From assembly GCF_000003815.2 (NCBI RefSeq), contig NC_049995.1:7193576-7257575 (forward strand): DNA of 64,000 bases. The letters run 5' to 3'. Both the position numbers and the translations under genes were made by a program. The notes beneath the pieces are model-generated. The model was given only the letters and a program-made list of their open reading frames with translations, was not told the origin of the DNA and ran no database searches. This DNA comes from Branchiostoma floridae (taxonomy: Eukaryota; Chordata; Leptocardii; Amphioxiformes; Branchiostomatidae). Positions 1 through 64,000 of this stretch are shown one piece after another (position 1 is the first letter of the stretch; each line of letters opens with the position of its first letter).

Positions 1-308
1 TACACTTAAGTCCATGATTATCCTCGCATCAGTAAATGACAATGTATTACTCTGTTCGTAACAAGTGTATACTTCTTATCTCTACTTAATTTTCATATCT
101 TTGTGGAATTAATTTGATATAAATTGAAACATTTGGGTGCTGTTGTATTCAAGGTTTTGTTTTCCGTTTGTTAGAAAATTGCACTTGTTTCTAATTTTAG
201 AGACGACGTGTTTCAAATAACTCTGATCCATCTTGCACCATCTAGATGGTAGAATGATGAGCCAATGAGATTGGTTCATTTATCTACCAACCAGAATTCA
301 TGTTTCAG
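1..308. other. No gene recognised
   Basis: AT-rich sequence. It would be intron or upstream region of the deiminase gene. I see no convincing exon, start codon context or repeat here. Confidence 0.5.
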
Positions 309-410
309 TTTCTCCCCTACCGAGGCCGAGGCATTCTACATTGTTGTCGGCGACAGTGGACGAGAATTGACCCTTGACCTTACAAAGACGGCACCTGTCA
401 GTTTAGAGAG
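309..410 (+). CDS. PADI: Probable PADI N-terminal exon
   Basis: After a good acceptor (tttcag at 303-308) an open stretch reads [20 protein letters not shown] and continues to a GT donor at 411. It ends with two bases of a codon, and the next exon at 843 starts with one base, so the join gives Ser in frame. The pattern of a Gly-rich turn after alternating hydrophobic residues fits the first beta-sandwich domain of PADIs, but similarity is too weak to be sure. Confidence 0.55.
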
Positions 411-3400
411 GTCTGGTGGTTAGAAGCGCCGTCTATCGAATGTGGTCATTAATACATGTACCTTGAAATTTAACCAATGACATTGCAAATTTCTTTTCTT
501 TAGTGTATTGTAAAATGCCGTTGACTTACAAGCATATAAATTCTTATTTCTCTGTTTTGCTATAATCTGGCAAAAACAAAACTTTGTTTAAAACTAATAG
601 ACTCCTATATAGAGAATGCAGTCAATTTGAAATATTTTCTAACTTAGCATGAAATTGAAACAATTGAACTAGATTTAGGACTATTTTCTCACAAGAGAGC
701 TTTCCTATAGTATAGAATTGTGAGTTTGTCAAATTAACAAAATGTGCCTTGCTTTTAAGGTATTTTTGGAGAACATTTACTTACCCCTAATAATGACTTC
801 GAGTCGTGCCGCCATTTTTGAACCGCCATTTTGATTTCCCAGCATCACCCCGGAGGGTACGGTGACGTTTCACACGGTGGTTGGTCATGAAGGTGACATC
901 ACGGTCAGCGCCAAGAACGAGTCCCCCGAGGGGATGGGCAGCAATGGTGGGGTCACCAAGATGGTGGCCTACATTTCTGTTGCCACTCCCAGCTCCAAGA
1001 TCGATGACAAGGAGGTATGACAGGCCCGTATGTTTCTGTACTCTCAAAGTAGGGGATCGGCTCCGGCTGTTTTGGACGTGTTTCAGGTGTTTTGGAAACA
1101 CCTAAATACGTAAAAAAATGTCCAGAGTGGAACTCTAGTGGAAAGTAGTTTTTTCACTCCTCTTGTTGTTGCGATGCAAAAGCACAAGCAGTATTTCAGC
1201 TCATATGAAACAAGATGAAGATACGCAATTCCAATCTTCATCAGATCATATGTTAAATTATTGCCCATTATAATTAGTTTCCAAAATGTTGGAAGGTGAG
1301 AAAGTCTTGTGGGGTAAGGTTCTGTCTTACGAGTATTGTGAGCATTTTCTAGTTAACTTTCCCTAGTCTTACCCAAGCTGAAAGATGATTACTTTGAACG
1401 TTTTCCTCTAGGTGAACTTTCTCTTTGTGGACAAGAGCGGAGACACCATCGGCGTGGCCACACTGCGCATGACAGCTTTTTACGTGTCGCTTGACGTGGA
1501 CTGTGACAGGGATGGAGTCGTGGAGAAAAACAACCCAAATAAGGTCAGTAACAGCAACCCAAATAAGGTCAGTAACCGCGGCAACCCAAATAAGGTCAGT
1601 AACAGCAACCCAAATAAGGTCAGTAACAGCAACCCAAATAAGGTCAGTAACAGCAACCCAAATAAGGTCAGTAACACTAACAGCAACCCAAATATGGTCA
1701 GTAATAGCAACCCAAAAGGCGATAGCTATATAGAAGAAATGGAAAGGGCCCACCTTCCAATACCGTGCCGGTGACACAGTGGATAACAACCCTCTGCCTC
1801 TACAGTATTAAAAAAACGCTATGGGACTACCTTTACCTTCTACCCATGTGTTCTTTTATGTGGCACTGTCAAAATATGTTACTTACTTCAGTACAGTACC
1901 ATATTGTCGACGTCTGCTTTGAAGCAAAATTGATAAAAATATGTTGTCGTTAACGCTGTTTTTGGTTTCTGTTGATGAACACATACACGTTCGTCTATAT
2001 TACGTTTTGGCTTATCACTTTAACTTAAGTATACAGTAGGCCTATGCACTTTTGTTAAGACTTTTATGGTAATTATCAACTTTTTCACTCCCAGGCATCC
2101 TGGAAGTGGGGTCCAGACGGACACGGCGCGATACTCCTGGTCAATAACGACTGTGATGACTACCTGCTGGAGATGGACCCTGAACACAAGAACAGCAAGA
2201 TAGATGGGCCATTTGGTGATGCTTCCTTTCTGTTCATTGCTCTATTGATTGGTATTACACTTGGTTAAATGTCTTTCATCTAAGGAAGACTTTCGGTATC
2301 AAATTTGTTGTAGTTAATTGTAGTCATTAGTTTGAAAGCAGGCTGCAGTTTACAGGGCGGCCACAGTCGTCGTATGTTGTTGTGCGATTTCGTTGTGTTA
2401 TAGAATTTTCAAGCATTGGGGTAGGGAGAGAACCAACCTATTACGTATCAGACAGCTACCTTTTGTACGCCAACTGCACGACTATCACAAGAATCCCAAG
2501 TTTGCAATCGTACGACGATCGCACGATGTATTTGACTGGACCCTTTAAAAACGTCTTTACCTTACAGACCTGGAGGACATGAGTAGGATGTCCGTGCGTG
2601 TCAGAGGACCGGACACGCTGCCTGAGGACTGTAAGCTGCGCATGTGGGTCCGGCCTGACGACAAGGAGCGTCTGGGGATCTTCAACCTCAGCGACATACA
2701 AAGTACGACAGTGATGATGTGCACTGAATAAGCCATTTCACAGTTTAAGAGCGCATGGGCGTTCGCACTGTATTGTTGTCTAAGCTCAATGTGGAATGAC
2801 AATGACTTACGCTGTGCTAAGATAAACAAATCATAACAAGTATCTGTAATCGTAATGTTTTACAATCATTTAAAAGACGCATGTGCATTTGATTATAACT
2901 TTATTAAAGTACGCGTATCCATGTAGGAGCTAATATAACACGAGCTAAATACATTTTTGTAACATTGCATTCTTAAACAAAATAGAGCTAGCAATCATCA
3001 TAAATGAATGATATACATGTACATGTGTTACACATCCACTATACTAAACCATTAATGTCCGATGCATGTTGATGTTTTCCTTGCCATTCTGCATGTTGTT
3101 GCCGACAGAGCTGAGGGCAAGTGGAGTAGGTAGGTTGCCTTTTTATATCATCAATCCTTTGGAAAATGTAAATAAGATACGAAAGTAAAGGAATGGTTTT
3201 GTCCTCTAATGAAAGGAAATGGTCGACCAGGGTAGTGTTCTTTCTTCTACTTGCCTTTATGCATTCAATGAAACATAAAACTGTCATTGAATCTTTCTGA
3301 CCGCCTTCTGACGTTTGGGTGTCAATAATCCTTGCTGTAATGGACCCAATTGTAACAATGTTTACGAGAACGTCCTTGAATACATTTTTGAATACACTAT

Positions 3401-6400
3401 TTAATATTCACTTGATACAATAACATGTATAGCTTTATCAAGCTTACATTGTTGAGTCATTGAGTTTGTACAAAGTGCACTGATGATCTCATCTGATTCA
3501 AGACTTTTGCTTGGCAATCTCATTGGGCTTTTGATAAGATACTCTGTACACAACAGTTGTCAATTAACAGTAATAATGGTAATTTGTAGAAAGTGATTTA
3601 TTCATTGAAATACTAACCTGATGAAACTTGACTATACATCGAGGCTGATGGTCTTCAATGACCCCATTCACACTAAAAAAAAGATCGGATGATCCGATGA
3701 GCAGAAAGAGTGTGAACGGGAAGTGGATAGGATTTCGGCTTGTTTATGATTTTGACGTCATACATATGGGTACGTCGGACTTTACACCTGCAATCATACC
3801 CATAAAATGACAGAAACATACGATAAACGGGTAAGAAAAGAAAAGAAGTTTATGGACGAGTTTGCTATCAAAAATCAATGTTAATGTGTGTTATGTTTCC
3901 CCCCAGTGTTGGACGAGCTGGGTAACAGACACATTATCGGCCCTAAGGCGGGCCACCTGGCGCAGATCTCGTACGACCTGATGATGGCCGGGGGTACGGG
4001 TGAGGGAGAGACGCTGTTCGCGGTGGAGGGGCTGAAATACCCGGACAGGGACTTCAACGGAACCCTGCGGATTCACCTCAGTCTGCTGAAGGTACAATAA
4101 TACCACCTCAATTCCCTGTAAACTTCTGGGCCACTGTTACCTACAGGCGGAGACGTTACCCTATTGAAAGAAAAAAATCTGAAAATTGACTTTATTTTAT
4201 TTGATATAACATTTTATCCATGTACAGTAGGGGTGAGTATCGGTATAAAGACTGTTTTGTCTTGTTGAACCGGTCCAGAAAAAACTGACCTTTAAAATCA
4301 ATGGGCCGGTTGTTAGACCGATTCGAAAGTGAAGATATTATACCGGCAGGCGTTCACATGTTGTGGGTCTTTCAGGTCCAAGAAAATAGCAAGAGCAAAG
4401 TAGAGGAGATTTGATAGTCATTTCTACCAAGTTTCTGCAGCCAAACTTGTTGTTTACATGAAGATAGGATGTTAAGATGCCAATGGACGTCGGATACTCT
4501 ACCAAACAGAATTCTTTGTAGCGAAATGGACCATTGTTTTAAGTATCACCCATTCACAAGTTGTACATATAACTAGGTCCAGGTTTAAATCCGGACCTGG
4601 ACCTGATCCTCTGGGCCTGGACCGTACCTGCACCTGAATTTCCTGTACCGTTACCCATCCCTAATGCACACAGAACGCCGCAGTCCCAGTGTTTGAAGAC
4701 ACAGTGATGTTCCGGTTGGCACCTTGGATCATGACCCCGAACACTCTGGAGCCCGTAGAAGCCTTCACCTGCCAGATGAAGAAGAAAGAAAACATCGACT
4801 TCGTCAATGACTTTACAAAAGTGGTGGAAGCGGCCGGCATAAAGTTGAACATCGTGCTGCCATACGAGAACAGGGGAGACCGTTGGATGCAGGTCAGTAG
4901 TATAGAATGCAATAGGCAACATTCTTCGTTCGGGAGGCTCCTGGAAACGTCACTCTGTATTGCCTGCACTATTCACTATGACTTGGCTTAACTATCATTC
5001 CTGTGGTCCTTATCAACAAATATAACAAGACAAAAACTATGGTTAACTTCACCATGAATCGCCTGTCCGTCATTGAATGTCTTTTTATGATCAGGAATTC
5101 CTTAAGTCAGCCCGGCCTAAAATACTTTTACGGGCCCAAACCACCTTGCGTCGCTCACTCGGTAGCTTATTCGGTTGTTATGAAAACCGACCAAGCTTTT
5201 TAACGCTGTATATACACCTCAGGGAGGAATTTTAACCATATGTTGTGTGCCATGCTGCCCTGAATTCTTCTTAACGATAGCATATTTTTCCAGGATGAGA
5301 TCGAGCTCGGGTACTCGGAACTTCCCGGAAAGAAGCCGATGCCTGTCGTTCTGGACTCGCCACGTGACCGCGGGCTGCAGAAGTTCCCCAAGGGGAAGCT
5401 GCTGGTACTACTATCAATTTCATATTTACCTTCGTAGTTAAGTGCTAAGATCACATTTCCAAACCGGAGCTCAGTCGGACTGTTGACATGAACGAGAAGT
5501 AAAAGTACATAATCATCCATATATCGTACACAAATTATGCTCATGTCTATTGTTTATGTTTTATGTATTTCGCTGTCTCTGTATGGTACTTTTGAAGGAA
5601 ATGAATGAGAAATACAATTTTCGACGATTTTATTACAAATGTAACGTTACATGTATTATCATGTGGGAAATTAGAAATACGAACATCACAATAGAACGGC
5701 ATGTTGTCTTCTAATATTATGTATGATACCAGCTTATACACCATGATTACTTGAACTGCTCAAAACATTATGTAGAAAGGCGGATATAACGTTGAAAACC
5801 AAGTTGATTTTGTATATTCTTCAGGGCCCAGATTTCGGGTACGTTACCAGGTATGACCAGAACGAGTACGTAAACTCACTGGACTCCTTCGGCAACCTGG
5901 AGGTCAGCCCTCCGGTCAAAGTCGACGGAAGGACGTACCCGATGGGGAGGATCCTGCTGGGGTCTGCTTTTCCTACGTATGTGTCTTCATTCTTCATCTT
6001 AAAGAAACTTTAATATTGGTTAACTGTTAGACCATATAAAGTTTGAAGGTTTAGATATTCATATATACATCCTGTATATAAATATATATGTGTGTGTGTG
6101 TGTGTGTGTGTAGGTGCTTGTATGCGTGTCTTTGTGTTTGTTGTGTGCGTGTGTGTTTATGTCTTAGCGTGTAGCGTGTATGTGCGCTTGTGCGTGTGTT
6201 TGTGTGTGTGCGTGTACCTATGCTTGTGTATTTGTCTGTAAGTCTATGTTTGTCTGTATTTACGTGTGTTTGTATGTCTTGCCTGTATGTATGTACATGT
6301 GTTTGCTTGTGCGTCTTGCTTATAACCTTGATGAGTGAATATAAGAGTAGGCAATCTGAACCCTGAAGAGTATGCCCCCGTCCCTGCAGTACCAAGTACG

Positions 6401-8563
6401 GCCGCCGGATGATGCGCGTGGTCCGTGACTTCCTGTACGCCCAGCAGGTGCAGCCCCCCGTGGAGCTCTTCTCTGATTGGCTGGCCGTCGGCCATATTGA
6501 TGAGTTCATGTCCTTCGTACCGGCGGCTGGTGGAAAGGTTTGATGATGCAACGACATTTTGTTTGTTGTCGTTTGTCTATTTATCATCCACAGTGCATTG
6601 TCAACTGACTCAATTTGCCAGTGACCCACACCAGGTTAATTCACAGTGTCACACTACAGTACAGTATGCGTTAGAATAGGCTGATAGGTTTGAATCACAT
6701 ATATCAGTTCTTTATTGTTTATAATCATCCAAGTTTTGCAAAGTTTATATTAACGACTTACTGTACAGCATTGCCAATCTTACTACAGTAGAAGACAGTT
6801 AATTGCACAACGGATTAACGCACACTTCTGTTAACTGCACGGAATCCCTAAGTCCCAGACCGGTACGGTCCAGCTAAATAACGTCGCATTATTGCACCAG
6901 CCGGATAATTGCACGAAATTCACTGGCAAATAGGCCGTGCAATTCAGCGGCTTCTTCTGAATAAAAACGTATGTGATATATTTTGCTACTAGGGATTCCG
7001 TCTCTTGCTGGCCAGCCCTGCTGCCTGCTACAATCTTCTGCGCAAGCTCAAGGATCAGGGTCATGGTGACGTGTTGTGCTTTGAGGGGAGGACCAGGCAT
7101 GGCGAAAGCGCAGAAAAGAGCATCAGTGACCTTCTAGATGATGCCGATCTCAAGGCTGAAAGTATGCAGTGCCAGGTGCGTGATCCGTGACAGAAATCAA
7201 ACGAGAATTACGTGCTCCATGACTGAAATCACATGAGAATCACTTGCTCCATGACTGAAATCACGTGAGAGTCATGTGCTCTTAGAGTGAATTCTCGCCG
7301 AATCACGCTCTACTTTTCTGAAATCACGCGAGAATCAACTGCATTTACTTTTATGATAGGCCAGGTTATACTGTGCCTCGATTGAAATATAGGAAGCTCA
7401 AAATAACACTCTTTTACCCAAAGCCCATGTCACGTGATCTGAGTGAATGTGGGGCGTCTTCAATGAGGCAATTGCACCCGGAAGTCGGTTTCAGCCCCCG
7501 TCTAAGTTTAAGGATTGTCGATGGCCCGAATGAAAAAGGCCCTTTTCACTTCTCATTGATAACGTCTTTTCTTACACTAGAACGACATCGACTGGAACCG
7601 AGACGTGATGAAACGGGAGCTGGGATTGGATGAAGGTGACATCATCGATCTCCCACAGCTGTTCCAGCTTGAGGAGGGGTCTGGAGCGGGTAAGATTGTC
7701 AATATTCACTTTAGGCAGGATAAGTTTCATTTGTTTGTTATTGTGAATGTGAACACAGCGTTTGTTGTTGTGTAAATATTTATGATTTTATGGTTGAATG
7801 GAAATGTGTCTTTCCTACTCCAAAAGAGTCGGTTTAATTTGTAGTTTGTACCTATTTCAACATTACACGTTGGGGAAGTTCACACTTGCAGGTAAACGAT
7901 GTTTAAACACAATTCAATCTCTATATATAGCTGGATGCGATTAGGAGAGTACTTCTGGACGTTTCTATTTCTAGTGACTTGTTTACTACTTCTAAAGACA
8001 TTAAAGAAGAATAGTGGGTGCCTTTGAATATTTTGTTAGAAATACCAATTAGCCCGCAAGTGAAATACGAGGGCCTCGTATGCTTCAATGCAATGGTTCA
8101 TGAGTCGCATTGTGTGGCGTAACTGGTAGAGCGTTCGGCTTGGAATCTATAGGTTTCTTCTATAGATGAACCTATCGAGGTAAAAGAAAATGCTACATTT
8201 ATACCTTCTGTCTGTTAGGGTCTGTACTGTGTAGTATGTGGCACTGTTAAAATAATAAGGTACTGCAGTGCTGTCCAAAAGCAAATAGAAAAATATGCTA
8301 CCATTTCAGGTGCGTACTTTCCCGACATGGTCAACATGATCGTTCTCGGCAAGCACCTCGGGATCCCGAAGCCGTTTGGCCCTATGATCGACGGTGAATG
8401 CGCCATCGAGACGAACGTTCGGTCCCTCCTGGAGCCGCTCGGACTCACGTGCAACTTCGTCAACGACTGGGACTCCTACCACCTCCTGATGGGCGAGGTG
8501 CATTGTGGGAGCAACACTCGGCGAAAACCGTTTGATTTCAAATGGTGGAATATGTCGTTTTAG
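309..8563 (+). CDS. PADI: Peptidylarginine deiminase (PADI-like), 13 exons, 5' end probably incomplete
   Basis: Calcium-dependent enzyme converting protein arginine to citrulline. Exons: 309-410 (least certain), 843-1014, 1412-1543, 2095-2215, 2568-2702, 3907-4091, 4674-4892, 5294-5404, 5825-5976, 6390-6537, 6993-7175, 7581-7689, 8310-8563 (stop TAG). All junctions are GT/AG and every phase agrees; together they give about 673 residues, close to the roughly 660 of vertebrate PADIs. Seen: the catalytic Asp in [10 protein letters not shown] (split by an intron), His and Asp in AVGHIDEF, and the nucleophilic Cys in GEVHCGSN near the C-terminus. Calcium ligands are kept in [12 protein letters not shown] and FGNLE; Asn373 (human PADI4 numbering, from memory) is Asp here. 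The N-terminal DVDCDRDG loop resembles PADI1-3 more than PADI4. The protein ends FKWWNMSF, matching the family end. The extreme N-terminus and start codon were not found and may lie upstream. Animal PADIs are restricted in distribution, which supports a chordate source. Confidence 0.93.
1532..1716 (+). repeat. 24-bp tandem repeat carrying seven copies of an exon-end 5' splice site
   Basis: The last bases of PADI exon 1412-1543 plus the start of the intron are repeated in tandem: unit aacccaaataaggtcagta plus about five bases. Donor GTs fall at 1544, 1568, 1595, 1619, 1643, 1667 and a variant (tatg|gtcagt) at 1697. Intervals are 24, 27, 24, 24, 24 and 30, all multiples of three, and the frame stays open to 1774, reading NPNKVSNS repeats. 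Any of the donors could therefore be used without a frameshift, adding eight or so residues at a time next to the calcium loop. Confidence 0.92.
3661..3722. repeat. Short inverted repeat in PADI intron
   Basis: ccccattcacact is answered by agtgtgaacggg about 40 bases later, with gatcggatgatccgat between them. It looks like a small hairpin-forming element or the core of a decayed MITE. Confidence 0.5.
4228..4663. mobile_element. MITE-like element abutting a PADI exon
   Basis: The ends are inverted copies (taggggtgagtatcggta at the left; taccgttacccatcccta at the right), and the interior is rich in ggtcc/ggacc stretches. A partial relative lies at about 22765-22835 (caggtccagagg, ccaggtccggac). 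The right end stops about ten bases before the exon at 4674, so the element supplies the pyrimidine-rich part of that acceptor. Confidence 0.65.
6086..6300. repeat. TG-rich microsatellite
   Basis: A pure (TG)n run at about 6090-6112 decays into TG/CG/TTTG-rich sequence to about 6300, inside the PADI intron between exons 5825-5976 and 6390-6537. Long reading frames here are repeat artefacts. Confidence 0.85.
7186..7340. repeat. 32-bp minisatellite
   Basis: About three and a half degenerate copies of a 32-bp unit (ctccatgactgaaatcacgt plus twelve bases) follow PADI exon 6993-7175 directly; the last copies fade by 7340. The exon end itself is not part of the repeat. Confidence 0.8.
8110..8180 (+). 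repeat. tRNA-like (SINE-type) fragment, tentative
   Basis: tggcgtaactggtagagcg fits a tRNA A-box region, but the downstream part does not give a clean B box or cloverleaf. It could be a tRNA-derived SINE head in the last PADI intron. I do not call it a functional tRNA. Confidence 0.3.
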
Positions 8564-10135
8564 GGGGAAAAGCTCTACATCATAAAGCAGTAAAGTTGGT
8601 TTATCACTGGGCTACGTGACGTGTTCATCCTCGCTGTGACCAAGCGATTTGGCAGAGCAATCGACAAAAAACGAATCCTTCTACACTTTTGTGTGTTTTG
8701 TTGTCTTTTTAGTAATTCTGGTACGTTTGTCATGATATCTTCATTATGAAGTCAAGGGTAACACAAGTCCAATGTAGGACACAGCGAGGCCACCAATGTT
8801 CCGCAGTCCAATTAAGTACCGTCTGTTTGAAGTTTGCTGTGTGCCTTTAGCCAAAGAAAGCTTAAAGTACTTTAAAGTTGATAGACTAATAGGGGATGCT
8901 TTAGTAACATCATACTTATATTGTTGTAATATTACCATTCCAAAACAATACTTTAGGTCAGACAGAATGTGACATGTTTACAGTTTAGCTCCCTCATCTT
9001 CAAAATATGCTTTGCAAGAACAATTTAGATTTAAAGCCAAATCCAAGTGCCATGCCTTGATAACGAATCCAATGACCAAGTATTTAGTTAATACATATAA
9101 ACAGTACTGATTACGCAGTTTTATTAGCTTTTTTGCTACCTTTGGTGATAACAAGTATTGTCTATTCAGTCATCGTATTATTAAAGGCTAGGAATAAGTG
9201 ACAGAAGTAAACCAACATTATGCTTCGTAACTGCTTGAAAGAATTTGATAATAGGATTTTTCTGCTTGTATCGGTGATTTTGAGGACCAGCGTTTTTGTT
9301 GTTGTTTTGTTTATCATTCTCCTCATTTGTTGGTAAGACCACACTTTGTTTTACTGGTATCTGGACTTCTCTTATTACTTTTATGGCATTAAGGATGACA
9401 AAACATTAAGGATTACTGGCTATATCTATCTGTGTTTGATTTGTTAATCAACACCGCTAAGGTCCATGTCTATGCTGCTCGAATCATTGTTATCTCAAAA
9501 TCCATATCCAGTATCTTACTATTGCACGACAAAGAAGAGAAAACTCAGAAGAAAAGTCATTTATTCACATGATATATAATGGCACCAACGTTTTTCATTA
9601 TAAATGTTTCATTGAACTTATTTAGTATACTCATATCGTTAACAGTGTGATACTATTTTTTCTCGATAACATTATCAAGTTAGAACTAGCCAGCGTGGTT
9701 TTCAGGAATACGATAAAGTGCATCAGACAATTGACGTGGTAACATTCGTCTTAAAAAAACTGTTATGCCCTAGGATATCTCACCGTCGAAAAGCTCTACA
9801 GAAACATTCTTCTATGGGCTGATGAATTTTGTATGACACACTGTCACTGTTTCAAGGATGTCGCAAAACTATCGTAGGACCCGTGGAACCGGGTCTTAAC
9901 GGGAAAAAAAGGATAATTCACCGCTTATGTAGAGTTCTGTAGAGTGGTCTTGAGGCAAGCTAGCGTGAAATGGGTAAAATTGGTTATGTTAGAGGTAGAA
10001 AAAGGGGTGAAAATAAAACATTGAGCAGGAGTTCCAGGCTGTGTGTTTTCTTAAGATTTAACATTAACATACGTTCCTTTTAAGTCACCTGAGCCGCATT
10101 GTCAATTTCGTATCTGACTTGATTGCTTTATGCAC
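8564..10135. other. Intergenic region between convergent PADI and MuRF genes
   Basis: AT-rich, with no supported exon on either strand. It should hold the PADI 3' untranslated region and the end of the MuRF transcript. No clear AATAAA was seen shortly after the PADI stop. Confidence 0.6.
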
Positions 10136-10141
10136 TTTATT
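10136..10141 (-). terminator. Polyadenylation signal AATAAA for the long MuRF isoform
   Basis: TTTATT on the plus strand reads AATAAA on the minus strand, about 23 bases past the stop codon at 10164-10166. It would give a very short 3' untranslated region. Confidence 0.45.
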
Positions 10142-10163
10142 CAGTTTGTCCATGTTCTTTCTT

Positions 10164-10547
10164 TCAATCGTGGCCCAGAAAAGAGAAGCCCATAGCCTCC
10201 GCGTCGTCCACTTCTACATCTCCCAGTTCAGTCTCCATGTCTGAGTCTCTCTCGTTTTCCTTGTAGTCTTCCTCAATTGAGAATCGTACGCGCCTTCCGT
10301 GACTGCTACCCGCACTCCCCTCACTGCTGGACCGTCTCAAAATCCCACGGATCGGCTTGTGATTTATCTGAAGGACCGAAGCGGATGTGGCGTCCATGTT
10401 GTTGACGTCACTTCCTGCTGTTGTAGCCTTACGTAGGTATCCCGTGATGCTTTCGTTTCCGTTCTTGCTTTCGAATTTGCGTTCTGTTGGTCCAAGAACG
10501 ACGATGTCGTCCTCTTCGTCCTGTAAGATCCCCATAGTTTCCTGAGC
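10164..10547 (-). CDS. MuRF long-tail cassette, last exon (iii-c) with PP1-docking motifs
   Basis: 127 codons and stop after acceptor tatcttcag, phase 0. It begins [20 protein letters not shown], which resembles MGILSDD and DDDDVFITP of tail (i), suggesting the tails arose by duplication. It contains GILR (10335-10346), a SILK-type motif, and RVRF (10281-10292), a protein phosphatase 1 RVxF motif with basic residues before and acidic after. It ends FSFLGHD. Confidence 0.72.
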   Translation of the reverse strand, partial: AQETMGILQDEEDDIVVLGPTERKFESKNGNESITGYLRKATTAGSDVNNMDATSASVLQINHKPIRGILRRSSSEGSAGSSHGRRVRFSIEEDYKENERDSDMETELGDVEVDDAEAMGFSFLGHD

Positions 10548-13500
10548 CTGAAGATAGGAAGAGGAAGAGAAAGAGAAAAAAAAGACTTTTCCTGTGACTG
10601 AGCTGAATTTTTCAAAATTATTATCACTAGAAAAAAACATCGAAGACGTAATGACGTCTTCCTTCATGTTGATGCCATGATCACAAGCAAGATTAGTGCA
10701 AGGAAAATATTTTTGCGCTTTTTAGGTGTAAGACGATATGGAGATAACGTCTGAAAGTGTTGCAACGTGCCATCGTGGTCTAAGCATGACAAAATGCAGT
10801 GCAGTTTTGCTGCGACGCTTTCAAATCAGCTGAACAGCGATCTATACAGTTAAAGTCTGTATGATAATAGCTGGACTTCGCGCATTTGCACAGCAAACGT
10901 ACAAAATACCAGCGCGCTTATTTAAAGACTCACACCGGGCACACCAACTTGATCTGTCTATGACCTGCCAATGATGATAATGGCAATAATATTAACAAGA
11001 CTGCACACTGTGTTTCAAAAACACACAATACACGCGCACACACATCTTGTGATTTTCTACCATCATGATGGTTAACGTTGTTTTACTAACAGCTAACAGC
11101 AGGGCAACCGTTGATACTAGAAAGAGACATAAATTCGTGCACTGCCCATTTCAAAGAGCTGACACAACGATGATATGCCAACCATTTTCAGACGCTATCA
11201 AGGCACTCGCTGTTAGAAAAACATAATTCTTTTGCAGAATGTAGTTGTAGAATGATGATCAATGAAATATGTTGATGCGGTGTTCATGGCATAAACAAAT
11301 CAAAATGTGTTGGAGCTGTTTGATAAATGTGTGTTACGCAAGTGAAGTGAACAACGTGATAGCCAATCCAATGCGCCCGAATGCCAAAGCATGAAGCCAA
11401 GCAAATAGCTAAACGTAGGTGTACAAACATGCTACATATATTCTAGACATGCAGAAAATACCATGACGGAAGAATGGTCTGTTATAATGACGTCTTCGGT
11501 TTCTACCATTCCAGTCTTCTTAGTAATGATACCGCTAGAAAAAGAACACTATAAAAGCAATAGATTTGTGCAACCTCCGCCAAGGCACCATGGCGCAAAA
11601 TTTGCAAAAGGGATCTTTAGGGACCTATTATTTTTCAAGTAGGCCATATTAATTTGATTATATGGATTGAATCCTCTGGGAACCCCAAACTAGTGCGAGT
11701 GTGGGAATAGTAAGGAAAAGAGTTTGGCCTAAAACGTTGCTTACATTATGAAACCTAAGCGATCAGTAACTGTAAGATTGAAAAAGAAAATGACTGAATT
11801 CAAACGCACAGAGTATGGTATACTGAAAATAGATTCTTCACATGTCTTCTTTGACCTATCATTATGCAGCTGCTTTGTACGATCTATCGATCTACAATAC
11901 GGTTGAATACTTCTTTGGGGGGGGGGGGCAAAATTGCTGCTCACGAAACATCATCAACATAACCAAATCAACATGGCCTTAACATGTGAAAACTCACTGG
12001 TCATTCAGGAACATTTGGTATTTTAGAATTTAGATGTGTTTTCTTCTGTTTAAGGCAAAGCTACAAACGGAAAATCCCATGAAGTTCAAAAAGGCCTTGG
12101 CGGAGGCAACAACCCAGCAAGTCCCTGCCCAAGCAGCCATGTTCTATTGATAGGTGCGTCAACTGACCTTCCGTTTCATTCAGTGAACATGCCTCACCGT
12201 TTGTGCTGTTTGCTTCGGTTGCGTGGACTCCCCCGGCTTTCCCGGTTCCGTGGTATCGTCCTGTGCGGGACGTAGCGGACTGGTGGGGGTCGGGGGCGGC
12301 GTAAGCGACGACACGCTCTGGCAGAACGGGAAACGGAAGAGAGGCTTCCGGTCATGCGCAGTTGCAAAATCCCAAGGCAGCAAATTCAAAATGGCGACCC
12401 AAGGAGACAACTAAGTTGGCACTAGGAAATGTCAGTGTGAGGGCTCATTTTAAATCAATGGGAGAAATGAAAAGGATATTTCTATTGACTAAAGATGGGT
12501 TTTCTTCGGTGTGTGAGGTGATACAATTATGTTTGTGGAAAGATCAAAGCACATGGCCGAAGATATGCACCTACCAATAGACATGACCACGTGCATAGAG
12601 CTCATAATGTGGTTTCTCACATATGATACAGTCAAAAATTAACTTCCCTGTATCCAACTTACCGATAAAAACTCTCTGATGGCCATACTCTCTTCGGGAG
12701 TGACAGTTATCAATCTGGGTGTATTCTCGCCTACTGCAGTTTCGATAGCTTGTGCTGTTCTAAACTTTCTTCTTCTACGAAAGTCGCCGATAGCTGTTTC
12801 TACTTCAGATTCGTCCTCTTTATCGTTCTCAGTCGTAGCTTCCGTTTTAGATTCGACCACACTCGCCGCCTCTTCGGTAACATTCGCCGTCACTTCGGCC
12901 ACCCTCGCCGTTGTCTCTTCGGCAACCTTCGCTGTCTCTTCGGCTACCTTCGTCGTGACTTCGTTTGACGCTTGCGCGGTAGCAGCCTCTTCTGTTGGCC
13001 GTTCGTCCGAGTTGTTGTTCAACACTGATGCGTAGTATTCCATACTGGCTTTACTCATAGGCGGTCGGTCTTGCAGGGGGTTCATATCTTCCTTGTTATT
13101 TAGGAAGTAGTGGGGTACTTTGGAAGCAGTGGGTAGGCAGAAAAGAACGGCAACAGTGAAGAAGACGTTGGCTACAATCAAGCTGGTTAGGAAAAATTAG
13201 TCTGTATAAACACAGGAATATAAGTCTAATATTGTTCACAACTATAGTTATATAAATGTACTAAATGAGAAGTAAGAATATGTCACAAGGCTGTCATTTC
13301 TAGGGAAACACGTAATAAATGGTGTCCCCACTTCCTCGAACTAGAAAAACAAGTTTAGAAACTACGTATATGTAGTCCTCGCAGGCATCATCGTCTTCTG
13401 GGGTAATCATTGCTAGTTTTGGGAAGGTCATGCACGCCACAGAAAGGCAAGATCCACAGGCTACTCGCAGGGAATTTAGCGACTGAAATGTGTTTGGGAA

Positions 13501-16500
13501 AGTTAGCTCTTTTGACTCACAACCATTTCCTGAAACAAAGAGAATCACCAAATAAATGATTTGGGTGAACAGAATGGTTGCAAGAAATAATTCGTCATGT
13601 TTTGCCCAAAAGGAATACAAAGGACCAAGAACCACAAAATGACAGCCATTGGTCGTTCATGGAATACATAGTATTACATGTATGGCTTAAGGCATGCATT
13701 ATGAGCTTTTATGGAAATTTGACATGTTTGCTGCAAGGGTACGCAAAGAAGGCGGCTCTATGAAGCAGAAGTGTAGCATTTGATCTACATTGTTTACAGG
13801 AATTTGCTATGCTGATGATTAGGATAATCTAGTGGTGGAAATGGCTTGTGTCTGCCTAGCATACAGCTTTAGTTTGTACCCATCATAAAGTCTGTTTGCT
13901 TGGAGATTTACATTGTGATATAGTCTTTTGCCATGGGCAAGCATAGAGGTAATTCGGCCAACAAGTATGTCAACTATAAGAGTATCAGTAGGTTTTTCTT
14001 TAAAACTGTGTGCATGAAATCTAGTCTTTAAGCAATCGTATAGGTCACGTTTTTTTTAATGAAAATTCACTTTACGGATGCTTTTCAAATACTTATGTTG
14101 AGTTTCACTGCAAGTACAAAGAAGAGATTGGTCATAAAGTATTGGGGGAGTTTGCGGGGATGTTGTTACGTTTATCGGTTAAACAGAGAACGCATACTTG
14201 GGTAGCGAGTGAGCCTGGAGGTTGAAGGCCTCAGAGAAGCCGCTGCAAGGTTTTCTGTTGAACCATAATAACTCGGATAACTACCACCGCCAAAGGCTGC
14301 CAGCGGTAGTGGGGAGCTTATTGTCTTTCGACGCCATTTTTGTAGGGACGCCATATTGTTTCGCCTCCTATCAGCTGGGTTCTCATACACGCCAGACGTC
14401 GCACCTTCCTCCGTCTTGTTTTCTTTTTGTGAAGTGGAAGGGGGGAACGACTGACGAATCAGTTCGACTTTGTCACTTTCTTCTGACTCTAAGTCGCCAA
14501 CACTTCCCGTCTCTGCCCCAGATTCTGTTCAAGTTAAACATTAATGATAATATCAATAAAATTTGAAAGAATCTTCACCAGCGTTGTTTGGGAATCTTGG
14601 GGTTGGAATTTTAGCTGGCAAGCAGGGGAAAATTTTCCGGCAGCTACAGGGATGGGACAATTAGGCCATTATGGCTTGTAAAAGGCAAAAAAAACGAGGT
14701 AGTGGCAGTAGTAGTAGTAGTAGTAGGCGTACGGACATCAAGAAACCTAACCATCGCAGGTGGATGTATGTTAATGTATAAGGGCTGAAAAGACTGCACT
14801 GTCGACGAGGTGTTATGGCATCAACACATCAAACTTTAATCGAAAAGGAACATATCACACGTTATAAGCTAAAAAATATAAGGCATTAGAAGTTACTTTT
14901 TACCATCGGAAAGATCTAATAGGAAAGGTAGACTACGGTTGGGAGGACTATAGCTGAGTAGAGCTACTGTCAAAGAGCGAATCGTCTTATACTATATGTA
15001 GGCAGACATAAGAATCATTTCCACCATTGTTATCTATGACAAAGGGAATTCTGATTATATAGGAGAGCCATAGGGTACGGTAGACTTATTATCAAACCAA
15101 AGAGCCAGCCTACTTATGGCCACTAGCAGCGGGAGTACAAAGAGTCGAATAGAAATGTTTAGAAAAGATTTGCAATGAGTCTGTATTGGCTGGCATGTAG
15201 TATAACCAATGTCAAATATACAATATTGCCTTTAGATACTTCATAGCAATAATTACAGTTCAAAACATCATTCACTTATGTACTTGTAATGATACTTCTT
15301 TTCAAAATAATACAGATTTCTTGCTTTTCATACGAATAAAACTGATCATCAGTAGATACGTGTCTGCAGCAGAGGCCATGGTCATCAAATCAGACGAGCT
15401 TATTTTTTAATCCGAAAAAGATGTCATTTCTTCCATCTTTCAAGTCCAATATTAATATTTTATTCTGTGCCTTAGGTCTATAATATATAGCAGCGAAATA
15501 TTCTTTGATTTTTCTTACAAAACTTGAAAGAAAACGTGAAATTAAAGGAATTGTCGGTGCGATAGTCATTCACAGAGAAACTCAATTTGTGAAATATGCA
15601 TTTTTAAAGTGTGCAATCCGATTTGTCGACCTGACGTCATTACTGGTTGATGATGCCAAACAGGGTCTTGTAGAGAGTGGAACCAGCATCTCCAGACAAA
15701 GTACCTGATTGGCTAGACGTCGAAGGGGCGGAGCTTGGGCTCTGCGTCCTCGGAGTGATGAAGACGTCATCGTCATCAGCAGGAGGACCTCCTGCAGCTC
15801 CCTCACCACCTCGGGCATCTTCGGACGGAGGGTCGTCCGACAGGATCCCCATCCCTTCCGATTCTGTCACGGTCGTGGTCTCGTAGACTTCCGACGTGGC
15901 GTCGGCTTCCCGACTGTCTACGAAGTTGGAGTCGTCACTGCCGGACCCTGCTCTCTCGCTGATGCTGCCTCTGGTTTGGGTCTCAGCATCTGCAACACTG
16001 CTGTGCTCTGCAGGAGATGGCATCAGATTAGTAAGCGGTAATCATAACTACTTTCATTGATCTGTAGAACTCAATATCTTATACCATATTACAATAATGG
16101 GTTTATTCCCAAATAATGACAGATGGCTAAATGGAAAAAATATTTAACATGGAAAACATGCTGTTAGGTGAAATAAATCTAACAACTATTTCATATACTG
16201 GTTTTGTTATCTTAGACTTCATCTCTGAATGCAGTGGGAAGAGTACTCTACCCGCTATCTAATACAATTGATAACTTTCATAAAGTGGATGGCTTTAATG
16301 ATTGCAATTATTTTTTTCCGTATAACAGTTATGTTTCAAGTTTCGGTTTCTACCTTACCTTTTATAAAGTCTAGCTTCTGAAGAACGTCTTCTTCCTTGG
16401 AGAAATTCACTTCAAGATGGTTGAAGCCTCCCTGCTCTGGGATGTTAGCATTGTTGCTGCTCTCAATTGCCTGATTTATTCTGTAGAATATAGTATCATG

Positions 16501-19500
16501 TTTGGCCCAAAGTAAGAATTAATAGACAATAAAGACTTTTAAAGTATCAATGATTGTTTTGACAAGAAAGGCGCAAACAACACTCAAATTATGAACAATA
16601 ATGTACATGTATAAATTCCGTACATACGAACAAAAATGTACATGTATAAGTTCCGTAAATGCTCAAGTTTCAGCGAAGTAATACAGCAATTTCAACTGCA
16701 TGTGTACAGTATGTGTTCTATAACCATTTTCAAAGTAAAGAAGTAGCACGTACCTCACTATCAGTTCTTTGGTTTTCTGCGTGATAAAAGGAGAAAACGT
16801 TAAGAACGCATACAAAATATGTTGGGTAGGGATGTGCAATCATTGTGTCCATACAAAAAACTTTGTATCTATGCATGTTATCAAAGAGGGTATTTCGGTT
16901 ATTTCAAAGGCATGAGATTAGATCCCACCGCTGCCACCAGTGAAGCAAATACCACCGCTGCCACCAGTGTTACTCATCAGAACAGGCTAAAGATGGCCGC
17001 ACTGTGTTAGAGCTGAAAGATGGGCGATCTCATCCCTTGATTTTAGAATTTTAGCCTCGCAATCAGCCATATTATTACTACCTGGTAGGTAGCTAAATAA
17101 CATGAGGTTTCATGGTTCTGACTGCGCATATGTCATGTCAAAGGTGAAGCCCCCTAACTTGTGATGAGTTTATACAATGGTCGATACATGTCCGGACATG
17201 TTTGCTAAAATATGTCTCACGGTCTCCAAGATTGACATGTTGCCCATGATGCATCGCACAGCGCATGCGCAGTTCGAACCATGAGCCCAATTATAAGAGT
17301 GTATACCGGGCTACTCACCTAAAACATTAGGAGCAGATAAATGGTACTGTGCAGTGAAAAAACACCATCCACATCACCAGAAAACTTACCTTCCCAAGAG
17401 AGAGAGAAAGAGAGAACACATTTTGTAGTCCGAAACATTTACGTACCGCCAGGAAAGCAGCCTTATTCGGTTCCTCCAAAAACTGGAGAGTACTTTCCAC
17501 CATCTTTGACGAGTTCTCCAACTCTGCGCTGTACGTTACGATGAGATCCTGCGGAAAACGTGTTGTAGAATCTGCTTAGAAACGGCGTTAGAATCTAATA
17601 TGTACTGGTTAGGTCTTCGTACCGTTAGGAAGGCAGCCTTGTCCGGCTCTTCTAGAAATAGCAGGGATTCTTCCACCGACTTGGCAGCGCGTTCCAGCTC
17701 CCCACTGTACTTTGCGATCAGTTCCTAGTGGGAGGCAGGCGACGGATACGTATTATAGATTCAAGGAACATGTTTATAAAAAGGAAATAGGTAAAATATG
17801 TGGGTAGGGGGTGGAATGGAATATTTGGGCTTTGCAGAAAATATTCCTCGTGATGATCGCAACTGTTACTTGATAGAAAACAGGCAAAAATGGAAACATA
17901 AACAGAAGGAAGAATTGATAGTGTATCTTTGGTCTTGTACGAAAAAAATGTAATGATAGCAACTTTTTTTCTTTTGTTGCCCAAAGAAAAAATATTACGT
18001 GGCTGTAATTTAATTTGATTCATTGAAATTGCAGACAATACAATAAGTGTTGTTCGGATTCATTACAGTTTGCACTGTGCTAAGAAAATGAAAGTTCTCA
18101 CTTAAAACAAAGCTGAGGCTTTTATCACTTAGTTATTTTCCTTACCTGCAGCACTTTCTGTTTCTCGAGCTGTTCTTCCGTTACCAGTGATAGCAGCACC
18201 CCCTTGCGATCCTCTATGATACTGTACAGTCTGTCGAACTTGTCACAAATGGCGGCCTTCACCTCGCGTGCATTCATCTGTTTGAATTTTGGAGGAGAAA
18301 TTGAATAATATTGGAGATTCCTACAAATAGATAGGGTTATAGCAATGGTCAATGTTTGGACTTCAAATAGTGATTCGCTGGGAGGCAGACGCAATGCATT
18401 TTACACTGTCGTAAGAATGCGTGTATGTCCAATAACATTAAACAACCAGCAGGCTTTTCGTGGTGAGCATTTACTATATGCCTTCCGCTGCTAGCATTCT
18501 TCCTTGTATTTTGTACTTGACAATTACTTAATAGAAATCTCTTTGTTTTCTTTAAAATTTCTACTAATGTTCATACAGTCCTGGGGATTCCATTCTCGCA
18601 CAGAGAGCCTCGTTGCTCTGTTAAACCGAGATGATGTTTCAGCGTTTGGGGGCTTAGCATCTAATCAGTTGTGAAACAAACATAAAATTGCCTTCATTTA
18701 ATGAAAACATTTAGGCGATTCACTGATTAACTGACAGGTGCTAAGATGCCACACTAAAAATAGTGGAAACCTCTTTCTGGTTTAGCAGAGCCTCATGTGT
18801 TGTATGGTAGCCTGACTAAAATCACGCCCCTAGCGGCCGGCCCTACAATATTGCCGCCGCTCTCGGGGAGGGGGTCATTAACCCCAGCCAGCGAGAGATT
18901 ATGTAAACATAGACTATATTCCTTCTGGTTAATCTCTACATCATTTTCTCACCTCATGTATCCTGCATCCCTCCTCCAGTAGACTGATGACGCTCTGCAG
19001 CTTGTCGTTCGCGGCCACTTGTTTGGCTATGCAGTCACTCAGCTCAATCTAAAATCACAAAATGCAGAACTTCAACAGGGAATCCAGTATACTTATGTGA
19101 AATACTTAGAGGTTTTATGAATTTCAAAATGCCATAGCCCTAGTCTTCTAAGATGTTAGTAGTCCTCCTGTGAACTTTTTCTCTTAACCAATCCTTGTTC
19201 ATAGTATCATTATCCCAATAGGGGTGAAGGGCAAGGAAGCTGCCCAAGGACTGTACCACACTACTTCCAGGGAGGGGGTGTGATTCTGCAATGCTGTAGT
19301 ACCCGCAAATACTGCCAGGGGACCCGAAATGGGCCCATTTCTCTGGCCTGGGACCTCATAAACTACTCAAATACCAAAAAAAACATAAAAGTTCATCAAA
19401 ATTGTATCATTGCTTCTTTGATGTATCTAGTATGTATCTATTTGCTTACATCGTAGGTCGTATTGCCTATATCACATTGGTCTACCATGGATTCTTAGAA

Positions 19501-22500
19501 ACACACGTGTGGGATTTGCATACATATTGCTTCGGCACCGTGTGTATCACGCTTGATGTACACAACACCAGCACGGGGTGTGTCAGACTATCAAGAATGG
19601 AGCCCTCACCCAACTTACATCGGCAAACATCTTCTACATAGTGTGACATATCATGGGTGAGTGCGCTTTTGGCTGTAGCCTACTTCTGTCTTGGCTGACC
19701 TCCATTGAGTTAAGAAGTGGCACAAGAAAAGATAAGACACCCTCCCTATATAAACATGTTCGGTATGGGGCAGTCACAAGATTCACTCAAGACAACAATT
19801 ACCCAATCAACTGTATATAATTTGCAAACGGTCAGGTATTCAGAACTAGTTCTTTTAAGTGTCAGTAAAGATGTGAACACAAATTAGAGGGTTATGACTA
19901 GAGGGTTGATTTCCGTGATGAATAATGGATACCAGGGCAAAGCCACAAGAAGGCTCAAAATCAAATCATTTCATTCACTGAGATCAAGACCTGCTGACAT
20001 ACCACAAATCAAGACAATGCATCCATTCTTTCTCGACGTTTCGTGTTGACACAGTGGCAGACAATCACACACTCTCACGAACGCTGCTGCCTAAAATATA
20101 ACCGCAATGTTCCACGGAGGTTACGAGGCTTTCGAACAATGCTAACTAGTAACATTTGAACGAAACATCCGCCATCTTGAATTGAGCTGACTCACGGTTA
20201 CCGATCACATGAGCTTTGCCTCCTGGTAATACATTGTATTTAATCTTGATAAAAAGTTTTCTTGTCTATAATCTGTAAATAACTCTGACAACCCTCAGAA
20301 GATTTGGTTATTTTTCAAAATCTTTGCTAAACATGAGGGGATTTGTATCTAATCATACAGTAAAAGGCAACAGTTTAACTCAAGCAACATGTAGACTTGT
20401 AAACGGGCAGAAATATTTGAAAGCCTCCACTGTCTTTCATCAGTAATTTTAACCAAAAGTTTAAAGATAGATGTAAATGAGTTGAAGACAAATTTAATGT
20501 CCAAAAAAGAAGTTAGTAATCGATTTTGTAATGTTTTACACGATACTGAAATCAACGGTGCTTTGCTTTTCTTCGTGTTCTTTTTATCTTGAAGGCTGTT
20601 TATCGGTTTTGCGAAAACCACCAATAAACTTTATGTATCACTGATGACGCTGCTGGCGTTGTTAAGCTATAACGATAATTGAAGTTGACCCTATCTTATT
20701 TTCCATCATCATGTCGTCTGGTACTACTGCTATATTTAGCGAGAATCCCTCATGTTTAACTCTTTGTACCTTGTTCTTTGCATATTCTTCAATAGACTGT
20801 TTATCGATTTTGCGAAAACCCCATATAAACTCTATGTATCACTGATGACGCTGCTAGTTTTGTTAAGTTGTAACGATAATTGAAGTGGACCCTATCATGT
20901 TTGCTGTCATCATGTCGTCTGTTGCTGCTGCTATATCTAGCAAAAATCCCTCATGTCTAACTCTTTTACCTTCGCCAAGAAGGTTATGTTTTCAGTAGCT
21001 TTTGTGTATGTTTTTGCTTGTATGTATATATTCTGAGACGAAAAAAGCCGAAGGATATATTTATATTTGTATATGGACAGCATAACTCAAGGACGCCTGC
21101 ATGGATTGTATTGATATTTGGTACGAGGGTAGTTCTTGATAAGACCTTGTTTATTTATGTCGCAGATAGATAACTCCCAAGGCTGCTAGCTAGATGTGAC
21201 GCATGTTAAAAGCAAAACTAATCCTCTGGCCTTGGCACTGCCCCTACCGCGCTACTTTTGATCTTTCATATTCGGACGAAAGCAAAAGCTTGGCAGTACA
21301 AGTCACCTCCACAAAGCTTTAAATATCTCCTTGAATGCAACTAGAATAGCCCCAGTGACAGAAGGGTCATATTATATTAAAAATATTTGAAATTGTGTGT
21401 AATGATACAATGCCAATAAACGGAGTACACTTTCAGCACGAATAGCTCATTTAAAACTCTCAGAGGTCGTATCCTTACTGTTTAGGTCCTAGATGTTTGA
21501 AACATGTTCTATTGACGGGATAACTCAGACGTCATCCAATTTAATTATAAGTGCATCTGGATCCGTACAACACACTTCACAGCTTCGCAGACATTACATT
21601 AGACTGAACTACCTTTCGCACATAACCTTTGCACATCGAAAGACAGAGAGAGACAAATAGACAGACAAAGACAGAGAGGGACAGAGAGAGGGAGAGACAG
21701 ACAGACAAACAGAGAGAGACAGAGCTATAGAGAGAGAGAGAGAGACAGAGCTAGATAGAGAGAGACAGAGAGATAGAGAGAGACAGAGCTAGAGAGACAG
21801 AAAGACACACAGAGAGGGGTAGTCAGGGTACTCTTGAAATGGCTTGCAGAGAAATAGTGCGGAATTTTGTTGACCCAACGTCTCCACTTTAATCCTGTGA
21901 AGGAATTTGTTACGTCTTCGCCAACGCGAATGGGCCCAGTTTCTTCACGCAAAGGCAAGCATGGCGACAGTGAATAGTATTACACAAGTTGACAGGCGTA
22001 CCGACACGAACCGGGGCTATCAATATGTAACGCTAGTTCGCCTTTATCCGCGGGGTAACCTATATCCGTTGTATTTGATAAAGTTTATGTAGGGCTATCA
22101 AGTCAATGTATTGAGAAAACTGCAATTTGTAACCACCGTATGTCGACTCGATATCCCTTTATTAAATACAACAAATATAGGTTACCCCGCGAACAAAGGG
22201 GACCTAGCGCAACGGTTATTTTCCATAACAAAAAACAGTACGTAAAATTTGGCTGAAATCAAGGTCTGTTTCTATAACATAATTATGGAATGTCGTTATG
22301 TTGAATTATTGCAATGTAAACATCAAATGTCACTATGTGCTGCCTGTGATATTACTACTACTAAATATAGCACTACTAAAATGGCGCGTTAAGTAACAGG
22401 TCATTACAAATCTGCCAACTTAAACAAACAGGAATGCGCATTGACGTTTTCCTGCGTTAAAATTTGTTACCTCCGTAAAATGGGGTTGCTGTTTTTGGTG

Positions 22501-25392
22501 TGTGGATTTGTTGATTTCCTGTTAGGCCACGTTGATTTGATTATATGGATGACATCCGCGCTCGCACCGATTTTCGGCCATTTCCAAAAAAAAAAAAAAG
22601 TTTTCGACCACACAATAAATTGTGCAAAGCAGCTGTAAAATGAGCACAAATATTCCGTAGATTGAAAAAAAAGTATCAGAAAACAGATAACTAATGGCAT
22701 AGAATGCCCAAATGAATCTAAAGTCAAAGAATAAGATGTGAAAGGACAGAAAGAAATGTTGGTTGGGGGAGGTACCAGTACAGAAAATTCAGGTCCAGAG
22801 GATCATTTCCAGGTCCGGACATGAACCTGGACCTGATTGTCTGTGGAAACTTGAGAACTGGCAATACTCAAAACAATGGTAATTGGTCAATTTTGCTACA
22901 AAGGAATCTGTTTGGTGGATTATTGGACTCCCACTGCATTTTAAAATCCCATCTCCATGTAATAAAGGCTAACTGTCTCTGTACCTTTGACTGTAGAAAC
23001 TTGGTGCAATTGACTATAAACTCTACTCGACTTCGCTCTTGTTGTCTTCTTGGCCCCCCGGTTAGACCCCAAATGGCTGCCGACATAGTGTGTCCATTTT
23101 GTAATTGGCGAAACCTGTTCCTCTGTTGTTTTTTTCAGGTCTGTTTTTTTTCCGGATTGGTCCAAGAAGAAAAAAATGTTTTGCACCCGTATGATGTACT
23201 GGTCCCTACACCTACATGTAACTGTTGGTATACCATACTATGTGTGTTTAGTCCTATGTTCAACCTTCCTGGCCACTTTGATTTCATACTGAAGGCAACT
23301 TTTTTTTTTTGGCCAAACTATTTTTTTATTCGCTCGCTCGCATCAGTTTTGGAGTTCCCAGAGGATGTCATCCATATAATCAAATCAACATGGCCTTATC
23401 AAGTCAAGAAGCAGATATCGATATTGCCATATATGTGGAGCGTGTGACTTGTGCTATGAAAATAGATATGTCAGATTTTGTAAAGAAGTTTGAAATATAA
23501 ACTCTTAGATATTTCACGACAGTATAATAGGATATTTCATTTCATGTTTTCTACCCAATAACGAAGAAAATGACGCATCCCAGGAAACTGTTACACTGAC
23601 TGATTTGGATGTCGTGCAGAGCATACCCAAATTTGTCAACAAGTCGTCACTACCCCCTTATGTGTGACGCCCTGTGGCCTAACACAAAATAAACTTGATC
23701 GCTCTCTTATTTATCGCGCTCTAATGCTCATTTCTTGAAAAACAGCATTTTGTTTTCATCTTTACTTTTGCTTGATTGCGGATGGTTGCCTAAAGAATTC
23801 ACCTTTGTTTTATTTTCGCCACCGCTTCAATGCTATTCAGGCGTGTTTAGACAAGTAAACAACTTGAGTGACAGAACACATGTTGTCTTGTGTCTGACCA
23901 TAGAAATAGACTACTTCACAAACAACTCATGATGGCAACCAACGGTTTCTAATCCGTTCAAGGACAAAGAAATGACGCACAATGTATCTGTTGTTGTATC
24001 CGTGAGGTAGTATTTGTTATAGTTCTTTTCAAGCTATCACCAATTTTGACAGACGGAGGCCATATATAAGTCTTGGCAAGCGACCGCGGTGAATGTATTA
24101 TGAAAATAGATATGTCATATCTTTGAATGTGTACCAAATGAAAACATGTTTATCATTTTATATTCACCGTGTTCTTTTAGCCAACAGCATTTGGAAGTAA
24201 AACAAAAAACCTGCCTGTAAGTACTAGTATAAAATTACGCAGCAACAGTTACTACTCGTATTATAAAGCATTGAATGCATAACAGAACTTTTGTTTTCAT
24301 AAAATGCGTAACTGCAAAGGCACAGTGCTTATTAGAGGCCCTCTTTTCAAAAACATTAAGTAAAACACAAACATAAAAATATAATATCGGATGGTTCAGA
24401 TTATGACGCATGCGTTTTACGAGAACGGGTACGTCCTGTTGTTTTGATAAAAACATTTGCATGATTTTACGATCAAGAATTCATGCTAAAAGGGGTTTTC
24501 AAATTTGACTCTAGTAGCCATAGGTACTACGTTGTATGTCTTATTTTGGTGTTACAGGAAGTGAAAAACGCGTCATTGGTCGATGTCACATGATGGCAGA
24601 CAACATCTGTTACTTATCGCATGAGAATGACATAACCCGCCCGAAATATATTGGGATAAGTTGATTTTCAAAGAACGTTATTCCATTTTTGTAGGTATTC
24701 ATTATCAAGACGTAAATTTCGTCTCTATAAAAAGCAATTTTTTCTGTCAAAAAATTGTCCTTACATGTCAGAACTGAACATAACTAAGATTAAGAGAAGC
24801 ACATTATCTATACAGTCATATAATGAAGCATGTCTAAAGGGTAAAGAGCAGATACCTATTTCGAAAATAGCATCCAACATTCAAAATGAACAAAAAACAT
24901 TGATCGGCCCATAACTAGAACGAAGTTGTTGTCATTGGTATTTCTAATACTACATATTCGCCATGGGTATTGTATACATATCTGAATGAAATCAAAATAT
25001 GATTCACCATCGAAAAATGCTTCAGCCATTCATAGCAACTCGTAGACTTAAGCTACAGTTTCCGTTCTGAATTTCAATGGATCACAGTACAACGTTGTTT
25101 CCGCAGTATATAGATATGAACCCACGGTATCGTATCAGATGTTGCAAAGGGTCAGAGTTATAAAGACATGAAGACTGCTATTGCCATGTGTATCCGGTGA
25201 CCTCTTGTAAAGCACGACTGGTGAGAAACATGAAACCCTACACCGGCCCAGCTGTCTACATCGTCATGGGCAGTCAGACGCAAACAGATATTTTCCTGGG
25301 ACACAGGTTAAAGCTTTTTACCTCCATGATTAAAATGGAGGTATTGTTTTTGTCTCTGTATGTGTGCCGTGTACGTGTGTGTGTGTGTGTGT

Positions 25393-25435
<43 letters not shown>

Positions 25436-26356
25436 GTCCGTGGTCAGTGTTACTATTAAGGTCATTAAATATATTGAACTTATCTAATAAGGACAGCTGC
25501 AGCTGGATGGGTTGTGATGATATGTGGCTTGGGAAGTAACGTTGTATTTTGGAAGTCATCGCTTACGATGAATCAGTGTAATATATCCTAAACTAAAATT
25601 TAGTACTAGATTAGATAAGCAATAGAGAAAGAGTTTAAAAAGATAGTTGGGAATGGTAGATACGGAAGCGATTGTTGGTATTCTGTAATGTGTAATGCTA
25701 TTTTCTTAGAAAAAATATATCTTAAGCTTTAAAACCCTGTAGAAAAGAAATAGCCATGTTACTGTTTGGAAGATTAAGCTTATGTCGAAGCTGTCATTGT
25801 TTCCGTTTTTACGCATGCTCAGTGGTAATGCGCTGACCCATGTTACGTCACTCATCAATGCACAATCAATGTGATTCTTAGTCCAAAAAGAGTAGTTACT
25901 TACCTTCTGTCGACTGTGCACTTCTGGGATGGTCGCCACTTCGTGATCCTGATGTTCTCCAAACACTTTACACATAGAACATATGGGAGACTGGCAGGCC
26001 ATACAGTACACGTTTATCCTCTCTTCTTCATGAACCTCGCACATCAGCTCTTCCTTCTTCTTAGTGATCTTGATCCCTGTCCCTTCCATCTCCTGTTTGT
26101 AGATGTCGATGATGTTCTCGACCAGGAGGTTTCGCTGGAGCCCGTAGACGCCATGGCGGTCGAGCACGACCTCGTGACGGCAGGTTGGGCAGCGGAACCG
26201 GCCGCCGCTCCCGACCACGCTCGGTGTACCCCGCGACTGAAACACGTCGTTGGCGCACTTGCGACAGAGATTGTGCTGGCATGGTAGTATCAGCACCGGT
26301 TTGTTGAACATCTCCAAACAGATGGGGCACGTCAGCTGCCTCTCTAAGTTGTCCAT
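10164..26356 (-). CDS. MuRF-type TRIM ubiquitin ligase (TRIM54/55/63-like) with alternative C-terminal tails
   Basis: RING E3 ligase of the muscle RING-finger group, which in vertebrates acts at the sarcomere and on microtubules. Exons in transcript order: 26356-25904 (RING, B-box), 19048-18953, 18277-18146, 17724-17623, 17548-17447, 16776-16754, 16480-16359 (COS box), then alternative ends. All splice phases fit. The RING reads [20 protein letters not shown] and is followed by [30 protein letters not shown] is nearly identical to vertebrate MuRFs. The B-box has [13 protein letters not shown] and [14 protein letters not shown]. The COS-box segment [12 protein letters not shown] matches the MuRF EQGFENMDFF block. 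After exon 16480-16359 (ending in phase 1), exon 16007-15640, exon 14524-14172, exon 13529-13300 and the cassette 13117-12663 / 12317-12198 / 10547-10164 can each be joined in frame. The first intron of the coding region is 6.9 kb. One gene here against three in vertebrates is expected for a pre-duplication chordate. Confidence 0.92.
11640..11985. mobile_element. Foldback/MITE element, copy 1
   Basis: The left end taggccatattaatttgatt is matched in reverse by the right end (ccaaatcaacatggcctta). The same terminal sequence bounds the element at 22520-23400. Contains a G10 run near 11919. Confidence 0.6.
12198..12317 (-). CDS. MuRF long-tail cassette, middle exon (iii-b)
   Basis: 40 codons, phase 0 at both ends, between acceptor ttctgccag and donor gtgagg. 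It encodes a Pro/Thr-rich disordered linker ([18 protein letters not shown]). GC content is higher than the surrounding introns, consistent with coding use. Confidence 0.65.
12663..13117 (-). CDS. MuRF long-tail cassette, first exon (iii-a)
   Basis: Starts after ttccaaag in phase 1 and ends at a good donor (tcg|gtaagt) in phase 0. It encodes 151 full codons: a Pro-rich start, a degenerate acidic repeat ([20 protein letters not shown] type), a basic patch [12 protein letters not shown], and [17 protein letters not shown]. The acceptor choice is the weak point: an ORF continues upstream, but only with a non-ATG start and intron-like pyrimidines. Confidence 0.65.
13300..13529 (-). CDS. Possible MuRF alternative last exon (iv), weak
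   Basis: The acceptor ctttgtttcag is strong, and the following frame fits phase 1. It encodes 75 residues rich in Cys and hydrophobics with [14 protein letters not shown], then a stop. No similarity to the other tails beyond a TPE motif. It could be chance. Confidence 0.3.
14172..14524 (-). pseudogene. MuRF alternative last exon (ii) with an apparent frameshift
   Basis: After acceptor cttgaacag the exon opens in the phase required by exon 16480-16359 and reads [20 protein letters not shown] and on to IRQSFP. At a run of six C (six G on plus, 14440-14445) the coding-like frame changes and continues with [20 protein letters not shown] to the end [10 protein letters not shown] and a stop at 14172-14174. 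Both halves look like one acidic-to-basic tail. The break could be a sequencing error in the homopolymer, an allelic indel, or real decay. Read without correction the first frame stops at about 14390. Confidence 0.55.
15459..15464 (-). terminator. Polyadenylation signal candidate for MuRF ending (i)
   Basis: TTTATT on plus equals AATAAA on minus, about 175 bases beyond the stop codon at 15640. Confidence 0.4.
15640..16007 (-). CDS. MuRF alternative last exon (i): acidic Ser-rich tail
   Basis: 122 codons including stop, joined in phase 1 to exon 16480-16359. The tail is acidic and Ser/Pro-rich with [19 protein letters not shown] and the end TLFGIINQ. As the nearest ending it is the likely default; vertebrate MuRFs also end in an acidic tail. 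A possible AATAAA lies at 15459-15464. Confidence 0.8.
16754..16776 (-). CDS. MuRF 23-nt microexon
   Basis: Flanked by cacgcag and gtacgt, it encodes KTKELIV plus two bases. The next exon (16480) supplies one base to make Arg, then INQAIESS. The join restores the vertebrate segment AKQLIKSIVEAS, which would otherwise be missing three to seven residues. Confidence 0.85.
16919..16975. repeat. Short tandem duplication in MuRF intron
   Basis: ccaccgctgccaccagtg occurs twice, about 30 bases apart. No coding frame with splice sites was found around it. Confidence 0.6.
17447..17548 (-). CDS. MuRF coiled-coil exon, duplicate copy B
   Basis: 34 codons, phase 0 at both ends: [17 protein letters not shown], then a segment ending [12 protein letters not shown]. 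It is homologous over its whole length to copy A (17623-17724). Only one copy is needed to match the vertebrate MuRF coil length (LDEPGGATFLLT region), so the two are likely used in the alternative. Confidence 0.88.
17623..17724 (-). CDS. MuRF coiled-coil exon, duplicate copy A
   Basis: 34 codons, phase 0 at both ends: [20 protein letters not shown], then a segment ending [12 protein letters not shown]. The intron between copies A and B is only 74 bases (17549-17622), so joining A directly to B may be sterically hard, as in known mutually exclusive exon pairs. The frame would be kept with A, B or both. Confidence 0.88.
20595..20975. repeat. 200-bp direct tandem duplication
   Basis: The block starting ctgtttatcgg at 20595 recurs from 20795 with scattered changes: tttgcgaaaacc, tatgtatcactgatgacgctg, aacgataattgaag, ccctatc, atcatgtcgtctg and aatccctcatg all repeat in order. 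Confidence 0.85.
20966..21140. mobile_element. Short repeat starting with a hairpin (accttcgccaagaaggt type)
   Basis: Begins with the palindrome accttcgccaagaaggt, followed by a T/TG-rich stretch and aactcaaggacgcctgcatgg. The same style of start (acctccatg..catggaggt) occurs at 25319 and 61780. Probably a common short non-autonomous element; boundaries uncertain. Confidence 0.45.
21640..21815. repeat. GA-rich microsatellite (gacagagagagac)
   Basis: Purine-rich tandem of GAGA, GACA and GATA on the plus strand, inside the MuRF intron. ORFs reading Ser/Leu runs on the other strand are artefacts. Confidence 0.9.
22023..22220. mobile_element. MITE, family A, copy 1
   Basis: taacgctagttcgcctttat and ggggtaacctatatccgttg at the left are matched in reverse by caacaaatataggttacccc and acctagcgcaacggtta at the right. 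The terminal inverted repeats are about 55 bases. A second copy lies at 62398-62627. Confidence 0.85.
22520..23400. mobile_element. Foldback/MITE element, copy 2
   Basis: Terminal inverted repeats: taggccacgttgatttgatt continuing to gatgacatcc at the left, and ggatgtcatccatataatca continuing to catggcctta at the right. Both arms continue into A- or T-runs (22584, 23301). The 22.8-23.4 kb reading frame is contained in the element and has no recognisable product. Confidence 0.75.
25311..25436. repeat. Palindrome plus (GT)n microsatellite
   Basis: acctccatgattaaaatggaggt forms a hairpin and is followed by a (GT)n run at about 25374-25436. The same palindrome occurs at 61780-61806. Confidence 0.8.
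25904..26356 (-). CDS. MuRF exon 1 coding part: RING and B-box
   Basis: 151 codons from ATG (26354-26356) to the donor at 25903. The reading frame stays open upstream to 26527 but without an ATG, so this start is chosen; it gives [17 protein letters not shown], the same spacing from Met to the first RING Cys as in vertebrate MuRFs. C3HC4 RING residues and the zinc-binding B-box residues are all present. Confidence 0.93.
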
Positions 26357-26728
26357 CTTGCTGTAGAATACGCGTGAAGAAAATATCGGTGGAAAATCAC
26401 AGCGGAGAGACTTGACGTGACTGCAACTCGCTACCCGCAAATTCTTTCCGTCTGACCGCTCTATAGCCTTGTGGATACTGAGTCCCGAGCCAGGCGTTAC
26501 CCGAAAATAGCTTTTCACTCTGCCCACATTTGAAGCACGTCTAGTACTAATTCTCCAGCCCCAACATTGCCACTAAAATTGAAGACGCTCAGTTTGACGT
26601 AATGTGACAAGTTCAATACCTTCAAGACTTCAGACGACAGGTTTTTCTAATCGTCAGGGATAGATCTGAAAACACAGTCCGTGGGGGTTACGCATACTCA
26701 GTGTCGGGGATACAGGAGGAAGGGGCGG

Positions 26729-26738
26729 CTAAATATAG
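26729..26738 (-). promoter_or_regulatory. MEF2 consensus / TATA-like site in the MuRF promoter
   Basis: ctaaatatag fits YTAWWWWTAR exactly (MEF2). On the minus strand the same bases read ctatatttag, a TATA-like box, next to a GC box (ggggcgg). It lies about 375 bases upstream of the MuRF start codon. MEF2 control is known for muscle genes; use here is inferred. Confidence 0.5.
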
Positions 26739-26799
26739 CCGGAGCAGGGCTTGGAACGTTACGCCGGTCCGCTGCGTGCCATTGGCCTTATAGGGAGGC

Positions 26800-28849
26800 T
26801 ATTATTAGATCCCCCGGCATGGAGACATATTCATCATCAAAGGGAAACGTGAAAACGTCTTAATTTTGCAATATGATATTTTTCACAGAAATTACATTTT
26901 GTACTCAATGTATGTGGGATTTTGTTTATAGTGAGTGCGTGCATGTGCCAGAGGTTATAACACTGTACTTGCTACAGAAGGTTCTAGAGTTTGAAACATG
27001 GCTGTTGTTAGTTACCAGACCGACCTACATTAGTTACAGTTCGTAGAATACAGTGTAGATTGTACATTGTAACGGAATCATATAGATTTGTGATTTGTAG
27101 TAGGGGATACACTGAAAGTACTCATACTGTACATGTCGTCCGTCCGAATTGTTTCAGTCAGTAGAGCAATTAGTTGATCTGTATGGTAGTATACCCAAGT
27201 TTCATAACATAAAATCTCAGATAACCTCATCTAAATACAGGGTGCACCTTTTTTCATAGCTTGATGTACATGTATGATTTTCAAGGTGCAGTTTATAGGA
27301 TTATCATCAGGGGGCAATGCAGCAAATAATAATAGCCAACACTAGTATTCGAGTTGTCTCTTTCCACAATGATATTATCACTACCCATTGTCACATGTAT
27401 GTTCCCTATGTTTTTACCATCATGTACTTGCAATTAGCCTCCGGGCATGAACATGCAAATAAACTTTCATATAACTTTTAGTTAAAATATTGTAACAATA
27501 TTGTTGCTTCTTACTTCCTTCGAATATTAAATCCAATCACTCCACTTGGTAGGCAACAAAAACCAATGCGTGGATACTGGGAACGTTTGACAATAAGTCT
27601 ACGAGAGCCGGTAACGCTTAACAGTAAATCAACTTATTCCTATGATAGGTTTAGGGAACGAGTCCATTGTATTTATAGTGACTAGTATAGTAATATGTAG
27701 TCAGCAAAAAAACAAACACCAACACGACAGGACGCTGTAATGTGACTTTTAGGCAATCTGTATTAGGAAGATTAAAGAGACCGTTCATGCTTCATATTTA
27801 TTTAGTAAGGAATATCTACTGACAATGACTTAGGGCAGATTAAGAATTACGGTGCTACGAATAACCAAGCTCACTACGTCTCAGGGAAAAGGGCACACAG
27901 ACCCCGGGCCCGTGAAGTGTTTGCATTGCCTTGGTATGCAAATTTAATTGTCTATAATACAAAGGTATAGTCTGATGTTTATTACACTGCCTTAGTATCA
28001 AAACATGTGTACACCTGCAGCTACTATGTCAACGGACCACTTCGCCTGGTATTTGTACAGCGGTCGATATGTGTTTACTCAGTGTTTGGGTGTTACATTA
28101 TAGGTCAAGGTTTAAAGGTTGACTTAAACACTAATGGTGGTATTATAAGTGGTAATTGAGCAAGCTAAGTGGCCAATTACGTATGTATATTCATGCGAAG
28201 AACATAATTGTTCTTGTGTTTTGCGCACTTCCAGTTTGTGGTCATTGGGCGTTTTCACTCCGAAACTCACCCCGTACATTCGAATAGATTCGCCCAATTT
28301 AATCGTTCTCCGCTGGTGACCCCTACCGGCTAGGCACCGAAACCTTAAGGTAACAGGTAGGTGTTTTCAAAAGATAAGCCTTATAAATCATAATATCAAT
28401 ATTGCAAACTTTAACCATATGAGGCCCTAATGCCAGAAAAACCGCAACTTACGTTTTAACGAGCTATAGTTGAATAAGTATGAATATGGTCCATATTTTC
28501 AAATGTCAACGTACCTGCCAACGGTATTGTTTGGTCTGTTGTGGGGAGGGGGGTTCTACGGAGGGCTGTGCTGCCTCTATAAAGATTGGCGTCTTTAACA
28601 CACAGTATTCAAGTCTTTCATCAATGCACTGACCCCCCCCCCCCCCCACACACACACACACACACACTTTAATATCTTGCTACTACTAGTGAGATATTGC
28701 GCTTAGCGTGTCGGTCGACAAAAGGTTTAGGGACATTGAAAACGAAAGTAAAACTCGACACTAGCGATATCACGTACGTTCCGATTTTCAGTGATCTGAC
28801 GTTCTTGTTTACTATATTGTAGTTAGACACTAACAGAGCAAATAAAGGG
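26800..28849. other. Intergenic region between divergent MuRF and SAMHD1-like genes
   Basis: Mostly AT-rich. No exon was supported on either strand. A C-run followed by (CA)n lies at 28630-28668. Confidence 0.6.
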
Positions 28850-29059
28850 ATGTCATTCGCACGCATACTGGCAATATGGAATCAAAAATCGTCACCTGTG
28901 TGTTGTTGGATCTCTAAGATATACGTTACGGTGAACGGTGCAGAAAATGCAGGTACACTAAATATTTTTGTGCTAGAATCGCCACCAGAGCTATTAAGGA
29001 TGGCACTCGGTCCCCTTACAATAGAGACAGAGCCGGTCGAGGAGGAACCACTATTAAAG
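28850..29059 (+). CDS. Tentative first coding exon of the SAMHD1-like gene
   Basis: 70 codons from ATG to donor aaag|gtaaca, phase 0. The join with 29881 gives [11 protein letters not shown], matching the human K-VINDPIHG including Lys116. The rest (for example [20 protein letters not shown]) resembles no domain I know and is not a SAM domain. It could instead be an internal exon with an acceptor at about 28918. Confidence 0.45.
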
Positions 29060-32000
29060 GTAACAGATGCCCTTACTGTTAGACTCTGAGTTAGCCAATT
29101 CTGGATCAATTACAGACATGCAGACATAAACACTCACACACACACACACACACACATACACACATACAAGCATCCACACTCACACACACACACACACAAA
29201 CACAAACACACACTCACTCACATATACACACAAACATACCCACCCCCACCCCTCCACCCCCACACACATGCACACACACACATACACTCACAGATACACA
29301 CACACACACGCACACCTGCATGCCCATTTGAGCTTTCGTGAGTAAATAAAGGTTCAAACAAACAAACAAACAAACACTCACACAGACACACACACACATA
29401 CACACACACACACACAAACACACACTTACACACACAAACACACACACACACAAACACACATACAAAGTCATTAACACCCCCTCCACATCCACACAAATGT
29501 AAATTCACCCAAAAACATATATAAAGAATACACACATAAATACACACACATATATATATATATGCATACAAAAATATATGTATACAGTGTCACATACATG
29601 AATAAGCGATAGATACACGTACATACATCAATTGGCACATAAAACACAGACACACACATACTAGTACGTGCACACCGATACACATACATAAACACGCATA
29701 CATAGGAAGACGTATGTTAACGCATAAATATAAGCATACACAACGCTATATAGTCTACTACTCCTACTCCTACTACAACTACACACACATCAACAGACTC
29801 ATTGTTCGCTGTTTACCATTGGCAGGCATGAATGCAGAATGGTAAGCGTATAACATTGAAATTTGTTACTAAAATTGACTCAGGTATTCAACGATCCCAT
29901 CCATGGGTCTATAGAACTACCTGCTATCTGTGTTGCCATCATCGACACTCCTGAGTTCCAAAGACTTCGCCACATCAAACAACTGGGACTCACGTGTCTC
30001 GTGTATCCTACTGCCGTCCACACCCGCTTCGACCATTCCATAGGGTAACACAAAGTCTTTTCATTATATCAGTCTGTCCAGCAACCCTTTAGCTTGAATA
30101 TGTGTAACATAGTTATGAATTTTAAACTCAGTTCATAACCTTATGGAGAATACAAATTTCTTGGCAATAGCACCTCGCGTCGCGTGATCTGTGTGACCTT
30201 TGACACCTAGGTCACGTATATGGACTGCATTGAATTGTCGTACAGCAATTGTCCATATTCTTGTTTGTATCTTATAGTCCTCAGACACAACAACTTTGTC
30301 ATGAATCAATCGTTGTGGTAATAATCTGCTGATAGTTACAGCATTTTATCTTTGCAATAATTTGAATTACCATTAAATGAGTAATTCCAATGCATAATGA
30401 AGTACGAACTCCAGGAAGAATAATATGCCTATTTCACATTGTTTATGGAAATTCCCGATAAAAATACAGAAAATTCTATCCTTACGATTCATTTTTTTTC
30501 AGGGTATGTCACCTGGCTGATGAAATGGTGCAGGCCCTCAGGAAACGGCACGGACCAAAGGACAGTCGTCCTATTGACATCACGGAGGAAGAGCACCTCT
30601 GTGTCATGATCGCTGGACTCTGCAGAGATCTGGGTACTAGTATGCCATGATAATGGGTTACACTATGAAGTTTGCACTCATGTCAGATGAATTCTTCTTC
30701 TCATGATTGACAGGAAGCGTAATTTTCTTTACTTTCCCATTGGGTGCCTTATGTTCTTTTATGTTGTGGAAGCCGTTTTTATCATCAATAATTAGTATTT
30801 GCAGGAAAGAACGATGTAGTTTATTTTAGTTTGGGCACCATAATTCAATTCAACATTTGTAACAAGTTTAAATGCATAGAAGTTACAAAAGCCAAAAGGT
30901 CTCACTGCTACTAAGAAAAGAAAATGTACTAAATGAAATTGTACCAAAACCAGCACAAGAAGTATATATGCTTGTTGCTGTATTGTGTGATGTGTTTCGT
31001 GGAATTAGCATTATTGCAATGAATGCTGGAATGCTTCGATTTCCATGCATGCAGTTTTCAGTAACCATGTTATGACAATTAACATAGCAATAATATATCG
31101 ATATTTTTTTTCAAAAGGTTACAATATAAGATAAGGCAAGGGTTTACATGTATATGTGGAATTGGAGCTTTATCCTATTAATGAAATATTGTTTAACTTC
31201 ACACATTGATTATGAACCCCTCTTACTTTGAACAGGTTTCGGACCGTTCTCGCATCTCTTTGATCAAAGGTTTATGCGGAATAAGGAGAAAGACTACACA
31301 GTAGGTTTCTATCCGTATGGGTGTGGTCTCAAAACTTTCTATTATGTTACTTTTTATTTACATTTTGTTGATTAATACAATGGTATGAACGTAATACTAT
31401 TCTGATTTCAGCCAGGGGCTATGTCAGCAAAAATCTTTGGGGAAATCTGCAAAAAGCCAAGAATCGAGAAGCTCCTTCAGGTAATTGGCTTGATATTACA
31501 GATTATATGAATATTTTGTGCGCAGTATCTTGGCATACTTTGACATAGAATGTTGGCACCAGACTCCCAAATTGTTTGTTAGGTTGATTACATTTATTTT
31601 ATTTGTTGTGGAAAAGACTAAACTTTACGTAACCAACACCAAGTTAGATTGGGACAAATTTTCAGCCGACTCCGTCAGCCTTGTTCACGTAAAGCTTAGT
31701 CTTTTCCACAATGTCATATACCAACACAGATGAACTTTCATATTTTATTTGTTTCTTGGAATATTCTGTTACCCTTTAGGAAAACAACCTAGAAAAGGAG
31801 ATTAAGTTCATCCAGGAGTTGATTGATCCTCCTCCAGGTTTATGGGAAAAGGTACATCAGCTGAAGAATATTTAATTTTGTCATTCCTGTCGTTGCCTTC
31901 TTTTTCCCCTCCTTTCTGTTTTTTTTTCACTTCTTGAAATTAACGATTTTCATGTTCTGTTACAATATCGGCGTCACATTTCTTTATTGCACATTCGGTA

Positions 32001-35000
32001 AGTACAGATAGATCACAGTTTATGCCTTTGAAGCTTTTTAATCAAATGAGGTACAATTTTTGTGTTTGAAAGCAGCGTTTTTGGCTTGGTGAACATTAAG
32101 ACACAAAATAATGCGATGAATATTATGTCCATATTATTTAGTGAAATTTCTATACAGAATTTTGTATTGAAATTAGGCTTGTTTCATGTTTTTTATGACT
32201 TCAGGATAGCACAAGGACAGCATACAAGGTATGTTCATTTCCATAATTCAATCTTTCAAAGACACATTTTTTGTATTTCATACTAGACTACTCACCTTGC
32301 TCGTTTTAAAGCAAGACATGTTTTATATTTCTGTTTTCCCGTTAGACCCGGTGGTTCTGCGAAGGACGAGGCGAGGACAAGAGCTACCTCTACTTGGTAA
32401 GATACACCCTTCACCTATCCCTGAAGCGCTCAATCCTAGAAGCCCTTCTTGGATAGAAGCATATCTGGGCTGCAACAGACTTGGCTATAAGTTTACCTTT
32501 GTTTATAAAAAATCTAAATATGAAAGCATAATCAGCACAAAAGAATATTTACATTCATTAGGAATAATAGATGGATTTGAAAAATTACAGAATCTACATA
32601 TTAATACATATTTTGATATCATGAAAATTTAGATCGTGAAGAACACGCTGAATGGAATCGACGTGGCCAAGTGGGACTACTGCGCACGGGACTGCCACTT
32701 CCTCGGCATCCCCAACAGCTTTGACCATCAGCGCCTGCTCAAGTTCTCAAGGGTGTTAGAGTGGGGAGGGCGTTCCGAGATATGCTTCAAATTTAAGGTC
32801 AGTTTGCAGTTGTTCTACTGAAATTGATTTTCATGAGATAAAGCAGATATTTAAAAGAATTCGTCTAAGTATTATATGCAATGATGAAATGTACAAATGT
32901 GACAGGTTATTTCTGTATAATATAACCAGCTGCTGCCGCACCGCGTGCCTGCAGAGCTGGTGTGTTACGCCGAAGGGCGGTTCTATAAAAACTTAGATAA
33001 AAATACAAATATGCAAGCGATTCAAGCCAATAACCATCTACTATAGGATCGTCTATTAAGAACGATGCGAAGGTAATTTTGTGCAAATAGAAACGTATAG
33101 AACTATTTTGCATAAATTGCTTTAAAAATATAGATTTTGAAATTCTTGTTGGTACTTGGATCTAAAATCCATTATAGTTTTGTCACATCTGACCCCCTCG
33201 TTGATTCTGTTCATTTTCTAGGAGGCCTTCAACTTGTATAACCTGTACCGGATGAGGCATGTACTTCACATGCGAGCCTATCAGCACTCAGCGAAGAATG
33301 CCGCCGAAATCATGTATGTATTGATATTGTAGCCTAACCTAACCTTTCCTTACTTCATACAGCCATGTAACAGAGACAAATTCATATTCCTGGTGAATCT
33401 AAACAAGTCTTTGACTGTAAAATCTATCTGTTCCTACATTTTCAGCTAGTATCACAAAGAAGCGAGAAGAAGTCGAATTCACTTAGTACGGTTTTATTGG
33501 TTGACATTGTCTATATTAAATGTATTTGTCCACTATTCTTTTAATGTATCCGTAAACTATTCTTTAGTTGTGACCTGTACCTAAACCAGTGGGCATATGC
33601 ACAGTAAAGGTACTCATTCATTCATATATTATGTACATTGTTATATACGTGCAGAAAACAAGCTTACTAATAACGTCCATAACGAGTACAACCTTTGTTT
33701 TCGACACATGTATAAAGGGATGCTATGAAGAATTAGAGCTAGATAAGTAGGGGTAGGGTTTTAAGTATTATTCTGATTTTCAAGGCAAACCATATGTAAA
33801 ATGATGAAGCCTTGTTTTAAGAACTCATAAGCAAATTGTAATGGCCCTCTCCGTTCACCCAAGTTTTATTCGTTGGTGTTGTAGGTTTTCAGAGGCATTG
33901 GAAGAAGTGGACAAATCATTGACTATAGCTAGAAAGGACACAGGACTGAACATGCTCTTTGGTGAAGGGTAAGATTGATTTTCATTGTGAACTTTAAAAA
34001 ATAGGTAAACAGTAATACTTCAGATATTATTGTCAGCTAATTGAGAAATACATTTGAGTCATACGATATATGTTAAATATCGATATTTGTCTGATTTTAT
34101 TCCATCATGAGCAAACTTACCAATAGCATATTTCTATTATTACCAAGGAATCTGTCTGGCAGAGTTGACAACGTGCATGACTTCTTGTCCCTGACGGACG
34201 ATATCTACAGAAGGATCTTGCTCTGTCCTCCTCATCCCGACATCGACAGTGCAAGGGCGATCCTTCAGAAGATTGATGAACGACAGTTGTACAAGCTAGT
34301 CGTAGAAGCAACGTACAGTGCCAAAGTCAAGGAGGTAAGGTTACCAATGAAATCAAGCTGTGTAAAAATATCAACACTTAACAACACAGTTTGTTGAGCT
34401 AAGCGATCCACCACGAACCAACTATTTTCAACTTTAAATCATAAAGATGTGATGCTGCATGACGATAAAACAGTGGCTTTTCTTCATATTTTCTTTTACA
34501 GGACGAGATTTCACTCAGTGCATGGAAAGCCCTCGGCATTCAAAATTTAGACTCCCACGAAAGATTGGCCTTTATTGAGGTTAGCTATTTGTTTATTTCT
34601 TATGTTATTAATAATATGTCCTAAAATATAATGCCTGTTGTTGGTGTATAGTACAAAATGACCAATGTTACCTGAAAGACTGGCGCTGAAGAAGAAAGAC
34701 TGAAATTAATGATTATTGCTTTTTATCAGACCGTTTATTTCGATTATGGCGTGAACAGAGAGGAACCCCTGAGGAATGTTCACTTCTTCACTAAGTGCGA
34801 GCCGAACGTGCCTTTCTTCCTTCGAAAGGAACAGGTATTTGTTACTTTTAATCTTTACTCGTTTTTACCTGGCCTTAACACCTGCCTTTGAGTATAGTTT
34901 GATATTGCGTAAAAGTTTAGTGAACAAAAAATAATGCATAATGCTCATGAATGATGGTGTTTTTAAAAACTGTTTTATCAATTTGTACAGAAATGATTAC

Positions 35001-37186
35001 ATCACAAACAAAAGGATTGCTATGGTCAAGAATTTTAACATATTCCCTTGTATAATTGTACGTTTTTTTTATCGATAGGAGCCACGAGTACTCCCAGAGA
35101 ACATGTTGGAGCGGAAAATAAGGGTCTATTGCAAGAGCACGGAGACTTCTTGTCGGGACAACATCCATGAGTAAGTTTAAAAAGCTGCACCCATGCCGTA
35201 ATCTGCATAGAATTCTCAGCAATTTCAAATAGGAGACTACAGCAGGGTCGTAGGTTCCAAATAACCTCCGCCGCCCCCGAAAGTTTATCGAATGCTTCAA
35301 ATCTATTTTCTGTAGAGGCCTGATGCAGTGGTGGACTGAACAATACCAGTCAGGGGCCATACTTTCCACGGTAACGTGTTTTGACTATTTTTTTTCCTTT
35401 GATCAAATTTCACACCTTAAGGAATTTCATGGTAGTTTTAACACGTGCACACTTCATGACTCAAGGAGGTGAATTGAAGCATTTCTTCCCTTATCAAGTT
35501 TTTGTTGTTGTTGCTATTATTATTGAATTTCCTTTACTCGAATCGTAAATTCAATTAAATATATGTTAGGTACCGTTCGCATGTAGCGCATAATTGTGTC
35601 CTAGCTCGCTTGGGATGAAATGATTTGCACATCTAGATGTAGTGCTGAAATGGCGACAACTGCATATTTTTTCGAACTGTATTGTTGTCCAAAGAATATG
35701 TTTTCTTTTCATACAGCCTCCAAATGTAATATGTCCGTCAACGCCTGCGTCCAGTCAAAAGACATCCCCAGACTTCAAAGCCAACGTCCACAAACGGGAG
35801 CCGCATTTAGAAGAAAACCGTGCAAAACGACATCTCAGTAGGGTAGGAAAGACACTATCCCTTCCTTCGCCACTGAAAATATGTCAATAACCGGTAACAT
35901 CTCTCCTTACTTCATTAATTAGCTCAGCTCTTTTCTAAAAAAAGGTATCACATGAAACACAGATCAAATAGTATCTAGAAGTTTTGAATCATTCTAATTC
36001 TAATGCTTAGCTAATAAATGTTCATTATGCTGTGCATTGCTTAACCGGATGTTCATAGTTCATGTTAAAAAGCTATCTTCTAAGAAAGAGAAACATACTA
36101 CCTTTTAACGATTTTCTTTTCTTATTTGCCGTAGGATTTGGAAGATCTTCCATCAACCTCACAGCAATCCAGGAGATCAGAGCGAATTGCAAAAAAGATG
36201 GTAAATGTGATTTTGATGCACCATTCTCACGTTCAGCTTCTTAGGGATTTCAATTTACGTCGATGTAGGTTAGACATCCAGGTAATGAGATACGCCAAAA
36301 AGTAGTTACTCAAGCAACTGGATATGGTTTTGATTTCAATTTGTTTTATTCAATACATCACCATTCACATCATGCCATCATTTTCATTGGTCTGTGTAAA
36401 GAAAATAATTTCTTTACGTTTTTACTTTGAAAGGCAAGGTGCACCATTTTGCTAAAAAACAGGTGTGGTGTTAGACAATGCTGTCCAGAATTAGGACCTT
36501 AACTTTCTTTTTCTTTTCATAGAGAACCGAAGAGCAGCATTCTGAGCCAACAAAAGATACAACGACTATTCAAGAGGAAGGTAAGTAGTACATTATACAT
36601 CAAGCAAACTAAATCTAGAAGCATTTTGAACTACTCAATAATGTATGAATTTCTACTGTATATATAGCAATTGCAAGTTAAATGAAATAAACACGTATTC
36701 AAACTGTACGTCTTTTGCGCCTGTATAAAACACCGATTTGGTCTTTGAGACTGAAGATAAGTCCGCCCTACCTCGAACCAATAGAAAATATCTTCTTGAC
36801 AAGACGGAAGGCCAAAATGTCGTAAGGAAATGACAGTTTATTATTAATCTTAATCGCTACAAGAGGTTGCTTCTATAATTACCTTTTAATTGTTTTTTTC
36901 GACAGCACTGAAAAAATCTTTCCACGTAGTCGTAGAAAACGCACGTGATAATTGGAAAGAAATCGGCCGACGCCTTCAGTTCACAGAAACCGACATTAAC
37001 AGCATCGACCAGAAGGAACGTGGAGACTGCACGGAGTGCATGAGGACTGTACTTCATCGATGGACCGCTCGCGAAGGAAAGCGCGCTACCATCTTTCGGC
37101 TGATGGAGGCGCTTAAAGCAGCCAGAAATGTGGATGTCATGGAAAAAGTCAGTGATATTGCAAATGAATTGGAATTGAAGGAATAA
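28850..37186 (+). CDS. SAMHD1-like HD-domain protein with C-terminal death domain, probable pseudoenzyme
   Basis: Exons: 28850-29059 (tentative first), 29881-30044, 30503-30633, 31236-31300, 31412-31480, 31780-31851, 32205-32228, 32346-32396, 32633-32797, 33222-33313, 33885-33968, 34148-34334, 34502-34579, 34730-34834, 35079-35170, 35316-35370, 35717-35842, 36135-36200, 36523-36580, 36906-37186 (stop TAA). All phases agree; about 724 residues. It follows human SAMHD1 from VFNDPIHG to IRVYCK. By human numbering recalled from memory: His167, Asp207, His215, Asp218, Lys312, Tyr315 and Asp319 are kept. Metal ligands His206 and Asp311 are Arg and Ala (GLCRDLG, DVAKWDY), and His210 and His233 are Phe and Pro. 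GTP-site residues Lys116, Val117, Asn119, Asp137, Gln142, Arg145, Arg451 and Lys455 are kept. No SAM domain is seen. An 80-residue Ser/Thr/charged linker leads to a death domain. Likely a nucleotide-binding, non-hydrolysing signalling protein (inference). Confidence 0.9.
29131..29510. repeat. (CA)n-rich microsatellite block
   Basis: Several interrupted CA arrays in the intron after exon 28850-29059, continuing in AT/CA-rich sequence to about 29720. A LINE-tail-like piece (gagctttcgtgagtaaataa aggttcaaac) is embedded at 29330-29361. Confidence 0.9.
31606..31711. repeat. Near-perfect 28-bp inverted repeat (hairpin) in intron
   Basis: ttgtggaaaagactaaactt (31606) is matched in reverse by aagcttagtcttttccacaa (31692-31711), and the arms continue outward from the loop with tacgtaac/gttcacgta. 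Loop about 49 bases. It lies in the intron between exons 31412-31480 and 31780-31851. Confidence 0.8.
33540..33645 (+). mobile_element. LINE 3'-end fragment with (ATTC)n tail
   Basis: gtgacctgtacctaaaccag, then agtaaaggtactcattcattcat: the form of a CR1/L2-like 3' end with a short tandem tail. No coding part remains. Confidence 0.4.
36248..36330 (-). mobile_element. Repeat fragment shared (inverted) with 44860-44940
   Basis: About 78 bases here are nearly the reverse complement of 44864-44940 (for example agtagttactcaagcaactg against cagttgcttgagtaactact). Likely a fragment of the same Penelope-like or related retroelement. Confidence 0.7.
36906..37186 (+). CDS. Death-domain exon of the SAMHD1-like gene
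   Basis: A single exon encodes the whole domain: [58 protein letters not shown]. The two Trp, the DI-x-x-I helix motif and the W-x(6)-AT-x(2)-L-x(2)-AL pattern are typical of death domains. The exon begins in phase 1, a common arrangement for shuffled domains. Confidence 0.88.
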
Positions 37187-37243
37187 TTGAAGGAAAAATG
37201 GAACGTTCACAGATAAAAGTTCGATAGGAGTCTCTAAAGGTAC

Positions 37244-37365
37244 TTTAAATGCATTTAAGTTCGCGGGGATATAATTTCGTGGGAGCGGGAAATGTAGTGT
37301 TCGCAGTGGTTATGATTTCGCCATAGCGCCATCCGGATCCGCGAACTTGAATGCATTTACAGTAC
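37244..37365. mobile_element. Small MITE with TIRs just after the SAMHD1-like stop
   Basis: taaatgcatttaagttcgcg at the left and cgcgaacttgaatgcattta at the right form terminal inverted repeats. A related end (gaggcatttacagtaactga) lies at 37771-37790, so a larger composite may span to there. Confidence 0.7.
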
Positions 37366-38089
37366 TGTACTCTAGTCACAAACTGATATGAAAACCCGGT
37401 GCCTCTACGAACCGCCAGTCGGAAACCACTTACTAGTTTCTTGGCAAGTGTGCTACAAACGGACAGATCATTGAACTGTTCATTCTTGACATTGACAGTG
37501 CTGACGTGATCACCTGTCACTGATTTTACTCTCAATTTGTAGTACCGAACTACTTATCTATCATGGTGTTGTGCAGTATGTCGTATGGAGAAATGCATGA
37601 AAGCGTACTCAAAACATTTAGGTATTCGTGTGTCTTTACCGCATCAGGTACCTCAAACATTTAATTATATAATACTGTGCCAATGTACATTGCATACAAG
37701 TAGCGAGAAGGAACAGAACTCAGAAGACAGAAGGGAAATGTTCGCAGTAGTTGTGAGTTTCATTGTGAGAGGCATTTACAGTAACTGATACGAAAGCTTC
37801 ATGTCATTCTGGTATAGAACGACTTCTTTATCGTCCAGTGAACGTCAAGCTGTTACCTAATAAGGAAGACCTGCCTATTCCCCAATAGAATTTGTTGTTT
37901 TTTTATTAAGCTTGTGATACACTATCAGTACTCTGTCTAAGTTTCGTGAAAGTAATTCTTCTTACATTTCATGTTGTAGGACCCTCTAGTTGTCATCATT
38001 TTAGTGTAAACAGTATTGTAATGATACGAAGGTACGATACGATCGACTGTTGACATGTTATATCCAGGTTCCCAAATGGTGGCATCGTC

Positions 38090-38300
38090 TCAAGTTATTT
38101 TCATGTATTTTGTTACTGTTATGTACTTTGTACTATGTATGTAAAATTGTGTATATATTATTATAAGACTCATTAGGACTTTTAATGATGTAAACTGTAT
38201 ATACTTTGTCTGACCCTGGCCTCTTACCTCATGACCTCAATGAAAAGCGGCCTGCAGGCCGATTTGAGCTTTCATGAATATACAAAGGTTCAAACAAAAT
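38090..38300 (+). mobile_element. CR1-like LINE 3' untranslated tail
   Basis: Contains cggcctgcaggccgatttga and gctttcatgaatatacaaagg, ending ttcaaac. The same end occurs at 29330-29361. No open reading frame is left. Confidence 0.5.
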
Positions 38301-38309
38301 TTACTCACC

Positions 38310-40560
38310 TGAGTCTCCTACCACCATTCTTGATATAATAGTACCAATACACTGACTATCAAGTTTATCTTTGGGCTGTACGAGATTAATTTTCATTTCA
38401 TTTGTGACCGAATGCATAACGTTTAACTACGCATTTAGTAGGACATTGGTGGGACATTAATCAATAAACAAGTGTTAATTATTAATTACCTTAGGATACA
38501 GCATCGGATCAAGACTTTTAATGTGTGGTGGTTGAAGATTTAAAAAAATCAAAGTCAGTTGGGCCGTGTGTAGAATTATAAATAGCTACCTCTTAAATGC
38601 ATAGTACTGCCCAACGTCTCAGACACGTACAGACGACTGGCAATCATTGACTTACAACATACACTTAGAAGGGCTGCATGACACTGACAAGATGTAAGTT
38701 GTTAACAGACTGCCTAACCAACTCGACTGTACAGAAAGCTTTATACAGTCGTGCACGAAAGAAGAATATACGCAGGCGCACCACGCATGTCCCAAAGAGG
38801 AGGTCGCTAAACAGCGCCGAGTGTCAGAGGATCATGTTTGGACCATATACAGATCTATATGCTGGATCCGGGTACGTACATGTGTATGTGTGCCTTCATG
38901 CGTAGTCAGCGTGTAGTTTTGGAAAGAGGAGGGAGGGCAAAAGAATGGTAAAATTCGCTAAAAATGGAATATTCTTCCCATTTTTCACACTGAGATAAGG
39001 TCGCATGCTTGTTTTAAAGATCAGAATCTAGTACTTACAACTATGCTGAGCCTTTCGTGATTCCGTTGAATAAAAGCATCTGCAATGTGTCACATACATT
39101 TGAAAGGTTTCAGAACGATTTCGTTTTACAGTGTTGAATACGAATGTCACTCATAGTGGTCGTACAGTGAGCGAGTGTCCTTTGAACGATGAGCAATGGT
39201 AGGTAAAAAGTTTCCAATTCGTGCGACAGTTGCACGAGGACCCGCACGTGAGCAACTTCCGCAACACGAAAATAACGTGTAAATTCTAACAGAGAGGGAC
39301 AACTAATGGGTATCAACACTCAAGTATTTTCCTGTGGTTGTGTTCAGTGGGATCAGGTTAAACACTTTATGTAGTATGCAAAGGGGTACCTTTGAATAAG
39401 ATTGGTAAAGACAGCAGTATGATCGAACACAAGTAAATGCTACTAATATTTGTAATGCCCCAGTCAGACAGCAGAAAAATCGATCGACCGACGAGTCTGC
39501 GAGCCCTGAATGACATTTTCGGCAGTAATACGACCGTTTTTTTCCCGATCACCGCGAGAGTTTTGGACATAGGTCGATGTTCACAGAAGTCCAAGTACCG
39601 TCAGTGTGACGGTATGTTTCAGGTGCAAATATGCTCCATACTCTGGCGGTATTAAGGCAATGAACCCGAAATGTGACATGGGCTCAAAATGTAAGAACAC
39701 ACTGTGCTCATAAACTAGACGTGTGTGCCTCATATCAGTAAACAGATATTAGAGAATAATCTTATGGTTTGACCTAGGCGTGGTGGATTCTGAGTACTGA
39801 TGATGAATGATTTATTTGATGCGTACACACATGTACGAGAAAATACCACAAATACAAAATATAAATCAAACATGTTAATGTACACCGTATAGTTTTCAAC
39901 TATATATACCCAACAGTCACCATTCAGTCTGTTTTCGTGTTGTGCAACAACAATGTAAAATCATACATTTATTTATCGAATGTAGCACATGAGTGAATGT
40001 GTTGCTATTCCAATTTAGCAGAGGTCAAATATACTAGTAGCCCCTACCTTTCTATTTTTAGGTCCCTGAATACTTCCTCACAGGGCCATAAACATGTTAA
40101 TACACTGGCAAGCCATAGATAGGCTAAATCCGTGTACATACATATATGTCCCTTGTTGGCGGTTGAGGAGGGAGGGGCGATTTTGAGCAATACCATGTTG
40201 CGGGGCGGGGTGCGTTTTCAAGTACTACAGCAGAAATTGTATCAAGTGTCCTTTAAACTTGTCTTCAATATTAAATCTAGATATGTCCGACTAAAAAGTG
40301 AGATATAATGTTCTGTCAAGTTCTTCACTTTATGTTTTTTTTATGCAAAAAGAGCTGTATACGAGGGGGGGGGGTCGCTAGGAGGCCCAACGTATTTCTC
40401 AATATGCAATATGCCGCTACTACATAATATACATGCAACTATATTGCTGAAGTTGTAAAACACAACAAAAAGATACGCTACAAAAAGTCGACTCATGCTT
40501 TTTACTAAAAATTACTAAAATCTTTTTTTTTTTTCACGCAATAGAGTGCGTTTGCAACAG
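38310..40560. other. Intergenic region, no gene recognised
   Basis: No exon with splice sites and family similarity was found on either strand between the SAMHD1-like and lectin genes. Short reading frames at 39367-39655 on both strands look like chance. Confidence 0.55.
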
Positions 40561-40586
40561 GTGTGCTTACGTCCGTACATCTGCAG

Positions 40587-40772
40587 TGACGTCCACTGAC
40601 CCTCCCTAGCTCCTCCCTTTGATGACTATCTCTTCCTAGATCCGGGACTTGTTTACGACCAGAAGCCAATACAGTTGGGTAGTCACACGTCAGACCATAC
40701 TAAAAGTATTGTTTTTCTACCTGGTTCGGACACGTCAGTAGATAAGGTAGTGAGATAATTTTAGGCTATAAA
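40587..40772 (+). promoter_or_regulatory. Promoter of the lectin-precursor gene: TATA box and three ACGTCA-type elements
   Basis: TATAAA at 40767-40772 in ggctataaagagg, 61 bases upstream of the ATG. Upstream are tgacgtcc (40587) and two cacgtca sites (40686-40692, 40731-40737), which on the other strand read TGACGTG, the ATF6/XBP1/CREB-type core. Function is inferred from the motif only. Confidence 0.6.
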
Positions 40773-40832
40773 GAGGGGTACAACGACGAGCTTCGTCATA
40801 CGAGAAGGGTTCGACGACAACGAGAAGAAGAG

Positions 40833-43800
40833 ATGAGTAAAGTCGGCCCTCTCAGTCTAGCGGTGGTCGCGGCGCTCCTGGCCGTGACGATTCTACCAAC
40901 CGCAGGTATGTACAAGCGTATTCGTACTGATGGTATTTGCGGATGATATGTGATATATTTTACTGTGGTGGAATTTCCAACCGTGTGCTGTCGCGTAGGA
41001 CAACCACATACACCGTATGTGTGAGTGCACATTGTAGCCTGCTTGATGCAATAAGATATCTGACCAATCTCTATCCGGATAAACTGCTCTAGTTTTCCTT
41101 GTTTCACGTTGCGATATACCAAAACTTGTCACTATCTAGTTGGCGCTGCTGTAAGTTGCAATAAAGACTTGAAATATTACTCCTACACAATTTTAGGACG
41201 TAACTTTTCGTGTCAATTTTTTTTCTGCATGTATATGGGCGTTCTGTGTGTCCGCATGTTTCGTTGTCTAGTATTACTGTACTACATTGCCGCGTGCTCT
41301 CATTTTGGAAGTTAGAAATGTGACAAAAACCTTCCCTTTTGCTGAAGTTTTTCGCTCGTAGAGACACACAAAGAATATTTGGTCCCCAATTTAGTGGTTG
41401 CGTGGTAGTATTGGTGTGTTGTTGGTTTATGAGGGACACGTCAGCATTAGATTTTACATCCGTCCCCCATACCTGGAGCGGCGCAGTTTCAAATCCCATG
41501 AAAACTATCTCAGAAAGGCAATAGATTATCCGCCTGTTTTATTTTGTAAGAATCTTGCCTTAATTTTAAGCTTCCTTTGTTTTTTCCATGTCTTGTCTAT
41601 TTTTCTCTTAATGATTTCATCACTTCAAGTCAGGTGGACAAATAAGATGTATCCAGTGGCTTCTTGTTAGGTTTTTTTACACTAATTCACAAAAATATGT
41701 TGTCTGTCACAAATATAAACCCCAAAAGTGGTCAAAAGAACGATTTTATGGCTATACATTGCAATTTTGTACCCATGCAAGGGACACGTCAGCGTAAACA
41801 TTACATCCGCCCCACACGGCTAACACACGCACAGCTAAAAAGTGACAAGCACAGTGCTGCAACTAAACCGTATCAAATTTATAAAAACGGAACATAAAAG
41901 ATAAGCTGACTTCTTTTCCATGTAGTTTTTTTCTGGATTAAATCGCGTCTCTAAAATCATCGTGTCTGTTTGCGTAAACTTCGGGTGCTAATCTCGGGTG
42001 CCGAAGATGCCCGAAGACCTACTCGGGTGCCACAACGAAGTTACCCGAGGACCAGTGTCCCTCGGTCGGGTGATCTCGTGATACAACCATTTTGTCATCC
42101 TAAGCTACACACGATTTGCAATCCTCTAAACACCGAACATTATTTTTTCTAATTTTTTGTACTACAATTAATCGAAGCAAAGAGTTTTTTTATTCCTGGT
42201 GGGTTTTTTTTTCAATTTCCAAACGCCATGTCCGTCACTACTATGTTTTTTGCCAACCGATGTTCTCTAAACCTCTCTAACTCTGCAAACGAGGATCCGA
42301 GACTTTACTGAGCCTACTAAAATTTAAACGAAAAATTCTCCAACGTTTTTCTTGACTTATTTACTCCGCACCTTATTCTTCCATTCACAGAGAAACGCCC
42401 ATAAATTTCTAGACAAACAGCTTCCCAGCTCTTGGCTCTTGTAGTTTTGAAGGAATGTGCCACAAAGTTGCTAGAAGAATATCTTGAAAAAAATGTAGAG
42501 TATAGCATTTTGGCTCATACTAAGTACACGTCAGTGCTAAAATTGTACATCCGTCTCACACGCCTGCATGTCAATACAAATTCAAACAACAACAAAAAAG
42601 GTTGCAAACTTTCCCGAATCATTCATTTTTACTTTTAGCGCACTACATTTACTAGTATAAAGGTGCATTTTGTCTTTTTTCTACCCTTTTCTTAAATGTG
42701 CCATACTTCGTTTAAGTTCCTGCCCAGACGAAGAGTCCTCTACCTTAATACAAGCGCACTGACTCTTCTGTCTTCAGACTTCAAAACAACGACATGACGA
42801 TGAGACAATTTTTGGACTTTTTTGTATCTGGAAGATGGCCCTCTTAACATGCAATTCTTAATATTCCCCAACACTGGAAAAAAAGGATCTCCTATGATTT
42901 TGCAGCTATCCTATAAGTACACGTCAGCGTTCCCATTCTACATCCGTCTCGCCTGCACGTACACATAGATCACAGATGATAACCAATCGATTTTCTGATG
43001 CAATGGAGGACGTCGCTGCACCTCGAAAATGATATGAAACGTTTTCCACAAACATTACACGAAACAACGAGTTACATTTAACGTGTTCGTTCCTATAACA
43101 TAACGAACAAATTGCAATTGATGCCAAAGGGGATTCCGAACAAACTGGTGCCCAAAAGAGATTCCGAAGAATCTGCAGAAAGTCGTCGAAGTTCGCCGGA
43201 GTTACCTCAGGTGTTGCATCATTCGGCTGGGTGATGCAATTTGACCTTGCATCATCCTCAAATACAGAAAATTTTGAAAATGGCGACTGAGTGAAGTTGG
43301 CTAAATGTTTAGCAATTTTTACCTAATGATACATATATGTATATATTTCCCTTCCTTTTATTAGAAGAGGCTCATGTTCCCTGTAAATGTTATATTCTCG
43401 CGTCTTTTTTAACCAATTCTGTTTGAATGAGTTCTTTCTATGCTCATGCCATTTTGGAACTTCACAGATTACACATCCGCAAGATTTGCCTACTTCGGTT
43501 GACGTATCTACTTTTTATTGGTTATCAGCCCCCATCCGACAGCACCTACCGGTTCTGCCTAAAACTGCACCGCAAATTGCAAATACCGCGTAACGTGTAA
43601 CACCGTCAACAAAACAACAACGCACAGCAACAGTTCAGATGAATATGTAAAGCCGTTCCAAGCCAATATTCAGTGCTCACTTACTTTTAATCATTCCATT
43701 TTTTCTTGGGTTTACCTTATTTTTTCCCTCGGTCGTTGGCAGGCTATATCAGTGCTCATTTTCTTTTCACCATTCTATTTTTTTCCGGGTTTACCTTACT

Positions 43801-46800
43801 TAAAGTTTTTTTTTTCTTTTCTTTTCTTCCAGTCAATGGCTGTGCCTTCCTGGCCGCCTGGAGATGGGACAATTTCGACGTAGAAAACATACCAAGGCCA
43901 AAACCGGTGGCAAAGAAGAGAGCCTTACCGGTGGCAAAGTAAGTCCACTACTTAATTCTCTCTATTTAGTTTTATTACTCGTTAGTAGAAGGTAACGAAA
44001 TGCCATATTCATAAACACAAGTTTGGTTATCAACTCTTCACTGAAGACTTATCAAATGGATGGGGGTAAAGAGCGTGGATTGTAATGACTGGAATACATC
44101 ATTTAATTTAGGATATATAAGATTAGTTATTATTAGCGGTTGTAAATCACATGTATTGGAGGATTTATTTCAATTTTTATCACCATAATTGAATTATATC
44201 TTATGTTTACTCTAGAACCGCATGTCTTTTTGTCTTGTGGTTTCACTGAAATAGGCAACACTTGTCTTGGTCCTAGTGATATAAGACTAAAGGTCCTTGA
44301 TATTTTGTAAATATTGTTTGTTAGCAATTACGATTTTAAACCATGTATCTTCTTAAATTACTGTACGTAACTCTTTGTGCAATTCTCCCTGGAGGAGTAC
44401 ATGTAAATTACCATCACAATTCAGACTTGATTTAAAGTCTGCGATATGGTATTTCAATAAAGATTTCAGATTTCAGATAGGCAACTGAAAGAATCATGCT
44501 GTTTGCCAACCATATAATACTTGTTTTATTTTAGTTTGCTTGTGCCTGTTCTTACTCATGATTTGACGTACTCACAAAATATGGCATGTGTGGACCTTTT
44601 TCTATTATGATAATGGAGACTGAAAGTGAAATAAGTATAGAGGGAAGTGCCAAGTATGGTGCCAGGCACGATGTATCTGATATAGATATAGAATTCTTTG
44701 GAATCCAAATTGTCTTCAGTCTGAATTGTCTTACAATTTTTCCTATTGGACATCTGAAATTGTCTTCATTCATAGCTAGAGTATAGAAGACCTGTTTCTT
44801 CCAGATCTCTTCAGTGTCACTGACGAAGGATAGTGGATTCTATCCGAAACGTCTGGCCGTTTCAAAACCATATCCAGTTGCTTGAGTAACTACTTTTTGG
44901 TGCATCTTATTACCTGGATGTCTAACCTACATCGACGTATAGAATACTACCGTTTGAAACATCATTATGTTCACATTATGTGCGATGTTTCGTTTTCAAC
45001 ATTGAAGGATTATATAGGTTCTTGTATTTGAGCTCTGATGCAGTGCATTTCCTGCTGCATTGTTCTGATATTTGGAAAAAGAATAAGCCTGTTTATTGTA
45101 TGACGTACGACGCTTTCCCTTATGAACAATCTGTCAATCAGAACGTGATTTCTAATATTAGCATTTGCCCCCCACCACTCCTGCTTTTTTTTCTTTGGTT
45201 CATTTCTATATGATAGGTCAGTTACTTGGTTAGTTGACTGGTTTGGTAGTGTTTGTTGATCAACTCAGTTGTCAGTTATATCATTATAATGCCTTTTTAA
45301 GTTGCTTCTTCGTAATTTTTCAAACCTCAGTTGTAGCCATTAAAAGGAAATTGAACTGATCTGTTGTTTGCAAAGGGCAACCTGCATGACTTTTGGAAAC
45401 AAGAATCAAATCCTGGATCCTTGAAAACAACAATTGTTGAGTGTTGTTGTTTCTTTGGTTTGTAATTGTAAACAGGATGGACAACAATTTTTGGTTATAT
45501 AACAAGGTTTGGTTCGGCGTTCGTTCGTAGGTTTTGGTCTGATCAGGAAAATGGTTAAGTTTGATCCAAGCTTGTTTCCCCTTTTCTAGACAGGATAAAT
45601 AAACAAGGCAATAACTAACTATACAAGTTGATTCTTTGTTGTAGGTAGGTGTTGGCTCAAGCTAAAATGGATAAAATACATATATTACATGTCACCTCCA
45701 CTCCCTCCCAACGTACCACTTCCAAACAAAATAAGTGATGGCTGTTGTTGTTTACATCCGGGGTATTCGACGGCCAGTGCTTACAAGGACGTCAGTGGAC
45801 TGGCTTTAAGATTGATATTTAAATTAGCAGATCAAATTACTGGTTAATATGTAAATCAATCATTTTCCAAACACCTGCCTTTGCCTACCACTGCGTCACC
45901 GTGACATCATCGCGATCAAAATTGTAAATCCTACAGCGATATTCATATTTTCGTCTTGGAGGATGGAGTTCATAATATCTTAATTGCAGTTGTAGTTTGG
46001 TTTGATAGGAATCACAGCCATTTATCAATAACTTTATCATAATGACACCCAACACAAGCATGACCGATATCGACAAGCGAACATACATGACCAAAGTGGA
46101 TCATGTGGGTAATCAGGCGGGAAATCTCAGAAGTTTCAGCAAGATGGCGGTTCCGACTGACTGGTCGGCGAGACGTCTTCGCATTTGCGGTCGGTTTGGC
46201 TCTTCTAGTTCCTTGTATATGTAAATTTGTGTTCAGGAAGATTTGTTATCAACTATGCGCTCGATGAATTAATTAATTGTATTTGTCAGATGGAAGAGAC
46301 TCTTCTACGGTGGTTGTAAAGTGGCGCTCAAAGCCTATGCTGGGCAAATCTTGAAGAATTTCTATCTTAAAATTTAAACATTGAAAACTCTCATGTGCAT
46401 CAACAGATAAGATATGAACAGAGAAGAACGTCAAATACCTTAAGCTAGGTAACAGTCGTCATTGGCGAAGCTGCCACAGCCACGACTTGGGAAAATATTT
46501 TCTTCAAAACAGCGGCTAGCGGCTGTAAATGAAAGTGGGAGCGCGCTGTGGGAGGTCGAGCTATACACGACCTTTGACCGCAGGACGCATTTTGATAATT
46601 CGGTTGATGTTGAATGATGTCAGTCTGACCGTATACTGTACTGGTGTTGGAGACAGGTGCGGTGTGCCCAAATGAGGCTCTTGGGCTGAATGTGTCTAAT
46701 ATGTGTAGAAGAAACACTATGGATTTGGTGTACAAAAGTGCCAGCATCTGCAGTTTGACATCCTCAAAAAAACATATGAAAATGAAGGTTATATTTTAGC

Positions 46801-49800
46801 AAGACTTGATTTTAGACTGTTCACGACTGTATGAATGTTTGTTGATGAACGAGGTAATTCTGGGACGGCTGGGTGGATAGTTTTCATATTTGGTGTGTTG
46901 CTGGTTTGTAACAAGAACTGAAAATGATTAGATTTAGGGGGCCCCTGGTGGCTTGGCCTTTTACTGCAGCAAAATCTAAATTTTGCTTTGCTACCTTTGT
47001 ACTCTTGTTTATATCAATTTTATTCATTTATTTGCAAATTCATACCCGAAGGCTAATTGCAAGGGTGCAGACAGTAAAAAGTAACAAGTGTCTATTCTAT
47101 ACAGCTATCTATATACACGATTCTACATTGTTTATTGGGAGGTTTGACTTCTTCTTTGGAGGCAGTGGCCCACGTCTTTAATGGTTAGTGGGTTCTGTGT
47201 TTTTAATAGGAATATATTTTTTGGAGGTCTACCAACTGGTGACAAGTTGGAAATATTGTATTGATTGTGTCGAAAACGGTTGTTTCTTTCATCCTCATAA
47301 TGGGGGCAGTTACATTCATCTTCCACTGCTTTCGTCGCACAGTATTTGCACAATCTATCTTGAACTGACAACTTTTTATAACGACCCTTCTTTAGTGGGT
47401 GAGCACTGATTCTTATCTTACATACATTGGGCCTCTTGTCAGCGTCGTTCTGGTACAGATAGGTTTCCATGGCATATTCGGTTTTTATATGTTTTGTAAA
47501 ATCTTAGTTTGCCGTTATCTTTAGACAATTGCTGGAAAAAACGTTTGGACAAACACGTCTGAAAGTATTTTCCTTAACAATGTACAAATATTCTTGCTGT
47601 CTATTCTAGAGCTATGATAGTTCCATAGTAATAATCATCAAATATTTGTTTTGAAGCCAAGTTTTCTTATGATTGTTTACAGATAAATTTTGTTGACAAA
47701 GTAGTACGTCTATTTGTAAAGGTGGTTTAGAGTAATCTTACTGTTTAAGGCTTAGCCAATACTTAACTATGCGGATTGCTATATCTATGCCTGTTGGGTA
47801 GACTCCAAGTTCTGCTCTACAAGCAGAGTTACAGGAATTCCTATGCACGCCGAGGATATTTTTACAAAAGCGGGTTTGGATATTTTCCACTGGACAGTTA
47901 TCTTTTCCACAGTCTATACCCAAGATCTCACTGCCATATAATATGATGGGCTTAATACACGTATTGAATAGCTTTAGTAGGGGAATAGCGTTTTAAGAGT
48001 GAGAGGTTTGAGGCCGAATACAGCTTTACGTGCCTTTAGGGACAGATTCCTTTTAGCTGGGGAATAAGTACCTGACGAGGACAACGTCAGGCCTAGGTAA
48101 GGGTAGGAGTTTGCGATTTCGATGTTATCTATGCCAAATGAAAAATTGAGTCACCCTGATTTGTTAAAGAACACGGCTTTAGTTTTCTTTAGATTCACCT
48201 GCAATTACCATTTTTCGAAGAAGGAATGGCACATGTCAAGGGCACATTAATTGTAAGCCGGTTTCAGACTCTGAAAGTAGCACTACATCATCTGCGTAAA
48301 GTAGACAGGAGACGAGGAGGTGTTGTAGAGAGGGTGGGTCGCAGTCGGGGCTATTCAAATTTTTAACTAAATCATCTATAATTTATAAATAAGTTAAGAG
48401 TAGGACTGAGGTTGTATCCTTGGCTTACACCTCTGTCTGTTGTAAATAGTGGTGTAGGGCCGGTAGGAGTTTTAACACATGTCATCGGATTAGAGTACAT
48501 GGATTTCATCAATTTGTAGAACTTGCCGCCTATGCCTAAATTGGGTAGTTTGTAACGTAGACCTTCTCGCCAGACGCAGTCAAAAGCTTTTCTAAAGTCT
48601 ATAAAGCAGGCGTAGAGGCGTCTGTTGGTACTCGTGTATTTAGCTATCAGTGTGTCAATAACAAAGATGTTGTCGTTAGTTCTGAAATCATTTCTGAAGC
48701 CAGTCTGGTTGGGGGAAATAAGATTGTGATCATCTATATATTCGTTGAGACGATTATTTATTATCGTTGTGAATGATTTGGCAAGGCAGCTAATTACAGA
48801 GATTCCCCTGTAATTGTTCGGGTCATCTTTATGTAGAGGTACAATGTGGTTTTCACGCCATTGTTGGGTAAAGTGCCCGGTTGAAAGGATTAAGTTGAAC
48901 AGTTTAGTTAATGTATATGTAAGGATATGTGCTGCACATTTTAGCATTTCGTTCAGTATAAGGTCGTTACCTGATGCTTTGTTATTCTTTAATTTGGAGA
49001 TGGCTTCTTTCGTCCTGTTGGATCTCGGAATCTAAGGGGTTATAAATTGCAGCGCTGTTTTCTAATTGTACTAGTTTGTTACTGATCAGTGATTGGAATG
49101 GGCTATCGGTTTCCGGATCTTTGGACTTAGTTTTTCCGTATAATCCTTGGAAGTACGTATGGAGTGTTTGTTTGTCAATTGTTTCTTCTGTTGGACTAGA
49201 GTTTTCTGTTTTTAACTGTTTACTAGGTTCCAAAACTCTGAGGGGTTGTTGGTGGATAAGGAGTTAATTTGTTGGAAAATACTGTTTTTGTAATCCTTTT
49301 TTTTTGTTTTCTTTTGTTTTTGCCTGGTGTATTCTCTTTTCCTTTTAAAGTATTGACCCCGGATGAAGGGATCCCGGGGAATTGTTGATAACGATTTGGC
49401 TAAGTCTTAAGTTTCTTCTGGCGGTGTTACATCTTGTAGTGAACCATTTCTTGGGTTTGGGTTTATGTCGGGTCTGTTTTCTTTGTTTCATGCAACGTAA
49501 TGTTAGTTATTGTTTGCCTGCTACTTGTAAGGGTACTATGAAGTCATTTAGTGCATTCTCAACTCAGCTAGGGGATGTCTCGTAATTTCTTTTGTTAAAA
49601 TTGTCTATAGTACGAGAGAATTATGTGCTGTTAACTATGTCCGTAAACCTTTCTTTAGAGTCAGCACTCCATTCAAATTTGTAGTGGGGCCGGGCAGACA
49701 AGGTATCAGTAGTCTGTTCAGTGATTTGTTTAGTGTTGATATTTAGAATTAGGGACAATTTACACTGGTCTGAAAGTGGGGTTAGGGGGTGACGTGAAAG

Positions 49801-52800
49801 AAACAGCTTTTGCGTAAGAGAATTGTTTCGCTTGCCAGGACATAGTCGACCACGCTAGAGCCGTTAGGCTGATAACTTGTGGGTTTCCCTAATACGTCTC
49901 CTGGTGTCCTGCCATTTAAGATTCTGACTTTATTGTTAATGCATAAGTCGACTAGGTTTTTACCAAAGGGAGAAGGACTACCTAAATCCACGTTGTTACG
50001 GTGGAACAGGTGATCGAAATCGTAGTCTTCGGGGAGACTGTCAGTTTGGTAGTCGCCTTCTATGTAGTATTTCAGGTCCCCTACCCGGGCATTGAAGCCC
50101 CCCCCCCCCCCGCAATTATTACCTCTCCTTGTCTACTGTGTATTGATATTTCGTCCTCCAGAGTATCAAATATGTCATACATTCTGTTGCTGTGGATAGT
50201 AGATATGATAGGACTGATGTAAACTGTAGCTAAATAAGTATCTCTATTGGTATTAAGTAGTCATTTGTCTATTTTTACCCACAATATATCTTCTGATTTG
50301 CTATCTATTTTTGTAATAAAATTGCTATACTGCTTTTTAAACAGAAATATTATTCCACCAGAGTTCCGTCTTGCTTTCTTTGACTTTGTCCTGGTGCTAG
50401 AGAAATAAAGAAAATTAGGAAAATGAACCTTACCTGATTGCCATGTCTCAACTAGAGAGAAGTCAAACCCGTCTATTTCACTAATGAAATCGCTATCGTC
50501 TACTTTTTCTCCATAAACCATGAATGTTCCAGAATCCGAATGAAAAACCATAGTTCTCATTAGAGTTCTTTCTAGTTTTGTTGCCACAATGTGTCGTCCT
50601 TCTTGGATGACACATCACTTGTATCCACGAGGTCTTCCGCTGGGTCCTGTGAAGGCTCCAAACCACCCGTTGTTGAAGGGTGGATACAGTGGTGGTGCAG
50701 TCCACATCGGGGGCATTCTGTACAGCGTGCCCCCGTAGGCCTCCGTTACAGACGGCCATTCAGAAGAAGTGGGGTAGAAGGGTTGAGTTGTCTCGGTCCA
50801 CTGAACGGACTTGGTGTCGGCGGGTGCTGGTTTGGCCGTGTACGAGGCGCTCGGTGGTTGGTCTTGTTATTCCCTTGTTCAGTGGTTGGGACACGTGATG
50901 CCTGGCTTCCGCGAGAGTCTCGAGTGTTCTTGTTATACGAGGTGCGATCACGGTTGTCGTTGGGGATGATTTCTGGGTACAAGACCTTGGGGCCCTGTGG
51001 CCTCTTTCTTTAGGTTGTAGCCCAGGACCCTGACGCCATCATCTCTTAGATGATATCCATCCCGAACAAACATCTTCTCGTTGCAATCACCGCCTTTTAA
51101 AATTTGGGGGTGGCTCACGAAGGTCATCGCGTTGTTTGTTTCGCACATGTTCCTTAGGTGTAGGTTCACAGCGGTGATATCATCCTTCACGGTGCTGGCG
51201 TGTAGCTCTCTTCTGTGGGACTGCCGATATAGCCACGTCAGCGTTTGGGACAACGACTGTGTTGTGCTTATCGCTGTTTCGAAGTCATTAATCACAGTGT
51301 TCTTGGACTTGAAGACGACATCGTTTGTGCCAACGTGAAGTATCACAGTGTCTGGAGCAGACTGTTCCTCGCGCAGTTTCTCTAGAACCGTCAGGGTGTC
51401 TGTGAGGGTCGGTGCTCAGATAGGTTTTGGGAGGTCTGCGGTTGGACTCATCAGGAGACTGGGTTTTAGTTTCTGGGCATTGGAGTCACCGATTAATACT
51501 ACACGCCTTGACTTTGGTGTGGAGTTCTGTGAACGGGGTTTGGCGGAGGGTGCTTTGTTTGTTATAGATCTGATCAGTTCTTTTGGGTTCGATTCCGGGT
51601 CGTCATCGACTTGTAGAGCATCAAAACGGTTAGAAGTGTTGACGGCGTAGCCCAGAATGAGGTTTTGTTCGGGTTGCTTGTTGTTCTTGGCCACAGCCTG
51701 ATCAAGTAAAGCTTCCTGTATGTTAGCGACTTTCACTTTCAAGGTGCTGTGGCAGACTTTCACTTCACTTATGTCACCTTGGATGCTTGTTGTCTCGGTT
51801 TTGTAAGGATGTAACAAGACTCTCCAGGTGTTTGACTCGGTTACAGAGTTGTTTGTTTACGTCTTGTACGTAGTTTTTTGTTATCAACTTTCAGTTTCTT
51901 GAGTTCTGCCTCCTGCTTGACTGGGGGGCAAGACGAGTCTAGTTGCTCTATGGTGGCTGTTTGAGGTGTTTCGGTCTTCTCATTGTCTGGTTTGAGTCTT
52001 TCATTGTTGGGATGCTTTGTTTTGCATTTTTGCCTGCCTGGGTGCAGCGTGGCGGAGGTGCGAAATGGCGTTGGTCAGCTTCGCTTTGTTCTGTTGAGGG
52101 TATGTCGTCCTGTGGAATGTGACAGTTTATACAGTGGTACTTCTCGTCTGTGTTTTTGAGGAGGGATTTGATTTCTTCACTCAAGCCTTTGCAGTCAATG
52201 TGCGTCCAGCTGGCACAATCGTTGACGAACTCGTCGCCGTCTTTTTCGTGTTTGTCACAGACGGCGCATTTCGTGACTTGTTCTGTTCCACCGTAGTCGG
52301 CCACGTTTGGTTGTAGCTAGCTCAGCTGCGTCTGCCAGTACCATGGCTTGCAGGGTATCGTAATGTGAGCACAGCCATAGAGCGTAGCCGCTACCTTGTA
52401 TCAAAAGCCTATGGGTGTTGTACACTGTGATGTGGATTGAGCCAAGTTCTCTCTCGAGCTGTTGAACAGAGTCTCTGAACGTGGTGCTAAACTGAGTGCT
52501 AAACTGAGTACCTTTCGCTGTGACCCGATCTTTCCCTCGTACACCGTAGTATGATGCACATACTGATTTCCACGAGGACAGGGTGTTGCTTGGGATATAA
52601 ATAGTTATGGAACAGGAATTGTGTGTGACTCTGTGGTACCCTATTTCGCCGGTGGGGTTAGAGATCTTGTTCCGAGTGTCCATTAAAGACAAAAAGGCAG
52701 CTCTTACCTCCGAAAGGTACTTTCCACTGATCTTGTGACGATACGTTTTCTTTTCGGCGAGTCTCAGTTTCTTTACGTACTCCTGTTCCTTGGTGTACTC

Positions 52801-53148
52801 TTGAACGAAGATACTACATGTTTCATATACTTCGTCGTTGGAAGCAGATTCCGTCAGGTGGAGCAGTTGTCGGACTTTAGGTCGGTTGCCTGGGGGTGGG
52901 GACGCCGCCGCCATCTTGGACGCCATGTTGGTCGCTTGGTCTTCCGTCAAGTTCGAAGTAGAGATTTCTAAGAAAAGATAACCTCTAAGACATTACTGAG
53001 GTTATCAAAAGTTATCAATGGGTAAACTGTAACGTTAGGAATATCTGGAGCAAAAACCAGGGCCCAGGGTGACCTCTAGGTAAGATAAAATTACAACATT
53101 GTCGGAGCGTCGGTTTTACCGTCCGAAACTGGCAACATCCGGGTACAA

Positions 53149-53193
<45 letters not shown>

Positions 53194-56100
53194 TATAGAT
53201 ATATATAAGCCCAGATGAGCTGAGTACATAAACATCACTACAAGTACTTGACTAAGTGAATAAAGCATTAGTCATTCATTCATACAGCAAGCTTAGACAG
53301 TTTTAAGTAGAGACATACATACCTAAAGGTAGATCAGTGTACTGTACAGGGCCATGTCCAGATCATGACCTGTATCAACCTGGAATTTCACTGTACAATA
53401 CCCAGATTGATGCATCGTTCGACATTTTTTCAGTTCACAATCAGCATTGATCGAATTTTCTCAGACATTGAAAGTTTGATACCCAGAAGACAAAGTGAAT
53501 TACAGTAATTGCTTCCAGGATGGCCAAAACAACATTTGACTTCTTGACAGCACCACTACCAAATGGAGAGACTCCTGTGCTAGGAGTAGGACAAAAAAGT
53601 CTCAACGTTAAATTCCCTGATAACGACAAAAAAGCTTTTTAGCCCTAATACAAATCAGAAAGTAGAATTCCTCCCCTGTTTGTAGCCGCCACGCATCAAC
53701 TAATGATGGAAGCTAACGATTGACTTACACAACCACTAAGATTTCTACCCATTTGACCAGGAATAAATCTTGAAGTTTTAGACCCAGTACTAACTGGTAG
53801 ATCCCCACCAGCGTTTTTTTTACTTAGGATTCACCGCAAAACAAGGCTCATGTCACCATTCAAGGTATTGCTAAAGTATTCAACTTTCCAACTCAGCAAT
53901 TCATTCTAAACTAAACTTTTCTCTCTGTGTGTTACCAGGATTGACCTGAATGATGTAGACCCTATACGAAGTCTGGACAAGCCACATGTTCGCAAGAAAC
54001 GGGCGCCGCCTTTTCAAGACCATGATGCCTTCGAAAACAGCATCAAACAAGTAACCAATACCTTTTTTCTAAGTTGAATTACAAACTATATACTATATAT
54101 TAAGGTACCATGCTGTACAATGTATGTCCTAGTCATTGCTAGGTACTATACATGTATATAGATAGATATGGACCTTTCCCTTGTACACAGTTGTTTGTCT
54201 CTGTAAGGTTTTAACACCAATTTGTTATTGTATGCTTTATCATTAATAAAGTATATGTATGTGTAGCTTCACAAATGGTAAGAGCATAATCAAGAGGAGC
54301 TTATAGATCATCTTTCAAGATGGATGAAGGCCTACAGGAAATGTCTGTATCCCCTGTAGTGTTTGTACCTCCTGCGGTGTTTCTTCCCCTTAGCTTTATT
54401 GTAATCCAAAGCTCAGTTCAGTAGTCAAAGCACAGGGAAAATGCTGGAGACAAACAGCATGCAGAAGAGGAAATATCCCCTGTAATGTCCGTACCCTCAG
54501 CAGTGCCTGTACATCATCATCATCATCATCATCTTCGCTGCATAGCAGTGTCTGTACACCCAGTAGTGTCTGAACTCCCAGAAGTGTCAGTACCACCTAT
54601 AATGATTTAGACTAGCTCTTATTGTTCTAGAAATTAGAATGCCAAACCTCATTCTACATTCATAATCTCCATATGTACTATGTTTAATACTTGTTTCAGT
54701 AATTAGGAGGTGAAGTTTGTTTATTCTTTTTTTTCTTTGCCATACATTGTACCGTGTACGATCGTCGCGCAATAAAGTTCTTCTGTATAATGTACGTAGC
54801 CCCTGTAGTTTCATACCCCGAGTAGTGTCAGAATCCCTAGTAGTTTCCAACCCCCAACTGTGCCCTTACCCCTTTAGTATTCATATCCCCAGTAGTGCCC
54901 ATACCCCCTTTAGTAATGTCTATACCTCCAATAATATCCATATACCCAGTAGTGTCTGTAACCCCAGCAGTATCCGCACCCCCCGCAGAGTCTGTATACC
55001 AAGTAGTGTCCATACCCCTACCAGTGTCCGTACCCCAACCAGTTTATGTACCCACAGTAGTGTCCCTACACCCAGTAACGTCCGTACCCCCAGAAGTGTC
55101 CATACCCCTGTATTATCGGTACCTCCAGGAGTGTCCGTACCCCCTTTAGTGTCCGTACCCCCAGTATTGTCTGTATCCCCTGTAGTGTCCGTAACCCCAG
55201 TAGTGTCCGTACCCCCAGTAGTGTCCGAACAACCAGTAGTGTCCTTACCTCCAGCTGTGTCCGTACCCCAGTAGTGTCTGAACCCCGGCAGTATTTGTAC
55301 TTCTAGGTCCGGCCAAACCAATGTGCATCTTTAGTTTGTTAATGCTCATCTAACAATGAAGATTTTAGCAGGAAGGCCAGAAAAGATCAGAAAAGTTTAG
55401 GCCAATTATGTTCATTTCCTTTATACTAGTCGTCATTTTAGTCTATGTATGGTAGTGCAACTAGATGTACATGTTTAGTTAGGCCGCTAAGGCTTCATTG
55501 TTATGTTCTCTTAGCTTCCCAGTTTTCTGTGTCAAACCACCTTCTGACATTTGATGCAGAAAAGCTACATGTAGGAAAATGGAATGATTTGTCCTCCCAA
55601 CATCTGCTTTGAGATAAACAGTACTACCAAGATACAGTCGCATGAACCAGGTGATATTCAAGATCAGCATTTTACGTATAATTTTTTTATGCCAGAACTA
55701 AGAAGTTAGACTGATTTTGGTATAAGCTCTGAATAATTTGGTGAATTTTTTGTTTGTTTCATAGAAGGCAGCCCAGGTCCAAAGAGGATTTCATGACGAG
55801 ACAAATCGAGGTCGACGTGAGGTGATAGACGATGTTGCACAGAAGCCCCTCCTGCCCAGGGCAGTCCATCGCGACCGTCGTTACTTTGAGGAAGATGTCG
55901 TAGAGACCCAACAAGCGAACATAGAACCAAAAGCAGTTCATCGCGATCGTCGTAATTATGAAAACGATGTCCACTCAGATCCTGATATCCAGATCAAATC
56001 AGAACCGTTGCACCGCGATCGTCGAGACTACGAAAACGACGTCCACCCAGTTCCTGAGATCCAAATAAGATCAGAACAAGTGCCGCGAGGTCGCCGGGAA

Positions 56101-59100
56101 GCTGAAGAGGAGCACATCCTGCCCGTAGCTGCTCAACTCAGTGAACCAAAGTTCGAAGACTTTGACCGGCAACGTCGAGAAGAACCTAAAGTGGTGGAAC
56201 CTATCGTCCAACAGAAGCCTCACGGTCAACATATCCTGTCCGAATACCCATACAGGAAGCGGCGTGAACCAACGGGTATTTTCGGGGAAACAGCAGAACA
56301 TTCAGAACACAAGGAACAAACAAACGACGGATACTCTAGCTCTAATCAGCGACACCCACGTGCTTCAGAGGATTCTTATCAGAACAACCGAGACAACATG
56401 TTTGAGCAAGAAGATGTCTGGAACCTCCATAGCACAGTCTACAAGTACCCTGTGTATGGATATGCTTCAGCTAACCATGGTCCCCTACGTGGGAAGAGAC
56501 AGACGGTTTACAGTTCAAACGGTTTGTGTGATATACTGTACTTTGTCAGACATACAATCTCATGAGCTCATGTGAAGTGATACCAAGTGGTAACTATACA
56601 GGGCTCGAATTTTTTTTCTTTTTATTAGGTGCATTCGGTGCACCCAACCTGGAAAATTGGTTGCACCAAAAGAAATTTTTGGGGTGCACCATGTAAAATA
56701 AAGTAGAATGTGAGAAAAACCTAATTTTGATGCACCCATATTCCAACTTGAAATTCTTAAACAAGGACTATGAGAAACATTTTTTATTATCTTTCCAATG
56801 CATAGATGTCAAGAATATGGTGTATACTAAATATATACTTTCAATTGATATCTTTACATAAGTAAATCTAAGAAAATATTTGGGTGCACCGGTGCACCCA
56901 CAGAAAAAAATTGGGTGCACATCTCCAATTTTGGGTGCACCTGGGTGCACATGCACCCAGTATTTCGATCCCTGCTATATGACAATCAAAGAGCTCTTAT
57001 TTGTAACTGTTGCATCATAGATAACAAATCTTTCAGTTACAGGGGTGCAAATTTAACAAAACTTCTGATATCAAATTTCCATGAAGTAAGTAAATTTACA
57101 AGCATATAGAAATCTGAACCAAAACAGATCTTGACAGATTTATGTATGGTTGCGTAATCAATGCAGTAGCTAGTCTTGACTTTGTTGCATAATTTTGCAT
57201 GCATTAGGTCAAGGTAATGGAAATGGTAATGGAAATGGAAATGGAAATGGAAATGGAGGTGGAGGTCAAGGTGGAGGACCCAACGCACCTGGAAATCGTA
57301 GGTTAACACTTAATTGTTAGCCTAGTTCACCTTTATCTGCCTACATTTAGTTTTTCTTACAAAGGTATATTACAATAGGAATATCAAGTCAACCAACAAC
57401 GGAAAAAGATTTTGCCCATTCCATCCTCTGCGACGTACAAAATTGTCAAGTAATTGTAAAGATTCAAAAACCTTTTGCAAAGATCTCCAAACATTCAGCG
57501 GATGTTTTCAGCGTCTCAGACCTTCTGTGCTTGATAGGGATGTACATCGAATCAGAGGGAATGGACGATAGTTTCAGGCTGGCTAACACTATAAGAGTAT
57601 AAAATAATGTACAATCTAGTCACTCGATTATATGTTTAGACTCTTATGGTCTTAGTTAATTAACTGGTCTTAATATAATACAACTGGAGTGACATAGGAA
57701 TGACGGCTGAACTTAGCTGAGGAATTGACTAAATTGTGATTAGGTTGTACGTATACTGTTGGGTTGAACAAATCGATTGTTACATCATTTCCTGTGCCAC
57801 AGCAAAACTGTCATTTGCCACGTGCGATCAGAGTTTGTTTGAGTTGTCCTGTTCATCGGGCGGACGGTTGAAAATCATCAATGCCATATATGGACGGGAG
57901 GCTAATGACCGAACCACCTGCGACTACGGCAACACGGATGTCTCTAGTGTAACTGACCATCCAAATACATGCTACAGGTAAGAAAATTTAAGAAGTTTAT
58001 TCAAGAAGTTTATTTGCAAGCTCTTGCCCGAGGGCTAATTGCAACATGAAACATACAGAAAATATGGTAAACATACATAAAATAAAGTAATTTGATATAG
58101 ATAACAATGGTAAAAAATGTAGACAAGTGACTAATGATATGGACTTCTGAGAGCTACAATCTACGCATTTGGGGTTTGACTTCTTTTCTGGTAGCAGTGG
58201 AAGACGAAGTACCCCACTTTTTCTAGGATGAGTGGGTTATGTGACGTTAACAGCGTTATAGTTTTGTTTTCATCGGTAAGCGTTTGGAATTTTTTGTGTG
58301 TTTTGCATACCGCAAGATGAACAAAATTTTATGTATGGCACCCTATGCACACTCCATATTTAATGAGACAGGGAAAAAACAAACAATTTAAATGGATTTT
58401 TAAAATAGACACAATAAAGGTGGTAACAAGATTGAAGCGACAAACTATAATCATACATTGTATCACAGATAACAAGATAACACATAAATTCTGCATTCAA
58501 GAGGTGCACAAAATGACACTAGTGTATCGTTTACCATGTTGGCAACTACAGTCATTACCTTTTTAAGTGTACCAACCATTTGAGTCTATGACTGTCGGTA
58601 TGGTGTAAGACACAGTAATTAACTTGTAAGGTGTCAGTAAGTTGTCTGAAAGGTAATGTCCAACGCTGCAGAATTCTTTCAGAATTTCGGGAGCTTCACA
58701 GAATTCTATAGAATTCTGGAACACATGAACATTGAGGTATCAGAATAATGCATGATGTGTTTGATTGCCTTTTTCTTAATGTCTTTTCCTTTCAATAAAA
58801 TCTTTCTCCTTTTAATCCATTTAGGCATGTGGAGTCTGCACTGAGAAGTAGGTGTCACAACCAGCCATCATGTCAATTTACCGTCAGCGCAGCAGTCGTC
58901 CAAATTTATGGAGACATCTGTCCCGGAGTCACCAAATATCTGCATGTGGACTACAGATGTACAGGAGAACTTGGTAGGGCAGACAACTAACCCTTATATC
59001 GATATATTACACAATTGTTGTACAGTAGAGGCCGTTTCATTGCACACCCAATTTGCCAGCATATTTAATGCACTTATCAGGCATGTACAATAATGCAAAG

Positions 59101-62100
59101 TTTCAAAGTTGGACCATATATATATATATAGTGCATGTGTTACAGCGCGCTGTACTGTGACATGTCAATGATTACGGATCCCAGAGCAGTGTCCAGCCTA
59201 ATGCTGGGACAGGTTTGACTACGAACACTATAGTGCACTCTTTTGCACCCTCAATATGCAACACATGGTGAAAATAGAATTCACACACTGTGTGCATATT
59301 GCGGACATTATGTGCACTTTTCACACAATCTGTGCAAGTTTGCACACGATGTGTGCACTTTTCACACGATGTGTGTGTAAGTTTGCACATGATATGTGCA
59401 GTTTGCACACAATGTGTGCAAGTTTGTACACAATGGTGTGTGCAAAGTAAACACAGGTGTGTGAAGAGTGCACACACGTGTGTGTTAAGTGCACACATCG
59501 TGTGATAGAATTTCTGTTTTTAGTTGAGAACATGTTTTAATAATTGTAGTAAAGAACACGGTGACTGTGTTGTACTACGCATTCCAGAGGGTAGATACAG
59601 TTAGATCAGTGACACTGACAGTTGATGATCACGAAAGAATTGCACCGCCAAAAGCAACTGCTATGTCCATCTATAGGATCAGGGTCGCTGTGTGGTTTCC
59701 GACTAGCTGCCAAGAACTAAAAAACACTGGAAATGTTTTCTTCTTAACGTTTTATTCGTAAAGTATTTCCCCGCAACCTTAAATGCAATTATTACAGTAA
59801 TCGGATCAATCATGTTATTGAGTATGTACGGCAAGTTGTCTCCCAAATAGTGATGCCGGTTTTGAAGGCCTTCAGCCGGCAAGCTTTTTTATGGTGCTTA
59901 CATGCCCGGGACCGCCCAGAACCTCCCATAAAAAATCGCTTTCTTTTGCTCCTAATATTTTAATTTGTACATTTTGTCAGTAATGTCAGTTATTGGCCTA
60001 ATTGTACCAGTTATACCGATTTTAAAACACATTTTTGGTCAAGTTGTCAACGCTGTTTGAAATTTTTTTGTGCAATTAGCCAGCGTTGGTGACTTTTCAT
60101 CATGCAGATAGGCAAAGTCACAAACAAAGGAGTGAATGGGAGCCAGTTTAGGATTTTGGCATTCCGTGCAATTGACAGAAGTGTGCATTTATCTGACGTA
60201 CAATTAATTGGCTTCTACAGTACCCTGAAACTCACAGTATATCAATGAGTTTGATTTATTTTCATTTAACATGTAAGAAGCTAATGGTAGAAGGAAAAAA
60301 ACATACATTACGGAAACCATATTTAAAAAGTTTTGAAGCGTCATATACATATCATATACCACTCGACTACATAACACCGCACGACCCCTCCACATACACA
60401 TGTAACACTGTACAAACCCACTACAGTCATGCATGTGGATATTTCCTTGAAAGACATTTAGTATGTTTCAACTCATATCACTTCAGATCAATGGTTTGAC
60501 TAAAATCGTATAATTCAATAGCAGCAGACCAGGCTAACACATTTCTGGCATATGCCATTGTATTGATTACAACATCTGTTGACATTGACTTTGGTCACGA
60601 TCCATGGCTCGAAATCCTTTTTTCTGCATACCTGCACTAGTGCAGGTAACAATGAAAATTACCTGCACCAGACAAGTTTTACCTGCACCACTCTGAATTT
60701 AGGAAGTATAGATCATACTAAAATTGTTCATGAATCATTGCTATTTTTCTTTTACACTTTATAGGTGGCAATGTTCAATGCAGCCAATAACAAACCACAT
60801 ACACCTAAATCATGACATTTATGTATAAAACCCAGTACATTGACCAGTGCAGGATAGGTGCAGGTAGACACCAGAAATACCTTCACAGCTCCAATTTTAC
60901 CTGTACTAATCTGCATATGCAGGTGGTATATTGAGCCCTGCAATCAGCCCAGAATCGTTGACTCAGCCAGGTACCCTGATGAGATGGACAAATTATGACT
61001 TTGTTTTTTTAATTCGATATCACAGATGCATGCACGAACCCAAACAACCCGGCTAACCCATGTAACCAAGGTGTCTGCGTCGGAAACATGTGCGAATGCC
61101 CAAACGGATATACAGGGGACTTCTGTGAACAAGGTACGTATGGTGATGATAATTGCCACATTAATTTAATTTGTTGTGCTTTCACTGAGATCGTATCAAA
61201 AGGAAAGATCAGAGTGAAAAGTCTTAAGTTTGTGCACAGTCTCAGATGGTGAACTATACACTCAGCACTCTAAAAAGAATGTTTTATTTGAAGGGTCAAG
61301 AATCAAGAAAAAAGTGGTCTAGAATAACATCTTATAAGTAATGTAAAGCACAATTGGAGATTTCTGACTGGATCTCACAAACCTTCTGAAGATGTATTTT
61401 TTGCTCACGATTCAGTTTGTTATTAGGAAGACCAATCTTGCAACAGTGGTAGAATCACTGCCAGTTGCTTCATTCTGTATTTTCGAGGTTGTTCCTTGAG
61501 ATAGACAGGAGAGTTGTAGTCAGGTTTGCTTTGTTTTTATGAAAAATGTTCCACAAGTAAGTGTTAAATGCCATGGAATTGACCAAAATATTTATGTAAA
61601 TCTAGCGAATTGCCAGCCGCCGTGTCAGAATGGTGGGCAGTGTTTCGATCCCAACCAACCCTGTGTGTGCCCAGCAGGATCAGGGTGGCAAGGGTATCGT
61701 TGCGAGGAACGTAAGTTATTTTTAGTTGATGTGTTTGTCTGTTAAGGTGTGTGTCCCCATTGCTAGGAACGTAAGTTATCCCGATCACCTCCATGAAAAT
61801 GGAGGTTTCAGTTGATGTGTTTGTAAGGTGTGTGTCCACAGTTCCGCAATTGGCATTTCAAAGCTAGGCACATCGGAGACACTGACAGGAAGATAGGTTG
61901 ATGTTGCCAGAAAGTGATATAACAGAAAGTTTGCAGGAGTTGGCATTGGTATTATTAGTTAAAATATAAAATATAAAACTTTATAAATATATAAAATTAT
62001 CATCATTATTATCAGGTAAGTTAAAAAAACATTTTCCTTATCATCAGCATTACTAGTTAAATCTAAATAATTTTATATCAAACGTTAACTGATAAATATA

Positions 62101-64000
62101 TACAATATATAATATTGCAAGAAGCATCTGTGGGAAATGAATTAAGTTTACGTATATCATTTCTTTCAGCCATCTGTACCAACCCATGTGTGAACGGCAC
62201 TTGTTCATCACCAGACACTTGTACCTGTCTGCCTGGTTATGACGGACCTGTATGTGACTCTCGTAAGTTGGCATTTTAAATATACTTTAACCCTTGTCCT
62301 GTTGAAAATTCTTTTTGAATATTTAACGCCCTTAAGCAGCTGGTTAATTAAATAGATGAGGAAGACTTGAACTATTCTGTGCTGCTGCAGATTTACATGT
62401 AACGCTAGTTCACCTTGTTCCTCAGGGTAACCTATATCTGTTGCTTTTGAAAAAAGGGTAGTCAGGGATATCAAGTCGACGGACGATAGTCTCAAACTAC
62501 AAAAGTTTGAACATATTACAACTTGGGACCACCGTCTGTCGACTCGACATCTCTTATTGCAGTGTGGGTAAATACAACGAATATATTGTAGGTTACCCTG
62601 CGGAAAAAGGTGAACTAGCGTTACCTCCCCAATCGATATTGATAATTCCTGCCATTTCCGANNNNNNNNNNNNNNNNNNNNNNNNNNNNNNNNNNNNNNN
62701 NNNNNNNNNNNNNNNNNNNNNNNNNNNNNNNNNNNNNNNNNNNNNNNNNNNNNNNNNNNNNATACATGGTACGTGTAAATTAGTTGTAGAGGATTTAGCA
62801 AGATTATTCAGTACTTTTCTTGATAAATCTACACCAACCAAAGGTGCATCCCGGTTGAGGAATGCCCAGCACCAACCACCACGCCGGCACCAACCACCGC
62901 TGCACCACCAGCCACTACAGTGTGTGAGCCTGTGTGTGAATGGTCTCCTTGGATAGATCTGCACTGTCCTCCAACGGGTAAGACTTATGATGCTACTTAT
63001 TATTTTGTAAACCTCTGATAAACTTTTTTTTGTTCTTAATCTGATGATCTTCATCATCATCATTGGTCAACGTGCTAAAAATTACACACGACGGAATTAT
63101 ACCTGCCCTTACGGGGCATACTCTGCAATTTGCTGGTTGCAGCTGATTAAAAGGCAGGGAGACACCAGTTTCCCTTTTGGAGTAAATCACAGTATGACTG
63201 TTACAAGACAGAGGTTTGCCAGAACTCCATGTGATTTGAAGTGAATCACCAACTCCAGACAAAAGGATTTGCACCACATCTCACACTGGGGCATGCCCCT
63301 ACTCTTTTTCGACCCTGCATGTTCTGAACAATTTGCGTAAAATCCAGCATTAATGGTCAGAAGATTATGTTGATTTCTAGAAAATTAGTCACATTTTGTA
63401 CAATGTACATGTATGTAAATTCAAATATACATATTCTGGTATAAGCGTTATAATGTAAAGGTTTATGAAAAATCATGTTTGCTGTTGATGATCCATGGCT
63501 TTTTGTTGATCTGGACAAGTGTGTTTCTGTGATCATTTTATCAACCATTCTACCCTAGAAACAGAGAAACAGAGTCTAGAGTACCCCATGTGTCTTTAGA
63601 AGTAACTTGTATAGATTGTCCCTACCAAACATGGATTGGTTATGAGCAAGCAAGGAAGATTGAGATCTGAGTAGAAAGCAACCATTCACTACACAAAGCT
63701 TGTTTTGCAGTTATAAAGACCCAAAGATTTTGAAAATGTAAAACTATCCTCTCCTTTATGATAAGTTATAAATAATTTGATTTTAAGACCAATTAATGGT
63801 TCAATATCTTTGCTTAATTTCAGTCGGCATGTTTGTACGATGCACATTTCAAAATGATGCAGGTTGTAATACATTATTTGTTATACAGTTACTTAGTTTG
63901 TTTCCCATGTTTTTTTTATAAAATCAGATTTTCATTGTGCAGCACTAACTGCTATATTGTCGCATGCCCTCCCCACAGACTGCCTGTATGGTGATGATTC
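40833..64000 (+). CDS. Secreted multi-furin-site precursor with SUEL lectin, EGF repeats and WxxW domain (3' end beyond window)
   Basis: Exons: 40833-40905, 43833-43938, 53939-54050, 55765-56521, 57208-57297, 57803-57977, 58825-58973, 61026-61133, 61606-61710, 62170-62262, then after an N gap 62844-62977 and 63979 onward. All joins but the one across the gap are in phase. Order: signal peptide (MSKVGPLSLAVVAALLAVTI, cleavage near LPTA); basic/acidic propeptide with nine R-x-[KR]-R sites; Gly-Asn hinge; SUEL/galactose-binding lectin domain; three EGF-like domains; a Thr/Pro/Ala-rich linker; the start of a mucin-type WxxW domain. An extracellular protein matured by proprotein convertases is the simplest reading. 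No ortholog with this order is known to me. The gap very likely hides at least one exon, because exon 62262 ends in phase 1 and exon 62844 starts in phase 2. Confidence 0.87.
41437..43270. repeat. Long-period degenerate repeat in lectin intron 1
   Basis: The block cacgtcag...ttacatccg(t/c)c recurs with cacgtca at 41437, 41785, 42527 and 42920 (intervals 348, 742, 393: one period of about 370 and one double). A second shared block, gttaccc/tcgg(g/t)cgggtgat..ttgtcatcct, lies at about 42040-42105 and 43200-43255. This suggests decayed tandem copies of a 350-390 bp unit. Confidence 0.6.
44815..44942 (+). mobile_element. Penelope-like element fragment with hammerhead-like motif
   Basis: ctgacgaaggatagtggatt plus ctatccgaaacgtc has a CTGANGA box, a 6-bp stem (GGATAG/CTATCC) and GAAAC-GTC. 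This resembles the minimal hammerhead ribozymes described in Penelope-like retroelements. There is one extra A between the CTGACGA box and the stem. The following 78 bases match 36248-36330 inverted. Confidence 0.45.
47130..50760 (-). pseudogene. LINE ORF2 (endonuclease-reverse transcriptase), frameshifted
   Basis: Endonuclease pieces at 50587-50261 (DGFDFSLVETW) and 49991-49782 (LVDLCINNKVRILNGRTPGD, GSSVVDYVLAS). Linker at 49233-48982. Reverse transcriptase at 48947-48280: IVPLHKDDPNNYRGISV, YACFIDFRKAFDCVWR, GVSQGYNLSP (the usual GVxQGxxLSP) and YADD at 48287-48298 in another frame. C-terminal part 47923-47130 ends in a Cys/His segment (RLCKYCATKAVEDECNCPHY). Confidence 0.85.
50940..52950 (-). 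pseudogene. LINE ORF1 (PHD finger plus SGNH esterase), frameshifted
   Basis: N-terminal part 52950-52255 is open for 231 codons (MTEDQATNMASKMAAASPPP). Next frame: a PHD finger at about 52275-52130 with CAVC, ASWTHIDC and YHCINC. Then an esterase split over two frames: GDSNAQKL (about 51485), LHVGTNDV (about 51340) and VRDGYHLRDDG (about 51040), which carry the Ser, Asn/Asp and Asp-x-x-His blocks of SGNH hydrolases. PHD and esterase domains in ORF1 are known for CR1-group LINEs. Confidence 0.8.
53149..53275. repeat. (TA)n microsatellite followed by a LINE-like tail
   Basis: AT/TA alternation at 53149-53206, then gtgaataaagcattagtcattcattcat, like a CR1/L2-type 3' end. Confidence 0.7.
54340..55300. 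repeat. 18-bp minisatellite (cccagtagtgtccgtacc)
   Basis: Dozens of imperfect copies, densest at 54780-55290, with a (CAT)n patch at 54513-54532. It fills most of the intron between exons 53939-54050 and 55765-56521. Because 18 is a multiple of three, all frames stay open and give false Pro/Val/Ser-rich ORFs. Confidence 0.92.
55765..56521 (+). CDS. Lectin-precursor exon with serial furin sites and 24-residue repeats
   Basis: 252 codons plus one base between acceptor ttcatag and donor g|gtttgt. R-x-[KR]-R sites at 55807, 55870, 55942, 56014, 56086, 56167, 56254 and 56488 (another, RKKR, at 53991 in the previous exon). Three consecutive 72-bp units (55882-55953, 55954-56025, 56026-56097) each encode an acidic peptide of the form [YND]YENDV..IQIKSE..HRDRR. 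Later segments are 27, 29 and 78 residues long. The last site is GPLRGKR, then QTVYSSNG. Confidence 0.88.
56601..56975. mobile_element. MITE built of GGGTGCACC repeats
   Basis: Starts cagggctcgaatttt and ends tttcgatccctg, so the ends are inverted; the interior has many ggtgcaccc palindromes. The similar ends at 60604-60942 suggest one group of elements. Confidence 0.7.
57208..57297 (+). CDS. Lectin-precursor hinge exon (Gly-Asn repeats)
   Basis: About 30 codons after acceptor gcattag: GQGNGNGNGNGNGNGNGGGG, then QGGGPNAPGN. Phase 1 at both ends, so it can be skipped without a frameshift. The ggaaat repeat at DNA level makes length variation likely. Confidence 0.8.
57803..58973 (+). CDS. SUEL/rhamnose-type lectin domain (two exons)
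   Basis: Exons 57803-57977 and 58825-58973. Family marks: ELSCSSGGRLKIINAIYGR (the YGR motif) and DICPGVTKYLHVDYRC (the D-x-CPG-x-x-KYL-x-V-x-Y-x-C motif). The eight expected Cys are present. SUEL domains bind galactose or rhamnose. Confidence 0.92.
58000..58560 (-). mobile_element. Antisense fragment of the same LINE family
   Basis: cttgcccgagggctaattgcaa and gatgagtgggttatgtg match the 3' part of the LINE at 46930-47190. It lies in the intron inside the lectin domain; the right boundary is unclear. Confidence 0.6.
59270..59500. repeat. Palindromic minisatellite (tgtgcaagtttgcacac)
   Basis: Alternating inverted units (gcacacgatgtgtgcacttttcacac style) tile the stretch about ten times, so the array folds on itself at several scales. 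The ORFs on both strands (Cys/His/Thr-rich) are artefacts. Confidence 0.85.
60604..60942. mobile_element. MITE with TIRs ggctcgaa / ttgagccctg
   Basis: Left end atggctcgaaatcctttttt and right end tatattgagccctgca are inverted. The interior has repeats of acctgcac/gtgcaggt. Relative of the element at 56601-56975 by its ends. Confidence 0.7.
61026..62262 (+). CDS. Three EGF-like domains of the lectin precursor
   Basis: Exons 61026-61133, 61606-61710 and 62170-62262, one domain each, all phase 1-1. Each has six Cys in EGF order: NQGVCVGNMCECPNGYTGDF; NGGQCFDPNQPCVCPAG; VNGTCSSPDTCTCLPGYDG. No calcium-binding EGF consensus is evident. Confidence 0.92.
61700..61841 (+). repeat. Tandem duplication that copies a 5' splice site
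   Basis: gaggaacgtaagttatttttagttgatgtgtttgt...aaggtgtgtgtcc is repeated from 61760 with an inserted hairpin (acctccatgaaaatggaggt). The donor GTs are 60 bases apart (61711, 61771), but an in-frame stop at 61743 prevents use of the second as a simple extension. Confidence 0.8.
62398..62627. mobile_element. MITE, family A, copy 2
   Basis: Left end gtaacgctagttcaccttgt and right end aaggtgaactagcgttac are exact inverted repeats at the tips, with internal gggtaacctatat/aggttaccc. Same family as 22023-22220. Confidence 0.88.
62662..62761. other. Assembly gap (100 N)
   Basis: A run of exactly 100 N, the usual placeholder for a gap of unknown size. It lies in the lectin gene where the splice phases do not match across it. 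Confidence 1.
62844..64000 (+). CDS. Lectin precursor: Thr/Pro linker and start of WxxW domain (partial)
   Basis: Exon 62844-62977 reads CIPVEECPAPTTTPAPTTAA, then CEPVCEWSPWIDLHCPPT; the next exon starts at 63979 (DCLYGDD) and runs off the window. C-x-W-x-x-W-[IFL]-D followed by YGD-[DE] is the opening of mucin2-type WxxW domains. The first exon boundary (aaag|gtgc) is less certain because the gap precedes it. Confidence 0.7.

Follow-up and report, generated by a model that had tools for sequence, protein, structure and literature searches.

The window, a stretch of 64,000 nucleotides on contig C17 of the amphioxus Branchiostoma floridae genome, contains a predicted gene of 20 exons and 723 codons on the + strand (28850-37186), in which an animal-type copy of SAMHD1 has lost metal and catalytic residues, retains its guanine pocket and the majority of its nucleotide contacts, and continues in frame from its core into a death-domain exon of amphioxus type. 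A probability of about one half is given to the reading that this is a working amphioxus gene encoding a SAMHD1 pseudoenzyme with a death domain, in which a guanine ligand would pair the HD cores and so cluster the death domains. What is new is the joining of a SAMHD1 without catalytic residues to a death domain; fusions of HD and death-type domains, and shuffled death domains, are known.

Gene model and family placement

The extent originally proposed for the gene was borne out: the first ATG is at 28850, the TAA stop codon ends at 37186, and all 19 introns have GT-AG boundaries and are in phase, so that the frame is kept throughout (Table 1). Exon 1 has a good donor site, but no Pfam match and a coding score of -0.09 per codon, which amounts to no coding signal. 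Scores are above zero in 18 of the 19 other exons, with a coding table trained on exons 2-16; those of the linker exons 18 and 19 are weak, and these two exons were placed by splice logic. Two candidate exons (33047-33072 and 33576-33608) were dropped because they break the frame and because the direct joins of exons 9 to 10 and 10 to 11 match human SAMHD1 with no gap.

Table 1. Predicted exons of the SAMHD1/death-domain gene in the window; residue numbers are those of human SAMHD1
Feature	Position	Strand	Content or basis
Exon 1 (candidate, doubtful)	28850..29059	+	70 aa; supplies Met and putative K116 Lys; frame and donor
Exon 2	29884..30044	+	VFNDPIHG...FDHS; H167, guanine-pocket D137/Q142/R145, Q149, L150, R164
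Exon 3	30503..30633	+	AGLCRDL; H206 to R, D207 kept
Exon 4	31236..31300	+	H210 to F; H215, D218 kept
Exon 5	31412..31480	+	PGAMS replaces HE..S; H233 to P, E234 to G
Exon 6	31780..31851	+	Forms a single exon with exon 5 in both paralogues
Exon 7	32205..32228	+	24 nt; no clear counterpart in paralogue A or B
Exon 8	32346..32396	+	Gene model, paralogue comparison
Exon 9	32633..32797	+	D311 to A, R352 to K; K312, Y315, D319, D330, R333, K354 kept
Exon 10	33222..33313	+	alpha13 and AYQH; D361 to N, H364 to R, K377 to S; N358, R366, Y374, Q375, H376 kept
Exon 11	33885..33968	+	Gene model
Exon 12	34148..34334	+	R451, K455 kept (DERQLYK)
Exon 13	34502..34579	+	Gene model
Exon 14	34730..34834	+	K523 kept
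Exon 15	35079..35170	+	Gene model, paralogue comparison
Exon 16	35316..35370	+	End of SAMHD1 core (QWW)
Exon 17	35717..35842	+	Tail; position of paralogue A's terminal exon, without its stop
Exon 18	36135..36200	+	Putative linker
Exon 19	36523..36580	+	Putative linker; ends in phase 1
Exon 20	36906..37186	+	Death domain and stop codon; phase-1 acceptor

The genome (513.4 Mb in 431 contigs) was searched for other SAMHD1 copies. An exon-by-exon search with the HD family model PF01966 gave 0 matches, a consequence of working exon by exon, and protein searches took its place. Three loci were found among the best candidates scored: the window gene, paralogue A (C6:15.03 Mb) and paralogue B (C6:5.88 Mb; L025). 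The core of the window gene (exons 2-16) matches SAMHD1 structures in the PDB by phmmer with an E value of 4e-95 and 322 bits over core-query residues 1-467, so its identity is not a matter of chance; 180 of 449 aligned residues are identical to human SAMHD1 and 178 of 423 to paralogue A. The Pfam HD model scores 20.6 on the window gene, just under the cut-off of 22, and 41.1 on paralogue A.

In a tree of 27 of the 80 prokaryotic homologues used below and five animal sequences, the other amphioxus copies included, the animal sequences form one clade with 100/100 support and the window gene falls inside it, the branching order among the five being unsettled. Of the animal sequences, that of the window gene lies on the longest branch (1.36, compared with 0.2 for paralogue A, 0.52 for paralogue B and 0.084 for human SAMHD1). 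With animal SAMHD1 it shares the same core and a place in this clade, and most of its exons have intron positions in common with paralogues A and B, the boundaries of exon 2 being identical in all three; it differs from animal SAMHD1 in its dismantled catalytic centre, in its partly altered AL2 and alpha13 residues, in its added death domain and in the SAM domain, of which none was found. The lack of a SAM domain had been predicted, and agrees with the absence of a Pfam match on the gene model, whose true first exons are uncertain, and with a search of the upstream + strand by the SAM exons of paralogue A, which retrieved nothing convincing. The SAM domain of paralogue A, which resembles the one in SAMHD1, was recognized by PDB 2e8o (E = 9e-6) and by Pfam SAM_1 (E = 9e-4, just below the cut-off); no counterpart of its SAM exons was found upstream of paralogue B within the DNA examined.

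Paralogues A and B, which share family and genome with the window gene, differ from it in the catalytic residues and the death domain. Both keep all of H167, H206, D207, H210, H233 and D311, and a profile made from death-domain exons of amphioxus, which detects exon 20 in the window gene, gave no hit over its threshold within the 30 kb examined around each of them. Paralogue B has Lys in place of N119, Gln in place of R333 and Glu in place of D218; these substitutions possibly reflect altered allostery in a protein that has kept its catalytic residues.

The catalytic centre and its conservation background

Residues are numbered as in human SAMHD1, from structure 6u6x (chain number + 93 = residue). 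Alignment with human SAMHD1 put the catalytic positions where the original prediction had placed them and confirmed its four substitutions relative to the human protein, H206R, H210F, H233P and D311A; a fifth, E234 to Gly, was absent from its list. Two of the four metal ligands (H167, H206, D207 and D311) are changed, H206 to Arg and D311 to Ala, whereas H167 and D207 are kept, as are H215 and D218. In human SAMHD1, it is reported that H206R/D207N and D311A abolish hydrolysis, that loss of D311 alone inactivates the enzyme, and that H210A or H233A disrupts catalysis (PMC7045340). Crystals of the H206R/D207N protein still contain bound dNTP, and the catalytic site of the H210A crystal is without nucleotide (PMC7045340); by analogy with the latter, H210F makes it less likely that a ligand occupies the former catalytic site, which it may block. 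A dismantled catalytic centre in the SAMHD1 core is thus supported by residue comparison.

The losses were compared with a background of near-universal alignment columns, defined as those on which human SAMHD1, paralogue A and 90% or more of a set of 80 prokaryotic homologues agree. The 80 prokaryotic rows were taken from 102 confirmed relatives, which had been found by two sequence patterns over human residues 119-126 and 135-142. The window gene keeps 37 of 42 near-universal columns, the five lost being H206, H210, H233, E234 and D311, and six catalytic columns listed beforehand are enriched among the losses (P = 6e-4 over the 42 columns). When columns of the search patterns are removed, 34 columns are left, the same five are lost and P is 1.5e-3. 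With 37 non-redundant homologues there are also 34 columns, and losses in the window gene are confined to 206, 210, 233 and 311 (P = 3e-4, or 1e-3 without the search-pattern columns), E234 being below the threshold in this set (32 of 37). Paralogue B keeps 41 of the 42 columns, R333 being lost, and loses none of the 34 non-redundant ones. The excess of catalytic loss holds only against near-universal columns: against the loose background of columns common to human SAMHD1 and paralogue A, catalytic loss is ordinary (4 of 7, compared with 118 of 270; P = 0.36), and the proposition that catalytic residues were lost more than residues in general was rejected.

Nucleotide-contact columns are kept in excess: the window gene retains 22 of 25 of them, compared with 127 of 238 in the background (p = 6e-4). 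The excess is also present when conservation in paralogue B is required (20 of 22, compared with 102 of 160; p = 0.014). N380 and D383 were omitted from this test, since human SAMHD1 and paralogue A differ at these positions, where the window gene has Asn and Glu. Q149, R164, H215, K312, D319 and R366 belong to the SAMHD1 pocket. L150, Y315, Y374, Q375, N380 and D383 are described as pocket residues (PMC7045340). Ten pocket residues were tested, and the window gene has every one of them.

This retention, together with that of H167, D207, D218 and H215, would be in keeping with a catalytic activity that has been kept or changed, for example by the use of other metal ligands or another substrate, but the disappearance of two of the four metal ligands and of H210, H233 and E234, and the inactivity of human SAMHD1 after loss of D311 or disruption by H210A or H233A (PMC7045340), make such activity quite unlikely. 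The loss of catalytic residues on the fastest animal branch is also what would be expected of a decaying SAMHD1 pseudogene with a frame that has stayed open so far by chance. This explanation is highly improbable: the 723 codons are free of stops and frameshifts, the splice dinucleotides of all 19 introns are intact, the other 37 near-universal columns are all kept, and under neutral decay at 5% divergence the estimated chance of finding no stop in the gene is 0.012, or 2e-7 when damage to splice sites and indels at an assumed rate are added.

The death domain and its predicted fusion to the core

The death domain expected at the C-terminus was matched by Pfam Death with an E value of 5.5e-13 on the whole gene model (49.3 bits; cut-off 22.6) and of 1.3e-14 on exon 20 alone. 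The closest solved structures are the death domains of FADD and RIPK1 (about 1e-8), from which that of the window gene differs in being joined to a SAMHD1 core, with neither a DED nor a kinase in the model. Shuffled death-domain proteins are reported to be common in amphioxus (PMC2575513), and at least 150 death-domain matches were counted among 220 candidates from the genome, three of them being the window gene's own locus. The closest death domain among the matches listed, 51% identical to that of exon 20, is in gene L029 (C223:167385-170621), which differs from the window gene in having no SAMHD1 core and a TIR domain downstream of the death domain (Pfam TIR_2, E = 3e-9).

The phase-1 acceptor of exon 20 is situated 2 nt ahead of the domain, and the same is true of 16 of 20 other distinct amphioxus death-domain exons, counted by an AG in place, that is, by predicted splicing; on account of this common acceptor, exon 20 looks like a shuffled module. 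Unlike exon 20, the death domains of L029 and L030, which phmmer ranks first and third in closeness to it, have a phase-0 AG. Most of the amphioxus death domains examined (L031, L032-L046) share the phase-1 acceptor exon, as a shuffling module would.

The terminal exon of paralogue A has a stop, whereas exon 17 of the window gene has none and is predicted to run on through two short linker exons to exon 20. Thr-Pro is present in both of these exons, a likeness noted by eye, and that of exon 17 is presumably comparable to the Thr592-Pro site of human SAMHD1. Frame-keeping bridges with equal splice scores were obtained in 2 of 200 shuffles and in 2 of 160 stretches taken from elsewhere in the window; since the thresholds were taken from the exons themselves, after the fact, this rarity is support for the fusion, not proof. 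AATAAA occurs at 36013 and at 36686, between exon 17 and exon 20 and upstream of the death domain, and owing to these poly-A-like signals a shorter transcript is possible.

Signals of this kind between the two parts, and the large number of death-domain genes in amphioxus, would equally suit two adjoining genes, namely a SAMHD1 pseudoenzyme that ends at exon 17 and, beyond it, an independent small gene for a death domain, but this arrangement is unlikely. The phase-1 acceptor of exon 20 needs an upstream exon that ends in phase 1, which exon 19 supplies in the SAMHD1 frame; exon 17 has no stop where the terminal exon of paralogue A stops; and equal bridges are rare elsewhere, with the post hoc thresholds already mentioned. 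A single gene with the death domain in the SAMHD1 frame is the preferred reading.

Nucleotide sites, proposed mechanism and comparison with known proteins

In the AL1 guanine site, V117, N119, D137, Q142, R145, R451 and K455 are identical to the human residues, and Y374-Q375-H376 (AYQH) is kept, all in agreement with what had been foreseen; K116, which had also been listed among the retained GTP-site residues, is left unsecured because it is supplied by exon 1 alone, with its lack of coding signal and Pfam match. The AL2 dNTP site (N119, V156, F157, D330, R333, R352, K354, N358, H376, K377 and K523) keeps 8 of 11 residues, the changes being F157Y, R352K and K377S. The alpha13 dimer-dimer residues D361, H364 and R372 are Asn, Arg and Arg, so that one of three is kept.

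In human SAMHD1, guanine in AL1 is reported to stabilise dimers and dNTP in AL2 then to give tetramers, which are lowered by D361K and H364K (PMC7045340). Guanine-containing oligonucleotides are described as spanning AL1 and AL2 by way of D137, Q142, R145, R451 and H376 and as trapping dimers, their binding being unaffected by R352A and K523A (PMC7854603). Since this whole guanine/oligonucleotide set is kept in the window gene and the tetramer contacts are altered, ligand-driven dimers would be favoured, and in view of D361N, H364R, R352K and K377S a guanine-driven dimer appears to fit better than a GTP/dNTP tetramer. The original prediction, of an oligomerising scaffold that would signal through its death domain, is partly supported at the sequence level: dismantled catalysis, the guanine pocket, the death domain, a phase-consistent gene and the failure to find a SAM domain all agree with it, but the simple tetramer version is weakened by the same four substitutions.

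In the mechanism proposed, two HD cores would be paired by GTP, or by an oligonucleotide that contains guanine, bound in AL1, and because nothing would be hydrolysed, the complex would persist. A dimer, or an oligomer packed in a different way, would be likelier than the canonical tetramer, given the changed dimer-dimer surface. Once paired, the death domains would attract partners with death domains like those of FADD or RIPK1, and cell-death or NF-kB-type signalling would begin. A tentative extension is that the protein is a dead-enzyme sensor, in which the ligand-driven dimer would directly nucleate a death-domain complex. A single cytosolic protein would then both detect guanine nucleotide, or foreign nucleic acid, and connect that detection to cell death or NF-kB.

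In one study, dNTPase activity reportedly mattered for immune suppression. Catalytically dead human SAMHD1 is described as binding MAVS as the wild type does and as damping interferon signalling (PMC10404699), which by analogy would be a precedent for scaffolding without catalysis. This precedent, the changed AL2 and alpha13 residues and the fast terminal branch would all agree with a ligand-independent scaffold, in which the dead HD core would be a constitutive dimer or a surface where other proteins dock, and the death domain would connect it to a pathway, the whole perhaps inhibiting signalling through death domains in a dominant way; however, a pure scaffold would have no need of the guanine pocket and of 22 of 25 contacts that are kept over a background of 127 of 238, and such a scaffold is somewhat improbable. 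The preferred reading remains that of a pseudoenzyme in which a guanine ligand brings the HD cores together.

In proteins of the sponge Amphimedon, an HD domain is reported to accompany Death-like and TRADD-N domains, and these proteins resemble the window gene in joining an HD-type domain to a death-superfamily adaptor (PMC8195603). Their HD domain is C-terminal, behind TRADD-N, and is offered there as an enzymatic effector (PMC8195603), whereas the window gene begins with a SAMHD1 predicted to be catalytically dead and ends with the death domain. In the literature searched, which was mostly without subscription papers, no relevant report was found of SAMHD1 in amphioxus, Branchiostoma or lancelet, no report by title of a SAMHD1 and death-domain fusion, and only a review on SAMHD1 as a pseudoenzyme. 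The predicted protein suggests that an ancient antiviral enzyme has been converted to the role of a sensor or scaffold. If the preferred reading is true, the recognition of nucleotides or nucleic acids by SAMHD1 would be separated from dNTPase chemistry in a natural protein, which would bear directly on the open argument over whether the antiviral and immune roles of SAMHD1 need catalysis. One chordate would then have both canonical and altered SAMHD1, and would offer a testable case of an antiviral enzyme becoming a sensor by loss of catalysis and shuffling of a death-domain exon.

Other features of the window include an open reading frame with RING and B-box zinc fingers (TRIM-like) at 25709-26572 on the - strand, just upstream of the window gene and in the opposite direction; open reading frames at 48375-52992 on the - strand that resemble a LINE-type retrotransposon, with reverse transcriptase and endonuclease motifs recognized by eye; and, at 1412-1771 on the + strand, an open reading frame built of repeats with a 12-letter protein unit.
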